Shown here piece by piece: positions 1-64,000 of a stretch of 64,000 nucleotides of DNA. The notes beneath the pieces were generated by a model. It did not search any database. It had not been told where the DNA came from and saw only the letters and a program-made list of their open reading frames with translations. This stretch comes from Oceanospirillum multiglobuliferum (GTDB lineage: Bacteria; Pseudomonadota; Gammaproteobacteria; Pseudomonadales; Halomonadaceae). The position numbers and the translations under genes are program-made. How positions within the stretch are numbered: the stretch's first letter is position 1; each line of letters begins with the position of its first letter. The stretch covers positions 1 through 64,000 of the forward strand of contig NZ_FUXG01000002.1 in NCBI RefSeq assembly GCF_900167095.1, in the 5' to 3' direction.

Positions 1-96
1 TTAACCCGCAATCAGATTATCCAGCAAGCCTCGACCTCTATCTTGTCGCAGGCGAATCAGTTGCCACAGGCAGCGCTGTCTTTACTGGGTAACTGA
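1..96 (+). CDS. fliC: Flagellin, 3' end only (gene runs in from the left)
   Basis: The first 31 codons of the window read as the last residues of a flagellin, beginning LTRNQIIQQAS and ending ALSLLGN before TGA. This is nearly identical to the C-terminal D0 helix of the three complete flagellins downstream, which packs inside the filament core. It ends LLGN, one residue longer than flagellins 1 and 2. The start and central domain lie outside the window. It shows that the flagellin array has at least four members. An intrinsic terminator follows at 131-155. Confidence 0.9.
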   Translation, partial: LTRNQIIQQASTSILSQANQLPQAALSLLGN

Positions 97-130
97 TTGT
101 TGCCAATACACAAACATTAGAGTTGTTTCA

Positions 131-155
131 AACCCAGCCAAGGCTGGGTTTTTTT
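131..155 (+). terminator. Intrinsic terminator after the partial flagellin gene
   Basis: An 8-bp stem pairs AACCCAGC (131-138) with GCTGGGTT (143-150) around a CAAG loop, and five more T follow. It lies 35 bases after the flagellin stop and separates this gene from the next. Confidence 0.9.
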
Positions 156-294
156 ACGCGCTTTGCTTTTGTGGGCAAGTTTTTGCCGGAAAGAGTTGTT
201 TACTTGCCTGTGGATAAAGTTTTTGTGATCAGAGTATTGGCTCTGCTTATGCTTTTATTACGCCAGTTATTTGATTTTATAGGATATTTTTTGT

Positions 295-310
295 TGGCAT
301 GAGTATTGCT
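295..310 (+). promoter_or_regulatory. Sigma-54 promoter of flagellin gene 1
   Basis: TGGCATG-AGTA-TTGCT matches the RpoN consensus TGGCACG-N4-TTGCW at all but one base, with the required 12-bp GG-to-GC spacing. Transcription would start near 321, giving a leader of about 120 bases. In polar-flagellum systems such promoters are activated by FlrC/FleR-type regulators, and fleR is encoded at 16884-18323. Confidence 0.85.
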
Positions 311-348
311 TTGCTTATGGTAAAGAAACAATACAGCAGGTGTGAACT

Positions 349-391
349 AAAGCGTTTGCCCGCTGAAAGTGAAAACACTGCAAACAGCTTT
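349..391 (+). promoter_or_regulatory. Leader hairpin upstream of flagellin 1
   Basis: Within the predicted leader, AAAGC (349-353) and TTTGC (355-359) pair with GCAAA (380-384) and GCTTT (387-391). An inner AGTG/CACT stem (368-371 with 376-379) closes an AAAA tetraloop. No T-run follows, so this looks like a stabilising or regulatory 5' UTR fold rather than a terminator. The function is inferred. Confidence 0.45.
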
Positions 392-441
392 GCCATCATG
401 AGATTCGGTAGCGAAGCGGTTGACATAGAAGGAATAGCATC

Positions 442-1629
442 ATGGCATTATTTGTAAATACTAATGTATCGGCGTTGAACGGACAAAGAAACTTATCCGA
501 TGTGACAAATCGTATGAATAGCTCATTCGAAAAGTTATCTTCTGGTAGCCGTATTAACAGCGCCAAGGATGACGCAGCAGGTTTGCAGATTGCAGATCGA
601 CTCACCACACAAATTATTGGCTTGCAACAAGGTACACGTAATGCCAATGATGGTATTTCGATAGCCCAGATTGCAGAAGGTGCTTTAGGTGAAGTGACTA
701 ACAACTTGCAGCGTATGCGTCAGTTGGTGGTGCAGGGTGGTAATCGAACATTGTCCAATGATGATCGTGATGCACTTGGGCAAGAATTCACTAAATTATT
801 GAATGTGAATAACGATATTGCTGATCGTACAGCGTTTGGTACACGTAAGATTTTGAATGAAGATTCGCCAACAGCAGGTTTTCAGATTCAGTCTGGCGCT
901 CAGTCAGGTGAGCAAGATACAGTTACAACAGGTAATGCTAAGTTAGCCGCTCTATTTGCCAAAGGTGTTGAGGATGGCGTTGCTGCTGGTACTGTTTCTA
1001 CAGGGCAAGCATTATCAACTTTAAGTGGCTCGCTGTCAGCTGCTGGTGATTTGGGTAAAATCATCCAAGCTTATGCTGCTGTGACAGGTACTTCTGATTT
1101 AACGTCAGCAATTGATCTTATGTTGGGATCTGATCGTACAGGAACTTTAAGTACGCTTACCACTGCAACCTCCATCACAATTAATGTTGATGAACTAACC
1201 AAGGTGCTAACTCAGAATGTTTCTGGCTCAGGTAATTTTACATTGGCTTCTGTGGTTGGTAGTGACTTACTAGGTTCTATGGGGATGAATATTAGCAGTG
1301 TGACTAGTACTGGTTTCACAGATGCACAGCTCAATGAAATCCATGCTTTTGCTACTGATACATTGCTAGACGCTATGACAAGCTTGGTTACTCAGGTTGA
1401 CAAACAACGTGCTAAGTTAGGTGCGGAGCAAAATGGCTTATCGTCTACTATTCGCTCCAATACAGTGGCAGTGGTGAATGTATCTGATTCACGTTCACGT
1501 ATAACCGATACAGATTTTGCGATGGAAACTGCGGAACTCACCCGTAATCAAATCATCCAGCAAGCCTCGACCTCTATTTTGGCGCAGGCGAATCAATTAC
1601 CGCAAGCGGCTCTATCACTTTTGGGATAG
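442..1629 (+). CDS. fliC: Flagellin 1
   Basis: Filament subunit of 395 residues, exported through the flagellar type III apparatus. The N-terminal D0/D1 region (about 1-160) starts MALFVNTNVSALNGQRNL and the C-terminal D1/D0 region (about 300-395) ends ALSLLG, both classic bacterial flagellin. The centre (about 150-300) is Ser/Thr/Gly/Ala rich and would be surface exposed. Serines and threonines there are candidate O-glycosylation sites, given the pse genes downstream. GAAGGAA precedes the ATG. A sigma-54 promoter lies upstream and a terminator downstream, so it is probably monocistronic. It is the most diverged of the three complete copies in the central domain. Confidence 0.97.
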   Translation: MALFVNTNVSALNGQRNLSDVTNRMNSSFEKLSSGSRINSAKDDAAGLQIADRLTTQIIGLQQGTRNANDGISIAQIAEGALGEVTNNLQRMRQLVVQGGNRTLSNDDRDALGQEFTKLLNVNNDIADRTAFGTRKILNEDSPTAGFQIQSGAQSGEQDTVTTGNAKLAALFAKGVEDGVAAGTVSTGQALSTLSGSLSAAGDLGKIIQAYAAVTGTSDLTSAIDLMLGSDRTGTLSTLTTATSITINVDELTKVLTQNVSGSGNFTLASVVGSDLLGSMGMNISSVTSTGFTDAQLNEIHAFATDTLLDAMTSLVTQVDKQRAKLGAEQNGLSSTIRSNTVAVVNVSDSRSRITDTDFAMETAELTRNQIIQQASTSILAQANQLPQAALSLLG

Positions 1630-1654
1630 TTACTGGTGTGGTTTTTGTTTTTGA

Positions 1655-1676
1655 AACCCAGCTAAGGCTGGGTTTT
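1655..1676 (+). terminator. Intrinsic terminator after flagellin 1
   Basis: AACCCAGC (1655-1662) pairs with GCTGGGTT (1667-1674) around TAAG and is followed by T residues. The stem is the same as in the terminator at 131-155, consistent with duplication of whole gene units. The U-tract is short (TTTT then CTCG). Confidence 0.85.
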
Positions 1677-1831
1677 CTCGTTATGGTGTCAATAAATTGC
1701 CGCTTTTGAGTGGATGCTCTATAGGAAATTTATTGCCGTTGTTGATTGCCTATATCAGTTTTTCAAGCTGAATGACGTTTATATTCGACGTTAATCTATC
1801 TAACTAGTTGAAAAATAACATTATTTATAAT

Positions 1832-1847
1832 TGGCATGATAAATGCT
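1832..1847 (+). promoter_or_regulatory. Sigma-54 promoter of flagellin gene 2
   Basis: TGGCATG-ATAA-ATGCT has the correct 12-bp GG-to-GC spacing and two mismatches to TGGCACG-N4-TTGCW. Its upstream element is identical to that of flagellin 1. The predicted start is near 1858, leaving a 170-base leader before the ATG at 2029. Confidence 0.8.
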
Positions 1848-1857
1848 TCTATAGTTT

Positions 1858-1961
1858 TAAGAGCAGATCCGGACGGGTTGATAGCTGGAAGCGCAGTGGC
1901 AGGTCTGCTTAACACATGAAGATAGGCAAGCAAAGGATGCAGATGCCAGCTTCCAGTTTTT
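1858..1961 (+). promoter_or_regulatory. Structured leader with terminator-like hairpin ahead of flagellin 2
   Basis: The 5' part of the predicted transcript can form a long hairpin. CTGGAAGC (1885-1892) pairs with GCTTCCAG (1949-1956), GGCA (1898-1901) with TGCC (1944-1947), and TCTGC (1904-1908) with GCAGA (1939-1943). Five T (1957-1961) follow at once, as in an intrinsic terminator. A competing pairing, AGCAGATC (1862-1869) with GGTCTGCT (1902-1909), would break the upper stem. A 15-codon open frame (ATG 1916, TAA 1961-1963) overlaps the 3' arm but has only a weak ribosome site. Possible roles are an attenuator, a ligand-sensing leader, or a roughly 100-nt small RNA. No known riboswitch consensus was recognised. 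Confidence 0.5.
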
Positions 1962-2028
1962 AACTATGTTTGAATTTAATATGCAAAACCGCTCAGTTAT
2001 GGTGGTTTGGATAAGAAGGAATTAAGTC

Positions 2029-3216
2029 ATGGCTTTATTTGTAAATACCAACGTATCAGCACTAAACGGTCAGCGTAATCTTCAAAATGTGACCGATCGG
2101 ATGAATAGCTCATTTGAGAAGTTGTCTTCTGGTAGTCGTATCAATAGCTCTAAAGATGATGCGGCAGGCTTGCAAATTGCAGACCGATTAACCACTCAAA
2201 TTATAGGCTTGCAGCAAGGTACGCGTAATGCCAATGATGGTATATCAATTGCGCAAATTGCAGAGGGTGCACTGAGTGAAGTGACTAATAACCTTCAGCG
2301 TATGCGTCAGCTCGCAGTGCAAGGTGGTAATAGAACCCTTTCAGCTGACGATCGCGCAGCATTGGGTGAAGAGTTTACTAAACTCATGAATGTCAATAAC
2401 GACATTGCAGATCGTACCGCTTTTGGAACGATAAAGATTTTAAATGAAGACTCACCTAAAGCAGGTTTTCAAATTCAATCGGGCGCTCAATCAGGCGAGC
2501 AAGATGTTGTAACAACGGGTAATGCTAAGCTAACCGCTCTATTTGCTAAAGGTGTAGAGGCTGGTGTTGCTGCGGGTACTGTTTCTACAGGGCAAACACT
2601 ATCAACTTTAAGTGGTTCGCTATCAGCTGCGGGCGATTTAGGTAAGATGATTCAGGCTTACGCTGCGATGACGGGTACATCTGATTTAGCCTCTGCGATT
2701 GACATGGTTCTAGGATCGGCTCGTGAGGGTACATTAAGTACTTTGACTAATGTTGAGTCTATTACGATTAATGTAGATGAGTTGACAAAAATATTAACTC
2801 AAACTGTTTCTGGTTCAGGAAACTTCACGTTAGCCTCTGTAGTTGGTAGTGACTTACTAGGCTCTATGGGTATGAATATCAGCAGTGTAACCAGTGCCGG
2901 TTTTACAGACGCACAGATTAATGAGATTCATGCCTTTGCTACAGACACTTTGCTGGATGCAATGACAGGTTTGGTGACCCAGGTTGATAAGCAACGCGCT
3001 AAGTTGGGTGCTGAGCAGAATGGCTTGTCATCAACTATTCGCTCAAATACAACAGCTGTAGTGAATGTGTCAGACTCGCGCGCACGTATTACTGATACAG
3101 ACTTTGCCGCTGAGACTGCAGAGTTGACGCGAAACCAGATTATTCAACAGGCTGCGACTAGTATTCTGTCGCAAGCTAATCAACTGCCTCAAGCGGCTTT
3201 GTCCCTTTTGGGTTAA
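2029..3216 (+). CDS. fliC: Flagellin 2
   Basis: Filament subunit of 395 residues with the same D0/D1-centre-D1/D0 layout and length as flagellins 1 and 3. AAGGAA precedes the ATG. At DNA level the central region and early C-terminal part (about 2510-3045) are almost identical to flagellin 3, while the 5' part differs at many synonymous sites. This suggests recent gene conversion between the two copies. Expression is predicted from a sigma-54 promoter through a 170-base leader with a terminator-like fold, so its control probably differs from that of its neighbours. Confidence 0.97.
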   Translation: MALFVNTNVSALNGQRNLQNVTDRMNSSFEKLSSGSRINSSKDDAAGLQIADRLTTQIIGLQQGTRNANDGISIAQIAEGALSEVTNNLQRMRQLAVQGGNRTLSADDRAALGEEFTKLMNVNNDIADRTAFGTIKILNEDSPKAGFQIQSGAQSGEQDVVTTGNAKLTALFAKGVEAGVAAGTVSTGQTLSTLSGSLSAAGDLGKMIQAYAAMTGTSDLASAIDMVLGSAREGTLSTLTNVESITINVDELTKILTQTVSGSGNFTLASVVGSDLLGSMGMNISSVTSAGFTDAQINEIHAFATDTLLDAMTGLVTQVDKQRAKLGAEQNGLSSTIRSNTTAVVNVSDSRARITDTDFAAETAELTRNQIIQQAATSILSQANQLPQAALSLLG

Positions 3217-3233
3217 GTTTTTTAGCTACTTCC

Positions 3234-3262
3234 AAAAAAAGTCGGAAATTCCGGCTTTTTTT
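3234..3262 (+). terminator. Intrinsic terminator after flagellin 2
   Basis: Seven A plus GTCGG (3234-3245) pair with CCGGC plus seven T (3251-3262) around AAATT, with one G-T wobble. It lies just upstream of the sigma-28 promoter of flagellin 3. Confidence 0.88.
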
Positions 3263-3265
3263 ATT

Positions 3266-3292
3266 TAAAGTTTTTAACATCCAGGACGATAT
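3266..3292 (+). promoter_or_regulatory. Sigma-28 (FliA) promoter of flagellin gene 3
   Basis: TAAAGTTT, 11 bases, then GACGATAT. The consensus is TAAAGTTT-N11-GCCGATAA, so the -35 box is perfect and the -10 box has two differences, with exact spacing. Unlike flagellins 1 and 2, this gene is therefore expected to need FliA (34591-35319). Confidence 0.85.
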
Positions 3293-3364
3293 TAGTATTA
3301 CAAGGCTTGTGTAGGTCAAAAGAAGCCTGCAAAGTAACGATTTAACACCATCGAGGTAATTATC

Positions 3365-4552
3365 ATGGCTATGTTTGTAAATACTAACGTTTCTGGTTTA
3401 AATGGTCAGCGCAACCTGCAAAACGTAACTGATCGCATGAACAGTTCTTTCGAGAAGCTGTCTTCAGGTAGTCGTATTAATAGTGCGCGTGATGATTCTG
3501 CGGGCTTACAAATCGCGGATCGCTTGACATCTCAAATCACAGGTTTAAATCAAGCCAATCGTAATGCTAACGACGGTATTTCAATTGCTCAAATCGCTGA
3601 GGGTGCGCTTGGTGAAATTACGACCAATATTCAGCGTATGCGTCAGTTGGCTGTACAAGGTGGTAACCGTACGCTAGCAGCTGATGATCGTGCAGCGTTG
3701 GGTGAAGAGTTTAAAAAGCTTCTGAATGTTAATAATGATATCGCAGATCGTACCGCTTATGGCTCTATCAAGCTGTTAAATAATGATTCTTCTAAAGCGG
3801 GCTTTCAAATTCAGTCTGGTGCAATGTCTGGACAGCAAGATACGGTAACAACGGGTAATGCTAAGTTAACCGCTCTTTTTGCTAAAGGTGTAGAGGCTGG
3901 TGTTGCTGCAGGTACTGTTTCTACAGGACAAGCACTATCAACTTTAAGTGGTTCGCTATCAGCTGCGGGCGATTTAGGTAAGATGATTCAGGCTTACGCT
4001 GCGATGACGGGTACATCTGATTTAACCTCTGCGATTGACATGGTTCTAGGGTCGGCTCGTGAAGGTACATTAAGTACTTTGACTGATGTTGAATCTATTA
4101 CGATTAACGTAGATGAGTTGACAAAAATATTAACTCAAACTGTTTCTGGTTCAGGAAACTTCACGTTAGCCTCTGTGGTTGGTAGTGACTTACTAGGCTC
4201 TATGGGTATGAATATCAGCAGTGTAACCAGTGCCGGTTTCACAGACGCGCAGATTAATGAGATTCATGCTTTTGCTACAGACACTTTGCTGGATGCAATG
4301 ACAGGTCTGGTGACACAAGTTGATAAGCAACGTGCTAAGTTGGGTGCTGAGCAGAATGGCTTGTCATCAACTATTCGCTCGAATGCAGCGTCAATTGTGA
4401 ATGTATCTGACTCTCGTGCACGTATCACTGATACAGATTTTGCAACAGAGACTGCAGAGTTGACTCGTAACCAGATTATTCAGCAGGCAGCGACTACGAT
4501 TTTGTCTCAGGCAAATCAGCTTCCACAAGCAGCACTATCGCTTTTACGCTAG
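3365..4552 (+). CDS. fliC: Flagellin 3
   Basis: Filament subunit of 395 residues. The N-terminus MAMFVNTNVSGLNGQRNL differs slightly from copies 1 and 2, and the D0/D1 region has its own substitutions (NQANRNANDG, NIQRMRQLAVQ). The central domain from about residue 165 is nearly identical to flagellin 2. The protein ends LLR instead of the LLG of flagellins 1 and 2. A GAGGT site precedes the ATG. Its sigma-28 promoter suggests it is a late-class, possibly major, subunit. A terminator follows at 4567-4597. Confidence 0.97.
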   Translation: MAMFVNTNVSGLNGQRNLQNVTDRMNSSFEKLSSGSRINSARDDSAGLQIADRLTSQITGLNQANRNANDGISIAQIAEGALGEITTNIQRMRQLAVQGGNRTLAADDRAALGEEFKKLLNVNNDIADRTAYGSIKLLNNDSSKAGFQIQSGAMSGQQDTVTTGNAKLTALFAKGVEAGVAAGTVSTGQALSTLSGSLSAAGDLGKMIQAYAAMTGTSDLTSAIDMVLGSAREGTLSTLTDVESITINVDELTKILTQTVSGSGNFTLASVVGSDLLGSMGMNISSVTSAGFTDAQINEIHAFATDTLLDAMTGLVTQVDKQRAKLGAEQNGLSSTIRSNAASIVNVSDSRARITDTDFATETAELTRNQIIQQAATTILSQANQLPQAALSLLR

Positions 4553-4566
4553 TCGTTAGCTTTAAT

Positions 4567-4597
4567 AAAAAACCCAAGCTGATGCTTGGGTTTTTTT
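4567..4597. terminator. Bidirectional intrinsic terminator between flagellin 3 and the minus-strand gene
   Basis: An A-rich arm ending ACCCAAGC (to 4579) pairs with GCTTGGGT (from 4584) around a TGAT loop, with A-runs on the left and eight T on the right (4591-4598). It can end transcription from both convergent genes. The T-run overlaps the stop codon of the minus-strand gene. Confidence 0.9.
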
Positions 4598-5373
4598 TAA
4601 ACTATTTTATCGATTAAAAATGTTTTTGTACTTTCAGAATGTTTACGTGCAAAAATTTTAAGTTGCTTATATTTTCTTCTAATTGGTCTAATTTCATCAA
4701 AGTAGTGGTAATAACTGCCATCAGAGTAGCAGCAGTAATAAGTCGGTGCTGCAGGGTAGTTTGTGCCGATGATGGTATCTTCTGTAATACGAGTCGCTTG
4801 AGCTTGCTTTAGCGTTTCTTTTAATTTCCCCGTATTAAGTAAAAGCGAGCTTGGAAATCCAGTTTCGCTACGAATCACGAATTGGTTCTGATCTTGTTCT
4901 ATATTGGCAAGGTCAACAGGTAAAACACACCACGTATTTGCATCCTCGCTAATCATGATTTTTAAATCTCTTCCGTTGAGTATGGCTTCTCGAAGAGCTG
5001 TCATATTGTCTTGCTCAGAATCTTGCCAGACGACTTCATAGTCATGCCTAACGATCCACTGGAATTTGCTGTACCTTCCTCTCATTGATGCCAGTAAGGT
5101 TTGGTTTTTATCTGGTATGCAAATTACCATTGCATCATTATAGCCGTGAGAGTATGAAAATGATTGGAAGCTAGAGTATGCTTTCCCATTGCGGATGGGT
5201 CTGTGCATATTGTAGGTTTGCGCAAAAAAATTGTCTTTTTCGATATAAATAAATGGTAGCTTATAAGTCTCATCGTGAGCGGGTTGGTTGCTTGGCAGTG
5301 ATGGGTCTGGAGTCATTATCCCAGAGATGGAAGCTCCGTTCATTATTGAGTTCAGAATATCAGAGTTGTGCAT
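4597..5373 (-). CDS. Unrecognised 258-residue protein between the flagellin and pse genes
   Basis: I do not recognise this protein. It has no signal peptide or membrane segment and looks cytoplasmic. It is rich in Tyr, Phe and charged residues, with a Cys pair in YYCCYSDGS near residue 216 and a basic C-terminal stretch (RPIRRKYKQLKIFARKH). It is the only gene on the minus strand before 42957, and it sits between the flagellins and pseB, with only 39 bases between its ATG and that of pseB. No strong ribosome site precedes the ATG, so its promoter must overlap pseB. The neighbourhood suggests a link to flagellin modification or filament composition, but that is context only. Confidence 0.7.
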   Translation of the reverse strand: MHNSDILNSIMNGASISGIMTPDPSLPSNQPAHDETYKLPFIYIEKDNFFAQTYNMHRPIRNGKAYSSFQSFSYSHGYNDAMVICIPDKNQTLLASMRGRYSKFQWIVRHDYEVVWQDSEQDNMTALREAILNGRDLKIMISEDANTWCVLPVDLANIEQDQNQFVIRSETGFPSSLLLNTGKLKETLKQAQATRITEDTIIGTNYPAAPTYYCCYSDGSYYHYFDEIRPIRRKYKQLKIFARKHSESTKTFLIDKIV

Positions 5374-5403
5374 TTTTTTAGTCTTTCAGATTCGTTAGTG
5401 TAG

Positions 5404-6413
<1,010 letters not shown>

Positions 6414-6414
<1 letters not shown>

Positions 6415-7565
6415 TGATTCCATATGGTAGGCAAGATATCTCTCAAGCTGATATCAACTCAGTTATCGAGGTATTACAGTCAGAATTCTTGACACAGGGG
6501 CCCAAAGTGCCCGAGTTTGAGGCGGCGTTAGCCAGCTATTGCAGTGCAAGATATGCAGTTGCCGTTAATAGCGCCACCTCTGCTTTACACTTAGCTTGCT
6601 TGGCCTTAGGTGTTGGCAAAGGTGATGTTGTTTGGACCACACCTATTACATTTGTAGCTTCTGCTAATTGTGCTCTATATTGCGGAGCATCAGTTGATTT
6701 TGTAGATATTGATTCTAAAACCTACAATATGAGTGCGGGAGCGCTAGAAGAAAAGCTAGTCAAGGCTGAAAAGCTAGGCGTATTGCCAAAAGTTGTGATC
6801 GCAGTACACCTTAGCGGACAATCTTGTGAGATGGTCAAAATATCAGCGTTGTCTAAGCAGTATGGGTTTAAGATTATAGAAGATGCTTCTCACGCTATAG
6901 GTGGGCGTTATAAAGGTTTACCTATAGGTGGTGGACAGTATAGCGATATTACTATTTTTAGTTTTCACCCTGTAAAGATTATTACAACAGGAGAGGGTGG
7001 TGCTGCTTTAACCAATAATGAGTTTCTTGCAGATAAAATGAAATGCTTGCGGAGCCATGGAGTAACCCGAGATCCAAGTTTAATGACCAAAGAGCCGGAT
7101 GGGGAGTGGTATTATCAGCAGCTCGAACTTGGTTATAACTACCGTATGACGGATTTGCAGGCTGCACTAGGCTTAAGTCAGCTTTCACGTTTAGATAGCT
7201 TTGTTTCTAAGCGGCATGAAATTGCCGCAATATATGATAAAGAACTCGCAGAGCTCCCGTTGGCGCTGCCTTGGCAGCATCCTGATACATATTCTGGTTT
7301 GCACCTGTATATTATTCGTTTGAAGTCAACTGATGTCTCCCACCAAGTGCTCTTTTCTGAGCTGAGAGCAAAGGGGATTGGCGTTAATTTGCACTATATC
7401 CCAGTGTATATGCAGCCTTTTTATCAGGCTATGGGTTTTACAAGGGGGTACTGTGAGGAAGCTGAGAGCTATTATAGAGAAGCGATAAGCCTACCAATCT
7501 ATACAGGATTGCAGCGGTCTGAACAGAGTCAGGTTGTTTCTGCTTTAGTTGATGCTTTAAGGTGA
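6414..7565 (+). CDS. pseC: UDP-4-amino-4,6-dideoxy-N-acetyl-beta-L-altrosamine aminotransferase, PseC
   Basis: PLP-dependent sugar aminotransferase of the DegT/DnrJ/EryC1 family (383 residues), second step of the pathway: it transfers an amino group from glutamate to the PseB product. Visible family features are NSATSALHLA (52-61), EDASHAIGG (156-164) and the cofactor-binding lysine in SFHPVKIITTGEGG (Lys188). It starts inside the pseB stop codon (TAATG), so the two are probably translationally coupled. The downstream acetyltransferase PseH, hydrolase PseG and synthase PseI are not in the window. Confidence 0.93.
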
Positions 7566-7572
7566 TATAGGT

Positions 7573-8250
7573 ATGAAATTTGCAATTATCCCTGCTAGAG
7601 GTGGAAGCAAGCGTATACCACGTAAGAATATTAAGCCTTTCTTTGGACAGCCAATGATTGCATGGTCCATAAAAGCGGCTATCTCAAGTGGTTGCTTTGA
7701 CAGGGTGATCGTTTCTACAGACGATAGTGAGATTGCACAAATAGCGAGAGATTATGGTGCAGAAACGCCTTTTGTGCGTCCAGTTGATTTGTCTGATGAT
7801 TATACGGCTTCTACAGAAGTTGTTCGACACGCTGTTGAGTGGCTCTTTATAAACGGTTTTGATGTAGAGGCTGCTTGCTGTATATATGCTACAGCACCAT
7901 TTATAACTCCAGAGCTGATCCAGCAGTCATATGTGTCCATGATTAGCCAGAAAAAAAGTTATGCATTTACAGTAGTGAGCTATGATTACCCTGTGCAAAG
8001 AGCCATTACTTTGGATGAAAATGGCAATATTGAAATGCTATATCCTGAATACAGAGACACGCGCTCCCAAGATCTGAAAGAGGCTTGGCACGATGCAGGG
8101 CAGTTGTACTGGGGGCTTGGTGAGGCTTGGATGGAGAGAAGACCTATTTTTTCTCAATATTCTGCGCCTGTTGTGATTCCTAGGTATCTAGCACAAGATA
8201 TTGATACTGAAGAGGACTGGAGGCAAGCAGAGAGATTGTATCAGCTATGA
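7573..8250 (+). CDS. pseF: Pseudaminic acid cytidylyltransferase, PseF
   Basis: Activates the nonulosonic acid as its CMP-sugar, the last cytosolic step before transfer to flagellin. The 225 residues contain the CMP-sugar synthetase signature IIPARGGSKRIPRKNIK (about 4-20), STDDSEIA and the C-terminal DIDTEEDW motif. An AGGTGATATAGGT stretch precedes the ATG, 7 bases after pseC. PseF rather than NeuA is favoured by the adjacent pseB and pseC. It ends the first glycosylation block, and a FliA promoter for flaG follows. Confidence 0.9.
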   Translation: MKFAIIPARGGSKRIPRKNIKPFFGQPMIAWSIKAAISSGCFDRVIVSTDDSEIAQIARDYGAETPFVRPVDLSDDYTASTEVVRHAVEWLFINGFDVEAACCIYATAPFITPELIQQSYVSMISQKKSYAFTVVSYDYPVQRAITLDENGNIEMLYPEYRDTRSQDLKEAWHDAGQLYWGLGEAWMERRPIFSQYSAPVVIPRYLAQDIDTEEDWRQAERLYQL

Positions 8251-8293
8251 CTCTCAATCGATCATGCTGTATGAGAGTATTAGGCGGAGACAT

Positions 8294-8320
8294 TAAAGAA
8301 ACAGGATGCTTAGCCGATAC
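8294..8320 (+). promoter_or_regulatory. Sigma-28 (FliA) promoter of flaG-fliD-fliS
   Basis: TAAAGAAA, 11 bases, then GCCGATAC. The -10 box matches GCCGATAA at seven of eight positions and the -35 TAAA core is intact, with exact spacing. It lies 51 bases upstream of the flaG ATG. Confidence 0.9.
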
Positions 8321-8370
8321 CTATATTTAGGTGCTGATTGAATGGCTAACCATTTGCGGTAGGTGTAATT

Positions 8371-8823
8371 ATGAAAATTGAGTCTGAAGCCCAGAATTTA
8401 TTTGCGAATACTTATAAATCATTAACGCAGAGTGGAGATGTTGAGTCAACACCGCCTCCGCGTGTGGATAAGGAAGTTGTGCAATTGGAAACAAGTACTC
8501 AGTTAGATAATGTCCGAACAAATGCTGTTCAGCAACTCAAAAATGCCAAGGAAAGTGATGTCTATGCTTTAGGCGAAGTTGATATGGCGTTAGAGAAAAT
8601 CAATAAATATGCTGAGATTCAACAGGTTAATTTAAGGTTAAGTGTTGACAAAGAACTTAACCGAGTTGTTATACGTGTTGTGGACAAAGATACCGATGAG
8701 ATGATTAGGCAAATCCCATCAGAGCAGGCTATTGCATTGGCAAAAAGAATTGATGAAGTAATGCAAGAATTTTTTATAGGGAAAGCAGATCAAGCTATTA
8801 ACCTTTTTGATGATAGGGCTTGA
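8371..8823 (+). CDS. flaG: FlaG family flagellar protein
   Basis: Small cytoplasmic protein of 150 residues. The conserved FlaG domain is in the C-terminal half (about 75-145: LRLSVDKELNRVVIRVVDKDTDEMIRQIPSE), after a low-complexity N-terminus. FlaG proteins influence filament length, and the gene usually sits between flagellin and fliD genes, as here. It is first in the sigma-28 operon flaG-fliD-fliS. The ATG follows a GGTAGGTG ribosome site. Confidence 0.92.
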   Translation: MKIESEAQNLFANTYKSLTQSGDVESTPPPRVDKEVVQLETSTQLDNVRTNAVQQLKNAKESDVYALGEVDMALEKINKYAEIQQVNLRLSVDKELNRVVIRVVDKDTDEMIRQIPSEQAIALAKRIDEVMQEFFIGKADQAINLFDDRA

Positions 8824-8867
8824 TTTTAAATTTTTCTATTTGCTTAAATATTTCGCTGGAGGATAAC

Positions 8868-10265
8868 ATGAATTTTTTAGGTATTGGCTCAGGGTTAGAC
8901 CTTTCAAGCATGCTGACACAATTAGTACAGGTTGCCAGCGAACCCAAAATCAAGCAGTTAGGTGCAAAAGAGGTTGAAACTAGAGACTCTATTTCTGGGC
9001 TAGGCAGCCTGAGCAGTCTTTTGTCAAAGTTTCAAGATGCGTCTGATGCACTAAAAGATTCTACTAGTTACAATCAGAGAACGACGAATATTACGCAGCC
9101 TTCAAGTGGCGATGTTGTATCTGTCACTGCTGATACTTCCTCCGTAACAGGTAGTTATGACGTTACAGTTGAGGCTCTAGCTAAAGGTATAAAGGGGTAC
9201 ACGTCACAGATCAATACAGATCATACAGCAGACTTAGCCTTAACAGATACTTTAACATTTAGTATACCTGACGGCTCTAAGCCAAACTTTGCGGTTAATA
9301 TAACCCCAGGAATGAGTTTGAATGGTATCCGTGATGCTATTAATAATGCAGATGATAACTTTGGCGTAACTGCAAATGTTGTTGATGGACAACTAGTATA
9401 CAGCTCTTCTATTACGGGTAGTGGGGCTGATAAGCAGCTTAAGGTTGAAGCAGCAACTGATGCTCGTTTTAACTTGGAGCTTGACGCGTCAGGCGTAGCT
9501 ATTCAGGGTACCTCTATTCAGGGTGCTAGACAGGCAGAAATAACTATAGATGGAATTACCGTCAATAGTGACACCAATACCTTTGATACGCAGATTTCAG
9601 GCCTCACTATTATTGCGAGTAAAGAGGCTCCTGGTGAAAAAGCCGTGGTAAATGTTGAGTTGGACTCTGACTCTGTTAAATCAAAAATCACTGCTTTTGT
9701 TGACTCGTATAACAGTCTTCGCTCAGGAATGAATGGGTTGAAAGGATCCTTTGATGACGATAATAATTTTACGCCAGGAAAATTGAATGGTGATCCGATT
9801 TTGAGGAATTTAGAGTCTGTTTTGGGGTCTATGATAACTCAAACAGTGGCTGGAGCTGCTGATAATGTTAATACTTTATATTCTGTAGGTTTAGATATAG
9901 ATGAAGAAGCAGATGGTTTATTAGTCATCAACTCTGAACGATTAGATAATGTATTGCAAAATAACTATTCAGATTTAGATGAACTTTTTTCCGGTACAAA
10001 TGGCTTGGCTTACAATATAAGTGATCAGTTGGATAGTTATTTGGGTTTTACAGGTATTATAAAAGGAAAAGAAGATTCCTATAATGAGATTATTAAAGAT
10101 TTAGAAACTCAATATGATGCTCATACAAGATATATAGAGAGTTATCAAAAAACACTGAAGATGCAATTTTCTGCCCTAGATTCAACTATGGCTAAACTCA
10201 AGTCAACAATGAGCTTTATAGGGCCTCAGCTTCAGGCGTTGGCTGGCATAAAGTATACTGGTTAA
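8868..10265 (+). CDS. fliD: Flagellar filament cap protein FliD (HAP2)
   Basis: Forms the distal cap that folds exported flagellin onto the growing filament. The N-terminus MNFLGIGSGLDLSSMLTQLVQ is typical of FliD, and the coiled N- and C-terminal regions (about 1-65 and 395-465) flank variable beta-rich domains. The frame is open upstream to 8820, but the ATG at 8868 has a strong GGAGGATAAC site and gives the family's normal N-terminus, so I take that start (465 residues). It is second in the FliA-driven operon, and fliS begins 15 bases after its stop. Confidence 0.95.
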   Translation: MNFLGIGSGLDLSSMLTQLVQVASEPKIKQLGAKEVETRDSISGLGSLSSLLSKFQDASDALKDSTSYNQRTTNITQPSSGDVVSVTADTSSVTGSYDVTVEALAKGIKGYTSQINTDHTADLALTDTLTFSIPDGSKPNFAVNITPGMSLNGIRDAINNADDNFGVTANVVDGQLVYSSSITGSGADKQLKVEAATDARFNLELDASGVAIQGTSIQGARQAEITIDGITVNSDTNTFDTQISGLTIIASKEAPGEKAVVNVELDSDSVKSKITAFVDSYNSLRSGMNGLKGSFDDDNNFTPGKLNGDPILRNLESVLGSMITQTVAGAADNVNTLYSVGLDIDEEADGLLVINSERLDNVLQNNYSDLDELFSGTNGLAYNISDQLDSYLGFTGIIKGKEDSYNEIIKDLETQYDAHTRYIESYQKTLKMQFSALDSTMAKLKSTMSFIGPQLQALAGIKYTG

Positions 10266-10280
10266 TTATTTGAGGTTTAT

Positions 10281-10652
10281 ATGAGAAGGGCACTACAGCA
10301 GTATCAAACCTTTAATTTAGAGGCTGAGATTAATTCAGCTTCTCCACATAGAATAACTCAAATGTTATTTGAAGGATGTCTGAGGTTTTTAAGACGTGCG
10401 AGTGTGGCAATAACTAATAAAGATTATGAGAATAAGGCGATTTATATAGCGAAATCTGAAGCAATCATAGTTGCGCTCGCAGGTACTATAAATTCTTCTG
10501 CTAATGAAGAATTGGCAAATAATTTAAAGTCTCTATATGACTATTGCTTAGAGTGTTTGTTGGATGCATCTTTGAATATGGATGCTAGTAAAGTTAAAAA
10601 TGCCGAAGATGTCATATTCAAAATAAAAAGTGGATGGGATCAAATATCCTAA
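10281..10652 (+). CDS. fliS: Flagellin export chaperone FliS
   Basis: Cytoplasmic chaperone that binds the flagellin C-terminus and prevents early polymerisation. The 123 residues are a helical bundle with the family motif near the N-terminus (ALQQYQTFNLEAEINSASPH), followed by RITQMLFEGCLRFLRRA. GAGG precedes the ATG. It is the last gene of the flaG operon, and a strong terminator follows at 10668-10692. The usual next gene, fliT, is displaced about 4.7 kb downstream by the glycosylation block. Confidence 0.93.
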   Translation: MRRALQQYQTFNLEAEINSASPHRITQMLFEGCLRFLRRASVAITNKDYENKAIYIAKSEAIIVALAGTINSSANEELANNLKSLYDYCLECLLDASLNMDASKVKNAEDVIFKIKSGWDQIS

Positions 10653-10667
10653 TTCATAGTTTTAATA

Positions 10668-10692
10668 AACCCTGTTCTACCAGGGTTTTTTT
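10668..10692 (+). terminator. Intrinsic terminator after fliS
   Basis: AACCCTG (10668-10674) pairs with CAGGGTT (10681-10687) around TTCTAC, with a T-run to 10692. It sits only 9 bases before the next start codon, so the maf-pseA-hisH-hisF block depends on read-through or on a promoter inside fliS. Confidence 0.85.
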
Positions 10693-10701
10693 GAGGTTCC
10701 T

Positions 10702-12846
10702 ATGCCTGATATTGAGTATAGTCAAGCTGATCTTATTTCAGCTTTTTTAGAAAAAAGACTGTCAGATAATTTAGATGCTTTTAAGAAGTATTCTCCAGAT
10801 ATATATAGTGAGTTTTCTAATTATAAGGAGAAAAGATTTTTTGTAATATATGATGCTGATGGAAATATAAATGTTTTAGACCGAGAAAGTGGAAGGTTGC
10901 TTTATGGAAGTAACCCAGTGGCTGAAACTATTAATAATTATGAAGAGTATAAGAAATCTCCTTTACATAAGCCATTTTTTACTGTCTTTAAAGATAGTGC
11001 AGTTTGTAAAACAAATCCAGTTCATACATCCTTGATGAGAAGTCTAGGTGATGTTCAGGTTTCACTTATTCGTAAGTCTATGGAAGATGGCATATCATAT
11101 CTGTCAAAGTCGGATGAGTCGAATCAATCTTTTTCCGATGTGTCTTATGGTGTTTTACCCGAAAAAATTGGTAGGCTATTTTGGTTTTCTACAGGGCTTG
11201 GCTTTGACCTAGAGAAAATGTATAAAGAAAATAGAGTGTCTAATCTTTATTTGATAGAGCCTAATAAAGATATTTTTTTCGCTAGTATGCAGATGATAGA
11301 TTGGGCTTATATTTTAGATAAAATGAACAAGTTAGGCTTATCTATATATATAGGTTTGTCTGATGATGTAGATGAGCTTATAGATGACTTAACTATAGAA
11401 GTTTATAAAGGTGGTCGTCATAGAGTTGCAGGTTCTTTTATATATTCAGCCTTTTATTTAGATGGGTATGATAAGATTTTTGAAAAGGTAAAAAATCAAA
11501 TAGATTTGAAGTTCTTCTCTGGGTATGGGTTTTATGATGATGCTAGATTGAGCGTTGCGCATACAGTTGGTAATTTCAAAAATGGTGTTCCTTGCTTAAG
11601 AAGCGATGTCTCAAAAATTAAAGATTTTGGTCAGAGAGATTGGCCTGTATTTGTTATAGGAAATGGGCCGTCTTTAGATTCTGATATAGAGTTTATCAAA
11701 AATCATTCATCTGATGTGATCATTGTTAGCTGTGGATCTGCTTTGTCAACGTTATATAAAAATCAGATAAAGCCTAATATTCATGTTGAGTTAGAAAGAA
11801 CTGCTGATGTTGTAACCTTTATAAAATCAAATTATGATGACAGTGAAGATTTTTCTATATACCTGAAAGATGTCTTTTTTATCGGTGCTTCTCAAGTGCA
11901 TCCTGATGCGTTCTCTTTGTTTGACAGTAAAGGTCAAATGCTGAAGGATGTTGAAGCAGGTTCTTTGATGATGCACAAAATTTTTGGTGCAGAGGGGGTG
12001 TCGCTAATTGGGCGCATTGCACCTAGTTGTGTACATATAGGATTTACATCTGCGATATTACTTGGTTTTAGAAATATTTTCTTTTTCGGTGTTGATATGG
12101 GGTATGTTGATCGTGAGTATCATCACTCTAAATCAAGTCTGTATGAGAAAATGAATGATGAAAGTAAAAAAACTTGGACTCCAAAAGCTGCAGGAGAAAT
12201 TGAGTTTGATTCAAACTTTGGTGAGGGACAAGTTTATTCTTCAGGCTACTTGCCTATGTTTAAGAATGAGTTAGAAACTATAATTATATCTTGGAAAAAT
12301 ACTTTTCCAGATAGTATTAGCGTGTTGAATTGTAGTGATGGCGCGAAAATTGAGGGTGCTGACCCTATAAGATCATCTGATATTATATTCTCTGATTTTG
12401 GTAAGGTGGATGCTCAGGTTTTAAGTAAGATATTAAATTCTTATTTCTCATTTATTCCTGAAGACATTGATGCTGTTTCATCTGAGCTTAATCGCTGTTT
12501 TGATAAGATAGATGAAATGGTTGTTTGGTTAAAGTCTAAGATTTTTCATGCGCATACCATAGAAGATGCAGAGAAAATAATTAAAAATATTTCCTATGAT
12601 TTTCACAGTGATGACTTTGATATTTCAAAGGATGATTATTGGCTTTATGCTATTTTTGATGGCACTCTTCTTTATTCTATTAGTGCTATAAATAGTATTC
12701 TTTACTTTCCTGTAGGAGAGTCTTATAAGGTGGAAAGTTTTAATGATGCGATGAAGGAGTTTGATTTGTTTTTAGATAACTTGAAGTCAGATTTTAGACA
12801 TAACTGTTTAAAAACAGATAATGAAGAAAACTATAATTACTTTTAA
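10702..12846 (+). CDS. Motility-associated factor, Maf/DUF115-type flagellin glycosylation protein
   Basis: A 714-residue cytoplasmic protein of the motility accessory factor family, thought to transfer nonulosonic acids onto flagellin. The central DUF115 domain (about 295-500) shows FVIGNGPSLDSDIEFI (about 317-332), IVSCGSALSTLY, and the FFFGVDMGYVDREYHHSK stretch typical of the family. Flanking helical regions are variable. The gene is strikingly AT-rich: for example only 17 of 60 bases are G/C in 10741-10800, against 34 of 60 in 53041-53100 (smc). This suggests horizontal acquisition. It heads the second glycosylation block. GAGG precedes the ATG. Confidence 0.85.
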   Translation: MPDIEYSQADLISAFLEKRLSDNLDAFKKYSPDIYSEFSNYKEKRFFVIYDADGNINVLDRESGRLLYGSNPVAETINNYEEYKKSPLHKPFFTVFKDSAVCKTNPVHTSLMRSLGDVQVSLIRKSMEDGISYLSKSDESNQSFSDVSYGVLPEKIGRLFWFSTGLGFDLEKMYKENRVSNLYLIEPNKDIFFASMQMIDWAYILDKMNKLGLSIYIGLSDDVDELIDDLTIEVYKGGRHRVAGSFIYSAFYLDGYDKIFEKVKNQIDLKFFSGYGFYDDARLSVAHTVGNFKNGVPCLRSDVSKIKDFGQRDWPVFVIGNGPSLDSDIEFIKNHSSDVIIVSCGSALSTLYKNQIKPNIHVELERTADVVTFIKSNYDDSEDFSIYLKDVFFIGASQVHPDAFSLFDSKGQMLKDVEAGSLMMHKIFGAEGVSLIGRIAPSCVHIGFTSAILLGFRNIFFFGVDMGYVDREYHHSKSSLYEKMNDESKKTWTPKAAGEIEFDSNFGEGQVYSSGYLPMFKNELETIIISWKNTFPDSISVLNCSDGAKIEGADPIRSSDIIFSDFGKVDAQVLSKILNSYFSFIPEDIDAVSSELNRCFDKIDEMVVWLKSKIFHAHTIEDAEKIIKNISYDFHSDDFDISKDDYWLYAIFDGTLLYSISAINSILYFPVGESYKVESFNDAMKEFDLFLDNLKSDFRHNCLKTDNEENYNYF

Positions 12847-12861
12847 CTTTTTGGTGGGCTT

Positions 12862-14001
12862 ATGCAGTTTTGTAAATTATGTATTATGCCAAGCACTCGG
12901 CCAGAGCAAGTGTTTACTGACGGCATATGCGATGCTTGTCTGTCGGCTGAAGATAAGCATCAAAGCATAGACTGGTCAAAAAGAGAAAGTGACTTCAGAG
13001 TTATTTTGGATCGATATCGTGGCGATGGTTCAAACTATGACTGCATCATTCCTGTTAGTGGTGGAAAAGATAGTTGTTATCAAGCATTAACCATGCGAGA
13101 TAAATATGGCATGACGCCATTATGTGTTACACACACACCCTGTGAATTGACAGATGTCGGCCTGAAAAATCTGAATTTTTTACGAGATCAGGGTTTTGAC
13201 TTGATACAAGTTTCAGGCAACAGGAAAAACTATCGTGAGCTGGTACGTATTGGTTTTTTCAAGTTAGGTGATTGTTGCTGGCCTGAGCATATTGGCATCT
13301 TTACAGCCCCTGTGCGTATAGCAGTAAATTATAAAATTCCCCTTTTGATTTGGGGGGAAAATTCTCAGTTTGAATATGGTGGCCCTGCCGCTCATAAAGA
13401 TAATAACTTTTTGGATCGTAACTGGTTAGAGCAATTTCAGATGAGTGGACATCGCTTATCTGACGTGGTTCATGATGGTATTGACCTTAATAGTATTAAG
13501 ACATTGCATTATCCTAGTGATGAAGATATTCGGGAAGTTGGTGTAACGGGATTGTTTTTGGGATACTTTGAGAAGTGGGACACCAAGCGTAATACTGATA
13601 TTTGTTGCTCGTTAGGATGGAATAAAAATCCTGATGGTCCGGTTGAGGGGGCTTATAACGATATTGAAAATCTAGACTGCAAATGGATTGGTGGGCTTCA
13701 TGATTATATGAAATTTATTAAGTATGGTTATGGCCGAGCGACAGATCAGTTATGTATTGAAATTAGAGCTGGTCGAATATCAAGGGAGGAGGCTATAGAA
13801 GCGCTTCGCAACTCAACCGAGGGTCAGATACCTTGGAAATATGCACCAGACTTTATGAATTACTTAGATATTACAGAAGAAGAGTTTTTAGGTAACTTAG
13901 ACCGCTTTACTAATAAAATGTTATTTCAAAGAGATAACGAAACTGGTGAGTTAATTAAAGATGAGCACGGTAATTTAGTGCGAAAATTCTTTCCGAGTTA
14001 G
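12862..14001 (+). CDS. pseA: N-acetyl sugar amidotransferase, PseA/WbpG type
   Basis: ATP-dependent amidotransferase of 379 residues that converts an N-acetyl group on a sugar to an acetamidino group. PseA in Campylobacter does this to pseudaminic acid, and WbpG in Pseudomonas to a mannuronic acid derivative. An N-terminal zinc knuckle is formed by Cys4, Cys7, Cys23 and Cys26, and the PP-loop SGGKDS (66-71) activates the substrate. Ammonia is expected from the adjacent HisH-like glutaminase through the HisF-like partner. The three genes are tightly packed, with 5 bases to hisH. The sugar is inferred from the linked pseBCF. Confidence 0.88.
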   Translation: MQFCKLCIMPSTRPEQVFTDGICDACLSAEDKHQSIDWSKRESDFRVILDRYRGDGSNYDCIIPVSGGKDSCYQALTMRDKYGMTPLCVTHTPCELTDVGLKNLNFLRDQGFDLIQVSGNRKNYRELVRIGFFKLGDCCWPEHIGIFTAPVRIAVNYKIPLLIWGENSQFEYGGPAAHKDNNFLDRNWLEQFQMSGHRLSDVVHDGIDLNSIKTLHYPSDEDIREVGVTGLFLGYFEKWDTKRNTDICCSLGWNKNPDGPVEGAYNDIENLDCKWIGGLHDYMKFIKYGYGRATDQLCIEIRAGRISREEAIEALRNSTEGQIPWKYAPDFMNYLDITEEEFLGNLDRFTNKMLFQRDNETGELIKDEHGNLVRKFFPS

Positions 14002-14006
14002 TTGAA

Positions 14007-14627
14007 ATGTTAGCTATTGTTGATCTTGGTATAGGCAATATTGGTAGTGTTGCTAAGGCACTGGATTATTTAAAAGTTAAATACCAAATTATTGTAAATC
14101 CGAATGATTTGTCTAAAGCATCTAAGATAGTTTTACCTGGTGTTGGGAGTTTTGCAGAGGCCGTTACTCGTTTAGATCTCTCAGGATTTAGATCAGCATT
14201 ACTTGAATCTGTTTATATGAGAAATACACCTATACTAGGTATTTGTGTAGGGATGCAGCTTCTTTCATTATTCGGTACGGAGGGAGGAGACTCGAAAGGT
14301 TTAGGTTTTATTAATGCTTATGTAGACAAAATAGATGATTTCAATGGTCGATTGGTTATACCTCACATGGGATGGAATGAGCTCTCATCGATTGACCATC
14401 CATTGTTCAGAAATGTCCATAAGGATGCCTGCTTTTACTTTGTACACAGTTATGCGATGCAGATTAGCGATAAAGCGGAAAGCAATTTGGAGGTAATTTA
14501 CACTGACTATGAGCAGCCAGTGGTGGCATTTGTTGCAAAAAATCACATTTATGGCGCTCAGTTTCACCCAGAAAAAAGCCAGCAGCCAGGGCTTACCTTT
14601 TTAAGGAACTTTGTAGAGCTATGCTAA
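14007..14627 (+). CDS. hisH: HisH-type glutaminase subunit dedicated to PseA
   Basis: Class I glutamine amidotransferase of 206 residues that hydrolyses glutamine to release ammonia. The catalytic triad is visible: Cys80 in GICVGMQ, and His187 and Glu189 in AQFHPEKSQ. It resembles HisH of histidine synthesis, but no his genes surround it. The pseA-hisH-hisF order matches the wbpG-hisH2-hisF2 arrangement of sugar acetamidino pathways. The last codons overlap hisF by 7 bases (ATG inside the hisH end), suggesting coupled 1:1 synthesis. Confidence 0.9.
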   Translation: MLAIVDLGIGNIGSVAKALDYLKVKYQIIVNPNDLSKASKIVLPGVGSFAEAVTRLDLSGFRSALLESVYMRNTPILGICVGMQLLSLFGTEGGDSKGLGFINAYVDKIDDFNGRLVIPHMGWNELSSIDHPLFRNVHKDACFYFVHSYAMQISDKAESNLEVIYTDYEQPVVAFVAKNHIYGAQFHPEKSQQPGLTFLRNFVELC

Positions 14628-15367
14628 GGAAAAGAGTCATTCCTATAGTGCTACTTGATGGCTTCTCTGTGCTGAAGACTATTCAGTTTAAGCAACGGCG
14701 GAATTTGGGTAGCCCTGTAACTGTTGTTAGAACTTACAATACACGAAATGTTGATGAGCTTATTTTACTTGACATTGATGCCTCTAAGCAGGGGCGTGCA
14801 ATTGATAAGTTCACAATACAAGACTTAGCTCGAGAGTGCTTTATGCCTCTAACAGTTGGTGGTGGAATCAGTACTCTGGGAGATATTGAAGACTTATTAA
14901 AAAAAGGGGCAGATAAAGTTGCAATTAATTCTGTGGCACTTAGCCGCCCAAGTTTTATCAATGAAGCAGCCAAGGTTTTTGGTAGTCAGTGTATAGTACA
15001 TTCAATTGATGTTGTTGAAGATGGAAGTGACTTTGCTGTATTTTCTAATGGTCAAGTTTGTACAGAGAGTAATTTTTTTGATTTGATTAAGCAATCAGAG
15101 GATCTCGGTGCAGGAGAGCTTCTTATCAATAATGTCACAAGAGATGGCTGTATGCAGGGCGGTAATAGATATTTGGCTGAACTTGTCTCTAGCACCGTTC
15201 GTATTCCTGTTATTTATGCTGGAGGCATATCCTCTGCTAGTGATGTTGCTACAGTTGCAAGTACCTCTGTTTCTGGGGTAGGTGTATCAAGTTTGTTCCA
15301 CTTTACAGACACAACACCTGATCTTTGTCGTAAGGCAATGGCCGCAGCTAATATACCTGTACGGTAG
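14621..15367 (+). CDS. hisF: HisF-type (beta/alpha)8 barrel, ammonia-channelling partner
   Basis: HisF-like barrel of 248 residues starting MLRKRVIPIVLLDG. In true HisF the segment reads like CLDVKDG with catalytic Asp11. By eye this position is Leu, while the second catalytic Asp is kept (SIDVVEDG, about residue 130), as are the phosphate-site motifs VGGGIS and YAGGIS. Loss of Asp11 argues against imidazole glycerol phosphate synthesis and for a structural, channelling role with HisH and PseA. Similar HisF2 proteins accompany WbpG. It ends the glycosylation block, 28 bases before fliT. Confidence 0.88.
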   Translation: MLRKRVIPIVLLDGFSVLKTIQFKQRRNLGSPVTVVRTYNTRNVDELILLDIDASKQGRAIDKFTIQDLARECFMPLTVGGGISTLGDIEDLLKKGADKVAINSVALSRPSFINEAAKVFGSQCIVHSIDVVEDGSDFAVFSNGQVCTESNFFDLIKQSEDLGAGELLINNVTRDGCMQGGNRYLAELVSSTVRIPVIYAGGISSASDVATVASTSVSGVGVSSLFHFTDTTPDLCRKAMAAANIPVR

Positions 15368-15395
15368 CTAACGTAAAAAATTATGGAGGGTATCT

Positions 15396-15728
15396 ATGAG
15401 TCAGGGTGAAAAAATTCTCTCGGATTGGCAGAAAGTTTTAGAGCTATTGGCGATTTTAGAAGAGCGTATTCAGTCCGATCAAGCTGATAAATGGACTGAT
15501 GCAGAGTCAATTGCAACTCAGTTGGATTTTGCATTTAAAGCTTTTTTTGAAGCATATACAGATATACCTGAGGATATTGCAAGTAAGATTGCTAGTGAAG
15601 GAATTAAAGTGATGTCTGTTATGCAGGCTTTGAGTACTTTAGCCTTGGAAAACAGAAAGGAGTTAGCTCATGAGATTAAGGGTTTTTTAGATCAGCAGAA
15701 AGGTGTAAAAGCCTACAAAAAGGTTTAG
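15396..15728 (+). CDS. fliT: FliT-like flagellar export chaperone
   Basis: A 110-residue, mostly helical acidic protein with no signal or membrane segment. Its size, helix pattern and place between fliS and fleS fit FliT, the chaperone for the FliD cap protein. The similarity is weak by eye (WQKVLELLAILEERIQSD is the most FliT-like stretch), so the call rests partly on synteny. GGAGGGTATCT precedes the ATG. Confidence 0.65.
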   Translation: MSQGEKILSDWQKVLELLAILEERIQSDQADKWTDAESIATQLDFAFKAFFEAYTDIPEDIASKIASEGIKVMSVMQALSTLALENRKELAHEIKGFLDQQKGVKAYKKV

Positions 15729-15734
15729 CCATAA

Positions 15735-16871
15735 ATGAGTGGATCAGCCCAAGAGTTACAGCTTGCGTTTCAGGAGTTCACAGCGCTATCTGAGCAGCTT
15801 ACTTCTTCGTACAATGAATTGCAGAGTAAAATTGTCCGTCTGACTGATGAGTTGGAGGAGGCGAAGCGGCAGCGCGCTGAACAGCTTGAGCAAAAACAAC
15901 AGGTGGCGGAGAAGTTAGAGCATCTGCTTTTTTTATTGCCTGCAGGTGTGGTGGTTATTGATGGTGCCGGTGTTGTAGCCAGTGCCAACCCAGCTGCTGA
16001 AATGTTGTTGGGTGCACCTCTGGTTGGGTCCGCATGGGTTGCTGTTATTGAGCGCTGTTTCGACCCTAAGCAAAATGATGGCTATGAGATATCTCTAAAA
16101 GATGGTCGTTTGGTTTCCATTGCGACAAGATCTTTAGAGCAAGAGCCAGGGCAAATGGTTGTGATAACCGATATGACAGAGACTCGACGCCTACAAGAGC
16201 AGGTCAGTCGCAGTGAGCGTTTAACAGAAATGGGGCGGATGGTGGCTTCTCTTGCGCATCAAATTCGAACTCCGCTGTCTGCCGCCATGCTGTATGCAGG
16301 GCATCTAGAAAGTGAAAGTTTATCGGAGGCTAATCGCATAAAGTTTGCGTCTAAATTACAGGGGCGCTTGCGAAATTTAGAGCAGCAAATTGGCGATATG
16401 CTGCAATTTGCACGTGGTGGCAGTACCGTTGCTGAAAAATTTGATCTACCAAGCTTTTATACTGTTTTGAAAAATGCTGTAGAACCTATGCTAAGTGGTC
16501 TTGATGTGCATTGTTCTTGGCAGTTGAATGTAACCGATGCCCTTTTGCTCGGTCATTCAGAAGCTTTGACTGGGGCTGTGGTAAATTTAGTCAATAATGC
16601 TATTCAAGCAGGTGCAAAAGAAATCCAGCTGTCTGCCGATAAGGATTTACATGATCTATTGTTGGTAGTTTCTGATGACGGGCCAGGTATTCCGGAGGAG
16701 CTAAGAACTAAGGTCTTGGAGCCATTTTACACAACAAAAACTCAAGGTACTGGTTTAGGCTTGGCCATAGTACAGTCAGTTGTTAATGCTCATAAAGGGG
16801 TGTTGAGTGTAGAATCAACGGATGGACATGGTAGTCAGTTTATTATTAGGTTACCGCTGGTTTCTTCTTAG
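15735..16871 (+). CDS. fleS: Flagellar sensor histidine kinase FleS/FlrB
   Basis: Cytosolic kinase of 378 residues that phosphorylates FleR to switch on middle flagellar genes. There is an N-terminal coiled coil (about 15-65), a PAS-like domain (about 66-150), the phospho-acceptor His175 in SLAHQIRTPLS, and an HATPase domain with VNNAIQAG, DDGPGIP and GTGLGLAIV boxes. No transmembrane helix is present, as usual for FleS/FlrB, which are thought to sense flagellar assembly. It starts 6 bases after fliT and pairs with fleR 12 bases downstream. The master activator fleQ, often found just before it, is absent here. Confidence 0.94.
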   Translation: MSGSAQELQLAFQEFTALSEQLTSSYNELQSKIVRLTDELEEAKRQRAEQLEQKQQVAEKLEHLLFLLPAGVVVIDGAGVVASANPAAEMLLGAPLVGSAWVAVIERCFDPKQNDGYEISLKDGRLVSIATRSLEQEPGQMVVITDMTETRRLQEQVSRSERLTEMGRMVASLAHQIRTPLSAAMLYAGHLESESLSEANRIKFASKLQGRLRNLEQQIGDMLQFARGGSTVAEKFDLPSFYTVLKNAVEPMLSGLDVHCSWQLNVTDALLLGHSEALTGAVVNLVNNAIQAGAKEIQLSADKDLHDLLLVVSDDGPGIPEELRTKVLEPFYTTKTQGTGLGLAIVQSVVNAHKGVLSVESTDGHGSQFIIRLPLVSS

Positions 16872-16883
16872 GGTTAATTTGTT

Positions 16884-18323
16884 ATGTCGAACGAGAAAAT
16901 ATTAGTTGTTGAAGATGATGTTGATTTGCGGGAGGCGTTGGTAGATACCCTTGAGCTAGCAGGCTATGAGTGTGTTGATGCTGACTCCGGTGAGTCTGCA
17001 ATTGTGGCATTATCTAAATCGACTTTTAATCTCGTTATCTCAGATGTCAATATGCCTGGTATTGATGGTCATGAGCTGTTACGACATGTAGTCTCTAGAT
17101 ATAGCGGCCTGCCCATGTTGCTGGTTACGGCCTATGGCAGCATCGGTAATGCTGTCGATGCCATGCGTGAAGGGGCTGTGGACTATCTGGTAAAGCCCTT
17201 TGAACCTAAAACTTTGGTTGAGTTGGTAGAGAAGTATGTAAAGGGGCGCGTAGGGAAAGCTTCAGGTATTACACAGCCAATTATGGAGAGCGAAAAAAGT
17301 AGGCAGGCATTCCATTTGGCTAAGCGTGTTGCGGTTACAGATTCAACTGTACTGATTGCAGGCGAAAGTGGTTCTGGTAAAGAAGTAATAGCAAACTATA
17401 TCCATCAAAATTCTAGTCGCGCTAGTAAGCCTTTTATTGCCATTAACTGTGCGGCTATCCCTGAAACCATGTTGGAAGCCACTCTGTTTGGGCATGAAAA
17501 AGGCGCCTTTACTGGGGCACATGCAAGTGCGCCGGGTAAGTTTGAACAAGCCAATGGTGGGACACTGCTGTTGGATGAAATATCAGAGATGGCACTGGAA
17601 TTGCAGGCTAAATTACTCAGGGTATTGCAGGAGCAAGAGGTTGAACGAGTTGGTGGGCGTAAAACGATTAAGCTTGATGTTCGAGTGATTGCTACAACGA
17701 ACCGCAATATGCAAGAGTACATTTCTCAAGGTCGGTTCCGTGAGGACTTGTTTTATCGCCTTAATGTTTTCCCTATTACGCTTTCTCCGTTGCGAGAGCG
17801 CAAGGCTGATATAATACCTCTGGCTGAAATGTTATTTGCAAAGCATGCTAGTAAGATGAATCGTGGCGATGTTGTTCTATCTGAGTCGGCTAAAGCAGAG
17901 TTATCTAGCTATCACTGGCCTGGTAATGTGAGAGAGTTGGAGAACGTTGTTCAGCGTGCTCTGGTCTTGCAGATGGGTAATGCCGTTGAAGCGGAAGATC
18001 TTTGCATAGAAGTTGTATCAATGAATGATCGAAGCGCTCATTCGTCAAGTGAAAGAGAGTTGCAGGGGCCTGTAGCTGTAGAGGCTTCGGTTGTTAGTAG
18101 TGTGACTCTGCCAGACTCGGTGCGCTTGTCGGAGTCTGGTCGTTTAGGCGATGACTTGCAGATTAAAGAGTTTGAAATGATCTTGGCTGTCTTGAAAGAG
18201 TCCCATGGTCGAAAGAATAAAGCAGCTGATCGCCTTGGTATTAGCCCAAGAACCTTGCGTTATAAGCTGGCAAAAATGCGAGAGCATGGTATAGATGTAG
18301 AGAAAGTGGTTGATCTGATGTAA
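16884..18323 (+). CDS. fleR: Sigma-54-dependent response regulator FleR/FlrC
   Basis: Activator of 479 residues for RpoN-dependent flagellar promoters. There is a receiver domain with phospho-acceptor Asp54 (VISDVNMPG), an AAA+ domain with Walker A GESGSGKE (160-167) and the sigma-54 contact loop GAFTGA (207-212), and a C-terminal Fis-type helix-turn-helix (KNKAADRLGISPRTLRYKL). Likely targets in this window are the sigma-54 promoters of flagellins 1 and 2 and possibly fliK. It sits directly upstream of the fliE operon. Confidence 0.95.
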   Translation: MSNEKILVVEDDVDLREALVDTLELAGYECVDADSGESAIVALSKSTFNLVISDVNMPGIDGHELLRHVVSRYSGLPMLLVTAYGSIGNAVDAMREGAVDYLVKPFEPKTLVELVEKYVKGRVGKASGITQPIMESEKSRQAFHLAKRVAVTDSTVLIAGESGSGKEVIANYIHQNSSRASKPFIAINCAAIPETMLEATLFGHEKGAFTGAHASAPGKFEQANGGTLLLDEISEMALELQAKLLRVLQEQEVERVGGRKTIKLDVRVIATTNRNMQEYISQGRFREDLFYRLNVFPITLSPLRERKADIIPLAEMLFAKHASKMNRGDVVLSESAKAELSSYHWPGNVRELENVVQRALVLQMGNAVEAEDLCIEVVSMNDRSAHSSSERELQGPVAVEASVVSSVTLPDSVRLSESGRLGDDLQIKEFEMILAVLKESHGRKNKAADRLGISPRTLRYKLAKMREHGIDVEKVVDLM

Positions 18324-18399
18324 TTTTCTTCTCAGTGCTAGCCTTTTTTATGTGAAGAGTTATAGAATACAAATAAGTACGTTTATTTAGGAGTGTGTC

Positions 18400-18756
18400 A
18401 TGGTTGATAGAGCTGATATTTCTGGTGTATTAAACCAGATCAGGTCAATGCAGTCTGAAATGCATCAGACAAGCCGTGTTACGCCTGTTGTTAGCCCTGT
18501 TGACAAGGGAGCACGGGTTGAAGCATCTGACGCTCCTAGTTTTGCCGATATGCTGAAGGGTGCTATAGATAAGGTTAATGAAACTCAAAAAACCGCTAGT
18601 GCTTTACGTGAAGCCTACGAAATGGGTGATCCTGAGGTTGATATTGTGCAAGTTATGGTTGCCTCTCAGAAATCAACAGTGGCTTTTGAAGCGATGACTC
18701 AAGTTCGTAATAAACTTGTTTCTGCATATCAAGAAATTATGCGCATGCCAGTTTAA
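18400..18756 (+). CDS. fliE: Flagellar hook-basal body complex protein FliE
   Basis: Joins the MS ring (FliF) to the proximal rod in the periplasm and is exported by the flagellar apparatus. The 118 residues have the conserved C-terminal half FADMLKGAIDKVNETQ...DIVQVMVASQKSTVAFEAMTQVRNKLVSAYQEIMRMPV. It is first in the long basal-body operon. TTAGGAGTG precedes the ATG. The 76 bases upstream hold no clear sigma-54 or sigma-28 site. Confidence 0.95.
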   Translation: MVDRADISGVLNQIRSMQSEMHQTSRVTPVVSPVDKGARVEASDAPSFADMLKGAIDKVNETQKTASALREAYEMGDPEVDIVQVMVASQKSTVAFEAMTQVRNKLVSAYQEIMRMPV

Positions 18757-18801
18757 AATGTGATGCACCATATTTAAGGCCTGAGACTAGGAATTGGGTG
18801 A

Positions 18802-20529
18802 ATGGAAAATCCACAAGCTGATGCGGCACAAGAGTCGGTAAATCAGTCTGACAGTGATCAGAACGCTTCCAAAGATATAAAAAGCACAGACAATCAAAAT
18901 AAAAGTGCTTTTGCTGGTGTTTTATCGGGCTTCAACGGTCTAGATATGGCACGTCAGCTTGGGCTTTTGGCTGGTTTCGCAGCCAGTATTGCGATTGGTT
19001 TTGCTATTGTTTTATGGTCTCAAGAGGAAGATTACCGCCCCTTACTGAGCAGCATTGGTGAGTATGATTCACCTGCAGTGGTCGAAATTCTTGAGCGCAA
19101 TGGAATTGGATATAAAGTAGATCCGAAGTCAGGTGCGCTGCTGGTTCTATCCAATCAAATTTACCAAGCACGAATGAAGATTGCTGCCTCTGATGTTGCA
19201 CGTACTAATACAGTTGGTTACGAGCTATTAGATCAAGAGCAAGGTCTTGGTACTAGCCAGTTTATGGAGTCAGCAAGATATCGCCGTAGTGTTGAAGGCG
19301 AGTTGGCTCGGACGATTTCAAGTCTTCAGTCTGTCAAGGGTGCTCGCGTGCACCTAGCTATTCCAAAACAATCTGTCTTTGTTCGTGATTATCGAAAACC
19401 CTCCGCATCTGTTTTTTTGCATCTACAAAGTGGTGCTAGTTTAGATTCCAGTCAAGCTAATGCAATTGTTAATCTTGTTGCTACCAGTATTCCTGAGTTA
19501 GATCCAAAGAACGTTACAATTGTTGATCAACGTGGTCGATTGCTTTCACAGATGGAAGCAAAGGAGTCTGACAAACAAATTCAACGTCAGTTTGAGTATA
19601 GTCGCAAGCTTGAGCGTGTTTTAACGGAACGTGTACGTAGTATTTTAGAGCCTGTGTTAGGCCCTGGTCGTTACCAAGCAGCAGTTTCTGCTGAAGTTGA
19701 TTTCACTGAAACAGAGCAAACGGAAGAATTATATAATCCAGACTTACCTGCATTAAGAAGTGAGCAGGTTTTAAATGAACAGCGTGTTGGGGATATGAAT
19801 CAGGCAGGTATACCTGGTGCTCTATCTAACCAACCTCCAACAAAAGTTTCGTCTCCAGAGCAAGCACTTGATAAAGACGGTAACCCTATACAGCAGCAGC
19901 TTAACTCTCGTAAGCAAGCTACACGTAACTTCGAGTTAGATCGCACTGTAAGCTACTCAAAAAACCAACTTGGTCGAGTAGACCGATTGACGGTGGCTGT
20001 AGTCGTTGATGATATTATCATTCGTGATCCTAATACTGGTGATGTTGTTCGTCGAGCATGGGATGAGAATGAGTTGCGACGTGTAGAGATTCTAGTGCGT
20101 GATGCGGTTGGTTTCAGCGCGCTAAGAGGTGATAGCGTCAATGTTGTCAACTCTCCATTTGCGGATGGAGGTGAGGGAGCAATTGAGAAGTTACCGTTTT
20201 ATCAAGAACCGTGGTTCTGGGAAATTGCCAAACAGGTACTTGCGGGTCTATTTGTCTTAATTTTGATTTTCGGTGTCTTGCGGCCAGTGCTGCGTAGTCT
20301 TGCGACAGCGAAAGATGCAAATGATGGTGCTGATGCTTCTGATGAAATGCTAACACCTCTTGATGATCTTGGAGAGGATCATGTTACGCTGTCAGCATCT
20401 GATGATCCTTTATTGGCAGGGCCTAATGAAGCGTATGAGCGTCAGTTAAATGCTATTCGTGCAATGATTGCAGAAGATCCAGGTCGTGTAGCTCAGGTGG
20501 TAAGGCAGTGGGTAGTTTCAGATGAGTGA
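18802..20529 (+). CDS. fliF: Flagellar MS-ring protein FliF
   Basis: Inner-membrane ring on which the motor and export gate are built. The 575 residues have a first membrane helix at about 53-72, a YscJ/FliF periplasmic ring domain (about 75-250), a second periplasmic domain, a second membrane helix at about 475-495, and an acidic cytoplasmic tail that binds FliG. The tail ends RVAQVVRQWVVSDE, the FliG-binding motif. It overlaps fliG by 8 bases. Confidence 0.97.
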   Translation: MENPQADAAQESVNQSDSDQNASKDIKSTDNQNKSAFAGVLSGFNGLDMARQLGLLAGFAASIAIGFAIVLWSQEEDYRPLLSSIGEYDSPAVVEILERNGIGYKVDPKSGALLVLSNQIYQARMKIAASDVARTNTVGYELLDQEQGLGTSQFMESARYRRSVEGELARTISSLQSVKGARVHLAIPKQSVFVRDYRKPSASVFLHLQSGASLDSSQANAIVNLVATSIPELDPKNVTIVDQRGRLLSQMEAKESDKQIQRQFEYSRKLERVLTERVRSILEPVLGPGRYQAAVSAEVDFTETEQTEELYNPDLPALRSEQVLNEQRVGDMNQAGIPGALSNQPPTKVSSPEQALDKDGNPIQQQLNSRKQATRNFELDRTVSYSKNQLGRVDRLTVAVVVDDIIIRDPNTGDVVRRAWDENELRRVEILVRDAVGFSALRGDSVNVVNSPFADGGEGAIEKLPFYQEPWFWEIAKQVLAGLFVLILIFGVLRPVLRSLATAKDANDGADASDEMLTPLDDLGEDHVTLSASDDPLLAGPNEAYERQLNAIRAMIAEDPGRVAQVVRQWVVSDE

Positions 20530-21529
20530 TGATTATCAAGGTTTAAGTTCACTGCACCGAGCTGCTATTTTGTTAATGACGCTTGGTGAGTCAGATGCTG
20601 CGCAAATTCTACGTCATATGGGACCTAAAGAGGTTCAGCGTGTTGGTATGGCGATGTCTCAGCTTCAACATGTTTCTAAAACCCAAGTTGAAGAAGTTCT
20701 GGGCGATTTCTTAGAAGTTGCTGGAGATGTGACAGGATTAGGTATTGGCGCCGATAGTTATATTCGCCGCATGTTAACTGAGGCTTTGGGCGAAGATAAA
20801 GCTAATGGTTTGATCGACCGAATATTGTTAGGCGGTAATACAACGGGCCTTGATACTTTAAAATGGATGGAGCCAAGGGCGATTGCGGATATTATCCGAT
20901 ATGAACATCCTCAGATTCAGGCTATTGTTTTGTCCTACCTAGACTCAGACCAGTCTGCGGAAGTATTGGCATTCTTTGACTCTAAAGTTAGATTGGATGT
21001 CATTCTGCGTGTTGCGTCATTAGAATCTGTTCAGCCTCAAGCTTTGCAAGAGTTGAATGATATTTTAGAGAAACAGTTCTCAGGCAGTTCTGGTACTCAA
21101 ACGACGAGTATGGGTGGTGTTAAAGTCGCTGCCAATATCATGAACAACCTTGAAAGTGCCTTAGAAGGCGAGCTGATGGAGGCGATTAAAGAGGTTGATG
21201 AACAGCTAGGTGAGGAAATTGAAGACTTGATGTTCGTCTTTGATAACTTGGTTGATGTCGATGATCGTGATATTCAGATTCTGATGCGTGAAGTGAACCC
21301 TGATAGCTTGGTGTTAGCGCTTAAAGGTGCAGATACAAGGGTGCAGGAGAAAATATTTAAGAATATGTCTAAGCGTGCTAGTGAGTTGCTACGTGATGAC
21401 TTAGAGGCTAAAGGCCCTGTGCGTGTGAGTGAAGTGGAGCAAGCACAGAAAGAAATTCTGGCTATTGCCCGACGTCTTGCTGAAGATGGTGAGATTACAT
21501 TGGGTGGTGGTGCTGACCAAATGGTTTAA
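20522..21529 (+). CDS. fliG: Flagellar motor switch protein FliG
   Basis: C-ring rotor protein that takes torque from the stator. The 335 residues have N-terminal (FliF-binding), middle and C-terminal domains; the C-terminal domain carries charged residues such as LMREVNPDSLVLALKGAD. The middle-domain EHPQ motif is present (RYEHPQIQAIVLSYL). The start overlaps the fliF end (ATGAGTGA), so translation is probably coupled. Confidence 0.97.
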   Translation: MSDDYQGLSSLHRAAILLMTLGESDAAQILRHMGPKEVQRVGMAMSQLQHVSKTQVEEVLGDFLEVAGDVTGLGIGADSYIRRMLTEALGEDKANGLIDRILLGGNTTGLDTLKWMEPRAIADIIRYEHPQIQAIVLSYLDSDQSAEVLAFFDSKVRLDVILRVASLESVQPQALQELNDILEKQFSGSSGTQTTSMGGVKVAANIMNNLESALEGELMEAIKEVDEQLGEEIEDLMFVFDNLVDVDDRDIQILMREVNPDSLVLALKGADTRVQEKIFKNMSKRASELLRDDLEAKGPVRVSEVEQAQKEILAIARRLAEDGEITLGGGADQMV

Positions 21530-21544
21530 ATGTGAGTGGATTTT

Positions 21545-22423
21545 ATGTCTCTGGATAAGCGCCATTTATGGTCTGGTGAAGAGATCGAAGCTTTTGAACG
21601 ATGGGAGATGCCAGATTTAACTGGTATCTCCCTTCGTAGTTTAGGTCGAGAGAAAATCTCTGATAGTTTTATGCCACCTCAGGATGAAGTTGAAGACGAG
21701 ATCCCGGAGGATGTGCCTGAGCTACCTACTGCCGAAGAAATTGAAGCAATTCGCAAGGCTGCATTTGATGAGGCTTATGCAGAAGGCTTTGCTAAAGGGG
21801 AGCAAGAGGGTTTTGCCCAAGGCCGTGAAGAGGGTTTCTTAAAGGGAAAGGCTGACGGTTTTGACGAAGGGCGTGAGCAAGGCTATCAAGATGGATTACA
21901 GCAGGGTGAGCGTGAGATCAATACAAGCTTAGCACAGCTCAATAGCATATTGGCATTATTGCATGAGCCTATAGAGCAACAGCATGTTGAGCTAGAAACG
22001 GTACTTTATGATCTGCTCTCAAAGCTTGTGCGCTTGGTTACACATAAAGAATTAAGTTTAGACTCTGCAGTTGTTTTAGAAACGATTCGAGATGCGTTGG
22101 ATTTATTACCTCGCAATAGTGAAAGAATTCGAGTTTTTGTTCATCCTAATGATCTTGAACTGGCACAAAAACAAAGTGCACAGAGTATTGATCAGTGGCA
22201 TGTTTATGCTGATGAGTCGTTAACACCAGGCGGTTGTAGAGTAGAAACACTACATAGCCTTATTGATGCAAGTGTTGAGGCGCAACTTGATGACCTTTTA
22301 GTGCAAGTGGTTCAACATAGATATAATCGACCATCAGAAGCTATTGCCTCAGCCTTGCCTGTAGAGTTGTTGTCTAAACAGGGTGAAGACTTTGCAGATG
22401 ACGCTTCAAAGGAGCTTTCGTGA
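21545..22423 (+). CDS. fliH: Flagellar export regulator FliH
   Basis: Binds the export ATPase FliI and docks it to the C ring. The product has 292 residues. An N-terminal segment with Trp ([17 protein letters not shown]) is followed by a glycine repeat helix with many GxxxG-like units ([21 protein letters not shown]..., about 78-120) and a C-terminal FliI-binding domain. A GTG at 21536 is also in frame, but the ATG at 21545 follows GAGTGG at good spacing and is preferred. It overlaps fliI by 4 bases. Confidence 0.93.
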
Positions 22424-23757
22424 GCGTATTGGCGAACCGATTAGCACAATACCTACCAGATGCTAAGTTAAGACCAAGGGTTAAATCAGAGGGACGGCTT
22501 GTGCGTATGGTTGGGCTTACGCTTGAGGCCGTTGGTTGTGATATGCCAGTTGGGAGTTATTGCTCGGTAGAAACGGCATCAGGTAGTTTTGTAGAGGCCG
22601 AGGTGGTCGGCTTTTCTGGCGAGCGCCTATTTCTAATGCCTGTAGGTATTGCTGAAGGATTAAAGCCTAGCGGAAGGGTCATTCCGAATGATAAGGCAGT
22701 TAATATACCTGTTGGTCCAGAACTGCTTGGTCGTGTCTTGAATGGAATTGGTGAGCCTCTGGATGGTAAAGGACCAATCAACTCCAAGGAAACAATTAGT
22801 TTACAGGGTAAGGTTATCAACCCGTTAGATCGCAAACCCATTGATGCAACCTTAGATGTGGGTATTAAAGCGATTAATGCACTCTTTACCGTGGGTCAAG
22901 GCCAGCGTATTGGTCTATTTGCGGGTAGTGGTGTCGGTAAAAGTATGCTGTTAGGTATGATGACTCGGTTTACTGAGGCAGATATCATCATCGTAGGTTT
23001 AGTTGGAGAGCGGGGACGAGAAGTTAAAGAATTTATTGATCAAATTCTTGGTCATGAAGGTCTTGCTCGTTCAGTGGTGGTTGCCTCCCCTGCAGATGAC
23101 TCACCTTTGATGCGCTTACGTGCCGCCATGTTAACAACCAGTATTGCGGAATACTTTCGTGATCAAGGCAAGAAAGTATTAATGTTAATGGACTCTTTAA
23201 CGCGTTTTGCTCAGGCTCAGCGTGAAATTGCTTTGGCTGTTGGTGAGCCGCCAGCAACTAAAGGTTATCCGCCTTCAGTATTTGCCAAGATTCCTCAGCT
23301 TGTTGAGCGAGCGGGTAATGGCAAAGAGGGAACAGGTGGGTCGATTACCGCATTCTATACAGTTTTAACTGAGGGTGATGATCAGCAAGATCCGATTGCT
23401 GATGCGACGCGCGCCATTTTGGACGGGCATATTGTGTTGTCTCGCCGTCTTGCAGAAGAGGGCCACTACCCTGCTATTGATCCAGAAGCCTCTATTAGTC
23501 GTGTTATGCCCCATGTGGTTACGCCTGAGCACCTTAAGATGGCATACCAGTTTAAGCAGCTTTATGCGCGTTATCAGCAGAGTAAAGACTTAATTAGCGT
23601 TGGGGCTTACAACAAGGGCGCCGATGCTGAAATTGATGCTGCTATAGCATTGATGCCGAATATGAAGCGGTTTTTGCAGCAAGATTTAAAAGAAAGTTTT
23701 AATGTGGTGACCAGCTTTCAGCAGATGCATATGACCTTGAATACTCCAAAAGGGTAG
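22420..23757 (+). CDS. fliI: Flagellum-specific export ATPase FliI
   Basis: Hexameric ATPase of the flagellar type III system, related to F1 beta. The 445 residues include Walker [12 protein letters not shown] (about 165-175), the Walker B region [12 protein letters not shown], and the family stretch [19 protein letters not shown]. The start is GTG with a strong AAAGGAGC site, overlapping the fliH stop (GTGA). Confidence 0.97.
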
Positions 23758-23767
23758 GTAATAGTGT

Positions 23768-24223
23768 ATGAAGCGTTCCGAACGACTCAAGCCTATTATG
23801 GCGCTAGCAGAGCAAAAAGAGCGTGACGCTGCTTCCGCATTAGGTTTTTTGAAAAACAAAATAGATGCTGAAGAGCAAAAGAAAATACAGCTGAAAGAGT
23901 ACGGCTTAGAGTATCACCAACAAATTATTGAGAGTGGTAAGCAAGGTGTATCAGGGGCAACTTTGCGGCGTCACTACGAGTTTATGACAAAACTGAATGA
24001 TGCCTCTCATCAGCAGAATGGGCATATTGAAGAGCTCCAAGAGCAGGTTTCACAGGTGCAGCAATATTGGTTGGGCACTCAAGGTAAACTAAAAGCTTTT
24101 GAAAAGCTGGTGGAAAAAGCTCAGAAAGAAGAGCAGGTTATTCAAGATAAGCAGGATCAAAAGGTCATGGATGAGCTATCTTCACAGGCTTATGCGCGCC
24201 GTTTACAGTCTGATAATTTCTAG
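23768..24223 (+). CDS. fliJ: Flagellar export protein FliJ
   Basis: Short coiled-coil protein (151 residues) that sits in the FliI ring and links it to FlhA. It is almost wholly helical and charged, with many Gln/Glu/Lys. It begins MKRSERLKPIMALAEQKERDAASALG, typical of FliJ. It lies 10 bases after fliI and is the last gene before the fliK promoter region. Confidence 0.93.
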   Translation: MKRSERLKPIMALAEQKERDAASALGFLKNKIDAEEQKKIQLKEYGLEYHQQIIESGKQGVSGATLRRHYEFMTKLNDASHQQNGHIEELQEQVSQVQQYWLGTQGKLKAFEKLVEKAQKEEQVIQDKQDQKVMDELSSQAYARRLQSDNF

Positions 24224-24225
24224 TT

Positions 24226-24241
24226 TGGCTTAATTTTTGCT
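24226..24241 (+). promoter_or_regulatory. Candidate sigma-54 promoter upstream of fliK
   Basis: TGGCTTA-ATTT-TTGCT keeps the TGGC and TTGCT elements with the exact 12-bp GG-to-GC spacing, but mismatches CACG in the centre. The predicted start near 24252 is 26 bases before the fliK ATG. It would give fliK and the following export genes their own RpoN input. Confidence 0.55.
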
Positions 24242-24277
24242 TCAACCCTAAACTATTCTAGTTTTTGGGGTTATGGT

Positions 24278-25552
24278 ATGAGTATTAGTCAGTCTCAAAC
24301 AGTACAGGATGTACTATCCACTTCTCTAAAAGGGATGTTAAGTAATAAGCAAAATGCTGCAAAATTTGGCACAGAGGCTTTTAATATTGCTTTGCAAAGC
24401 GCATCAAACTCATCTGATGGCTGGAGCCTGTCTCAGTCAAAAAATGTTGCGCAAGGCAATGAGGCTCCGTTAGGCGGCAATCACATGCCGAGGGTATCAA
24501 AGTCTATTTCGGATGCGTCCACAGAAAAGACAAAAGAGAGAGAAGAGGTTACCGAGCAGTCGGTTAAGGATAGATTGGCTGAGGCAGGTATAGATATTGA
24601 TACTTTGGAGCAGCAAGTTGTTGGTTCAGGCCTAATGACCTCTGATGAATTTAATGAGTTGCTGGAGTCGCCAGATGACTTTTTTGCACAGCTGAATCAG
24701 TGGTTAGAAGAGGAACCCTTGTTTGCACGGTCTTTGATGGCTCAGTTTCCACAGTTGGCTGAGGTTGTAAAAAAGGAAATGATACAGCAGTCGATGAGGC
24801 AAGAAGCTATAAGCTATGATGATATGTTGGTAGAAGAGTCTGAGAGCGCTGCAAAATTAGTTGGCAAGTTGCTGGATGAAAAGGGGCGGCAGCAATCATC
24901 AGACGATAGTTTGAATAGAGAGCGCTTCTTTAGCCAGCTTCTGATGCAGAAAGCTACTGATTCTTCAGCAAAGCCTTCAGGTTTTGCATTTGACTTAGCT
25001 GCAACCTTATCAGGCTCAACGGAAAAGACTTTATTAGCTGCGGGGCATTCTCCAGACGCTTTATCCTCCCATGGTCTAAAGTTTGCTCAAAGCCTAGGAG
25101 GGGAGTCTAGAGCCCTGCCTCAGCTGCCCATTTTGAAAGGGTTGCCAGGTCAGCCGGGTGCAACAGAAGCGTTGAATGAGCGCATTATGATGATGCGAGC
25201 TAAAGGCTTGCAAATGGCGGAAATTAGACTAGACCCTCCAGAACTAGGTGCTCTCACAGTCAAAGTTAAGGTGACTGAGGGTAATACCAGTATTCAGTTC
25301 CATAGCCCTCATCTTGAAGTGCGAGAAGCGTTGGAATCACAAGTGCAGCGTTTAAGAGAGATGATGGACAGCGCAGGTATTACATTAGGAGATGTTGGTG
25401 TATCTGATCAATCATTATCAGAGCGCTCAGAAGATGGGTATGCAAGTCACAATGCTGGCGGATCTTTTGGGCATAATGAGTCTGAGGAAGATAGTCAAAT
25501 GGAGCCAGTTATTGTCAAGCAATCGTTAGGATTGGTTGACTACTTTGCTTAG
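24278..25552 (+). CDS. fliK: Flagellar hook-length control protein FliK
   Basis: Measures hook length and switches export specificity through FlhB. The 424 residues have a variable, Ser/Gln-rich N-terminal part and a conserved C-terminal Flg_hook domain (about 300-385) with MRAKGLQMAEIRLDPPELGALTVKVKV and VREALESQVQRLREMM. The start ATG is preceded by GGGGTT, part of an AT-rich inverted repeat (24244-24272). A second FliK-like gene lies at 43292-45013. Confidence 0.92.
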   Translation: MSISQSQTVQDVLSTSLKGMLSNKQNAAKFGTEAFNIALQSASNSSDGWSLSQSKNVAQGNEAPLGGNHMPRVSKSISDASTEKTKEREEVTEQSVKDRLAEAGIDIDTLEQQVVGSGLMTSDEFNELLESPDDFFAQLNQWLEEEPLFARSLMAQFPQLAEVVKKEMIQQSMRQEAISYDDMLVEESESAAKLVGKLLDEKGRQQSSDDSLNRERFFSQLLMQKATDSSAKPSGFAFDLAATLSGSTEKTLLAAGHSPDALSSHGLKFAQSLGGESRALPQLPILKGLPGQPGATEALNERIMMMRAKGLQMAEIRLDPPELGALTVKVKVTEGNTSIQFHSPHLEVREALESQVQRLREMMDSAGITLGDVGVSDQSLSERSEDGYASHNAGGSFGHNESEEDSQMEPVIVKQSLGLVDYFA

Positions 25553-25632
25553 GGCTTGCATTATGCCAAGTCGTCAATTTGCCTGAATTTTTCAGTGGAT
25601 TTAAACAGTAGAGAGAAAGCAAGAGGCACGCT

Positions 25633-26130
25633 ATGGAAGACTTAAACGAACAGAAAAAAAGTAACAAAAAAACCATTATCATTATTGTCGTTGTGGTCTT
25701 GCTTTCGATTGCTGCTGCAGTGGGTGGTACGTTGTTTTTTCTAGGCGGTGTACCAGGGATGGGCGGAGAGTCTCAGGCAGCAGTGCCTACAGGGCCTCAA
25801 ATTACACCAAGTAATTCGGTTTACTATTCTATTGAACCTGCTTTTGTCATTAATTTTAATGCAGGTAAAAAGCAGCGTTTTATGCAGGTATATGTATCAG
25901 TTAAAGCTCAGAACGAGTCTGCAATAGCACAAGTTGAAAAGCATGCGCCTCTAATTCGCAATAATTTAAATCAACTATTCGCTAAACAAGACTTTGAAAG
26001 TTTGCAATCACCTGAAGGTAAAGAAGAGATGCGCCAAGCGGCAACCCAAGCTTTGCAAGATGTGTTGGCGAAATATGGTAGCGGCGAAACCATTGATCAG
26101 GTTTTATTTACCAATTTGGTAATGCAATAA
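25633..26130 (+). CDS. fliL: Flagellar basal body-associated protein FliL
   Basis: Single-pass inner-membrane protein (165 residues) that surrounds the stator and supports torque. A lysine-rich cytoplasmic N-terminus (NEQKKSNKKT) precedes a membrane helix at about 14-36, then a periplasmic stomatin-like domain (YYSIEPAFVINFN...RFMQVYVSVKAQ). It ends VLFTNLVMQ, a common FliL ending. It is followed closely by fliM. Confidence 0.94.
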   Translation: MEDLNEQKKSNKKTIIIIVVVVLLSIAAAVGGTLFFLGGVPGMGGESQAAVPTGPQITPSNSVYYSIEPAFVINFNAGKKQRFMQVYVSVKAQNESAIAQVEKHAPLIRNNLNQLFAKQDFESLQSPEGKEEMRQAATQALQDVLAKYGSGETIDQVLFTNLVMQ

Positions 26131-26141
26131 GGGGTTGATCT

Positions 26142-27119
26142 ATGTCGATGCAGGATCTACTTTCTCAGGATGAAATTGACGTCCTGCTGCATGGGGTTGA
26201 GGATGATGATCTTCCCTCTTCAGCAGATGAAGATTTTGATGGTAGTGAAGTTCAGTCTTATGACATTACCAGTCAAGATCGTATTGTTCGTGGGCGAATG
26301 CCCACGCTTGAAATGATTAATGAGCGCTTCGCTCGCTATACACGTATTAGTTTGTTCAACCTACTACGTCGTAGCTCGCATGTTACAGCTGGTGGCGTTC
26401 AAATCATGAAATTTGGTGAGTATGTTCACACGCTGTTTGTGCCTACAAGCTTAAATTTGGTGAAAATGCGGCCATTAAGAGGCTCTGCGCTTTTTGTACT
26501 AGATGCAAAATTAGTATTTAAACTTGTTGATAACTTTTTTGGTGGTGATGGCCGTCATGCCAAAATTGAGGGGCGTGAATTTACGCCAACTGAGATTCGA
26601 ATTGTTCAAAAGGTACTTGAGCAAGTGTTCGTTGACCTTAAAGAGGCATGGAGCACAGTCCTACCGCTTAACTTTGAATATATTGGCTTCGAAGTTAACC
26701 CTTCTATGGCGAATATTGTTAGCCCTAGTGAGGTAGTGGTAGTCAGCACCTTCCATATTGAGCTGGATGGTGGTGGTGGAGACATGCATATCACCATTCC
26801 TTACTCGATGATAGAACCTGTAAGAGAGGAACTTGACTCTGGTGTGCAGAGTGATGTTGATGATGTTGATGAGCGCTGGGTAAGGGCGCTACGTCAGGAT
26901 GTGATGGAAGCTAATATTCCACTCAACGTTAAGATCGTTGAGCGTCAAATTGCTTTAGGACAATTAATGGGATTAGAAGCAGGCGATATTATTCCTATTG
27001 AAATGCCAGAGCATGTGACATTGCTGGCAAACAATGTACCGACTTTCAAATGTAAACTTGGGCGGTCAGGTGAGAACTTGGCATTAAAAATTGTTGAGCA
27101 AGTTAAGCTACAGCGTTAG
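26142..27119 (+). CDS. fliM: Flagellar motor switch protein FliM
   Basis: C-ring protein that receives CheY-phosphate. The N-terminal CheY-binding peptide LLSQDEIDVLLHGV is clear (residues 5-18), followed by the CheC-like middle domain and the C-terminal SpoA domain (about 245-320). Its 325 residues are the normal length. It is 11 bases from fliL and 19 from fliN. Confidence 0.97.
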   Translation: MSMQDLLSQDEIDVLLHGVEDDDLPSSADEDFDGSEVQSYDITSQDRIVRGRMPTLEMINERFARYTRISLFNLLRRSSHVTAGGVQIMKFGEYVHTLFVPTSLNLVKMRPLRGSALFVLDAKLVFKLVDNFFGGDGRHAKIEGREFTPTEIRIVQKVLEQVFVDLKEAWSTVLPLNFEYIGFEVNPSMANIVSPSEVVVVSTFHIELDGGGGDMHITIPYSMIEPVREELDSGVQSDVDDVDERWVRALRQDVMEANIPLNVKIVERQIALGQLMGLEAGDIIPIEMPEHVTLLANNVPTFKCKLGRSGENLALKIVEQVKLQR

Positions 27120-27138
27120 AAAATATTGGCGGTGATTT

Positions 27139-27645
27139 ATGAGTGATGAGAACAACAATGTAAACCCAGACGATATTGGGGATGATTGGGCTGCAGCAAT
27201 GGACGAGCAGGCATCATCAGAGGATGACTGGGCCGCAGCGATGGACGAGCAGGCGTCATCAGAAGATGATTGGGCGGCTGCTTTGTCTGAGCAGGAAGCT
27301 GTAGATGGTATTTCTGAGGATGATATTGAAACAGCACCGCTTGAGTATTTAGAAGACGATAGCGTCATGAGTATGGATGATGATAATCCTAATCTTGATG
27401 TCATCATGGATATCCCAGTTACTATTGCCATGGAAGTGGGTAGCACTGAAATTGCAATTCGTAACCTATTGCAGCTGAACCAAGGCTCGGTTATTGAGCT
27501 GGATCGTCTTGCTGGTGAACCTTTAGATGTTAAAGTTAACGGTACTTTGATCGCACATGGTGAGGTAGTAATGGTTAACGAAAAGCTTGGTATCCGTCTC
27601 ACTGACGTTGTAAGTCCATCGGAACGAATTAAAAAGCTGAGATAG
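27139..27645 (+). CDS. fliN: Flagellar motor switch protein FliN with repeated N-terminus
   Basis: C-ring component (168 residues) that also docks FliH. The C-terminal SpoA domain (about 90-165, DVIMDIPVTIAMEVGSTEIAIRNLLQLNQGSVIELDRLAGEPLDVKVNG) is canonical. The N-terminal region carries three head-to-tail copies of a 14-residue unit, DDWAAAMDEQASSE, at 15-28, 29-42 and, diverged, 43-56. Many gammaproteobacterial FliN proteins have one DxWAAAL-like motif, so the triplication is unusual. Confidence 0.95.
   Translation: MSDENNNVNPDDIGDDWAAAMDEQASSEDDWAAAMDEQASSEDDWAAALSEQEAVDGISEDDIETAPLEYLEDDSVMSMDDDNPNLDVIMDIPVTIAMEVGSTEIAIRNLLQLNQGSVIELDRLAGEPLDVKVNGTLIAHGEVVMVNEKLGIRLTDVVSPSERIKKLR
27181..27306 (+). 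repeat. Three tandem 42-bp units in the 5' part of fliN
   Basis: Units at 27181-27222, 27223-27264 and 27265-27306. The first two encode identical peptides but differ at five synonymous third positions. The third keeps the DDWAAA core and then diverges. The pattern is in-frame coding duplication, not CRISPR. Confidence 0.9.
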
Positions 27646-27646
27646 T

Positions 27647-28099
27647 ATGCTTAAATCAGTTTTTATCGCTCTGATATGTTTGATAAGTTTAGGTTTGAGC
27701 TCGCTAGTGCGAGCTCAAACTGCATCTGAGTCATTAAAAGCATCGACAGTTCCATCAGCTGGCTTGCCAAGTTCAAGTATTGAAGATATCGCCATCTCTC
27801 TTGCAGTTGTTTTGCTGGTAATTATTTTGTTGGCTTGGCTGGCAAAGCGCTTTGTTCCTAACCTCACTGTTGTTGACCGTAAGGCAATGAAAGTACTGGC
27901 TGTATTACCATTGGGTGGTAAAGAAAGGATATTGTTGGTGGATGTTGCTGGCGTTCAGATGGTTTTAGGGGTGTCTATCTCAGGTGTGAATTGTTTACAC
28001 GTGTTTTCCGAGCCGGTATTGAGAGCCACACCTGAACCTGATACAGAACGATTTCGTAGTCTGTTGCAAAGCTTTAAAAATAATAGGGAAGCCCCTTAA
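27647..28099 (+). CDS. fliO: Flagellar export apparatus protein FliO
   Basis: Small membrane protein (150 residues) that helps assemble the FliP ring of the export gate. A cleavable-looking signal ([20 protein letters not shown], then VRAQT) is followed by one membrane helix at about 47-66 and a cytoplasmic domain ([36 protein letters not shown]). It ends at the first base of the fliP start (TAATG). Confidence 0.92.
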
Positions 28100-28842
28100 T
28101 GCTCCGACTGATCATGATCTTTTTGGGTACGGTGCTGTTCAGCACTTATGCGGGTGCTGAAACAGGTATTCCTGCATTAACCGTAGTGACGGGGCAGGAT
28201 GGCTCGCAGAATTATACGGTCACCATACAGATATTAGCCATTATGACGGCATTGACGTTGATACCGTCAATGTTGATCATGATGACTTCGTTTACACGGA
28301 TCATTATTGTTTTTGCAGTGTTGCGACAGGCTTTAGGTTTGCAGCAATCCCCTTCCAATCAGATCCTAATTGGTTTAGCTCTGTTTCTAACAATGTTTAT
28401 CATGACCCCAGTGTGGGAGAAAATAAACGTAGATGCTTTGCAGCCTTATTTATCAGAATCGATTACGGCGCTTGATGCTGTAGAGCTAGCTAAAAAACCT
28501 ATTACGGAATTTATGCTGGCCCAAACCCGAGAGGATCATGTTGATCTTTTTGCGCGCATCGCTGGCTATGAAAAGTTTGATTCAGCACAAGAGATACCCT
28601 TCACAATCTTAGTGCCGGCATTTATGACCAGTGAATTGAAAACAGCTTTTCAAATAGGTTTTATTATATTTATACCTTTTTTAGTCATTGATTTGGTGAT
28701 TGCGAGTATTTTGATGGCAATGGGTATGATGATGCTATCACCGATTATTATCTCCTTACCGTTTAAAATTATGCTATTTATCCTGATTGATGGTTGGGCT
28801 TTGGTAATGGGAACCTTAGCCTCTAGCTTTGGGGCAGGGTAA
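28099..28842 (+). CDS. fliP: Flagellar export gate protein FliP
   Basis: Core export-gate subunit, 247 residues, with a signal peptide (about 1-21) and four membrane helices. Family signatures [36 protein letters not shown] (as separate conserved blocks) and [20 protein letters not shown] are present. It is the first of the compact fliP-fliQ-fliR-flhB run. Confidence 0.97.
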
Positions 28843-28845
28843 CTT

Positions 28846-29115
28846 ATGACGCCAGCAATTGTTGTTGATATATTACGTGAAGCCATGTATCTCATTATGC
28901 TGATTGTAGCGGTAATGGTTGTGCCTAGCTTGATTGTGGGCCTTATGATTAGCATATTTCAGGCCGCGACACAGATTAACGAGCAAACGCTAAGTTTTCT
29001 ACCGCGTCTTTTTGTAACGCTGTTTGCAATAGTTGTTGGTGGGCCTTGGCTTGTGCGCACTTTGACCGAGTTTACGACCCGTCTTTATAGCAATATCCCA
29101 TTTCTAATAGGCTGA
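28846..29115 (+). CDS. fliQ: Flagellar export gate protein FliQ
   Basis: Two-helix export-gate subunit of 89 residues, starting MTPAIVVDILREAMYLIML and containing the conserved FQAATQINEQTLSFLPR loop. It lies 3 bases after fliP and 4 before fliR. Confidence 0.96.
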   Translation: MTPAIVVDILREAMYLIMLIVAVMVVPSLIVGLMISIFQAATQINEQTLSFLPRLFVTLFAIVVGGPWLVRTLTEFTTRLYSNIPFLIG

Positions 29116-29119
29116 CCCT

Positions 29120-29905
29120 ATGCCCTCAGTAATCTCAGATGGCATGTTGGTAAACTGGATTGCAGGCTTTTTATGGCCGTTGTTCCGCGTGGCGGGATTC
29201 TTTATGACGGTGCCTCTAATAGGGTCACAAATCTTATCCGCTAATATTCGTTTGCTGTTTACGGTTGTCATCACTTTGGCTATTTTGCCAATGGTGCCGC
29301 CAGTGCCTCAAATTGATATGATCTCCGTTCAAGCTTTTTTAGTAATAGCGCAGCAGGTGATGATTGGCGTTGCTTTTGGTTTTGTAGTGCAAATAGTTTA
29401 TCAAGTGTTTGCACTTGCAGGGCAAATTTTTGCGATGCAAGCGGGTTTGGGTTTTGCGTCTATGGCTGACCCAGCAAATGGGGTGAACACCACAGTAATG
29501 GCGCAGTTTTTGGTGATTGGCGCTAACTTATTGTTTGTAACTTTAAATGGTCATCTGGCTTTGATTCAGATTATTGCTGATAGCTTTCGTTTAATTCCCA
29601 TTGGCTATACAGGAATTGATAGAGAGTTTTTCTGGGAGTTAGTGAATTTGGGGGGGTGGATGTTCTCTGCTGCTTTTCTAATCGTACTTCCAGGTATTGT
29701 TGCTTTACTTATGGTGCAAGCAGGGCTGGGCATTGTGACCAGAGCAGCACCTCAGTTGAATATTTTTTCGCTGGGCTTTCCTTTTATGATGGTGTTTAGT
29801 TTATTTATTGCCTGGTTAGGGATGCTGACGATAGAACCACACTTTCAGGCTGTTTTTGAGTTTGGTTTGTCTTTTTTGCGTGACTGGATTGAGTCGAGGG
29901 CGTAA
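29120..29905 (+). CDS. fliR: Flagellar export gate protein FliR
   Basis: Polytopic membrane protein (261 residues, about six helices) that forms the export gate with FliP and FliQ. Conserved blocks are RVAGFFMTVPLIGSQ and FAMQAGLGFASMADPANG. A run of seven G at 29650-29656 codes for part of LVNLGGWMF. It abuts flhB through a TAATG overlap. Confidence 0.96.
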   Translation: MPSVISDGMLVNWIAGFLWPLFRVAGFFMTVPLIGSQILSANIRLLFTVVITLAILPMVPPVPQIDMISVQAFLVIAQQVMIGVAFGFVVQIVYQVFALAGQIFAMQAGLGFASMADPANGVNTTVMAQFLVIGANLLFVTLNGHLALIQIIADSFRLIPIGYTGIDREFFWELVNLGGWMFSAAFLIVLPGIVALLMVQAGLGIVTRAAPQLNIFSLGFPFMMVFSLFIAWLGMLTIEPHFQAVFEFGLSFLRDWIESRA

Positions 29906-31038
29906 TGGCAAAAGAGAACGAAGACGGGCAGGAAAAAACCGAGGAACCCACCGGGAAACGCCTACAAGAAGCTCGTGACAAAGGCGATATTCCCCGATCA
30001 AAAGATTTAAATACAATGCTGCTGACACTGGTTTCAGCCGTCTCATTGTTAATATTAGGGCCATTTGTTGCCGAGGCAATGTTAGCTGTTTTTAAATTTA
30101 ACTTTTCAATTAACAGAGCGGATATATTTGATGAACAAGGAATATTTAGGCACTTAACGCTGTCGCTCAAGGAAAGTGTTTTAGGGCTATTACCGATCTT
30201 TATTGTTGTTGTGATTGCAGCCCTTATTGCTCCAATCTCCCTAGGGGGATGGAACTTCAGTACGGAGGCTCTGCAACCAAAATTTAGTCGACTTAACCCT
30301 ATCGAAGGCATCAAACGGCTCTTCTCCATGAACTCATTAGTTGAGTTGGTTAAATCTATTGCAAAGGTTGCAGTGGTTGGCATTTCAGCTATTTTGGTTT
30401 TTCATGCGTTTGAAAAAGAACTTCCTGGTTTAGCTTGGATGGCACCTGAATTTGCGTTTGCCCGCACAGTTGAGATATTGATCTGGGTGGCGATCTGGAT
30501 CAGTGCCTCATTGATATTTATTGTATTGATAGATGTGCCCTATCAGTTGTATCAGTACAACGAAAAAATGAAGATGACGCTGCAAGAAATCAAAGATGAG
30601 ATGAAAAACACCGAAGGTAAGCCAGAAGTGAAGGGGCGAATTCGGCAGTTGCAACGTGAGATGGCGAATCGTCGAATGATGTCCGATGTGCCCAATGCAG
30701 ATGTTATTATTACTAACCCGACGCATTATGCCGTAGCATTAAAGTACGATGATAGTTCTATGGGCGCACCTGAGCTGCTGGCTAAAGGTGGTGATGAACT
30801 TGCGATGAAAATTAGGGAAATTGCTGATGCCCATAATATTCCCATATTACAAGTTCCGCCTTTATCTCGGGCAATCTATTACAGTACGGAAATTGGTGAA
30901 GTGATTCCCGAAGGGTTATATATGGCGGTTGCTCAGGTGTTGGCCTACGTATATCAGTTGAAACAGGCGGATAGCGGTAAAGCGAAGCATCCTGGTAAGG
31001 CGCCGTCTCCTGAGATACCTAAAGAATATAAACATTAA
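29905..31038 (+). CDS. flhB: Flagellar export gate / substrate-specificity protein FlhB
   Basis: Membrane protein of 377 residues controlling the switch from rod/hook to filament export. It has the N-terminal motif EKTEEPTGKRLQEARDKGDIPRSKDL, four membrane helices, and a cytoplasmic domain that self-cleaves at the NPTH motif (ITNPTHYAVALKYDD, about residue 268-282). A stand-alone homologue of the cleaved C-domain is encoded at 42957-43295. Confidence 0.97.
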   Translation: MAKENEDGQEKTEEPTGKRLQEARDKGDIPRSKDLNTMLLTLVSAVSLLILGPFVAEAMLAVFKFNFSINRADIFDEQGIFRHLTLSLKESVLGLLPIFIVVVIAALIAPISLGGWNFSTEALQPKFSRLNPIEGIKRLFSMNSLVELVKSIAKVAVVGISAILVFHAFEKELPGLAWMAPEFAFARTVEILIWVAIWISASLIFIVLIDVPYQLYQYNEKMKMTLQEIKDEMKNTEGKPEVKGRIRQLQREMANRRMMSDVPNADVIITNPTHYAVALKYDDSSMGAPELLAKGGDELAMKIREIADAHNIPILQVPPLSRAIYYSTEIGEVIPEGLYMAVAQVLAYVYQLKQADSGKAKHPGKAPSPEIPKEYKH

Positions 31039-31134
31039 AAAAATTAAGCAGTTGCCGGAAGCTTTGCCTGTTATAGTATGGCGATAGAATTTTAGCCTCT
31101 GAATAAAAAGCTGCGAGCCGAGAACAAGGGCGAT

Positions 31135-33252
31135 ATGGATAAAACACAAATACTGAATAGATTGAAGGAGTTGCCCCTATCAGGACTGGGTATTCCTGTG
31201 ATGATTTTAGTGTTATTGGGCATGATGACACTACCTATCCCTGTGTTCCTATTGGATGTGCTTTTCACCTTCAATATAGCGCTCTCTATTATTATTTTGT
31301 TAGTGGCTGTTTATGCACTGCGTCCATTAGATTTTGCCGTTTTCCCGACTATCCTGCTTGTGGCAACCTTGTTGCGCTTAGCCTTGAATGTTGCGTCCAC
31401 TCGTATTGTTTTGCTCAATGGTCATGAAGGTGGAGATGCTGCTGGTAAAGTAATTGAGGCCTTCGGTGCTGTATTGATTGGCGGCAACTATTTTGTTGGT
31501 TTGGTTGTATTCTTAATTTTGATGATTATCAACTTTGTGGTAATCACCAAAGGTGCAGGGCGTATTTCAGAAGTGTCCGCACGCTTCACCTTGGATGCAA
31601 TGCCTGGTAAACAGATGGCGATTGATGCCGATTTAAACGCAGGACTGATCAATCAAGAGGAAGCAAAACAGCGACGTGTTGAAGTAGCCAGTGAAGCCGA
31701 TTTTTACGGTGCGATGGATGGTGCCAGTAAGTTTGTACGCGGTGATGCTGTCGCAGGTATTATGATTCTAGTCATCAACGTAATTGGTGGTCTTGCAGTT
31801 GGTGTTGCTCAGCATGATCTCACTTTTGCCGATGCGCTAGAAAAGTATGTACTGCTCACTATTGGTGATGGTTTGGTTGCTCAGATCCCATCTTTGCTAC
31901 TTTCCGTTGCCGCCGCCATTATGGTTACTCGGGTTAACAGCTCTGAAAGTATTGGCGAGCAAGTTACAAATCAGATGTTTGCATCTCCAGAAGCACTTGT
32001 GATTACAGCTGTGATTATGGTGATCATGGGTGTTATCCCTGGAATGCCGCATGTGGCATTTTTAGGTCTAGCCGCAATTGCTGGAGCGGGAGCCTATGGC
32101 ATCAAGCACTTTGCTAAGAAAAAGGCAGAAGAGGCTCAGCTTGAGAAGAAAAAAATACCCGATATACCTTTGCCTGATGCCGAAGCCGTTAATCAAAAAG
32201 AACTTGGCTGGAGCGATGTACCTTTAATTGATTTGCTCGGTCTAGAGGTGGGCTATAGGCTGATCCCATTGGTTGATAAAAATCAAGGTGGACAACTGCT
32301 CGGGCGCATAAAAGGTATTAGGAAGAAGCTTTATCAAGAGCTCGGTTTCTTAGTGCCTTCTGTGCACATTCGAGATAACTTGGAGTTATCGCCGACCAGC
32401 TACCGAATCATGCTCAAAGGTGTGGTGGTTGCAGAGGCGCTGGTATATCCAGAGCGAGAGATGGCAATTAATCCAGGGCAGGTTTTTGGTGAGATACCAG
32501 GGATCGCAGGTAAAGATCCTGCATTTGGCTTAGATGCTATTTGGGTTGAAGCTAAAGACCGCGATGAGGCTCAAGCTTTAGGTTATACCGTAGTGGACTC
32601 CAGTACAGTAATTGCAACGCAGCTGAATCAGATTATGCAAAACTATGCTCATGAGTTAATTGGGCATGATGATATTCAGCATCTGATGGATGCCTTGTCA
32701 AAGCATTCGCCAAAACTGTCAGAACAACTGGTGCCTGATAGCCTATCTCTCAATCAGCTACTGAAAATCATTCAGAACTTATTACAAGAAAGTGTCTCAA
32801 TTCGTGATTTTAGGTCTATTGCCCAGTCATTGATTGAGACAGCACAGAGAACAAGGGATATAGGACAGCTAACTGCAGCTGTACGAGTGGCATTATCTCG
32901 TTCAATAGTACAGTCTATTTGTGGGCCAAGTACGGATTTGCCTGTTATCACGCTAGAGCCACAGTTAGAGCAAATTTTATTACAATCTGTACAGCAGGCT
33001 GCTCAGTCTAATGTAGAGGATAACTTAGTTTTAGAGCCCGCAATGGCAGAGCGTTTGCAGCAGTCTCTTGCAGAGGTATCTCAGCAGCAAGAAATGATGG
33101 GGAATCCTGCCGTACTCGTTGTAGCGGCACCTATTCGTCAAGTATTGGCACGATTTGTCCGCTATAGTGCTCAACCAGTTCATGTGTTGTCGTATCAAGA
33201 AATCCCTGATAATAAACAGATTACTATTGTGGCAACAGTTGGACAGCAATAA
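31135..33252 (+). CDS. flhA: Flagellar export gate protein FlhA
   Basis: Large export-gate protein (705 residues) with about eight N-terminal membrane helices (about 15-320) and a C-terminal cytoplasmic ring domain that receives substrates and chaperones. The FHIPEP-type region is visible (RPLDFAVFPTILLVATLLRLALNVASTRIVL as consecutive conserved blocks, and NFVVITKGAGRISEVSARFTLDAMPGKQMAIDADLNAG). It is separated from flhB by about 96 bases, so it probably has its own promoter. Confidence 0.97.
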   Translation: MDKTQILNRLKELPLSGLGIPVMILVLLGMMTLPIPVFLLDVLFTFNIALSIIILLVAVYALRPLDFAVFPTILLVATLLRLALNVASTRIVLLNGHEGGDAAGKVIEAFGAVLIGGNYFVGLVVFLILMIINFVVITKGAGRISEVSARFTLDAMPGKQMAIDADLNAGLINQEEAKQRRVEVASEADFYGAMDGASKFVRGDAVAGIMILVINVIGGLAVGVAQHDLTFADALEKYVLLTIGDGLVAQIPSLLLSVAAAIMVTRVNSSESIGEQVTNQMFASPEALVITAVIMVIMGVIPGMPHVAFLGLAAIAGAGAYGIKHFAKKKAEEAQLEKKKIPDIPLPDAEAVNQKELGWSDVPLIDLLGLEVGYRLIPLVDKNQGGQLLGRIKGIRKKLYQELGFLVPSVHIRDNLELSPTSYRIMLKGVVVAEALVYPEREMAINPGQVFGEIPGIAGKDPAFGLDAIWVEAKDRDEAQALGYTVVDSSTVIATQLNQIMQNYAHELIGHDDIQHLMDALSKHSPKLSEQLVPDSLSLNQLLKIIQNLLQESVSIRDFRSIAQSLIETAQRTRDIGQLTAAVRVALSRSIVQSICGPSTDLPVITLEPQLEQILLQSVQQAAQSNVEDNLVLEPAMAERLQQSLAEVSQQQEMMGNPAVLVVAAPIRQVLARFVRYSAQPVHVLSYQEIPDNKQITIVATVGQQ

Positions 33253-33306
33253 ACTTACATTGGCAGTGGTAATACCTGCATAACTTGATTAAGGATATTG
33301 ATCGGT

Positions 33307-34566
33307 ATGAAAGTTAAGCGTTTCTTTGCTCCTGATATGCGTCAAGCGATGAAATTAGTGCGGGATGAGTTTGGTTCTGACGCTGCTATTTTGTCCAATA
33401 ATAAAGTTGCTGGCGGAGTGGAAATTGTTACGGCGGTAGATTACGACAACAACATCTTAAGTCAGTCTACACAGTCCTTGGCCGATACAGACACGTTGAC
33501 AGAGTCATTAGCTGAAGCGCTTTCTAAAGCAAGAGATGTTATTGATAATGCAGGAAAAGAGAGTGATTCTATCGCCTATAGTAATACTAAAGATCGCAGT
33601 GCTCAAAATGATCAACAGGCAGAGGCGTTAGTGGATTCCTTGGGGCGGTCAAAGCGCCGTTCTAGCTCAGAAGATGCTGCTGTAAGGGCTATGCAGTCTG
33701 AAATTCAAGGATTGCGTGAACTGCTGCGAGAGCAGATGAAAGAGTCAATGGCTGAACGTAAGCCTGTCGAAGCGATGATGATTAAGCGTTTGAAACGTCT
33801 AGGGATTTCTGAACGCTTTAGTTATCGTGTATTAGAAGGTTTAAACTTATCTGAGTCTGAAGGCTTTGGGGCCGCTTGGGATAAAGCTACATCGCAAATT
33901 ATTGCCAGCATACAGACTGTTTCAGGTGATCAGGTTGATCAAGGTGGGGTTATTGCTCTGATGGGGTCAACCGGTATTGGTAAAACAACAACTATAGGTA
34001 AGCTTGCGGCACGATATGTGCTTAAATATGGTCAGGATAGTTTGGCGTTAGTGACAACAGACTGTTATCGGGTTGCAGCTTACGAGCAGTTAAGAACTTT
34101 TGGTCGAATTCTAGGTGTACCTGTCCGGGTAGTAGATGAGCGTCATGGTCTAGATGCTACCTTGAAATCCCTCAAGAGTAAGGCATTAGTTTTGATTGAT
34201 ACTGCGGGCTTAAGCGCGCAAGATCCTAATTTAAAAGCACAATTTGATCTGTTGTCCTCAGCAAGCTCTAGGATTAAAAAATATTTAGTGCTTAGTGCGA
34301 CTAGTCAAGAGCAGGTAATGCAGTCAAGCTACGATGTTTTCCAGTCGCAAGGATTGAATGGTTGTATCGTAACAAAGCTAGATGAGGCTGAGAGTATCGG
34401 TGAAGTTTTAAGTGTTTTGGCGGATAATCGACTGCCCTTAGCTTATGTTGCTGATGGACAGAAGATTCCTGATGATATCCGTTTGGCTGAAGCACAGGCT
34501 TTAGTCAGTCGCGCTCTAGAATTGTTGGAGCGTACTGAAGGCCATTCAAGTGCTGTCGATCGGTAG
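33307..34566 (+). CDS. flhF: Flagellar SRP-like GTPase FlhF
   Basis: Sets the polar position and number of flagella. The product has 419 residues: an N-terminal basic region MKVKRFFAPDMRQAMKLVRDEFG, a linker, then NG GTPase domains with the P-loop GSTGIGKTTTIGKLA, DTAGL and TKLDEAESIG. A TTG at 33298 is in frame, but ATG 33307 gives the canonical start. Its usual partner gene flhG/fleN does not follow; fliA begins 24 bases downstream. Confidence 0.95.
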   Translation: MKVKRFFAPDMRQAMKLVRDEFGSDAAILSNNKVAGGVEIVTAVDYDNNILSQSTQSLADTDTLTESLAEALSKARDVIDNAGKESDSIAYSNTKDRSAQNDQQAEALVDSLGRSKRRSSSEDAAVRAMQSEIQGLRELLREQMKESMAERKPVEAMMIKRLKRLGISERFSYRVLEGLNLSESEGFGAAWDKATSQIIASIQTVSGDQVDQGGVIALMGSTGIGKTTTIGKLAARYVLKYGQDSLALVTTDCYRVAAYEQLRTFGRILGVPVRVVDERHGLDATLKSLKSKALVLIDTAGLSAQDPNLKAQFDLLSSASSRIKKYLVLSATSQEQVMQSSYDVFQSQGLNGCIVTKLDEAESIGEVLSVLADNRLPLAYVADGQKIPDDIRLAEAQALVSRALELLERTEGHSSAVDR

Positions 34567-34590
34567 GTAAGTAAGGGAGATTACTATCGC

Positions 34591-35319
34591 ATGACACTAG
34601 TTGTGAGTTCTGGTATGTACTACTCAAAGAAAGGCAGCAGCAGTAGCTTAGTTGAGCAGTACGCTCCCCTTGTAAAGAGGATCGGTCAGCACCTGTTAGG
34701 ACGGCTTCCTTCAAGTGTTTTGCTAGATGACTTGATTCAGGCTGGTATGATAGGCCTGATTGAGGCATCGCAAAAGTTTGATGGCTCTAAAGGAGCAAGC
34801 TTTGAGACCTATGCAACAATACGCGTACGTGGAGCTATGCTAGATGAAGTTCGTCGTTATGATTGGGCGCCAAGATCAGTACATCGTAATGGGCGGCGAG
34901 TCTCTGAAGCGATTAAGTCAGTAGAATCTAGAACGGGGCGTGATGCTCGTGATGTTGATGTTGCAGAAGAGCTTGGTGTTACGATAGAAGAATATAACAG
35001 CTTTCTACAAGACTCTGCTGGAACTAAACTTTTTAGCATAGAAGAGCTGACAACTAATGAAGATGGTCACTATGACTTGCCCGATGCAGACACTCTGGCT
35101 CCAGAGGCTTATGTTGAGGATGATTCGTTTCAATTAGCACTGGCAAGTGCCATAGAAACCTTGCCCGAGCGAGAGAAGATGGTGTTAGCTCTATATTACA
35201 CCGAAGGTTTGAATTTAAAAGAGATTGGCGCGGCCTTATCGGTCAGCGAGTCTCGAGTCAGTCAGATTCACAGTCAGGCGGCTCTAAGATTGCGATCACG
35301 CTTAAGTGATTGGAAGTAA
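34591..35319 (+). CDS. fliA: RNA polymerase sigma-28 factor FliA
   Basis: Sigma factor for late flagellar genes (242 residues). Regions 2 (DDLIQAGMIGLIEASQKFDG...FETYATIRVRGAMLDEVRRYDWAPRSVHR), 3 and 4 (LPEREKMVLALYYTEGLNLKEIGAALSVSESRVSQIHSQA) are complete. Recognisable FliA promoters in the window are at 3266-3292 and 8294-8320. The ATG follows AAGGGAGA at slightly long spacing. It sits immediately after flhF. Confidence 0.97.
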   Translation: MTLVVSSGMYYSKKGSSSSLVEQYAPLVKRIGQHLLGRLPSSVLLDDLIQAGMIGLIEASQKFDGSKGASFETYATIRVRGAMLDEVRRYDWAPRSVHRNGRRVSEAIKSVESRTGRDARDVDVAEELGVTIEEYNSFLQDSAGTKLFSIEELTTNEDGHYDLPDADTLAPEAYVEDDSFQLALASAIETLPEREKMVLALYYTEGLNLKEIGAALSVSESRVSQIHSQAALRLRSRLSDWK

Positions 35320-35394
35320 ATTGCATTATATATATTTGATAAATGCATAATTGTAGTATTCTATTAGTGGCAAATTAGGTAAGTGGAGGTTGCC

Positions 35395-35787
35395 TTGGAT
35401 AAGAATATGAAAATTCTCATTGTGGATGATTTTTCCACCATGAGAAGAATCGTCAAAAACCTGCTGAGAGATCTTGGGTTCACCAATACTCATGAAGCGG
35501 ATGATGGTTTGACAGCTCTTCCAATGTTGGAAACGGGAAACTTTGATTTCTTAGTGACTGATTGGAACATGCCAGGGATGACTGGGTTTGATCTTTTAAA
35601 GACATGCCGAGCAGACCCTAAGCTGAAGAGTCTGCCAATTTTAATGGTGACAGCAGAAGCTAAGCGGGAGCAGATTGTTGCTGCAGCTCAGGCGGGCGTA
35701 AATGGTTATATCGTTAAACCATTTACTGCTGCGGTATTGAAAGAGAAGATTGAAAAAATCTTTGAACGTATCGAACAGGCTAAATAG
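35395..35787 (+). CDS. cheY: Chemotaxis response regulator CheY
   Basis: Single-domain receiver that binds FliM when phosphorylated by CheA. It keeps the acidic pocket (VDD), the phospho-acceptor Asp in [16 protein letters not shown] and the Lys of IVKPF. The chosen start is a TTG at 35395, five bases after GTGGAGG, giving [18 protein letters not shown] like the E. coli N-terminus. An in-frame GTG at 35383 is itself part of the ribosome site, and the ATG at 35407 is too far from it. It is first in the che cluster. Confidence 0.95.
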
Positions 35788-35840
35788 GCTGTTCGATATT
35801 GATTGGCAGAACGAAATTCATCAAATAAAGGTTTCAGGTT

Positions 35841-36629
35841 ATGGCTCTGAAAAGCCCTGGTGCACAACAATCAAGTGAGTTTGAGCAGATACTAAAGGAA
35901 AGCACTTCTGAACTGATTCAAAAGGTTGAAAGTGGTGAGCTGACTGATGCTGTTAATCTAATTCAGCGTATTAGCGATGAGCGTAATCGTAACCTGTATC
36001 TTGAGGTTGGGCGTTTAACTCGTGCTTTACATGATGCTATTAGTAACTTTCATATTGATGTTGGAGTCAGTGGGCCAGCTTCTGAAGAGATGTCTCAAAT
36101 AGCTAATGCAGCTGACCGACTGAACTATGTTATCAGAATGACGCAGGATGCGGCTAACCAAACAATGGACAAGGTTGACGAAAGTGCGCCTATTGCAGAT
36201 CGTTTACGTGATCAGGCACATGCGCTTCGAAATGATTGGGCACGTTTGGTTCGTCGAGAGATGAAACCTGATGAGTTTCGAGACTTATATCGTCGAATAG
36301 ATGATTTCTTAAGAGATACAGAAGATCAATCAGACTCACTCTCAAGAAATTTCAGTGATATCCTATTAGCTCAAGGCTACCAAGATCTGACTGGCCAAGT
36401 ATTGATAAAAGTTATTACCTTGGTTCAAGAGATTGAAGAAAGTTTGGTGAACTTGGTTTGTATGGCAAGCCAAGTTGATCAAATTACAGGTATCAAACAC
36501 GAAAAAACTGCTAAACCTGAAGTAGAAGCACATGCACCTGAAGGCCCGATTGTGAATGCGAAAGAACGTATAGATGTTGTTTCGGGTCAGGATGAAGTTG
36601 ATGATCTGCTGTCGAGTCTCGGCTTTTAA
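35841..36629 (+). CDS. cheZ: CheY-P phosphatase CheZ
   Basis: Dephosphorylates CheY-P (262 residues). It forms a long four-helix bundle, with the catalytic region SDILLAQGYQDLTGQVLIKVI containing the conserved Gln. The C-terminal CheY-binding peptide DEVDDLLSSLGF is intact. CheZ is typical of beta- and gammaproteobacteria. It lies 53 bases after cheY and 12 before cheA. Confidence 0.95.
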   Translation: MALKSPGAQQSSEFEQILKESTSELIQKVESGELTDAVNLIQRISDERNRNLYLEVGRLTRALHDAISNFHIDVGVSGPASEEMSQIANAADRLNYVIRMTQDAANQTMDKVDESAPIADRLRDQAHALRNDWARLVRREMKPDEFRDLYRRIDDFLRDTEDQSDSLSRNFSDILLAQGYQDLTGQVLIKVITLVQEIEESLVNLVCMASQVDQITGIKHEKTAKPEVEAHAPEGPIVNAKERIDVVSGQDEVDDLLSSLGF

Positions 36630-36641
36630 GGAGAATTATGG

Positions 36642-38804
36642 ATGAGCTTTGATGTCGACCAAGATATTTTACAAGACTTCTTAATTGAGGCCGGAGAAAT
36701 TCTTGAACTGTTATCAGAACAACTTGTTGATCTAGAACAGTCTCCGGATGATCCAGATTTGTTAAATGCCATTTTCCGTGGCTTTCACACTGTTAAAGGT
36801 GGTGCAGGTTTCCTCCAGCTTACACCTCTGGTCAGCTGTTGCCATGTTGCAGAAAATGTGTTTGACATTTTGCGTAAGCGTCAGCGTACTGTGACATCAG
36901 AGCTTATGGATTCTGTGCTGAGTGCTCTGGATTCAGTTAACGAGATGTTTGAAGAAGTCCGCGCGGGACAGATGCCAAGCGAGGCTGATCCAGCTCTTAT
37001 TCGCCAATTAGAGTTCTTTGCCACACCTGAGAGTGCAGATGAACAAGCCCCGGTTGAAGAAGCTCTAGTTGAAGAAGCCCCTGCTGAAGAGACTACAGTT
37101 TTTGTCGAGGAATCTAAGCCTGCGCACAAGCCTGAGCCACCAGCATCGGCAGTTCAGGATTCTGAAGGTGATATTACAGATGCTGAATTTGAGTCTCTGC
37201 TAGATGCATTGCAAGGGCAGGATGGGGTCGCACCAAGTACTAGTGTTACCCAGCCGGCTGCTCCATCATCTTCATCTGCCAATGGCAATGACGATATCAC
37301 AGAAGAAGAGTTTGAGGCTTTACTGGATCAGTTACATGGCTCTGGTTCAGCTCCAACTGAGCCTGCCGCTAAAGCCCCTGTTACAGCATCCTCATCATCA
37401 AGTGGAGACTTGATCACTGATGATGAGTTTGAGGCTTTATTAGATCAGTTACATGGGGGTGGTTCACCTACCGCACCTGTTGAGGATAAGCCTGCTGCTC
37501 TAACAGCTAAAGCTCCTGTAGCTCCTGCTGCGCCAAAACCTGCACAAAAAGCTGTAGCACCTGTTGCGAAAGCACCACCTGCTCCGGCAGAAGAGAAAAA
37601 AGTAGCGGTCAAAAAAGAAGCTGCACCAGCTGCAGAGACCACAGTTCGTGTTGATACTAGTCGTTTAGATGACATCATGAACATGGTAGGCGAGTTGGTG
37701 CTTGTTCGTAACCGCCTAGTGCGTTTAGGTGGGCAAAGCAGTGACCCAGAAATCTCCAAAGCAGTAGGCAACCTAGATGTTGTAACAGCAGATCTTCAGA
37801 CCTCTGTTATGAAAACCCGTATGCAGCCAATCAAGAAAGTATTTGGTCGCTTTCCACGGGTTGTACGAGACTTATCACGTACTTTGCGCAAAGAGATTAA
37901 CTTGCGTTTAATAGGTGAAGATACAGACTTAGATAAAAACCTTGTTGAAGCTTTAGCCGATCCTCTTATTCACTTAGTACGTAACGCTGTTGACCATGGT
38001 ATTGAAATGCCAGAGGTTCGAGAGGAGCGCGGCAAGCCAAGAGTTGGTGAGGTTGTTTTGTCTGCTGAACAGGAAGGTAATCATATTCTGCTAACTATCA
38101 GTGATGATGGTGCGGGTATGAACCCTTCTACATTGCGCAGAAAAGCGGTTGAGAAGAATATTCTTGATCAAGATGCCGCTGACAGGTTGACCGATGGAGA
38201 GGCATTTAACTTAATTTTTGCTGCCGGTTTATCTACAAAAGAGCAAATATCAGATGTGTCGGGTCGTGGTGTGGGTATGGATGTTGTGAAAACTAAAATT
38301 TCACAACTCAATGGCATTATTAATGTTTGGTCTGAAGAAGGCAAAGGATCAAAGATTATCATCAAAGTGCCACTGACACTGGCTATTATGCCAACACTCA
38401 TGGTGATTCTTGGCGATCAGACTTTTGCGTTGCCTTTGGTTAACGTCAATGAGATTTTCCAATTGGATATTTCTCGTGCAAATATTGTTGATGGCCAAGA
38501 GGTGTTGGTAATTCGCAATAAGACACTGCCATTGTTCTATTTGAAAGAGTGGTTAGTACCAGGCGCAGATGTTAGTCGGAATCTGAAAAATGCTCATGTT
38601 GTAGTCGTTTCGGTGGGGACACAGAAAGTTGGCTTTGTAGTCGATCAGCTGGTGGGACAAGAAGAAGTTGTTATTAAGCCGTTAGGCGATATGCTTCATG
38701 GTACACCGGGTATGGCTGGCGCAACCATTACTGGGGATGGTCGTATCGCTTTGATTTTAGACATTCCTGGTATGTTGAAGCACTATGCTAGAAGTGCCCA
38801 CTAA
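36642..38804 (+). CDS. cheA: Chemotaxis histidine kinase CheA with three repeated linker motifs
   Basis: Array kinase of 720 residues. The Hpt domain has phospho-acceptor His49 in FRGFHTVKGGAGF. A long Ala/Pro/Glu linker (about 125-340) carries three copies of a motif like ITDDEFEALLDQLHG, at residues 177-192, 218-233 and 257-272. Dimerisation, HATPase (HLVRNAVDHGIE, DDGAGMN, GRGVGMDVV) and CheW-like domains follow. No ordinary P2 domain is apparent. The linker motifs resemble the conserved linker elements of polar-array CheA proteins that work with ParP, encoded at 40865-41860. The start has AAGGAG at 8 bases. Confidence 0.96.
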   Translation: MSFDVDQDILQDFLIEAGEILELLSEQLVDLEQSPDDPDLLNAIFRGFHTVKGGAGFLQLTPLVSCCHVAENVFDILRKRQRTVTSELMDSVLSALDSVNEMFEEVRAGQMPSEADPALIRQLEFFATPESADEQAPVEEALVEEAPAEETTVFVEESKPAHKPEPPASAVQDSEGDITDAEFESLLDALQGQDGVAPSTSVTQPAAPSSSSANGNDDITEEEFEALLDQLHGSGSAPTEPAAKAPVTASSSSSGDLITDDEFEALLDQLHGGGSPTAPVEDKPAALTAKAPVAPAAPKPAQKAVAPVAKAPPAPAEEKKVAVKKEAAPAAETTVRVDTSRLDDIMNMVGELVLVRNRLVRLGGQSSDPEISKAVGNLDVVTADLQTSVMKTRMQPIKKVFGRFPRVVRDLSRTLRKEINLRLIGEDTDLDKNLVEALADPLIHLVRNAVDHGIEMPEVREERGKPRVGEVVLSAEQEGNHILLTISDDGAGMNPSTLRRKAVEKNILDQDAADRLTDGEAFNLIFAAGLSTKEQISDVSGRGVGMDVVKTKISQLNGIINVWSEEGKGSKIIIKVPLTLAIMPTLMVILGDQTFALPLVNVNEIFQLDISRANIVDGQEVLVIRNKTLPLFYLKEWLVPGADVSRNLKNAHVVVVSVGTQKVGFVVDQLVGQEEVVIKPLGDMLHGTPGMAGATITGDGRIALILDIPGMLKHYARSAH
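37170..37457 (+). repeat. Three dispersed copies of a 48-bp motif in the cheA linker
   Basis: Copies at 37170-37217, 37293-37340 and 37410-37457 encode [DL]ITxxEFEALLDxLxG. Copies 2 and 3 are most alike and copy 1 (DITDAEFESLLDALQG) is diverged. They are spaced by Ser/Ala/Pro-rich linkers. The pattern suggests repeated short helical binding modules. Confidence 0.85.
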
Positions 38805-38837
38805 GATGTCAGTTGAGCAGTCGAATAAGGACGTTAT

Positions 38838-39992
38838 ATGCCAATAACCGTCTTAGTTGTTGATGATTCTGGCTTTTTTCGTCGTCGTGTTTGCGAGTTG
38901 TTGAGCAGTGATCCTCGGATTAAGCCAATAGGTACAGCAAGTAACGGACGTGAAGCTGTTGAGAAAGCAATTGAGCTAAAGCCTGATGTGATTACGATGG
39001 ATTATGAAATGCCTGTTTTAGATGGTATTTCGGCTGTTCGTGAAATCATGCAAAAAGCACCTACATCAGTGTTGATGTTCTCATCTTTAACACATGAAGG
39101 TGCTCGTATTACTCTCGGTGCTCTAGAGGCTGGGGCGGTTGATTACCTTCCGAAGAACTTTGAAGATATATCTCGCCGTCCAGATGAGTTGGCAAGAGTA
39201 CTTTGTGAAAAAGTGATTGCTGTTTCCAAAAGTCGACGTGGTGCCTTTGGTATGGCATCGCATCGTGTTTCGCCACCCGTTGAAGCTAAAGTTAGTCCAA
39301 GACCAGCGACAACCAGCATAAATCGACCGAGTGCGGGACTAACAACTACTACTCCAAGTAATCGGCAAGAGCCTAGAGGGCTAAATTCAAGCCCAGCCTC
39401 TGTACGTTCTAGAGCCAAACCTAAACATTATGATTTAGTTTTAATTGGTACCTCTACTGGAGGGCCAATGGCGTTGCAATCCGTTCTTACTAAGCTGCCA
39501 GCTAATTTCCCTGCACCAATTTTATTGGTTCAGCACATGCCTGCAGCTTTTACTGGCGCATTTGCTGAACGTTTAGATGGCTTGTGTAAAATATCAGTGA
39601 AAGAAGCTGTTGATGGTGATCCGTTGAAGCCTGGGCTCGCATTACTAGCACCGGGGGGAAAACAGATGATGGTTGATAAGCGGGCTAACTGTGTGAGAAT
39701 TCTTCCGGGTGATGATCGTTTAAACTATAAGCCTTGTGTTGATGTAACCTTCGGCTCTGCAGCTCAAGCCGTTCGGGGTAGCATGCTAGCTGTTATTATG
39801 ACGGGCATGGGTGCTGATGGACGAGATGGTTGCCGGATGCTAAAAGAGCACGGCGCAACCATTTGGGGGCAAGATGAAGACAGCTCTGTTATTTATGGAA
39901 TGCCGATGGCAGTAGCTAAAGCAGGTTTGACCGATGAGGTACTGAGTTTAGAAGATATCGGTTACCGTTTAGCATCGGATGTTGTGCGTTAA
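38838..39992 (+). CDS. cheB: Chemoreceptor methylesterase CheB
   Basis: Demethylates/deamidates chemoreceptors when phosphorylated. The 384 residues have an N-terminal receiver domain (VVDDSGFFRRRV, phospho-acceptor Asp in VITMDYEMPVLDG), a Ser/Pro/Arg-rich linker (about 140-190), and a catalytic domain with GTSTGGP, LLVQHMP and MTGMGADGRDG carrying the Ser/His/Asp triad. In Pseudomonas, motC-motD follow cheB; here the ParA-like gene follows directly. Confidence 0.96.
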   Translation: MPITVLVVDDSGFFRRRVCELLSSDPRIKPIGTASNGREAVEKAIELKPDVITMDYEMPVLDGISAVREIMQKAPTSVLMFSSLTHEGARITLGALEAGAVDYLPKNFEDISRRPDELARVLCEKVIAVSKSRRGAFGMASHRVSPPVEAKVSPRPATTSINRPSAGLTTTTPSNRQEPRGLNSSPASVRSRAKPKHYDLVLIGTSTGGPMALQSVLTKLPANFPAPILLVQHMPAAFTGAFAERLDGLCKISVKEAVDGDPLKPGLALLAPGGKQMMVDKRANCVRILPGDDRLNYKPCVDVTFGSAAQAVRGSMLAVIMTGMGADGRDGCRMLKEHGATIWGQDEDSSVIYGMPMAVAKAGLTDEVLSLEDIGYRLASDVVR

Positions 39993-40049
39993 TTTATTAT
40001 GTTAGTTCAGCCTTTAAAATAATAACTGGGTTCATTAAGGAAAACATTC

Positions 40050-40859
40050 ATGCACGTTTGGGCCGTAGCCAATCAAAAAGGTGGTGTAGGTAAAACCACC
40101 TCAACGGTGACTCTAGGCGGTTTATTAGCTGACCAAGGTCATCGAGTGCTGCTTTTGGACCTTGATCCACACGGCTCTTTAACCAGCTATTTCAAGTATG
40201 ATCCAGATGGTTTGCAAAAAAGCGCTTACGATCTTTTTCAGCAAGGTAAAAAAATACCAGAAGATCTACCGCAAAGCCTTTTAATGGATACAGGTCATGA
40301 ACGTCTGAAATTAATACCAGCTTCGACAGCTTTGGCAACACTTGAGCGTCAAGTGAGTGCGCAAGGTGGTATGGGGTTGGTTATTTCTAGAGCTTTGGCA
40401 TTGCTTTGGAATCGATTTGACTACGTTTTAATTGATAGTCCCCCAGTACTAGGTTTGTTGATGATTAATGCTCTAGCATCGGCAGAGCACTTGATTATTC
40501 CAGTGCAAACTGAGTTCTTAGCTATTAAAGGCTTAGAGCGTATGATGCGTACTTTGCAGATGGTCACTAAAGCTAGAAAAAATGAACTACCTTATACTGT
40601 AGTGCCTACTTTATATGATCGACGCACACAAGCATCTGTGCAAAGCTTGCGCTTGTTACGTAACTCTTATCCTGATCATATTTGGAATTCAATGATTCCC
40701 GTGGATACTAAGTTCCGTGATGCAAGCATGGCGGGTATGCCGCCCTCAATGCTAGACCCTCAAAGTCGTGGGGTACATGCTTACAATGTACTGTTGAAGC
40801 ATTTGCTTGAAAGACAAATAGATCATCGTCAACGTGATAAGCGGCCTGGGGAGGTCTAA
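40050..40859 (+). CDS. parC: ParA-family ATPase ParC, polar positioning of chemotaxis arrays
   Basis: Deviant Walker-A ATPase (KGGVGKTTS, residues 10-18) of 269 residues, with DLDPHGSLT and the switch region DYVLIDSPPVLG. Proteins of this kind in the che cluster of polar-flagellated bacteria place chemotaxis arrays at the pole and pass them to daughter cells with ParP. It is not FleN/FlhG: it lacks that protein's extended basic N-terminus and sits in the che context. It is 5 bases from the ParP-like gene. Confidence 0.85.
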   Translation: MHVWAVANQKGGVGKTTSTVTLGGLLADQGHRVLLLDLDPHGSLTSYFKYDPDGLQKSAYDLFQQGKKIPEDLPQSLLMDTGHERLKLIPASTALATLERQVSAQGGMGLVISRALALLWNRFDYVLIDSPPVLGLLMINALASAEHLIIPVQTEFLAIKGLERMMRTLQMVTKARKNELPYTVVPTLYDRRTQASVQSLRLLRNSYPDHIWNSMIPVDTKFRDASMAGMPPSMLDPQSRGVHAYNVLLKHLLERQIDHRQRDKRPGEV

Positions 40860-40864
40860 TCGAG

Positions 40865-41860
40865 ATGGCTAAAAGTGGCGCAAATGACTTTTCATCTCCT
40901 CAAGAAGCAATAGAAGGCTACCTTGAAGCCTTGCTTCAAGATGTAGCCGATTATGATGATGACTTTGATCAGCCCGTAGCAAAGCCGATCTATACAGAGA
41001 TTGGTGAGAAGCACTCCGTTAGCCTAGAGGGAGGTCAGGGGATTACTCCAAAGGCTGAGCTTAAGAGCAAATCTGCGGATGAACGCTTTGATCGTGTAGA
41101 GTTTGCTTATCAGGAAACTCCAGTGGTAGTGATGCCTGAGTTGCGTTTTGCTGAGCCAGAACCAGAGGTGGAGATTCCAACTGAAATAGAGCTTGAAACA
41201 GTTGAACCAGAGATTGTTTTTGCAGAGCCTGAACCAGTTGTTGAATATGCAGAGCCTGAAATTGAACAGGTTGAAACAATTGCTACATTTGAAACATCAG
41301 CTGTTACTGAAAAGATAGACACTGATATAAATGTAGAGCTGGCGCCAGAGCAGAATGAAGGTTGGACTGATGGTAGACCTGACTGGGCTCAAGGGCGCTT
41401 TGAATGCTTACTTTTTATTGTTAAAGGGTTAAAGCTAGCGGTACCTTTGGCTGAACTAGGTGGTATTCATAAACTAGAAAAAGTGCCGACGCCTTTGTTT
41501 GGTCAGCCAGGCTGGTTTTTAGGTATTATTCGAGCCAATGCTAGAAATGTAGGGTTGGTCGATACTGCTCAATGGGTGATGCCCGAGCGTATACGAGAAG
41601 ATCATGAGCCTAATTTCCGGTTTGCTATTCGGATTCACAATAGTGACTGGGGTTTAGCTTGTAACGAAGTAGCAGAGGCTATTTCATTACACCCCGATGA
41701 GGTTAAGTGGCGCACAAGCTTAGGGCGTAGACCTTGGCTAGCAGGGACGGTTGTTGATCATATGTGCGCTTTAATTGATGTGGCTGCATTTGCTCGTTTA
41801 CTTGATAGTGATAAGGTTCCTGTTAATTTACAGGAGCTGACAGCAGCAAGTGATGATTAA
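40865..41860 (+). CDS. parP: CheW-domain protein, ParP type
   Basis: A 331-residue protein with an N-terminal acidic, Glu/Pro/Val-rich region (about 85-170, with repeated EPE-like units) and a C-terminal CheW-like domain (about 178-320, FECLLFIVKGLKLAVPLAELGGIHKLE...GLVDTAQWVMP). The layout fits ParP, which ties CheA arrays to ParC at the pole. The pairing with parC and the repeated CheA linker motifs upstream supports this. Function is inferred from family and context. Confidence 0.8.
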   Translation: MAKSGANDFSSPQEAIEGYLEALLQDVADYDDDFDQPVAKPIYTEIGEKHSVSLEGGQGITPKAELKSKSADERFDRVEFAYQETPVVVMPELRFAEPEPEVEIPTEIELETVEPEIVFAEPEPVVEYAEPEIEQVETIATFETSAVTEKIDTDINVELAPEQNEGWTDGRPDWAQGRFECLLFIVKGLKLAVPLAELGGIHKLEKVPTPLFGQPGWFLGIIRANARNVGLVDTAQWVMPERIREDHEPNFRFAIRIHNSDWGLACNEVAEAISLHPDEVKWRTSLGRRPWLAGTVVDHMCALIDVAAFARLLDSDKVPVNLQELTAASDD

Positions 41861-41952
41861 GTAAAATAAATCCTTTGAGTTGATTTATTGATACAGTACT
41901 AGGTTTTATCTTGTGGGACACAAGGTCTTTGAATTTATAACGGAGCTTTCGC

Positions 41953-42441
41953 ATGGCTAATGTTGTTCAAGCTAAAAATGCAGGATCATCAGATCCAATT
42001 CTACAATACGTCACCTTTCGTTTGGTTGATGAAACCTATGGCATCAATGTAATGCAAGTGCAAGAAGTCTTGCGTTATAGTGAAATTGCACCAGTGCCAG
42101 GTGCGCCCTCTTATGTACTGGGTATCATCAATTTACGAGGTAACGTTGTTACTGTAATCGACACTCGTCAACGCTTTGGTTTGATGAATGCTGAAACAAC
42201 TGACTCTACTCGTATTGTGATTATCGAAGTTGAGAAACAAGTTGTTGGTATTTTAGTTGATTCTGTTTCTGAGGTGGTTTACCTACGTCAGTCAGAAATT
42301 GAGACTACACCTAATGTTGGCAATGAGGAAAGTGCTAAGTTTATTCAGGGTGTATGTAACAAGAATGATCAGCTGTTAATTCTTGTTGAGCTAAACAAGA
42401 TGATGAGTGATGAAGAGTGGGCTGAGGTCTCTGCACTGTAA
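41953..42441 (+). CDS. cheW: Chemotaxis coupling protein CheW
   Basis: Adaptor linking chemoreceptors to CheA (162 residues). The complete CheW domain is visible: YVTFRLVDETYGINVMQVQEVLRY, GIINLRGNVVTVIDTRQRFGL and VGILVDSVSEVVYL. It lies 92 bases after parP. That gap holds a small CTTGTG/CACAAG hairpin (41910-41924) without a T-run. CGGAGC precedes the ATG. Confidence 0.96.
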   Translation: MANVVQAKNAGSSDPILQYVTFRLVDETYGINVMQVQEVLRYSEIAPVPGAPSYVLGIINLRGNVVTVIDTRQRFGLMNAETTDSTRIVIIEVEKQVVGILVDSVSEVVYLRQSEIETTPNVGNEESAKFIQGVCNKNDQLLILVELNKMMSDEEWAEVSAL

Positions 42442-42460
42442 CTGACTGTAGATATTATTT

Positions 42461-42895
42461 ATGCAGGGTTTTCTAGTTAGCTTACTGCTTGGTGCGTTGT
42501 CGCTAATAGCTGTATTTGTTGCTATTTATAGTATTCGACAATTGTCTGTGCTGAGGGAGCAACTCGCACAGAATAAAGTTGAAACTGAGCAACTGGTACA
42601 AACGCTTAGAAATGAGACGCACGCCATGGGTAGCGGCTCTATAGGCGTTGGGCAGCGCTTACTTGAAGTGGAAAAGAAGCTAAATTATACCGCAGAAAAA
42701 CAGGTTGAACTGGAGCAAAAAGACTCTGGCAATATTCCTTATATTTATGCTATTCGGTTAGTAGAAATGGGGGCTAGTGCCGATGATCTGGTTGATAACT
42801 GTGGGTTGGCACGCGTAGAGGCGGATCTGCTTGCTTTAGTTCATCGGGAGTTAAATAAACAAAAACGAGTAGAGCAAGAGCTTACTCGCTATTAA
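42461..42895 (+). CDS. DUF2802 membrane-anchored protein of the che cluster
   Basis: A 144-residue protein with an N-terminal membrane helix (about 2-24), a coiled coil (about 25-80) and a C-terminal helix-turn-helix-like segment (IYAIRLVEMGASADDLVDNCGLARVEADLLALVHRE). It matches the DUF2802 family, found after cheW in Pseudomonas-type clusters. No biochemical role can be read from the sequence. It is 19 bases from cheW and is followed by a bidirectional terminator. Confidence 0.8.
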   Translation: MQGFLVSLLLGALSLIAVFVAIYSIRQLSVLREQLAQNKVETEQLVQTLRNETHAMGSGSIGVGQRLLEVEKKLNYTAEKQVELEQKDSGNIPYIYAIRLVEMGASADDLVDNCGLARVEADLLALVHRELNKQKRVEQELTRY

Positions 42896-42927
42896 TCGGT
42901 TATGTCGTAAACACCTAAGTCATGCGT

Positions 42928-42958
42928 AAAACGGTATCTGTAATGGATACCGTTTTTT
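42928..42958. terminator. Bidirectional intrinsic terminator between the che cluster and minus-strand fli-like genes
   Basis: AAAACGGTATC (42928-42938) pairs with GATACCGTTTT (42946-42956) around a 7-base loop, with an A-run on one side and T-run on the other. It serves both converging operons and touches the stop codon of the minus-strand gene. Confidence 0.92.
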
Positions 42959-43295
42959 ATTGCCCATATAATTTTTTTAATAAGATGCGTTTATTAAGAT
43001 GTTTTTTATCTTCTGAGGTTTTAGGGCCTGTTTGTTGACTCTCTAGGTGGTAAACAAAAGCAATGATTTCAGCGATTGCCATGTAAAGTACCGAGGGTAT
43101 CTCCTCTCCCAATTCAATTTGTCCTAGAGCACTGACTAGTTCAGCATCCTCATATATTGCAATACCATTCTCTTCTGCAAGTCTTAAAATTTCTTCTGCA
43201 ACAAAAAATTCACCTTTAGCGACTACAACAGGTGCCTTATGTTGTTGCTCATCATATTTCAGGGCTACCGCCTGTTTTGTTTTAAGCTCGGTCAT
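42957..43295 (-). CDS. Stand-alone FlhB C-terminal domain protein
   Basis: A 112-residue protein aligning with the part of FlhB after its NPTH cleavage site (AVALKYDEQQHKAPVVVAKGEFFVAEEILRLAEENGIAIYED, VPSVLYMAIAEIIAFVYHLE-like). It lacks the membrane region and the NPTH motif, so it mimics the already cleaved FlhB C-domain. Such FlhB-like proteins (FhlB) can in some bacteria replace or modulate FlhB's C-domain in export switching. It overlaps the upstream FliK-like gene by 4 bases, so the two probably form one operon. Confidence 0.85.
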   Translation of the reverse strand: MTELKTKQAVALKYDEQQHKAPVVVAKGEFFVAEEILRLAEENGIAIYEDAELVSALGQIELGEEIPSVLYMAIAEIIAFVYHLESQQTGPKTSEDKKHLNKRILLKKLYGQ

Positions 43296-45013
43296 GCATT
43301 TACATTCAGTAGGGCTACAGGGGGATTAGTCTCAGGCTTACCAGAGAAGCAACGTACTTCATCTAATGTCAAACCAAGTGCTGATAGCTTAGCCTTTAAG
43401 CGTGATAGATGATAACTCACAATAGGCAGTTGCTCATCTTGCTCAACCCAGATTTGTGTGCTGAGTTGTTCCTCTTGGTACTTTAAACGTATATGTAGCT
43501 TCCCTAACTGCTTAGGGGTGAAGGTTAAATTAATAACCCATGATTTTCGATTAGGTTCTTGCTCTCCTCCTTTTTTTTCTGGTTCTTTACTTATACTTAT
43601 TTGCAAGTCAGAAAGTTGCTGATTAAACAAAATTGGAATAACAGTTTGTAATGTTGCGGCAGGTGCACCATCAGCACCTTTTTGTAATAAAGCACTGTGC
43701 AGTTGATTACTGCGTATTTTTGCAATGCCTTCTTGAATCGTTTTTTGGAGCTGATCTACTTGCTGTTTCTGGGACTCCGCCTTGCTATTTTCGCTATTAT
43801 TTTTGTTGCTTTCTCCTGCGTTATCTTTGTTCCCGTCTTTACCTTGACGAGCTAAGTGCCTGAAAATTTGGAAAAATGCACTTTTTAAGTCATCTGGAAT
43901 AACGGTTAATGGGTTAAGTGTCGTTGCTGTAATTTGGGACAAACCTTGCAGTAGCATCGCCTCATGTAGAACCCCACTTTTCTGTATGGCCTGTTTGAGT
44001 TCAGCAATATTGGGCGTTTGATTAGGATTGAGTTTTAGTTTTGCTTGGTCGAGTGTATTTAAAGCCTGTTGAAGCTCAGATGTGAGAATCCGATTTATGT
44101 TGGGGTTCTGGCTGATTTGCTGCTGTATTTTTGATAAAACCTCAGCGGTTGGTTGTTGCTGTGGTAAAGATGTTCTGAGCGCATCCTGTAATTTCGCAAT
44201 CTGTGCAGCTTGATCTTGTAGCTTATTTCCTTGCGGCAGTGATGGTTGTAACTCTGTGGTGATGAGGTTGGGTTTTATATTATTTATAGAAGAAGCTGTT
44301 GGCGTCAGTGTTGTCAGATTATTTCCAAGTACACTTTTGGCACTTGCTGTAGCCTGATTAGGCAGACGTATATTTAAAATATCTACCAGCTGCCCAGGTT
44401 GCTGGCGTAATAAAATCTGGGTGCCAAGCGGTAATGACTTCAATTGCGGCAGCGCAACGGTTAAGCCTGTTGTGTTGATTTGTACTTTTACCGCACTTTG
44501 TAATTGGGTAATTTGCTCAGCCGTGAGTGCTGCCGCTGGTGCAGGAGTTTGCGTTGCTGCGGTAGACGGCATTGAGCTTGGTGCAGGTGTTTGTATTTGT
44601 GTTGTGACTGCGGCCTGACTATTACCCTGAGAGGGCTGTGGTTGTATTTGCGCTGGCTGAGATTGTTGAGCAGTGGGCGGAGTCGTTGAGGCTTGTTGAG
44701 GCTGTGCTTGTAACTGTGGCGTGACTTGCTGAGTGGTGCTTTGAGCTGGAGGAGTAGCCGTACTACCTGCCGCAGTTATTTGATGACTTGCTGTCTGAGT
44801 TATCGCTAATTGCTGGGGTGTTGAGCTGGCCATGCTTGATCTACCAGCAGTTTGCGCTGTAGTCGTACTGACCGATGTATCAGCACTTTGTACAACAGCT
44901 GTCGCGGTTTGGCCTGTAGACAGCCCTGTACTACCGACAACGGTTGCTCGAACGCTATTTATCAGACTAGCTTGAGGCTGTTCTACGCGAGGGCTTTGTA
45001 CTTGATCAACCAT
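43292..45013 (-). CDS. Second FliK-like protein (Flg_hook C-terminal domain)
   Basis: A 573-residue protein with a very long Gln/Thr/Ala/Pro-rich N-terminal part (about 1-400) and a C-terminal domain like that of FliK (about 475-560: SWVINLTFTPKQLGKLHIRLKYQEEQLSTQIWVEQDEQLP). FliK proteins act as molecular rulers and contact FlhB, so the neighbouring FlhB C-domain protein is a likely partner. The true fliK is at 24278-25552. ACAGGTTGTT precedes the ATG. No sigma-28 or sigma-54 site was found in the 200-base divergent gap to ccmA. Confidence 0.82.
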   Translation of the reverse strand: MVDQVQSPRVEQPQASLINSVRATVVGSTGLSTGQTATAVVQSADTSVSTTTAQTAGRSSMASSTPQQLAITQTASHQITAAGSTATPPAQSTTQQVTPQLQAQPQQASTTPPTAQQSQPAQIQPQPSQGNSQAAVTTQIQTPAPSSMPSTAATQTPAPAAALTAEQITQLQSAVKVQINTTGLTVALPQLKSLPLGTQILLRQQPGQLVDILNIRLPNQATASAKSVLGNNLTTLTPTASSINNIKPNLITTELQPSLPQGNKLQDQAAQIAKLQDALRTSLPQQQPTAEVLSKIQQQISQNPNINRILTSELQQALNTLDQAKLKLNPNQTPNIAELKQAIQKSGVLHEAMLLQGLSQITATTLNPLTVIPDDLKSAFFQIFRHLARQGKDGNKDNAGESNKNNSENSKAESQKQQVDQLQKTIQEGIAKIRSNQLHSALLQKGADGAPAATLQTVIPILFNQQLSDLQISISKEPEKKGGEQEPNRKSWVINLTFTPKQLGKLHIRLKYQEEQLSTQIWVEQDEQLPIVSYHLSRLKAKLSALGLTLDEVRCFSGKPETNPPVALLNVNA

Positions 45014-45215
45014 AACAACCTGTTTTTATTGATGTACACACCTTGATTCAGGTCTGTAGCGCAAAAAAGGGAATCGTAGTAAAGTGGCGCTCGCTTCATT
45101 GCTATCACTTATTTGAAGCATTTTAATTATCGCCGCATCACACCGACAGCTTGCGTTGGCCCACGCTGTTGGCAGCATCATTATTATCGGCAGGCCATCA
45201 AAAAGGTTAAAGTCA

Positions 45216-45869
45216 GTGCAAGAGTTGCTCTCAGGGCAAGGTCTGGCATGTGAGCGAGATGATCGCCTATTGTTCAGTCACCTTCATTTTAGTCTTAACT
45301 GTGGTGATGTGCTGCAAATAGCAGGGCCTAATGGTACAGGCAAGACATCACTGCTGCGTATGTTAGCGGGTTTATTACCAGACTACGAAGGTGAAATTCG
45401 TTTTCAAGGCGAGTTGGTGAATGATAATGCCGACCATTTTCGTGAGAACCTGCTGTTTATCGGCCACCACCCAGGTATCAAACTTAATCTAACGCCAGAA
45501 GAGAACCTGCGTTGGTATCAATCGCTTTATCGACCTGCTAGTGATGAGCAAATTCGACAGGCGCTCGCCAAGGTGAAGTTGACAGGTTTTGAAGACGTAC
45601 CTTGTTATACCCTTTCTGCGGGGCAGCACCGTCGCGTGGCTTTAGCGCGTCTATTCTTACAAGCTGCGCCGCTGTGGATTTTAGATGAGCCTTTTACTGC
45701 CATTGACCAAGGTGGTGTTAAAGAGATTGAACAGTTAATCGCAGACCATGCGACTCAAGGTGGTGCGGTTATTCTTACTACTCATCACAATCTTTCCCTT
45801 CCGGTTGAACTTAAAGTGATAGATTTGGGTCAGACTGTGCAGTTAAAAATAGAGGGTGACGATGACTGA
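45216..45869 (+). CDS. ccmA: Cytochrome c maturation ABC ATPase CcmA
   Basis: ATPase of the CcmABCD complex that releases holo-CcmE. Walker A is GPNGTGKTS, the signature LSAGQHRRVALARL, and Walker B LWILDEPFTA. The frame is open upstream to a TTG at 45156, but the GTG at 45216 with AAAGG nine bases before gives a normal N-terminus (QELLSGQGLACERDDRLLF) and 217 residues. It is first of ccmABCDEFGHI and overlaps ccmB. Confidence 0.93.
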   Translation: MQELLSGQGLACERDDRLLFSHLHFSLNCGDVLQIAGPNGTGKTSLLRMLAGLLPDYEGEIRFQGELVNDNADHFRENLLFIGHHPGIKLNLTPEENLRWYQSLYRPASDEQIRQALAKVKLTGFEDVPCYTLSAGQHRRVALARLFLQAAPLWILDEPFTAIDQGGVKEIEQLIADHATQGGAVILTTHHNLSLPVELKVIDLGQTVQLKIEGDDD

Positions 45870-46578
45870 ACCGGTTGCAATGCAAACTGATTCTAATGCG
45901 ATCAGCTCATGGCGTGCCTTTATCGGTACTTTTAAGCGAGACCTGCTTTTAGTCTTTCGTCGCCGTTCTGATATTGTGAACCCGTTACTGTTTTTTACCA
46001 TCGCGGTAACCCTGTTCCCCTTGGGTATTAGTCCTGATGCGGTATTTCTTGCGCAGATTGCAGCAGGGGTTTTATGGGTTGCGGCCTTGTTAGCAACGCT
46101 ATTGTCATTGGATAGCCTATTTCAGCAAGATATGGCAGATGGGTCTTTAGAACAGTTGGTTATCAGCCCACATCCATTAGCCGTACTGGTCTTATCAAAA
46201 GTGTTAGTGCACTGGCTAGTGACAGGGCTGCCCTTAACGCTTCTGGCACCGTTGTTAGCTGTGATGATGTTTTTGCCCGATGCTGGATTTGGTACGCTAT
46301 TTATTAGCTTGTTATTAGGTACGCCTACTTTAAGCTTGATTGGCGCAATTGGCGCTGCACTTACAGTAGGGTTGCGCAGAACTGGCGTATTAATGACGTT
46401 ACTGATTTTACCTTTGTATATTCCTGTGTTGATTTTTGGCACAGGTGCAGTGATTTCTGCAAGCCAAGGTATGGCGGTAACAGGCCACTTGGCAATTTTA
46501 GGTGCACTGTTTTTGGTGGCTTTGGTCTCTGCGCCTTTAGCGGCAGGGGCGGCGTTGAAAATTAGTCTGAATGGCTAA
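45862..46578 (+). CDS. ccmB: Heme exporter membrane subunit CcmB
   Basis: Six-helix inner-membrane partner of CcmA (238 residues). It has the typical AFIGTFKRDLLLVFRRRSDIVNPLLFF N-terminus, DSLFQQDMADGSLEQLVISPHPL and the C-terminal small-residue-rich helix. ATG 45862 with AGAGGGTG upstream is preferred over an in-frame GTG at 45856. It overlaps ccmA by 8 bases. Confidence 0.95.
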   Translation: MTEPVAMQTDSNAISSWRAFIGTFKRDLLLVFRRRSDIVNPLLFFTIAVTLFPLGISPDAVFLAQIAAGVLWVAALLATLLSLDSLFQQDMADGSLEQLVISPHPLAVLVLSKVLVHWLVTGLPLTLLAPLLAVMMFLPDAGFGTLFISLLLGTPTLSLIGAIGAALTVGLRRTGVLMTLLILPLYIPVLIFGTGAVISASQGMAVTGHLAILGALFLVALVSAPLAAGAALKISLNG

Positions 46579-46629
46579 TCGTGCCAAGTCGACACAGATG
46601 AAATACTGAGTAATTTGGGTGAGTTGAAA

Positions 46630-47379
46630 ATGGCTTTTGATAAATTCTGGGCGTGGTTCCACCGTATGGGCTCGCCAAAGTGGTTCTACGAAATTTCAGG
46701 GCGCTGGATTCCTTGGTTTGCGACTGCGACTATTGTGCTTTTAACAGTAGGTGCTGTTTGGAGTTTGGCTTTTGCGCCGCAGGATTATCAACAAGGCAAT
46801 AGCTTTCGCATTATTTATATTCATGTACCTGCTGCAATTCTAGCTCAGTCGATCTTTTTCTCGATGGCACTTTGTGGTGCCATTGGTTTGATCTGGAAAA
46901 TGAAGGTAGCCGATATGGTTGCTAAATCTTGCGCTCCAATTGGTGCAAGTATGACCTTTATTGCACTGTTTACTGGTGCTGTTTGGGGCAAACCAACTTG
47001 GGGGGCTTGGTGGGTGTGGGATGCTCGACTGACCTCTATGCTAATCCTTCTATTTCTATATTTTGGCGTGATTGCCTTACAGTCTGCCTTTGATAGTAAA
47101 CAGTCTGCTGCTCGTGCCAGTGCAATTCTATCTTTGGTAGGCGTGGTGAATATTCCTATTATCAAGTACTCAGTAGAGTGGTGGAACACCTTGCATCAGC
47201 CCGCCACATTCAAGCTGACAGAAAAGCCTGCCATGCCGATGGAAATGTGGTTGCCGTTATTGATTATGGTGATTGGCTTTTACTGCTTTTTTGCCACGGT
47301 ACTGATGATGCGTACCCGTAATGAAATTCTAGAGCGCGAAAAGCGTACCCAGTGGGTTCAGGGTTTATTGAGTAAATAG
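46630..47379 (+). CDS. ccmC: Heme-handling protein CcmC
   Basis: Inner-membrane protein (249 residues, six helices) that attaches heme to CcmE. The tryptophan-rich heme-binding motif WGAWWVWDARLTS is present, flanked by His residues at helix ends. ATG 46630 (MAFDKFWAWFHRMG) follows a GGTGAG site. An in-frame TTG at 46615 is less likely. Confidence 0.95.
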   Translation: MAFDKFWAWFHRMGSPKWFYEISGRWIPWFATATIVLLTVGAVWSLAFAPQDYQQGNSFRIIYIHVPAAILAQSIFFSMALCGAIGLIWKMKVADMVAKSCAPIGASMTFIALFTGAVWGKPTWGAWWVWDARLTSMLILLFLYFGVIALQSAFDSKQSAARASAILSLVGVVNIPIIKYSVEWWNTLHQPATFKLTEKPAMPMEMWLPLLIMVIGFYCFFATVLMMRTRNEILEREKRTQWVQGLLSK

Positions 47380-47381
47380 CC

Positions 47382-47561
47382 ATGTATTTCGATTCTTTTT
47401 CTGAATTCCTCAATATGGGTGGTCACGGCTTGTATGTTTGGCTGGCCTATGGTTTGACCATTTTATTGTTGGTAATCAATTTTATTTTACCCATACGACA
47501 CAAGCGCAAGCTGCAACAAGAGCAAGCGCGTAAACTACGTCGGGAGCAGCAATCTCAATGA
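47382..47561 (+). CDS. ccmD: Heme exporter small subunit CcmD
   Basis: A 59-residue single-pass protein, [19 protein letters not shown]..., with one membrane helix (about 18-37) and a basic, Gln/Lys/Arg-rich cytoplasmic tail. The MGGHGxYVW pattern is characteristic. It lies two bases after the ccmC stop and overlaps ccmE by 4 bases (ATGA). CcmD stabilises CcmABC and helps release holo-CcmE. Confidence 0.93.
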
Positions 47562-48007
47562 ATCCAAAACGTAAAAAGAAGCTCATTCTGGTCAGTGCCA
47601 TGGTCGCAGCGGTCGGTATCGCCGTTGGTTTGGTTTTGTATGCGCTATCAGAGAATATCAATTTGTTTTACACCCCCACACAGATTGCAGATGGTGAGGC
47701 GCCAATAGGACAACGTATTCGAGCCGGAGGCATGGTGGTCGATGGCAGCGTAAAGCGTGCGCCAGATAGTCTACAAGTGCAATTTGCAGTAACCGATTAC
47801 AAACATGAAGTTGTTGTAAGCTATACCGGAATTTTGCCTGATCTATTTCGTGAAGGGCAAGGTATTGTCACTATGGGGGCAATGGATGATAAAGGTATTT
47901 TTCAAGCCGTAGAAGTACTGGCTAAACATGATGAAAACTACATGCCGCCCGAAGTAGAAGCCGCCCTAAAAGCCAGTGGCAAAACAGCAGCTGACTATCA
48001 GAAATAA
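47558..48007 (+). CDS. ccmE: Heme chaperone CcmE
   Basis: Periplasmic, membrane-anchored heme carrier (149 residues). One N-terminal membrane helix (about 9-29) precedes an OB-fold domain ([11 protein letters not shown]...[19 protein letters not shown]), and the covalent heme-binding His is in [15 protein letters not shown]. It starts inside the ccmD stop codon. Confidence 0.96.
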
Positions 48008-48096
48008 CTGGCTGTCAGAAATAAATACACTGCAAGTGATCTCTCTTTTAGGCCTTGTTTATCGCAAGGCCAAACCATCTGCAAACAGAGGTTAAT

Positions 48097-50121
48097 ATGA
48101 CCGAATTAATGTTACCGGAGTTGGGCCATTACGCCTTGATTCTGGCATTGGTGATGGCGTTAGTTCAAGCGGTTGTACCGCTGTTGGGCGCTCAGCTGAA
48201 AATGACAGGTTGGATGAGTTATGGCACCCCGATGGTTTGGGGACAGTTCTTTTTTGTCAGCGTCTCCCTCTTTATGTTGGGCTATGCCTTTGTCACCGAT
48301 GACTTCTCTGTGGCCTATGTGGCGAGCAACTCTAACACTCAGTTACCCACGCCCTATAAAATTAGTGCGGTGTGGGGAGGTCACGAAGGTTCCTTACTGT
48401 TATGGGTTTGGATTTTAGCGGCGTGGAGTTTTGCGGTCACACTATTCAGCCGTAGTTTGCCAGAAGATATGTTGGCACGAGTTGTTGCTGTACTGGGTAT
48501 GGTCAGTGTGGGCTTCTTGTCTTTTGTTTTGCATACCTCAAATCCTTTTAACCGCATATTGCCGCAAATTCCTCGTGAAGGCAGTGACTTGAACCCGCTT
48601 TTGCAAGACTTCGGGCTTATTGTCCATCCGCCGATGTTGTATATGGGCTATGTGGGTTTTTCAGTTGCATTCGCTTTTGCTATCGCCGCACTTATCAGTG
48701 GTCGTTTAGATACCGCTTGGGCGCGTTGGTCTCGCCCTTGGACAAGTGTGGCTTGGGCATTTCTGACTTTGGGTATTGCACTAGGCAGCTGGTGGGCTTA
48801 CTACGAGCTTGGCTGGGGCGGCTGGTGGTTCTGGGATCCGGTAGAAAATGCGTCTCTTATGCCTTGGCTGGTCGGTACTGCTTTGATGCACTCATTGGCG
48901 GTGACAGAAAAGCGTGGTGTGTTTAAAAACTGGACCGTATTACTGGCGATCTTTGCATTTTCATTGAGTCTGCTAGGCACTTTCCTTGTACGTTCTGGGG
49001 TTTTGACCTCTGTACATGCCTTTGCTACTGACCCTGAGCGTGGCTATTACATTCTGGCGCTGTTGGCGATTACTATTGGCGGCTCTTTTGTGCTTTACGC
49101 CCTGCGTGCGCCTGATATTAAAGCCAAAGTGCGTTTTACTTGGATGTCCCGCGAAGCTTTTTTGCTGGTCAATAACATTATGCTTGTGATTGTGATGGCG
49201 ACAGTATTGTTGGGCACAATCTACCCGCTGATTTTAGATGCGCTGGGCCTTGGTAAAATCTCTGTTGGCCCACCGTATTTTAATGCACTCTTCGTTCCCT
49301 TGATGAGTATTCTGGCTGTGTTTATGGGCCTTGGCCCTGCATCACGCTGGAAGAACACAGAGCGCAGCACTCTAATCAAGCGTGTTTGGTTGTCGGCAGC
49401 TATCAGTGTTGTGGCCGGTGCAGCCTTACCTTTTATTATGGGTGGAAAATGGAACGGTTATGTCTTTTTAGGCATGATGCTGGCGCTGTGGATCTTCTTA
49501 ACACAGATGCGTGATATCGCCGACAAGCTTAAGCATAAAGGTTGGAATGTTAAAGGGCTGATGAGCTTAGGGCGTAGCTATTGGGGCATGGTGTTAGGGC
49601 ATGTAGGCGCTGTAATCACTGTTGTGGGGATGACGCTAGTTGCGAACTACACCCAAGAGCTAGATGCCCGCATGTTGCCTGGCAGTAAAGTGACCATGGG
49701 CGAGTTTCAGTTTGAGCTGACAGATATTCGTCATGTTGATGGTCCTAACTGGACCGCAGAGCAAAGTGAAATTCGTATTTGGGAAGGCGATAAGCTGGTC
49801 TCTGTATTGTATCCACAAAAACGTCGCTATACCGCTCGTAACCAAGTGATGACTGAGGCTTCCATTGACTGGGGGTTATTTAGAGATCTCTATGTTGCAA
49901 TGGGCGAGCCATTAGAAGGCGGTGCTTGGGCGGTACGCGTACAGCATAAACCTTTTGTTCGTTGGTTATGGATTGGTGGCGTTGTGATGACTCTAGGTGG
50001 TTTACTTGCCGCATTTGACAAGCGTTATCGCCAAAAAGCGATGCGTCAGGCGGGTGTAACCGTACAAGCTACTGAGTCAGAAAATAAGGACACTGGTGCT
50101 GTGACAGGAGCTTCCGCATGA
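48097..50121 (+). CDS. ccmF: Heme lyase subunit CcmF
   Basis: Large multi-pass protein (674 residues) that ligates heme to apocytochrome c. It has the WWD heme motif WGGWWFWDPVENASLMPW, the HEGS motif AVWGGHEGSLLLW, and conserved His residues (VHPPMLYMGY). The open frame extends to 48055, but the ATG at 48097 follows ACAGAGG and gives a normal start, MTELMLPELGHYAL. It overlaps ccmG by 4 bases. Confidence 0.95.
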   Translation: MTELMLPELGHYALILALVMALVQAVVPLLGAQLKMTGWMSYGTPMVWGQFFFVSVSLFMLGYAFVTDDFSVAYVASNSNTQLPTPYKISAVWGGHEGSLLLWVWILAAWSFAVTLFSRSLPEDMLARVVAVLGMVSVGFLSFVLHTSNPFNRILPQIPREGSDLNPLLQDFGLIVHPPMLYMGYVGFSVAFAFAIAALISGRLDTAWARWSRPWTSVAWAFLTLGIALGSWWAYYELGWGGWWFWDPVENASLMPWLVGTALMHSLAVTEKRGVFKNWTVLLAIFAFSLSLLGTFLVRSGVLTSVHAFATDPERGYYILALLAITIGGSFVLYALRAPDIKAKVRFTWMSREAFLLVNNIMLVIVMATVLLGTIYPLILDALGLGKISVGPPYFNALFVPLMSILAVFMGLGPASRWKNTERSTLIKRVWLSAAISVVAGAALPFIMGGKWNGYVFLGMMLALWIFLTQMRDIADKLKHKGWNVKGLMSLGRSYWGMVLGHVGAVITVVGMTLVANYTQELDARMLPGSKVTMGEFQFELTDIRHVDGPNWTAEQSEIRIWEGDKLVSVLYPQKRRYTARNQVMTEASIDWGLFRDLYVAMGEPLEGGAWAVRVQHKPFVRWLWIGGVVMTLGGLLAAFDKRYRQKAMRQAGVTVQATESENKDTGAVTGASA

Positions 50122-50648
50122 ATAAACGTCTGATTTTATTTATACCCTTAGTACTATTTTTTGTATTGGGCTTTTTCTTTTGGCAGGGCTTGAAGCTTGA
50201 TCCAAGAGAGATGCCATCAGCCTTGATTGGCAAAGCATTTCCCTCTTTTACTTTGAACACAGTAAAGGATGAGTCAGCACAGATCACAGAACAAGTACTG
50301 CAAGGTAAAGTGTCATTGGTTAATGTTTGGGCGACTTGGTGCGTGTCTTGTCGTCAAGAACACCCTGAATTGGTACGTATTGCCCGTGAAACTGGTATTC
50401 CCATTTTTGGTTTGAACTACAAAGATGAGCGTGGTGCTGCCCTAAAGTGGCTAGATGAGTACATGGATCCTTATCAGTTCAGCCTATATGACGTTGATGG
50501 TCGTTTAGGTTTAGACCTAGGGGTTTATGGCGCACCTGAAACCTACATTGTTGATAAACAAGGCATTATACGTTACCGCTTTGTAGGTGTTATTGACCGT
50601 CAAATTTGGCAGCAAGAGTTGTTACCTGAGGTGAAGAAATGGCAATAG
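50118..50648 (+). CDS. ccmG: Periplasmic thiol:disulfide oxidoreductase CcmG/DsbE
   Basis: Membrane-anchored thioredoxin-like protein (176 residues) that keeps apocytochrome cysteines reduced. An N-terminal helix (about 5-24) is followed by the active site WATWCVSCRQEHPE (CVSC) and the GVYGAPETYIVD region with the cis-proline. It overlaps both ccmF (4 bases) and ccmH (10 bases). Confidence 0.95.
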   Translation: MNKRLILFIPLVLFFVLGFFFWQGLKLDPREMPSALIGKAFPSFTLNTVKDESAQITEQVLQGKVSLVNVWATWCVSCRQEHPELVRIARETGIPIFGLNYKDERGAALKWLDEYMDPYQFSLYDVDGRLGLDLGVYGAPETYIVDKQGIIRYRFVGVIDRQIWQQELLPEVKKWQ

Positions 50649-51190
50649 CTTTCCCACTACAAATGAGCAAGCCCTCTGGGCTGACAGGGCGTTTTTGGAC
50701 GCGCTCTTTCTTGCTGCTAATGTTCAGCCTATTGCCAAGTTTAGCGCAGGCAAACATTGATGCGTTTGAGTTTAGCAATGAAGAGCTGCGTAATCGTTAT
50801 CAGCATTTGGCCTTTATCTTGCGCTGCCCAAAATGCCAGAACCAAAATATCATCGACTCTAACGCCCCCATCGCTTCAGACCTGCGCATACAAGTTCATC
50901 GCCTGCTGCATGAAGGTTTTGACGATGAGCAGATCATTGATTTTATGGTGGCGCGCTATGGCGACTTCGTTTTGTATGAACCGCCTGTTAATCGCTTAAC
51001 TTATCTGCTTTGGTATGGCCCAGTAATTTTGGTCATGATTGGACTGCTGGTCGTCGTTATTATGATACGTAACCGCAAACAGCAAGCTAATGCCGATGAA
51101 GCGATGGATAGCCAGTCCCGTGAACGCTTAAACCAAGTGTTAAAGCAGAAAACTGTTAACAGTAGTGGCAAAAAGAAAAGCCGCCGCTAA
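50639..51190 (+). CDS. ccmH: Cytochrome c maturation protein CcmH (CcmL type)
   Basis: Periplasmic-facing thioreductase (183 residues). A signal sequence (about 22-38, ending AQA) precedes the redox motif LRCPKCQNQNI (CPKC), and a membrane helix follows at about 124-143. A charged cytoplasmic tail (KQKTVNSSGKKKSRR) ends the protein. In this split arrangement, CcmI supplies the TPR part. Confidence 0.94.
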   Translation: MAIAFPLQMSKPSGLTGRFWTRSFLLLMFSLLPSLAQANIDAFEFSNEELRNRYQHLAFILRCPKCQNQNIIDSNAPIASDLRIQVHRLLHEGFDDEQIIDFMVARYGDFVLYEPPVNRLTYLLWYGPVILVMIGLLVVVIMIRNRKQQANADEAMDSQSRERLNQVLKQKTVNSSGKKKSRR

Positions 51191-51212
51191 AACTGAGTAT
51201 TTGAGATAACCC

Positions 51213-52430
51213 ATGACATCACTTTGGATCGGTATAGCGGCATTAACCGCAATGGCTGCCCTTTTTATGCTGTTGCCGTTGCTCAGAAAAAACAATCAAA
51301 ACGCAGAGTTGACAGAAGCTGAGCGTACAGAACAAAACGTGGCGATGTATCGTCAACGTTTAGCAGAGCTTGAAGCAGAAAAAGCCCAAGGCAACTTACT
51401 AGCAGAGCAGTTTGATCAGATGCAGTCTGAGCTTGAACAAACGCTGTTAGATGATGTGGGGGATAAAGATGCCCCTGTCCTTAAGGCCACTCGCCCTAGC
51501 TGGCTATTGAGTATTTGCCTAATTGCATTGGTCACGATCGGATCTTTAGGTTGGTACTTTCAGTTTGGTAATAGTCGTCATGTTGAACTGACGATGGAGC
51601 GCCAAAATGGCAATATGCCTTCAGTTGATGAACTGGTCATACGCTTAGAAGAGAGCTTGCGTGATAACCCAGAAAGTGTAGACGGCTGGTATTTGTTAGC
51701 CCGTACTTATATGAATATGGGACGTTTTGCCGAAGCTGCACAAGCGATGGAAAAAGTAATTAAGCTTGAGGGCCGTACCGCTGTCGCACTAGCACAGTAT
51801 GCGCAGGCGTTGTACTTCTCGCAAAACAATCAAATGACGACAAAGATCAGCAACCTATTAGATGAAGCACTAGGTATTGATCCTAATGAAGCTGCGGCGT
51901 TAGGTCTGCGTGGTATTGCTGCTTTTGAAGCTTCAGATTATCGCACCGCCATTGAGTTTTGGCAGAAAGCGCTGGCAAACATTCAAGACCCCAACAGTGC
52001 CAGTGCCTTGCGCTCAGGTGTTGCTGAAGCAGTGCGCCGCTTAGAAGCAGCGGGTGAAAAAGTAGAGGTTGCAATAACAGGGCCTCGAATCAAAGTTCGA
52101 GTGAGCTTATCAGAAGCATTAAAAGCGCAAGCCAAGCCTGAAGACACGGTGTTTGTTTTTGCACGCTCACCTGCGGGTGGCCCGCCAATGCCTTTGGCAG
52201 CAGCGCGTTTTACAGTGGCTGATCTGCCTGTTGATATTACCTTAGATGACTCTATGGCCGTGGCACCTATGGCACGTTTGTCCAGTGCTCAGCAGGTGAA
52301 TTTAACTGCTCGTATCACCAAAGCGGGCACACCTGAGCCTCAAGCGGGTGATTTACAAGGTATGAGCGGGCCTTATCCCGTCAGCCACCAAGAGGTTGTA
52401 TCTATCATTATCACGGATGTAGTGCAGTAG
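51213..52430 (+). CDS. ccmI: Apocytochrome c chaperone CcmI
   Basis: Binds apocytochrome C-termini and feeds them to CcmF/H. The 405 residues have a membrane helix at 3-23, a coiled coil (about 35-80), a second membrane helix (about 95-113), TPR repeats (about 150-260: DGWYLLARTYMNMGRFAEAAQAMEKVI, AAALGLRGIAAFEASDYRTAIEFW) and a C-terminal beta domain. It is the last gene of the ccm operon, 20 bases before smc. Confidence 0.92.
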   Translation: MTSLWIGIAALTAMAALFMLLPLLRKNNQNAELTEAERTEQNVAMYRQRLAELEAEKAQGNLLAEQFDQMQSELEQTLLDDVGDKDAPVLKATRPSWLLSICLIALVTIGSLGWYFQFGNSRHVELTMERQNGNMPSVDELVIRLEESLRDNPESVDGWYLLARTYMNMGRFAEAAQAMEKVIKLEGRTAVALAQYAQALYFSQNNQMTTKISNLLDEALGIDPNEAAALGLRGIAAFEASDYRTAIEFWQKALANIQDPNSASALRSGVAEAVRRLEAAGEKVEVAITGPRIKVRVSLSEALKAQAKPEDTVFVFARSPAGGPPMPLAAARFTVADLPVDITLDDSMAVAPMARLSSAQQVNLTARITKAGTPEPQAGDLQGMSGPYPVSHQEVVSIIITDVVQ

Positions 52431-52449
52431 TCTGCATGGGTAATCATCA

Positions 52450-55400
52450 ATGCGGCTGAAGTGTATTCGCTTATCAGGATTTAAATCTTTTGTAGACGCC
52501 ACAACCGTGCCGTTCAGCAAAAATATGACCTGTGTGGTCGGGCCAAATGGTTGTGGCAAATCGAATATTATTGATGCCGTACGTTGGGTGATGGGGGAAA
52601 GCTCCGCCAAGCACCTGCGCGGGGAGTCGATGACCGATGTGATTTTCAACGGCTCGACCTCCCGTAAGCCTGTTGGGCAAGCTTCTATCGAGTTGGTGTT
52701 TGATAACAGCGATGGCAGCTTGCAGGGGCAATATGGCCAATACGCTGAGATTGCCCTTAAGCGCCAAGTAACCCGTGATGGTCAGTCGAACTATTTCTTA
52801 AATGGCACCAAATGCCGTCGTAAAGATATTACCGAAATCTTTATGGGCACGGGTTTAGGGCCGCGCAGTTATGCCATTATTGAGCAAGGCATGATTTCGC
52901 GCTTGATTGATGCCAAGCCAGAAGAACTGCGGGCGACTATCGAAGAAGCGGCAGGTATCTCTAAATATAAAGAGCGGCGTAAAGAAACCGAAAGCCGAAT
53001 GCGCCGCACCCACGAAAACCTTGAACGCTTACAAGACATTCGAGATGAGCTAGAGCGCCAACTACAACGTTTACAGCGTCAAGCTGAAGCCGCACAGCGC
53101 TATCGTGAGCTGAAAAGCCAAGATCGTCGTTTAAAAGGGCAGCTGCGGGCGATTCGTTGGCGTGATCTGGATTTTCAAATCCGTCAATTTGTACAAGTGA
53201 TTGGCGATTTAGAGCAGCAGTCTGAAAAACATCTATTTGCCCTGCGGCGCTCAGAAACAGAGATTGAAAGTAGCCGACAGCAGCATCAAACCGCTAATGA
53301 TCAGCTAGAACAACTGCAAGCTGTGTTTTATGAGTTGGGCAATCAGATCACTCGACTCGAACAACAAATGAGCCACCGCCAACAGCGTGGTCAACAGTTG
53401 CAAATTGATTTGGCAGAGGTTGATCGTAACCTACAGGAAAGCCGCTATCAGCAAGAGCAAGATCAACTGCGCCTGCAAGAGGTTGAGCGACAGCTCGAAA
53501 CGGTGCTGCCTGACTTTGAGCTGCAACAAGCCCGTTGTGAAAGCTTAGAACTTGCCCTTGAAAGCTCAGAAGAGCAAGTACAAGCGTGGCAAAATCGTTG
53601 GGACAACTTCAATCAGCAAGCCCAACAGTATCAGCGAGAAGCTGAGCTGGCACAAAGTCGTATTCAGCAGCATGACCGTACCCTGCAAGAGCTGAATCAA
53701 CGTCGGCAGCGTTTACAAACGCAACTGGCAGAACTGAGTGCTCCTGAGTTAGAAGATGAAGAACTCGCCCTATTACAAGAGCGCGCGTTAGAGCATGAGT
53801 TGAACCTTGAGCAGCTAGAGGAAAGCACTTTTAGCCTTAAAGAGCAGCTTCAAGATTGTCGTGAGCAACTGAGTCAACAACAGCAGCAGTTAGATCAAGC
53901 GCGCTCTCAGCAGCAGATCAATCAAGGTCGCTTGGCTTCACTACAAGCGTTGCAAGAAGCCGCATTGGCCGATGATGATCCACAGCTACAGCAGTGGTTA
54001 GCGGATCAAAATCTCGACCAAGCCCCCAAGCTGGCACAGCAGTTAGAGGTCACACCCCGTTGGGCATTGGCGGTAGAAACGGTGTTGGCTGATCAGCTAC
54101 AAGCGCTCAGTTGCAAAAGCTTGCAGCTACCTGAATTGGCTCATCACTTAGAGCAGCAGCTTGAACACTGGCCGCAGGCTAATATCGCATTTCACCTGCA
54201 AGACCAAGCGCAAAATCTACCCGTTGAACAAACCTTAGCCGCACAAGTGCAGATACAAGGGGCCGTGCCTGAGGCGCTGTATCTTGTCGTCACTGCGGAT
54301 AATGTGCAGCAAGCCTTTCAGCGTTTGGCGCAGTTACCTGCAGGCTATTCCGTGATCACTGAAAGCGGCATCTGGCTAGGCAAAGGCTGGTTACGTTATC
54401 AAAAAGGCAACCAGCAAGCCCAAGGTGTTTTGAATCGTGGCCGTGAAATTGAACAATTACTACAGCAACAAGAAACCACTGCTCAAACACTGCTTGAGTT
54501 AGAACTTAAGTTAGAAGAGTTACAGCAACAGCAAGTACAAATAGAACAGCAGGTGTCTCATCAGGCTGATCAGCGGATGCTGGCACAAAAGCATAAAAGT
54601 GACTTAGACAGCCAAATTCGTACTCGTCAACTCAAGCTTGAGCAGTTCAATGAGCGTCAGCGTCATCTCAACGAAGAACTGATGCAAGTACAAGAGCGCA
54701 TTGCCGAAGAAGAGATCACGCAAGAGGAAACCCGTGAACATTGGCAAATTGCCCTAGAGAAAACGGAAGAATTTGCCGAGCAAAAAGAGCAATTGCAAAC
54801 GGATCGAGAACAGTTCCGTGAACAGTATGAGCGTCAGCGTCAGTCTGTGCGTATCGAGCGAGATAGCCTACACCAATTGGCACTTCGCAAGCAGGAACTC
54901 ACCGGACAGCAACAACTGGCACAAAGTGGTGTTGAACGTTTAGAGCTACAAATTGAGCGCTTATTAGAAAAACGTGAGCAGTTGATTGAAAGCTTTGAGA
55001 ACATTCAAGAGCCTAAAGAAGACAGCGAAATTTTATTGGATGAGCTGATCGAACAACGCACCGAAAAAGAAGAGCAGCTGTTAGCCGTGCGTGAAAAGAC
55101 TCAGCAACTCAATGATCATATGCGTCAGCTAGAAAAAAGTCGTGGTGAGCATGAGCGTGAGCTTGAGCGTGTACGCACCGAGCTGGAAAAAATGCGCATG
55201 CAGCAGCAGGCGCTTTCGGTTCAGCGTGAAGGTATTAATGAACAGTTAGATGAGATTGGGGGCGATCTTGAAAGTTTGCTCACTGATTTGCCCGAAGATG
55301 CAACCGCCTCAGTTTGGCAACAGCGCCAAGAGGAAGTGTCAGAAAAAATCAAACGGTTGGGTGCGATTAACCTAGCCGCCATTGAAGAATATGAAGCGCA

Positions 55401-55971
55401 GCTTGAGCGCAAACAGTATCTAGACGGTCAAAATACCGAACTGACAGAAGCGTTGGGTATGCTCGAAGAGGCTATTCGTAAAATTGACAAAGAAACCCGT
55501 CAGCGCTTTAAACAAACCTTTGATGAAGTAAATGGCTGGCTACAAAAGCTGTTTCCTAAAGTTTTTGGTGGCGGTAGTGCTTGGTTGGCCCTGACAGGAG
55601 ATGATCTGCTCGAAACAGGGGTGTCAATTATGGCGCGCCCACCGGGTAAGAAAAACAGCACCATTCATTTACTATCGGGTGGCGAAAAGGCTTTAACGGC
55701 AATCGCACTGGTATTTTCGATTTTCCAGCTAAATCCAGCCCCTTTTTGTATGTTGGATGAAGTGGATGCGCCTTTAGATGATGCCAACGTTGGTCGATAC
55801 GCCCGTATGGTAAAAGAAATGTCAGCACATCTTCAGTTTATTTACATCAGCCACAATAAAATTGCCATGGAGATGGCTGATCATTTGATGGGTGTTACCA
55901 TGCAGGAACCAGGGGTTTCGCGCATTGTTGCCGTCGATATTGACGAAGCAACTGCACTTGTAGATGTATGA
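52450..55971 (+). CDS. smc: Chromosome segregation protein SMC
   Basis: Condensin-type ATPase of 1173 residues. The head has Walker A GPNGCGKSN (31-39), the ABC signature LLSGGEKALTAIAL (about 1073) and Walker B FCMLDEVDAPLDD (about 1099). Two long Gln/Glu-rich coiled coils (about 170-490 and 660-1000) flank a hinge (about 500-640). Gammaproteobacteria carry either MukBEF or SMC, and SMC fits a Pseudomonas/Oceanospirillales affiliation. The G+C content here is clearly higher than in the flagellin-glycosylation region. Confidence 0.96.
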   Translation: MRLKCIRLSGFKSFVDATTVPFSKNMTCVVGPNGCGKSNIIDAVRWVMGESSAKHLRGESMTDVIFNGSTSRKPVGQASIELVFDNSDGSLQGQYGQYAEIALKRQVTRDGQSNYFLNGTKCRRKDITEIFMGTGLGPRSYAIIEQGMISRLIDAKPEELRATIEEAAGISKYKERRKETESRMRRTHENLERLQDIRDELERQLQRLQRQAEAAQRYRELKSQDRRLKGQLRAIRWRDLDFQIRQFVQVIGDLEQQSEKHLFALRRSETEIESSRQQHQTANDQLEQLQAVFYELGNQITRLEQQMSHRQQRGQQLQIDLAEVDRNLQESRYQQEQDQLRLQEVERQLETVLPDFELQQARCESLELALESSEEQVQAWQNRWDNFNQQAQQYQREAELAQSRIQQHDRTLQELNQRRQRLQTQLAELSAPELEDEELALLQERALEHELNLEQLEESTFSLKEQLQDCREQLSQQQQQLDQARSQQQINQGRLASLQALQEAALADDDPQLQQWLADQNLDQAPKLAQQLEVTPRWALAVETVLADQLQALSCKSLQLPELAHHLEQQLEHWPQANIAFHLQDQAQNLPVEQTLAAQVQIQGAVPEALYLVVTADNVQQAFQRLAQLPAGYSVITESGIWLGKGWLRYQKGNQQAQGVLNRGREIEQLLQQQETTAQTLLELELKLEELQQQQVQIEQQVSHQADQRMLAQKHKSDLDSQIRTRQLKLEQFNERQRHLNEELMQVQERIAEEEITQEETREHWQIALEKTEEFAEQKEQLQTDREQFREQYERQRQSVRIERDSLHQLALRKQELTGQQQLAQSGVERLELQIERLLEKREQLIESFENIQEPKEDSEILLDELIEQRTEKEEQLLAVREKTQQLNDHMRQLEKSRGEHERELERVRTELEKMRMQQQALSVQREGINEQLDEIGGDLESLLTDLPEDATASVWQQRQEEVSEKIKRLGAINLAAIEEYEAQLERKQYLDGQNTELTEALGMLEEAIRKIDKETRQRFKQTFDEVNGWLQKLFPKVFGGGSAWLALTGDDLLETGVSIMARPPGKKNSTIHLLSGGEKALTAIALVFSIFQLNPAPFCMLDEVDAPLDDANVGRYARMVKEMSAHLQFIYISHNKIAMEMADHLMGVTMQEPGVSRIVAVDIDEATALVDV

Positions 55972-56053
55972 TTTTTAACCGTTGTAGCGTAAAATAATTC
56001 AATATTTGTCTGAAATCTCTTATTAATCATCTGTCTTGCAGGGTATATGCCTC

Positions 56054-57727
56054 ATGGGTTTACGTGAGTGGCTAATGGTTTTTGGTGGTGTAATTGTGCT
56101 GGTTATTATAGCCGATGGTATCCGGCGTATGCGCAAGGCCTCTAAAGACCAACATGAATTTGATCAAGCTGCACAAGAGCGCGAAGCTGAAATCCAAAGA
56201 GAACTACCAAAAGGTGGTGCTCGTATCGTTAAAACACTAGACCCTGAGGTTTTTGAAAACGATCCTATTCCTGTTTTGCGTCAGGTGGTTTCGGTGTCTT
56301 CTGATAACGCTGATCAAGCCTCAGAAGTTGATAGTCAAAATGAACTTTATCGCCCCTCTTTTGTGGAGGAGTATGAGCAGTCTCTGAGTCAATCTGAATA
56401 CTCAGCTTCAGAAAATGATTTAGCAGATGACCGCCAAAGTGTATCGAATTCTCAGCAAGAGGATCAGCTTGAGCCTGAATTTGATGAGCCTGAGCAAGAA
56501 GAGCAGCCGTGGCGCTATAAAACTCAGCAAGAACTTTATGAACAAGCCATGCATGATCAAGAACTGCATGACCAAGAGCAGTTGGAGCCAGAATATGCTG
56601 CTGACCCATATTTTGAAGCATCTATTGATGATGTAGTGCCTGACGATGTAGCACAACCAGAGAATCTACATGAAGCAGATGAACAGGTCTATATCAGTGC
56701 CAGTGCTCTAGATTTAGAGATTGAGAATGATGCGCTTGCAAGGGATAGCGTTGTTCATGAGGAAGCTGACGATACTGATGAGCTAGATGCACAAGCGGTT
56801 TCTCAAGCGATGGCGGCAGCCTACGCCGCAGAGCAAAAAGCGCTACAAGCTCAGTTGGAACAAGAAGCCAAACTCGCACGCTTACAAGAAGAGTATGAGC
56901 GAGAGCAGGCTCGGTTAGAGCAAGAACAAGCGCGTCAACTAGCGGCTGAAGCTAAAGCTCAGGCTGAGTTAGAGGCTAAAGCAGCAGCTGAAGCGGTTGA
57001 TCCTGTAAAAGCAGCGGCAATGCGTATTTTAGGCGCTTGTGTTGAAAAGCGTCCTTTAGTGCGCAAAAGCCTGCATGATCATTATGAGCCAAAAGCTTTA
57101 ACCCGTTCAGCACCACGAAATCAGGCTAATGCTGAACCTGCTCTTACTCAGCCGAAGCCTCAAATACAGGCTGCACCAAAACCTCCAACACAAGCAGCAC
57201 CTAAGCCTGAGGCAAAAGTTGAGGTGTTACGTGAAAAGCCCGTTAAGCGCCAACCGCTTCTCAGCGAAGAAGATGAGCGTAATCAGCTTGCAGAGGCATC
57301 AGAGCTGTTAGTGCTAAATGTGAAGTGCAAAGATGCAGAGGGTTTCTCTGGGCCAAGGCTTTTACAAGTTGCGTTAGCTTGCGGTATGCAATATGGCGAG
57401 ATGCAGGTTTTTCATCGTTTCCTCAAAACAGAGCGTGGCCCTCATATTCAGTTTTCTATGTTGAGCTCGGTGAACCCTGGCACTTTCGATATGGACAACA
57501 TCGATGAGTTATCTCTGCCTAGTGTCACTTTTATTATGGGTTTACCAGCGCCGGGTAGCAGCCAAGAGTGTTTCACCTATATGCTGGAAACCGCCAAAGT
57601 GATTGTGAAAAACTTGAATGGTGAACTACGAGATGAACAGCGTAGCGTTATGACACCACAAACTATTGAACACTATCGTCAACGGATTCAAGATTTTGAG
57701 CGCAAGCAGCTCACGCGCGCACGCTAA
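56054..57727 (+). CDS. zipA: Cell division protein ZipA
   Basis: Anchors FtsZ to the inner membrane at the division site. The product has 557 residues: an N-terminal membrane helix (MGLREWLMVFGGVIVLVIIA) with a following basic stretch, a very long charged and Pro/Gln/Ala-rich linker with a coiled-coil section (about 255-325), and a C-terminal FtsZ-binding domain (about 410-550: LLVLNVKCKDAEGFSGPRLLQVALACGMQYGEM...). The linker is longer than in E. coli (total 328 residues). An in-frame TTG at 56036 is less likely than ATG 56054. Confidence 0.93.
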   Translation: MGLREWLMVFGGVIVLVIIADGIRRMRKASKDQHEFDQAAQEREAEIQRELPKGGARIVKTLDPEVFENDPIPVLRQVVSVSSDNADQASEVDSQNELYRPSFVEEYEQSLSQSEYSASENDLADDRQSVSNSQQEDQLEPEFDEPEQEEQPWRYKTQQELYEQAMHDQELHDQEQLEPEYAADPYFEASIDDVVPDDVAQPENLHEADEQVYISASALDLEIENDALARDSVVHEEADDTDELDAQAVSQAMAAAYAAEQKALQAQLEQEAKLARLQEEYEREQARLEQEQARQLAAEAKAQAELEAKAAAEAVDPVKAAAMRILGACVEKRPLVRKSLHDHYEPKALTRSAPRNQANAEPALTQPKPQIQAAPKPPTQAAPKPEAKVEVLREKPVKRQPLLSEEDERNQLAEASELLVLNVKCKDAEGFSGPRLLQVALACGMQYGEMQVFHRFLKTERGPHIQFSMLSSVNPGTFDMDNIDELSLPSVTFIMGLPAPGSSQECFTYMLETAKVIVKNLNGELRDEQRSVMTPQTIEHYRQRIQDFERKQLTRAR

Positions 57728-57742
57728 CTTCAATTGACTGGT

Positions 57743-59890
<2,148 letters not shown>

Positions 59891-59904
59891 ATCAAGGTAT
59901 TGAT

Positions 59905-60564
59905 ATGACTATAAAATCTCACACAATAGAATTATGGGCATTTGCAAAACGGCCCCTTCGTTTGGGTGCAGTTTTGATGCTAGCAGCCAGTTTGTATGGT
60001 TGCGCAGTGGCAAAGCCTAACAATACCGAAAATGCTTGTGAGATTTTTCGTCAATATCCTGACTGGTATGTCTCAGCAAAAGAAGCGGAACAACGTTGGG
60101 GCACACCTGTGCCAGTTGCACTGGCGTTTATTCAGCAAGAGTCTTCGTTCCAGTCTGACGCTCAGCCTGAACGCACTACCATTCTGGGGATTATTCCTGG
60201 GCCTAGAAAATCCAGCTCTTATGGTTACACACAAGCCTTAGACAGCACATGGCAAGAGTATCAAGAGAGCACAGGTAACCGTCGTGCCAGCCGAGTAATC
60301 TTTCATGATGCGGTTGATTTTATCGGTTGGTACAACTATCAGGGCTATAAACGCAACCAGTTAGAGCGCAATAACACTTACTACATGTATATCGCGTATC
60401 ACGAAGGCCATAGTGGCTTTGCAGATAAGAAAAGTTGGCAAAATAAGCAGTGGCTCAAGGATGTGGCAACTAAAGTGGCTAATCGTGCCATCGAATATCA
60501 CAACCAACTGAAAGGATGTAAAAGCTCTTTAAATAAGGGCAATACCAGTTGGTGGGTGTTCTAA
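59905..60564 (+). CDS. Lipoprotein with lytic-transglycosylase-like (SLT) fold
   Basis: A 219-residue predicted outer-membrane lipoprotein. The signal peptide ends in lipobox LYGC (Cys33). The mature part has an SLT-like core: PVALAFIQQESSFQSDAQPE with the likely catalytic Glu in QQES, then SSYGYTQALDSTWQEY, which resembles the GYxQ motif, and AYHEGHSGF. It probably acts on or binds peptidoglycan; activity is inferred. It starts 14 bases after ligA. Confidence 0.75.
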   Translation: MTIKSHTIELWAFAKRPLRLGAVLMLAASLYGCAVAKPNNTENACEIFRQYPDWYVSAKEAEQRWGTPVPVALAFIQQESSFQSDAQPERTTILGIIPGPRKSSSYGYTQALDSTWQEYQESTGNRRASRVIFHDAVDFIGWYNYQGYKRNQLERNNTYYMYIAYHEGHSGFADKKSWQNKQWLKDVATKVANRAIEYHNQLKGCKSSLNKGNTSWWVF

Positions 60565-60578
60565 TCGAGTGCTATTAA

Positions 60579-60821
60579 ATGATTGCAGTACCCTACCAAG
60601 AGTTATCAGCGGATGCTCTGCAAGGTTTGTTAGAGGATTTTGTCACACGTCAGGGCTATGACACCACAACAGTTGATCAGGGTTTAGAAGACTGGGTTTT
60701 ACAGGTAAAACAACAGTTGATAAAAGGGCTGCTTGTGATTGTTTTTGATCCGGTTACGCAGTCGGTAACTGTGCTAACCCAAAGCGAATACAGCAAACGT
60801 TTACAAAATGCCGGACACTGA
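60579..60821 (+). CDS. yheU: YheU/UPF0270 family protein
   Basis: An 80-residue cytoplasmic protein of unknown function: IAVPYQELSADALQGLLEDFVTRQGYD...QVKQQLIKGLLVIVFDP. This matches the small UPF0270 family by size and N-terminal pattern. It is 14 bases after the lipoprotein gene, and its stop codon lies in the loop of a strong terminator. Confidence 0.82.
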   Translation: MIAVPYQELSADALQGLLEDFVTRQGYDTTTVDQGLEDWVLQVKQQLIKGLLVIVFDPVTQSVTVLTQSEYSKRLQNAGH

Positions 60822-60833
60822 TCCGGCATTTTT
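60805..60833 (+). terminator. Intrinsic terminator overlapping the end of yheU
   Basis: AAAATGCCGGA (60805-60815) pairs with TCCGGCATTTT (60822-60832) around CACTGA, with T residues after the stem. The TGA stop of yheU is in the loop. It ends the ligA-lipoprotein-yheU run. Confidence 0.92.
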
Positions 60834-60895
60834 GCATCTCTTTGTTAGGTTATTGCGTACAGTAAATAAACCCATGATGAATAGTCGCAGAGTTT

Positions 60896-63061
60896 ATGAA
60901 AAAGAGTATTATTTTTGGCCTGATTTTGACGTTAGTGGTCGGTTTCTTTGCCTTCGATATCAATCAGTTTTTTACCCTTGAAAGCCTAAAATCCAGTCAC
61001 AATCAATTAGAAGACTGGCTGGTAGATTCACCCTTATTAGCAACCTTCAGTTTCTTTATCATCTATGTGCTGGTTACCGCGCTATCACTGCCGGGTGCCA
61101 CCATTATGACCTTAGGCATTGGCGCACTTTTTGGCTTGTTTTGGGGCTTTGTGCTGGTGTCTTTTGCTTCCACCATTGGGGCGACGGTCGCTTTTCTGGC
61201 CGCGCGTTACCTACTTAAAGACAAAGTACAAAAGCAGTTTGGGCAGCGCTTGCAGGCGATCAATCAAGGTATTGAAAAAGAAGGGGCTTTTTACTTATTC
61301 ACCCTGCGACTTGTGCCTGTGTTCCCTTTCTTTTTGGTGAACTTACTGATGGGATTAACCCCCATCAAACCCAGAACCTACTATTGGGTAAGCCAGTTGG
61401 GTATGTTGCCCGGTACATTGGTGTACGTAAATGCGGGGACTCAGTTGGGGCAGCTAGAGAGTTTATCTGGCATCTTATCGTTCAACCTCATCGCGTCTTT
61501 CGCCCTATTGGGTGTGTTTCCTCTTATCGCCAATAAGTTGCTGGCGCAGATCAAGAAGCGCCGTGTGTATAAACGCTTTCGTAAACCCTCGCAGTTCGAC
61601 CGTAATATGATCGTGATTGGCGGTGGTGCCGCTGGTTTAGTCAGCGCTTATATTGCCGCCGCAGTCAAAGCTAAAGTGACCTTGGTTGAAGCCAACAAAA
61701 TGGGCGGTGACTGCCTCAACTACGGCTGTGTGCCCAGTAAAGCACTGATTAAAAGTGCCAAGGTGGCCGAGCAGATGCGCCATGCGGATCAGTATGGTTT
61801 GAACGCCGTAAAGCCAAGTTTCAGCTTCAAAGCAGTGATGCAGCGTATCCACACTATCATTGCCGCCATTGAACCCCATGACAGCGTTGAGCGTTACACC
61901 GGACTAGGGGTTGAAGTGCTGCAAGGCTACGCCAAACTGATCGACCCTTGGACGGTGGAGATTCAGCTGAATGCGGGTGGTACACAACGATTAACGGCAC
62001 GCAGTATAGTGATTGCCGCGGGTGCCAAGCCTGTTGTGCCCTCTATTGAAGGATTAGAACAAGTGGGCTATCTCACCAGCGACACCCTATGGGAAACACT
62101 GGCGAAAGAGGATGAGATTCCCAAGCGCATGGTGCTCCTAGGGGGTGGCCCTATCGGTTGTGAGCTGGCACAAAGTTTTGCCCGTTTGGGCAGTGACGTA
62201 ATTCAGGTGGAGCGTAATAACCGCGTAATGATGCGGGAAGACCCAGAGGTTTCAGCGCTTGCCGCCCAAGCCCTGCGTAAAAGCGGTGTACGCCTGATGA
62301 CAGGTTACGAAGCGATACGCTGTGAGCAGTTGGAAGATAAAGGTACTGTAGAGAAACGCCTGATTGTGAAAAATGCCGCAGGTGAGGAAGAGGTGATCCT
62401 GTTTGATCGCCTGATCTGTGCCGTAGGCCGCACGGCTCGTTTAACAGGCTACGGCTTAGAAGAGCTGGGTATTCAAACAGAGCGCACAGTGATTACGAAT
62501 GACTATTTAGAAACCCTATACCCCAATATCTACGCCGCAGGCGACGTGGCAGGGCCATATCAGTTTACCCATACTGCGGCTCATCAGGCGTGGTACGCCG
62601 CCGTAAATGCCCTTTTTGGTGAGTGGAAAAAGTTTAAAGCAGATTACTCGGTGATCCCTTGGACAACCTTTATTGACCCAGAGGTTGCCCGCGTAGGCTT
62701 ATCAGAAACCGAAGCCCGTGAGCGCGGCATCGCCTTTGAAGTCACCCGTTATGGTATCGACGACCTAGACCGTGCCATTACCGACAGCAGCAACGAGGGG
62801 TTTGTAAAAGTGCTCACCGTGCCGGGTAAGGATAAAATTCTCGGCGTGACCATCGTCGGCACCCATGCGGGTGATTTATTGGCCGAGTACGTATTAGCGA
62901 TGAAACATGGCCTTGGGCTGAATAAAATTCTTGGCACTATTCACACCTATCCAACATTGGCAGAGGCCAACAAGTTTGCCGCAGGGGAGTGGAAAAAAGC
63001 CCATGCCCCGCAGAAGCTATTGGCTTGGGTCGAGAAATATCACCGCTGGAAGCGGGGGTGA
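60896..63061 (+). CDS. Fusion of VTT/DedA-type membrane domain and FAD disulfide oxidoreductase
   Basis: A 721-residue fusion. Residues about 1-225 form a multi-helix membrane domain of the TVP38/TMEM64 (VTT) type (LPGATIMTLGIGALFGLFWGF, RLVPVFPFFLVNLLMGLTPI). Residues about 235-715 are a class I pyridine nucleotide-disulfide oxidoreductase: FAD motif VIGGGAAGLVSAY, redox-active GGDCLNYGCVPSK, NAD motif LLGGGPIGCELAQSFARLG, AAGDV and the dimerisation domain with HTYPTLAE. The reductase part resembles mercuric and dihydrolipoamide reductases but has no N-terminal metal-binding domain. Substrate unknown. The 3' end of the gene is duplicated at 63710-63749. Confidence 0.9.
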   Translation: MKKSIIFGLILTLVVGFFAFDINQFFTLESLKSSHNQLEDWLVDSPLLATFSFFIIYVLVTALSLPGATIMTLGIGALFGLFWGFVLVSFASTIGATVAFLAARYLLKDKVQKQFGQRLQAINQGIEKEGAFYLFTLRLVPVFPFFLVNLLMGLTPIKPRTYYWVSQLGMLPGTLVYVNAGTQLGQLESLSGILSFNLIASFALLGVFPLIANKLLAQIKKRRVYKRFRKPSQFDRNMIVIGGGAAGLVSAYIAAAVKAKVTLVEANKMGGDCLNYGCVPSKALIKSAKVAEQMRHADQYGLNAVKPSFSFKAVMQRIHTIIAAIEPHDSVERYTGLGVEVLQGYAKLIDPWTVEIQLNAGGTQRLTARSIVIAAGAKPVVPSIEGLEQVGYLTSDTLWETLAKEDEIPKRMVLLGGGPIGCELAQSFARLGSDVIQVERNNRVMMREDPEVSALAAQALRKSGVRLMTGYEAIRCEQLEDKGTVEKRLIVKNAAGEEEVILFDRLICAVGRTARLTGYGLEELGIQTERTVITNDYLETLYPNIYAAGDVAGPYQFTHTAAHQAWYAAVNALFGEWKKFKADYSVIPWTTFIDPEVARVGLSETEARERGIAFEVTRYGIDDLDRAITDSSNEGFVKVLTVPGKDKILGVTIVGTHAGDLLAEYVLAMKHGLGLNKILGTIHTYPTLAEANKFAAGEWKKAHAPQKLLAWVEKYHRWKRG
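63020..63059 (+). repeat. 40-bp direct repeat, copy 1 (3' end of the oxidoreductase gene)
   Basis: This copy encodes the last residues (WVEKYHRWKRG) of the oxidoreductase. It matches 63710-63749 at 38 of 40 positions. The two copies bracket the yefM-yoeB module, 690 bases apart. Confidence 0.92.
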
Positions 63062-63125
63062 AGCTGTTGGGGTAGTGGCTTAGAGTGACTCTGTACGCCA
63101 TCCTGTGCAGGATACAATACCTAAA

Positions 63126-63389
63126 TTAATAGTGATAACGGCAAGCAATGATCGTGATAGCACTATCATCAACCGCATAAACTAACCTATTCGTATCATC
63201 TATTCGTCTCGACCAAAAACCAGATAAGTTTTCTTTTAGTGGCTCAGGTTTACCGATGCCCTCGAAAGGAGAACGCTGAACATCCGTGATGAGTTTATTG
63301 ATACGTTTAAGTGTTTTCTTGTCTTGTGTTTGCCAATAAACATAATCGCCCCAAGATTCATCAGTCCAAGATAATAAACGACTACTCAT
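63126..63389 (-). CDS. yoeB: Toxin YoeB (mRNA interferase)
   Basis: Ribosome-dependent RNase of the RelE/YoeB family (87 residues). Family features: LLSWTDESWGDYVYWQTQDKKTLKRINKLI, PFEGIGKPEPLKENLSGFWSRRIDDTNRLVY and the C-terminal CRYHY with catalytic His/Tyr. The ATG at 63389 is preferred over a TTG one codon upstream. It overlaps the antitoxin gene by 8 bases, so the pair is translationally coupled. Length is normal, so it is probably intact. Confidence 0.93.
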   Translation of the reverse strand: MSSRLLSWTDESWGDYVYWQTQDKKTLKRINKLITDVQRSPFEGIGKPEPLKENLSGFWSRRIDDTNRLVYAVDDSAITIIACRYHY

Positions 63390-63636
63390 CAATTAAATCT
63401 CTTTGGCTCACCTTACCCGCTTTAAATTGAGCAATTGAACGGTGTAAGTGCTCAGCATTTGCCGGAGAGCGAAGCAAATGAACCGTTTCCATTAAGCTAT
63501 TGTAGTAATCCAGAGACATCACAACGGCATCTTCAGAATCACGACGTGTGATCACGGTTGTATCTGCGTCATTAACCACCGCATCCAAAACGCTCTTCAA
63601 GCTATTTCTAGCTTCGGTAAAAGATACAATTTTCAT
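63382..63636 (-). CDS. yefM: Antitoxin YefM
   Basis: Phd/YefM antitoxin of 84 residues: MKIVSFTEARNSLKSVLDAVVNDADTTVITRRDSEDAVVMSLDYYNSLMETVHLL, then a C-terminal tail that wraps YoeB. It is expected to repress its own operon together with YoeB. It is first in the minus-strand operon, and GGAGGTTTT precedes its ATG. Confidence 0.94.
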   Translation of the reverse strand: MKIVSFTEARNSLKSVLDAVVNDADTTVITRRDSEDAVVMSLDYYNSLMETVHLLRSPANAEHLHRSIAQFKAGKVSQRDLIDE

Positions 63637-63645
63637 AAAACCTCC

Positions 63646-63696
63646 ACATGTACGTTTAATAAGACAAGTGTAGGGCTAAACAACCAACTTGTACAG
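63646..63696 (-). promoter_or_regulatory. Putative YefM operator/promoter region
   Basis: Two short palindromic elements lie upstream of yefM: ACATGT (63646-63651) and TGTACA (63690-63695). TGTACA-type hexamers are the core of YefM-YoeB binding sites in E. coli. No numeric promoter match is claimed. Confidence 0.45.
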
Positions 63697-63709
63697 TTAG
63701 CGGAACATG

Positions 63710-63749
63710 TTGGCTTGTGTAGAGAAATATCACCGCTGGAAGCGGGGGT
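63710..63749 (+). repeat. 40-bp direct repeat, copy 2 (orphan 3' end of the oxidoreductase gene)
   Basis: It matches 63020-63059 at 38 of 40 bases, keeping the reading frame and a stop (CVEKYHRWKRG then TAA). The rest of the oxidoreductase is not repeated. It marks the far boundary of the yefM-yoeB insertion. Confidence 0.92.
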
Positions 63750-63758
63750 AAATACAGA

Positions 63759-63986
63759 TTATCTATGTGGCAGCTTACTTACGGAGAGTTGGTCTTTTGC
63801 CAGTTCAATAACGGCATGCCCTAACTGAACCAATGTACCAAAGTTTGGCGCTGTTTCTGGCTTTAATGAACGGTAAGCACTTGTGCGGCTTTTTATGCCT
63901 GCTTTTGCGATCACTTGACTATGACCAAACTGTTCAACATAAGCGCGGATAGCCGCTTGCAAAATATCTGGGCGGCCTTCCATCAT
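63759..63986 (-). CDS. HTH antitoxin-like protein, possibly 5'-truncated by the window edge
   Basis: 75 residues from ATG 63986, with the reading frame open to the right window edge, so the real start may lie beyond. The sequence HSQVIAKAGIKSRTSAYRSLKPETAPNFGTLVQLGHAVIELA resembles the C-terminal HTH of HigA-like addiction-module antidotes. No toxin gene is visible on its 3' side, so a partner, if any, would be to the right. The call is tentative. Confidence 0.6.
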   Translation of the reverse strand: MMEGRPDILQAAIRAYVEQFGHSQVIAKAGIKSRTSAYRSLKPETAPNFGTLVQLGHAVIELAKDQLSVSKLPHR

Positions 63987-64000
63987 CGACTCCCATGATG

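Follow-up and report, generated by a model that had tools for sequence, protein, structure and literature searches.

A conserved RNA fold in the leader of a sigma-54-type flagellin gene of Oceanospirillum

The leader that precedes the second of three tandem flagellin genes in an Oceanospirillum genome (3.5 Mb, 46 contigs) is a folded RNA element conserved within the genus. The pairing of its main stem (helix B) and of the lower extension of this stem (helix E) is conserved with compensatory changes, a separate hairpin (C) is invariant and there is no conserved terminator; the conservation rests on three close leaders and one clear diverged leader from this single genus. As to function, the reading that we favour, with a confidence somewhat short of even, is that the RNA would act in cis on the sigma-54 flagellin message and set its lifetime and/or translation through access to the 5' end. 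Other groups are known to possess structured flagellin leaders, and no description of one for Oceanospirillum was found in the literature searched, whose coverage takes in few subscription journals. An earlier note on this DNA had held that no known riboswitch fits the leader, in agreement with Rfam 15, where neither the 64-kb stretch analyzed here (hereafter, the window; E up to 5) nor the loci L068, L072, and L073 (E up to 1) gave a listed match overlapping the leader.

The features of the leader and its surroundings are listed in Table 1. Sigma-54-like promoters precede flagellins 1 and 2, whose leaders measure about 121 and 171 nt, respectively; the promoter of flagellin 3 is sigma-28-like (10/12 positions) and its leader spans about 65 nt. 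Upstream regions were read for 26 of the 36 flagellin matches in six genomes of the genus; the ten left out were partial or second matches, one incompletely matched gene (G004:C1:222453) and single matches in several longer flagellin-like frames. A sigma-54 promoter occurs in nine of the 26, all of which score 8/12 or less for sigma-28, and the remaining 17 reach a sigma-28 score of at least 9/12 in 15 cases and of at least 10/12 in nine. Of 18 flagellin loci of other genera, the nine on the minus strand were left out; eight of the nine retained have a sigma-28-like promoter (11–12 of 12 positions). The motif TAA(G/A), located by eye, lies exactly 11 nt past the -12 element in eight of the nine sigma-54 leaders of the genus (two of which also contain an earlier TAA), and from this spacing the RNA of flagellin 2 is predicted to start near position 1858.

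Table 1. Flagellin genes, regulatory genes and elements of the flagellin 2 leader (1858-2028) in the window.
Feature	Position	Strand	Remarks
Flagellin 1 CDS	442-1629		First of three tandem flagellin genes
Sigma-54 (RpoN)-like promoter TGGCATGATAAATGC	1832-1846	+	Precedes the flagellin 2 leader
Helix A, 5' arm AGCAGATC	1862-1869	+	4 nt from the predicted RNA 5' end
Helix A, 3' arm GGTCTGCT	1902-1909	+	Partner of 1862-1869
Helix E, 5' arm	1866-1868 and 1870-1873	+	Lower extension of B; overlaps A
Helix B, 5' arm	1877-1892	+	Main stem, 16 positions
Upper stem D	1897-1901/1944-1948 and 1904-1908/1939-1943	+	Complete in the window species only
15-codon ATG frame MKIGKQRMQMPASSF	1916-1963	+	Not conserved in relatives
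Helix B, 3' arm	1949-1964	+	Contains five T at 1957-1961
Helix E, 3' arm	1969-1972 and 1974-1976	+	Lower extension of B
Hairpin C	1986-1992/2002-2008	+	Paired bases identical in 3/3 leaders
Shine-Dalgarno AAGGA of flagellin 2	2016-2020	+	Mostly unpaired
Flagellin 2 CDS	2029-3216	+	Flagellin_N and Flagellin_C
Flagellin 3 CDS	3365-4552		Third of the tandem set
Histidine kinase	15735-16871		Adjoins the sigma-54 activator gene
Sigma-54 activator with receiver domain	16884-18323		In the window

Directly after the flagellins, the minus strand (4597-5373) encodes a 258-residue protein with no Pfam match at 1e-5. Further on, the window contains a Maf-type flagellin glycosyltransferase (10702-12846; Maf_flag10_N) near genes that we take to resemble those of nonulosonic acid synthesis, and the flagellins of the window are probably glycosylated. 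In genome G001 (G001:C109:760397-771195; L070) there are eight tandem flagellins with several identical or nearly identical upstream regions, a similarity pointing to recent duplication. In G005, a perfect six-base tandem repeat of 7.2 copies (L071:7713-7755) occurs in the interval separating two tandem flagellins and precedes one start codon; variation in its length could alter expression. A stretch upstream of another flagellin gene of G005 (5' end G005:C25:815722) resembles, in our reading, the 3' end of a group II intron, and no such intron was found there with Rfam at gathering thresholds.

Folded by itself, the flagellin 2 leader reaches -49.2 kcal/mol (z -2.86), a value equaled or bettered by 2 of 200 dinucleotide shuffles. 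An orthologous leader occurs in O. sediminis D5 (G003; 72% identity, E 9.4e-14), the sole clear match in a DNA search of 38 genomes, and a second one was found in O. beijerinckii DSM 7166 (G002) by reading the upstream regions of its flagellins. Mean column identity in the three-leader alignment is 80% for the leader alone and 76% when the promoter is included, and the sequence blocks common to the three are TAAGAGCAGAT at the 5' end, TCTGC in helix A, GAAGC and GCTTC in helix B and GCAAAACCGCTC with GTGGTTTG in hairpin C. The consensus fold of the three species has an energy of -33.0 vs. a shuffled mean of -13.4 (z -6.31, 0/200 column shuffles; z -6.35, 0/500), and z falls to -7.29 (0/500) when hairpin C is left out. 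The earlier note's description of a structured leader behind a sigma-54 promoter is borne out. The reverse strand also scores, more weakly (z -5.23, 0/500), because the long arms are complementary; the energy difference between the strands is -10.3 kcal/mol, compared with -4.9 (sd 3.1) in shuffles.

At the level of single helices, the 16 positions of B comprise eight that are invariant, three that differ in both partners, three that differ in one partner and two whose sole departures are unpaired cells, with 95.7% of cells paired across the three leaders. The corresponding values are 95.2% for helix E, in which one pair is changed on both sides, 95.8% for helix A and 73.3% for the upper stem D. 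When partner columns are slid by 1–3 positions, paired cells fall from 97% to 25–57%. A per-pair shuffle control, which has little power with three sequences, reached the values of A, B, and C together in 42 of 500 cases and those of E, B, and C in 9 of 500. Hairpin C is neutral on structure since its paired bases never vary.

The earlier note had read this leader as an attenuator, in which an intrinsic terminator (1885-1961) under the control of helix A as antiterminator would give a short RNA. The elements that it described (the hairpin at 1885-1956, the five T, the alternative helix and the 15-codon frame) are all present in the sequence, and helices A and B, on whose retention in relatives the reading was made to depend, are both kept. 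In the window species alone, a GC-rich stem is indeed followed by five T, and helix A overlaps the upper stem. The stem, however, does not end at the T-run: CTGGAAGC (1885-1892) pairs with GCTTCCAG (1949-1956) and the helix continues through the T-run (1877-1884 with 1957-1964, one U-U mismatch), which is thus base-paired inside a stem that closes a loop of 56 nt. O. sediminis and O. beijerinckii have no T-run at the aligned position, where the two relatives show GAAAGT and G-AAGT, and they keep the lower half of B with other bases (e.g., A-U here, C-G there). An exclusion of the supposed terminator hairpin by A is likewise unsupported, as A and B share no base; A crosses B in a manner compatible with a pseudoknot. 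The idea of two competing helices therefore survives in part: A overlaps stem D and extension E (A/E overlap at 1866-1869) and leaves the main stem untouched, and its overlap with the upper stem concerns a stem that is poorly kept in the relatives. The 15-codon frame is not conserved and does not qualify as a conserved leader peptide. A terminator scan listed nothing at 1885-1961, which says little as it permits loops of 3–8 only. Since the T-run has no counterpart in the relatives, where a terminator tail would be expected to persist as a series of T, and D is complete in the window species only, the leader is not a conserved attenuator, and we regard a terminator controlled by helix A as highly improbable, although transcription might still terminate here in the window species by itself.

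Seven of the eight pairs of helix A are intact in all three leaders, two of them via G-U changes, and the outermost is broken in O. beijerinckii. When the columns outside B and C were shuffled, 9 of 2000 trials produced a nine-column crossing helix with no more than one break, the nine-column criterion having been chosen after the data were seen; crossing helices of at least eight columns arose in 88 of 2000 and unbroken ones of at least seven in 100 of 2000. The evidence for helix A is suggestive. In predicted MFE folds of the nascent RNA, A is the 5' fold at three of four lengths up to 92 nt in the window species, at four of five up to 100 nt in O. sediminis and at all five up to 100 nt in O. 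beijerinckii, and is absent at 85 nt in two leaders; B supplants A at 100–108 nt and E is added by 108–120 nt. The diverged O. sediminis leader shows A at 58–95 nt and E/B at 110 nt. These models suggest an order of folding from A to B. Co-transcriptional displacement was also considered as a signal in itself and dismissed as not significant, given that some displaced 5' helix appears in 64–75 of 150 shuffled leaders (produced with a crude shuffle routine); because shuffled leaders often behave in this way, it is the sameness of the helix, not its displacement, that favors A. In the three leaders, nested folds that include A lie 12.1, 3.8, and 4.4 kcal/mol above the more stable B/E fold, and since A and E overlap, the alternatives are a pseudoknot of A with B vs. 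the combination of E with B.

In the mechanism proposed, the 5' end would close first into helix A during transcription, leaving about 3–4 free 5' nucleotides, and the long hairpin B would form once its 3' arm emerges, either retaining A as a pseudoknot or extending into E and displacing A, which would leave 7–8 free nucleotides. Hairpin C would lie immediately 5' of a ribosome-binding site that stays open. What such a leader would adjust is how long an abundant mRNA lasts and how it is translated, through the access of 5'-end-dependent decay enzymes, perhaps with the involvement of a bound protein or small RNA. Control of lifetime via the 5' end is favored because the alternatives change precisely this end, and the folds do not predict a masked ribosome-binding site, the Shine-Dalgarno sequence being largely free of pairing in each of the three leaders (mean unpaired probability 0.75 in the window species, 0.82 and 0.87 in the two relatives). 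mRNA decay can depend on the 5' end, and it is from this that we infer an effect of the leader on the fate of the mRNA. The 5' UTR of E. coli ompA likewise is structured at its 5' terminus, with few unpaired nucleotides ahead of the structure; a stabilizing effect was reportedly measured there and would apply here by analogy. In Caulobacter crescentus, the 5' UTR of flagellin mRNA is reportedly bound by FlbT, and the present proposal has in common with this system a post-transcriptional control of flagellin through the 5' UTR. A bolder version, which we consider rather unlikely as it stands, is that these leaders form a novel class among those of flagellin mRNAs, confined to the sigma-54 flagellins of Oceanospirillum, in which refolding from A to B/E or to an A/B pseudoknot would set mRNA lifetime in response to a bound factor.

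The strongest rival places the function in the DNA. According to this explanation the leader would hold enhancer sites for a FlrC-like sigma-54 activator, so that the conserved blocks would bind protein and inverted repeats in the DNA would account for part of the RNA pairing. In Vibrio cholerae, FlrC sites are typically downstream of the transcription start (PMC6504787). The setting is like that of the flaA/FlrC system in that a sigma-54 flagellin stands beside sigma-28 flagellins and an activator pair is encoded nearby (PMC6504787). The activator that a FlrC-type enhancer needs is encoded in the genome (Table 1), TAAGAGCAGAT and GCAAAACCGCTC are conserved as sequence, and close variants of AAGCAGATC occur in the leader in both orientations (1861 on the plus strand, 1910 on the minus strand). 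However, the nine-base block, one mismatch being allowed, is found 34 times in the window, two of these in the leader, and the arms of B, 56 nt apart, change by compensation rather than keeping a fixed sequence. Departures from Watson-Crick pairing are mostly G-U, as expected for RNA (15 cells, vs. one A-C and three other mismatches), in counts made on helices picked on the forward strand and with three of the G-U cells supplied by the invariant G-U of hairpin C. Whereas the V. cholerae flaA region works as DNA (PMC6504787), the changes in the Oceanospirillum leaders look more like those of an RNA fold. A DNA enhancer is rated as less probable than the RNA element, though still the main competitor; the two could coexist, and part of the conservation of the leader may be due to DNA binding.

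Binding of CsrA to flagellin leaders is known from Bacillus hag. The Campylobacter jejuni flaA leader (45 nt) is also bound by CsrA, and its structure is supported by compensatory changes (PMC4894983). It has in common with the leader described here a structured flagellin 5' UTR with compensatory changes and an action on the mRNA (PMC4894983), which for Oceanospirillum is a proposal. CsrA homologs are encoded in the genome, and GGA occurs within 14 nt of the start codon in all nine sigma-54 leaders (3/3 of the close ones). Upstream GGA motifs (beyond -20) are nevertheless not conserved, with three here, three in O. sediminis and none in O. beijerinckii, and FliW was not found in a genome that is 98.75% complete, so that neither the pattern of a CsrA-regulated leader nor a CsrA-FliW-flagellin system was recovered. 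C. jejuni flaA has two hairpins with GGA in the loop, one of the motifs lying over the ribosome-binding site, and is primarily sigma-28 dependent (PMC4894983), whereas the Oceanospirillum leader is 171 nt long, follows a sigma-54 promoter, lacks conserved upstream GGA and leaves the ribosome-binding site open in a genome where FliW was not found. Regulation by CsrA is accordingly given little weight.

Equally doubtful is that the leader is cut from the mRNA, e.g., by RNase III within helix B, and acts as a small RNA. B and E together do form a long duplex, and small RNAs derived from flagellar UTRs, MotR and FliX, exist in E. coli (PMC10578931). The strongly conserved stretch extends into the ribosome-binding site, however, which suggests an action on the mRNA itself.

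The close form of the leader is present in three of the six genomes of the genus, as found with a search model of the three leaders. With this model nothing convincing was detected outside the genus in overlapping sets of genomes drawn from the family (201), the order (390) and the class (369), under stricter filters that may lose weak matches; seven weak matches (L095-L101) have no flagellin in either direction and were taken as chance. Among 293 genomes of the order, the flagellin protein had no match with E <1e-75 outside its own genome, in a sample with no other genus member giving a match. Run without filters, the model also recovers in O. sediminis the leader of the flagellin that comes before (30.6 bits; E 3.6e-05 in 28.8 kb). 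The match to its O. beijerinckii counterpart falls short of significance (13.8 bits, E 0.13). Each of these matches spans the region from the predicted start to the ATG, and the flagellin 1 leader of the window was not listed. Five leaders of both forms in one alignment give z -3.72 (1/200 shuffles). The leader would thus appear to be an old, fast-changing companion of sigma-54 flagellin genes, duplicated along with them. It is not a mobile repeat or multi-copy element, as its own genome holds no second copy (best other match E 0.73).

A single fold common to all nine sigma-54 leaders of the genus was considered and is unsupported. The alignment of G3_83040 with G2_824 gives z -2.30 (7/200 shuffles as good), that of the flagellin 1 leader with these two z -0.29 (67/200) and that of the leaders of G001, G004, and G005 z -1.86 (11/200), the last with a fold unlike that of the three close leaders. 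These other leaders have features of their own. The flagellin 1 leader (311-441) contains competing helices (ATGGTAAAG/CTTTGCCAT, GTTTGC/GCAAAC, and GCTTTGC/GCGAAGC), some of them interleaved. In the first flagellin leaders of the other three genomes of the genus (G4_219235, G1_771195, and G5_821983, in L069, L070, and L071), GUCC can pair with a conserved GGGAC near the start codon, and the GGAC is mostly paired (unpaired probability 0.36, 0.14, and 0.14).

This leader illustrates how easily a T-rich stem is mistaken for a terminator if just one genome is read. If the fold matters, the sigma-54 flagellins, whose production would precede that of the sigma-28 ones if Vibrio is a guide, would gain a further level of control after transcription, and the leader would offer a small, testable system for the rationing of an abundant export protein in bacteria with multiple flagellins.
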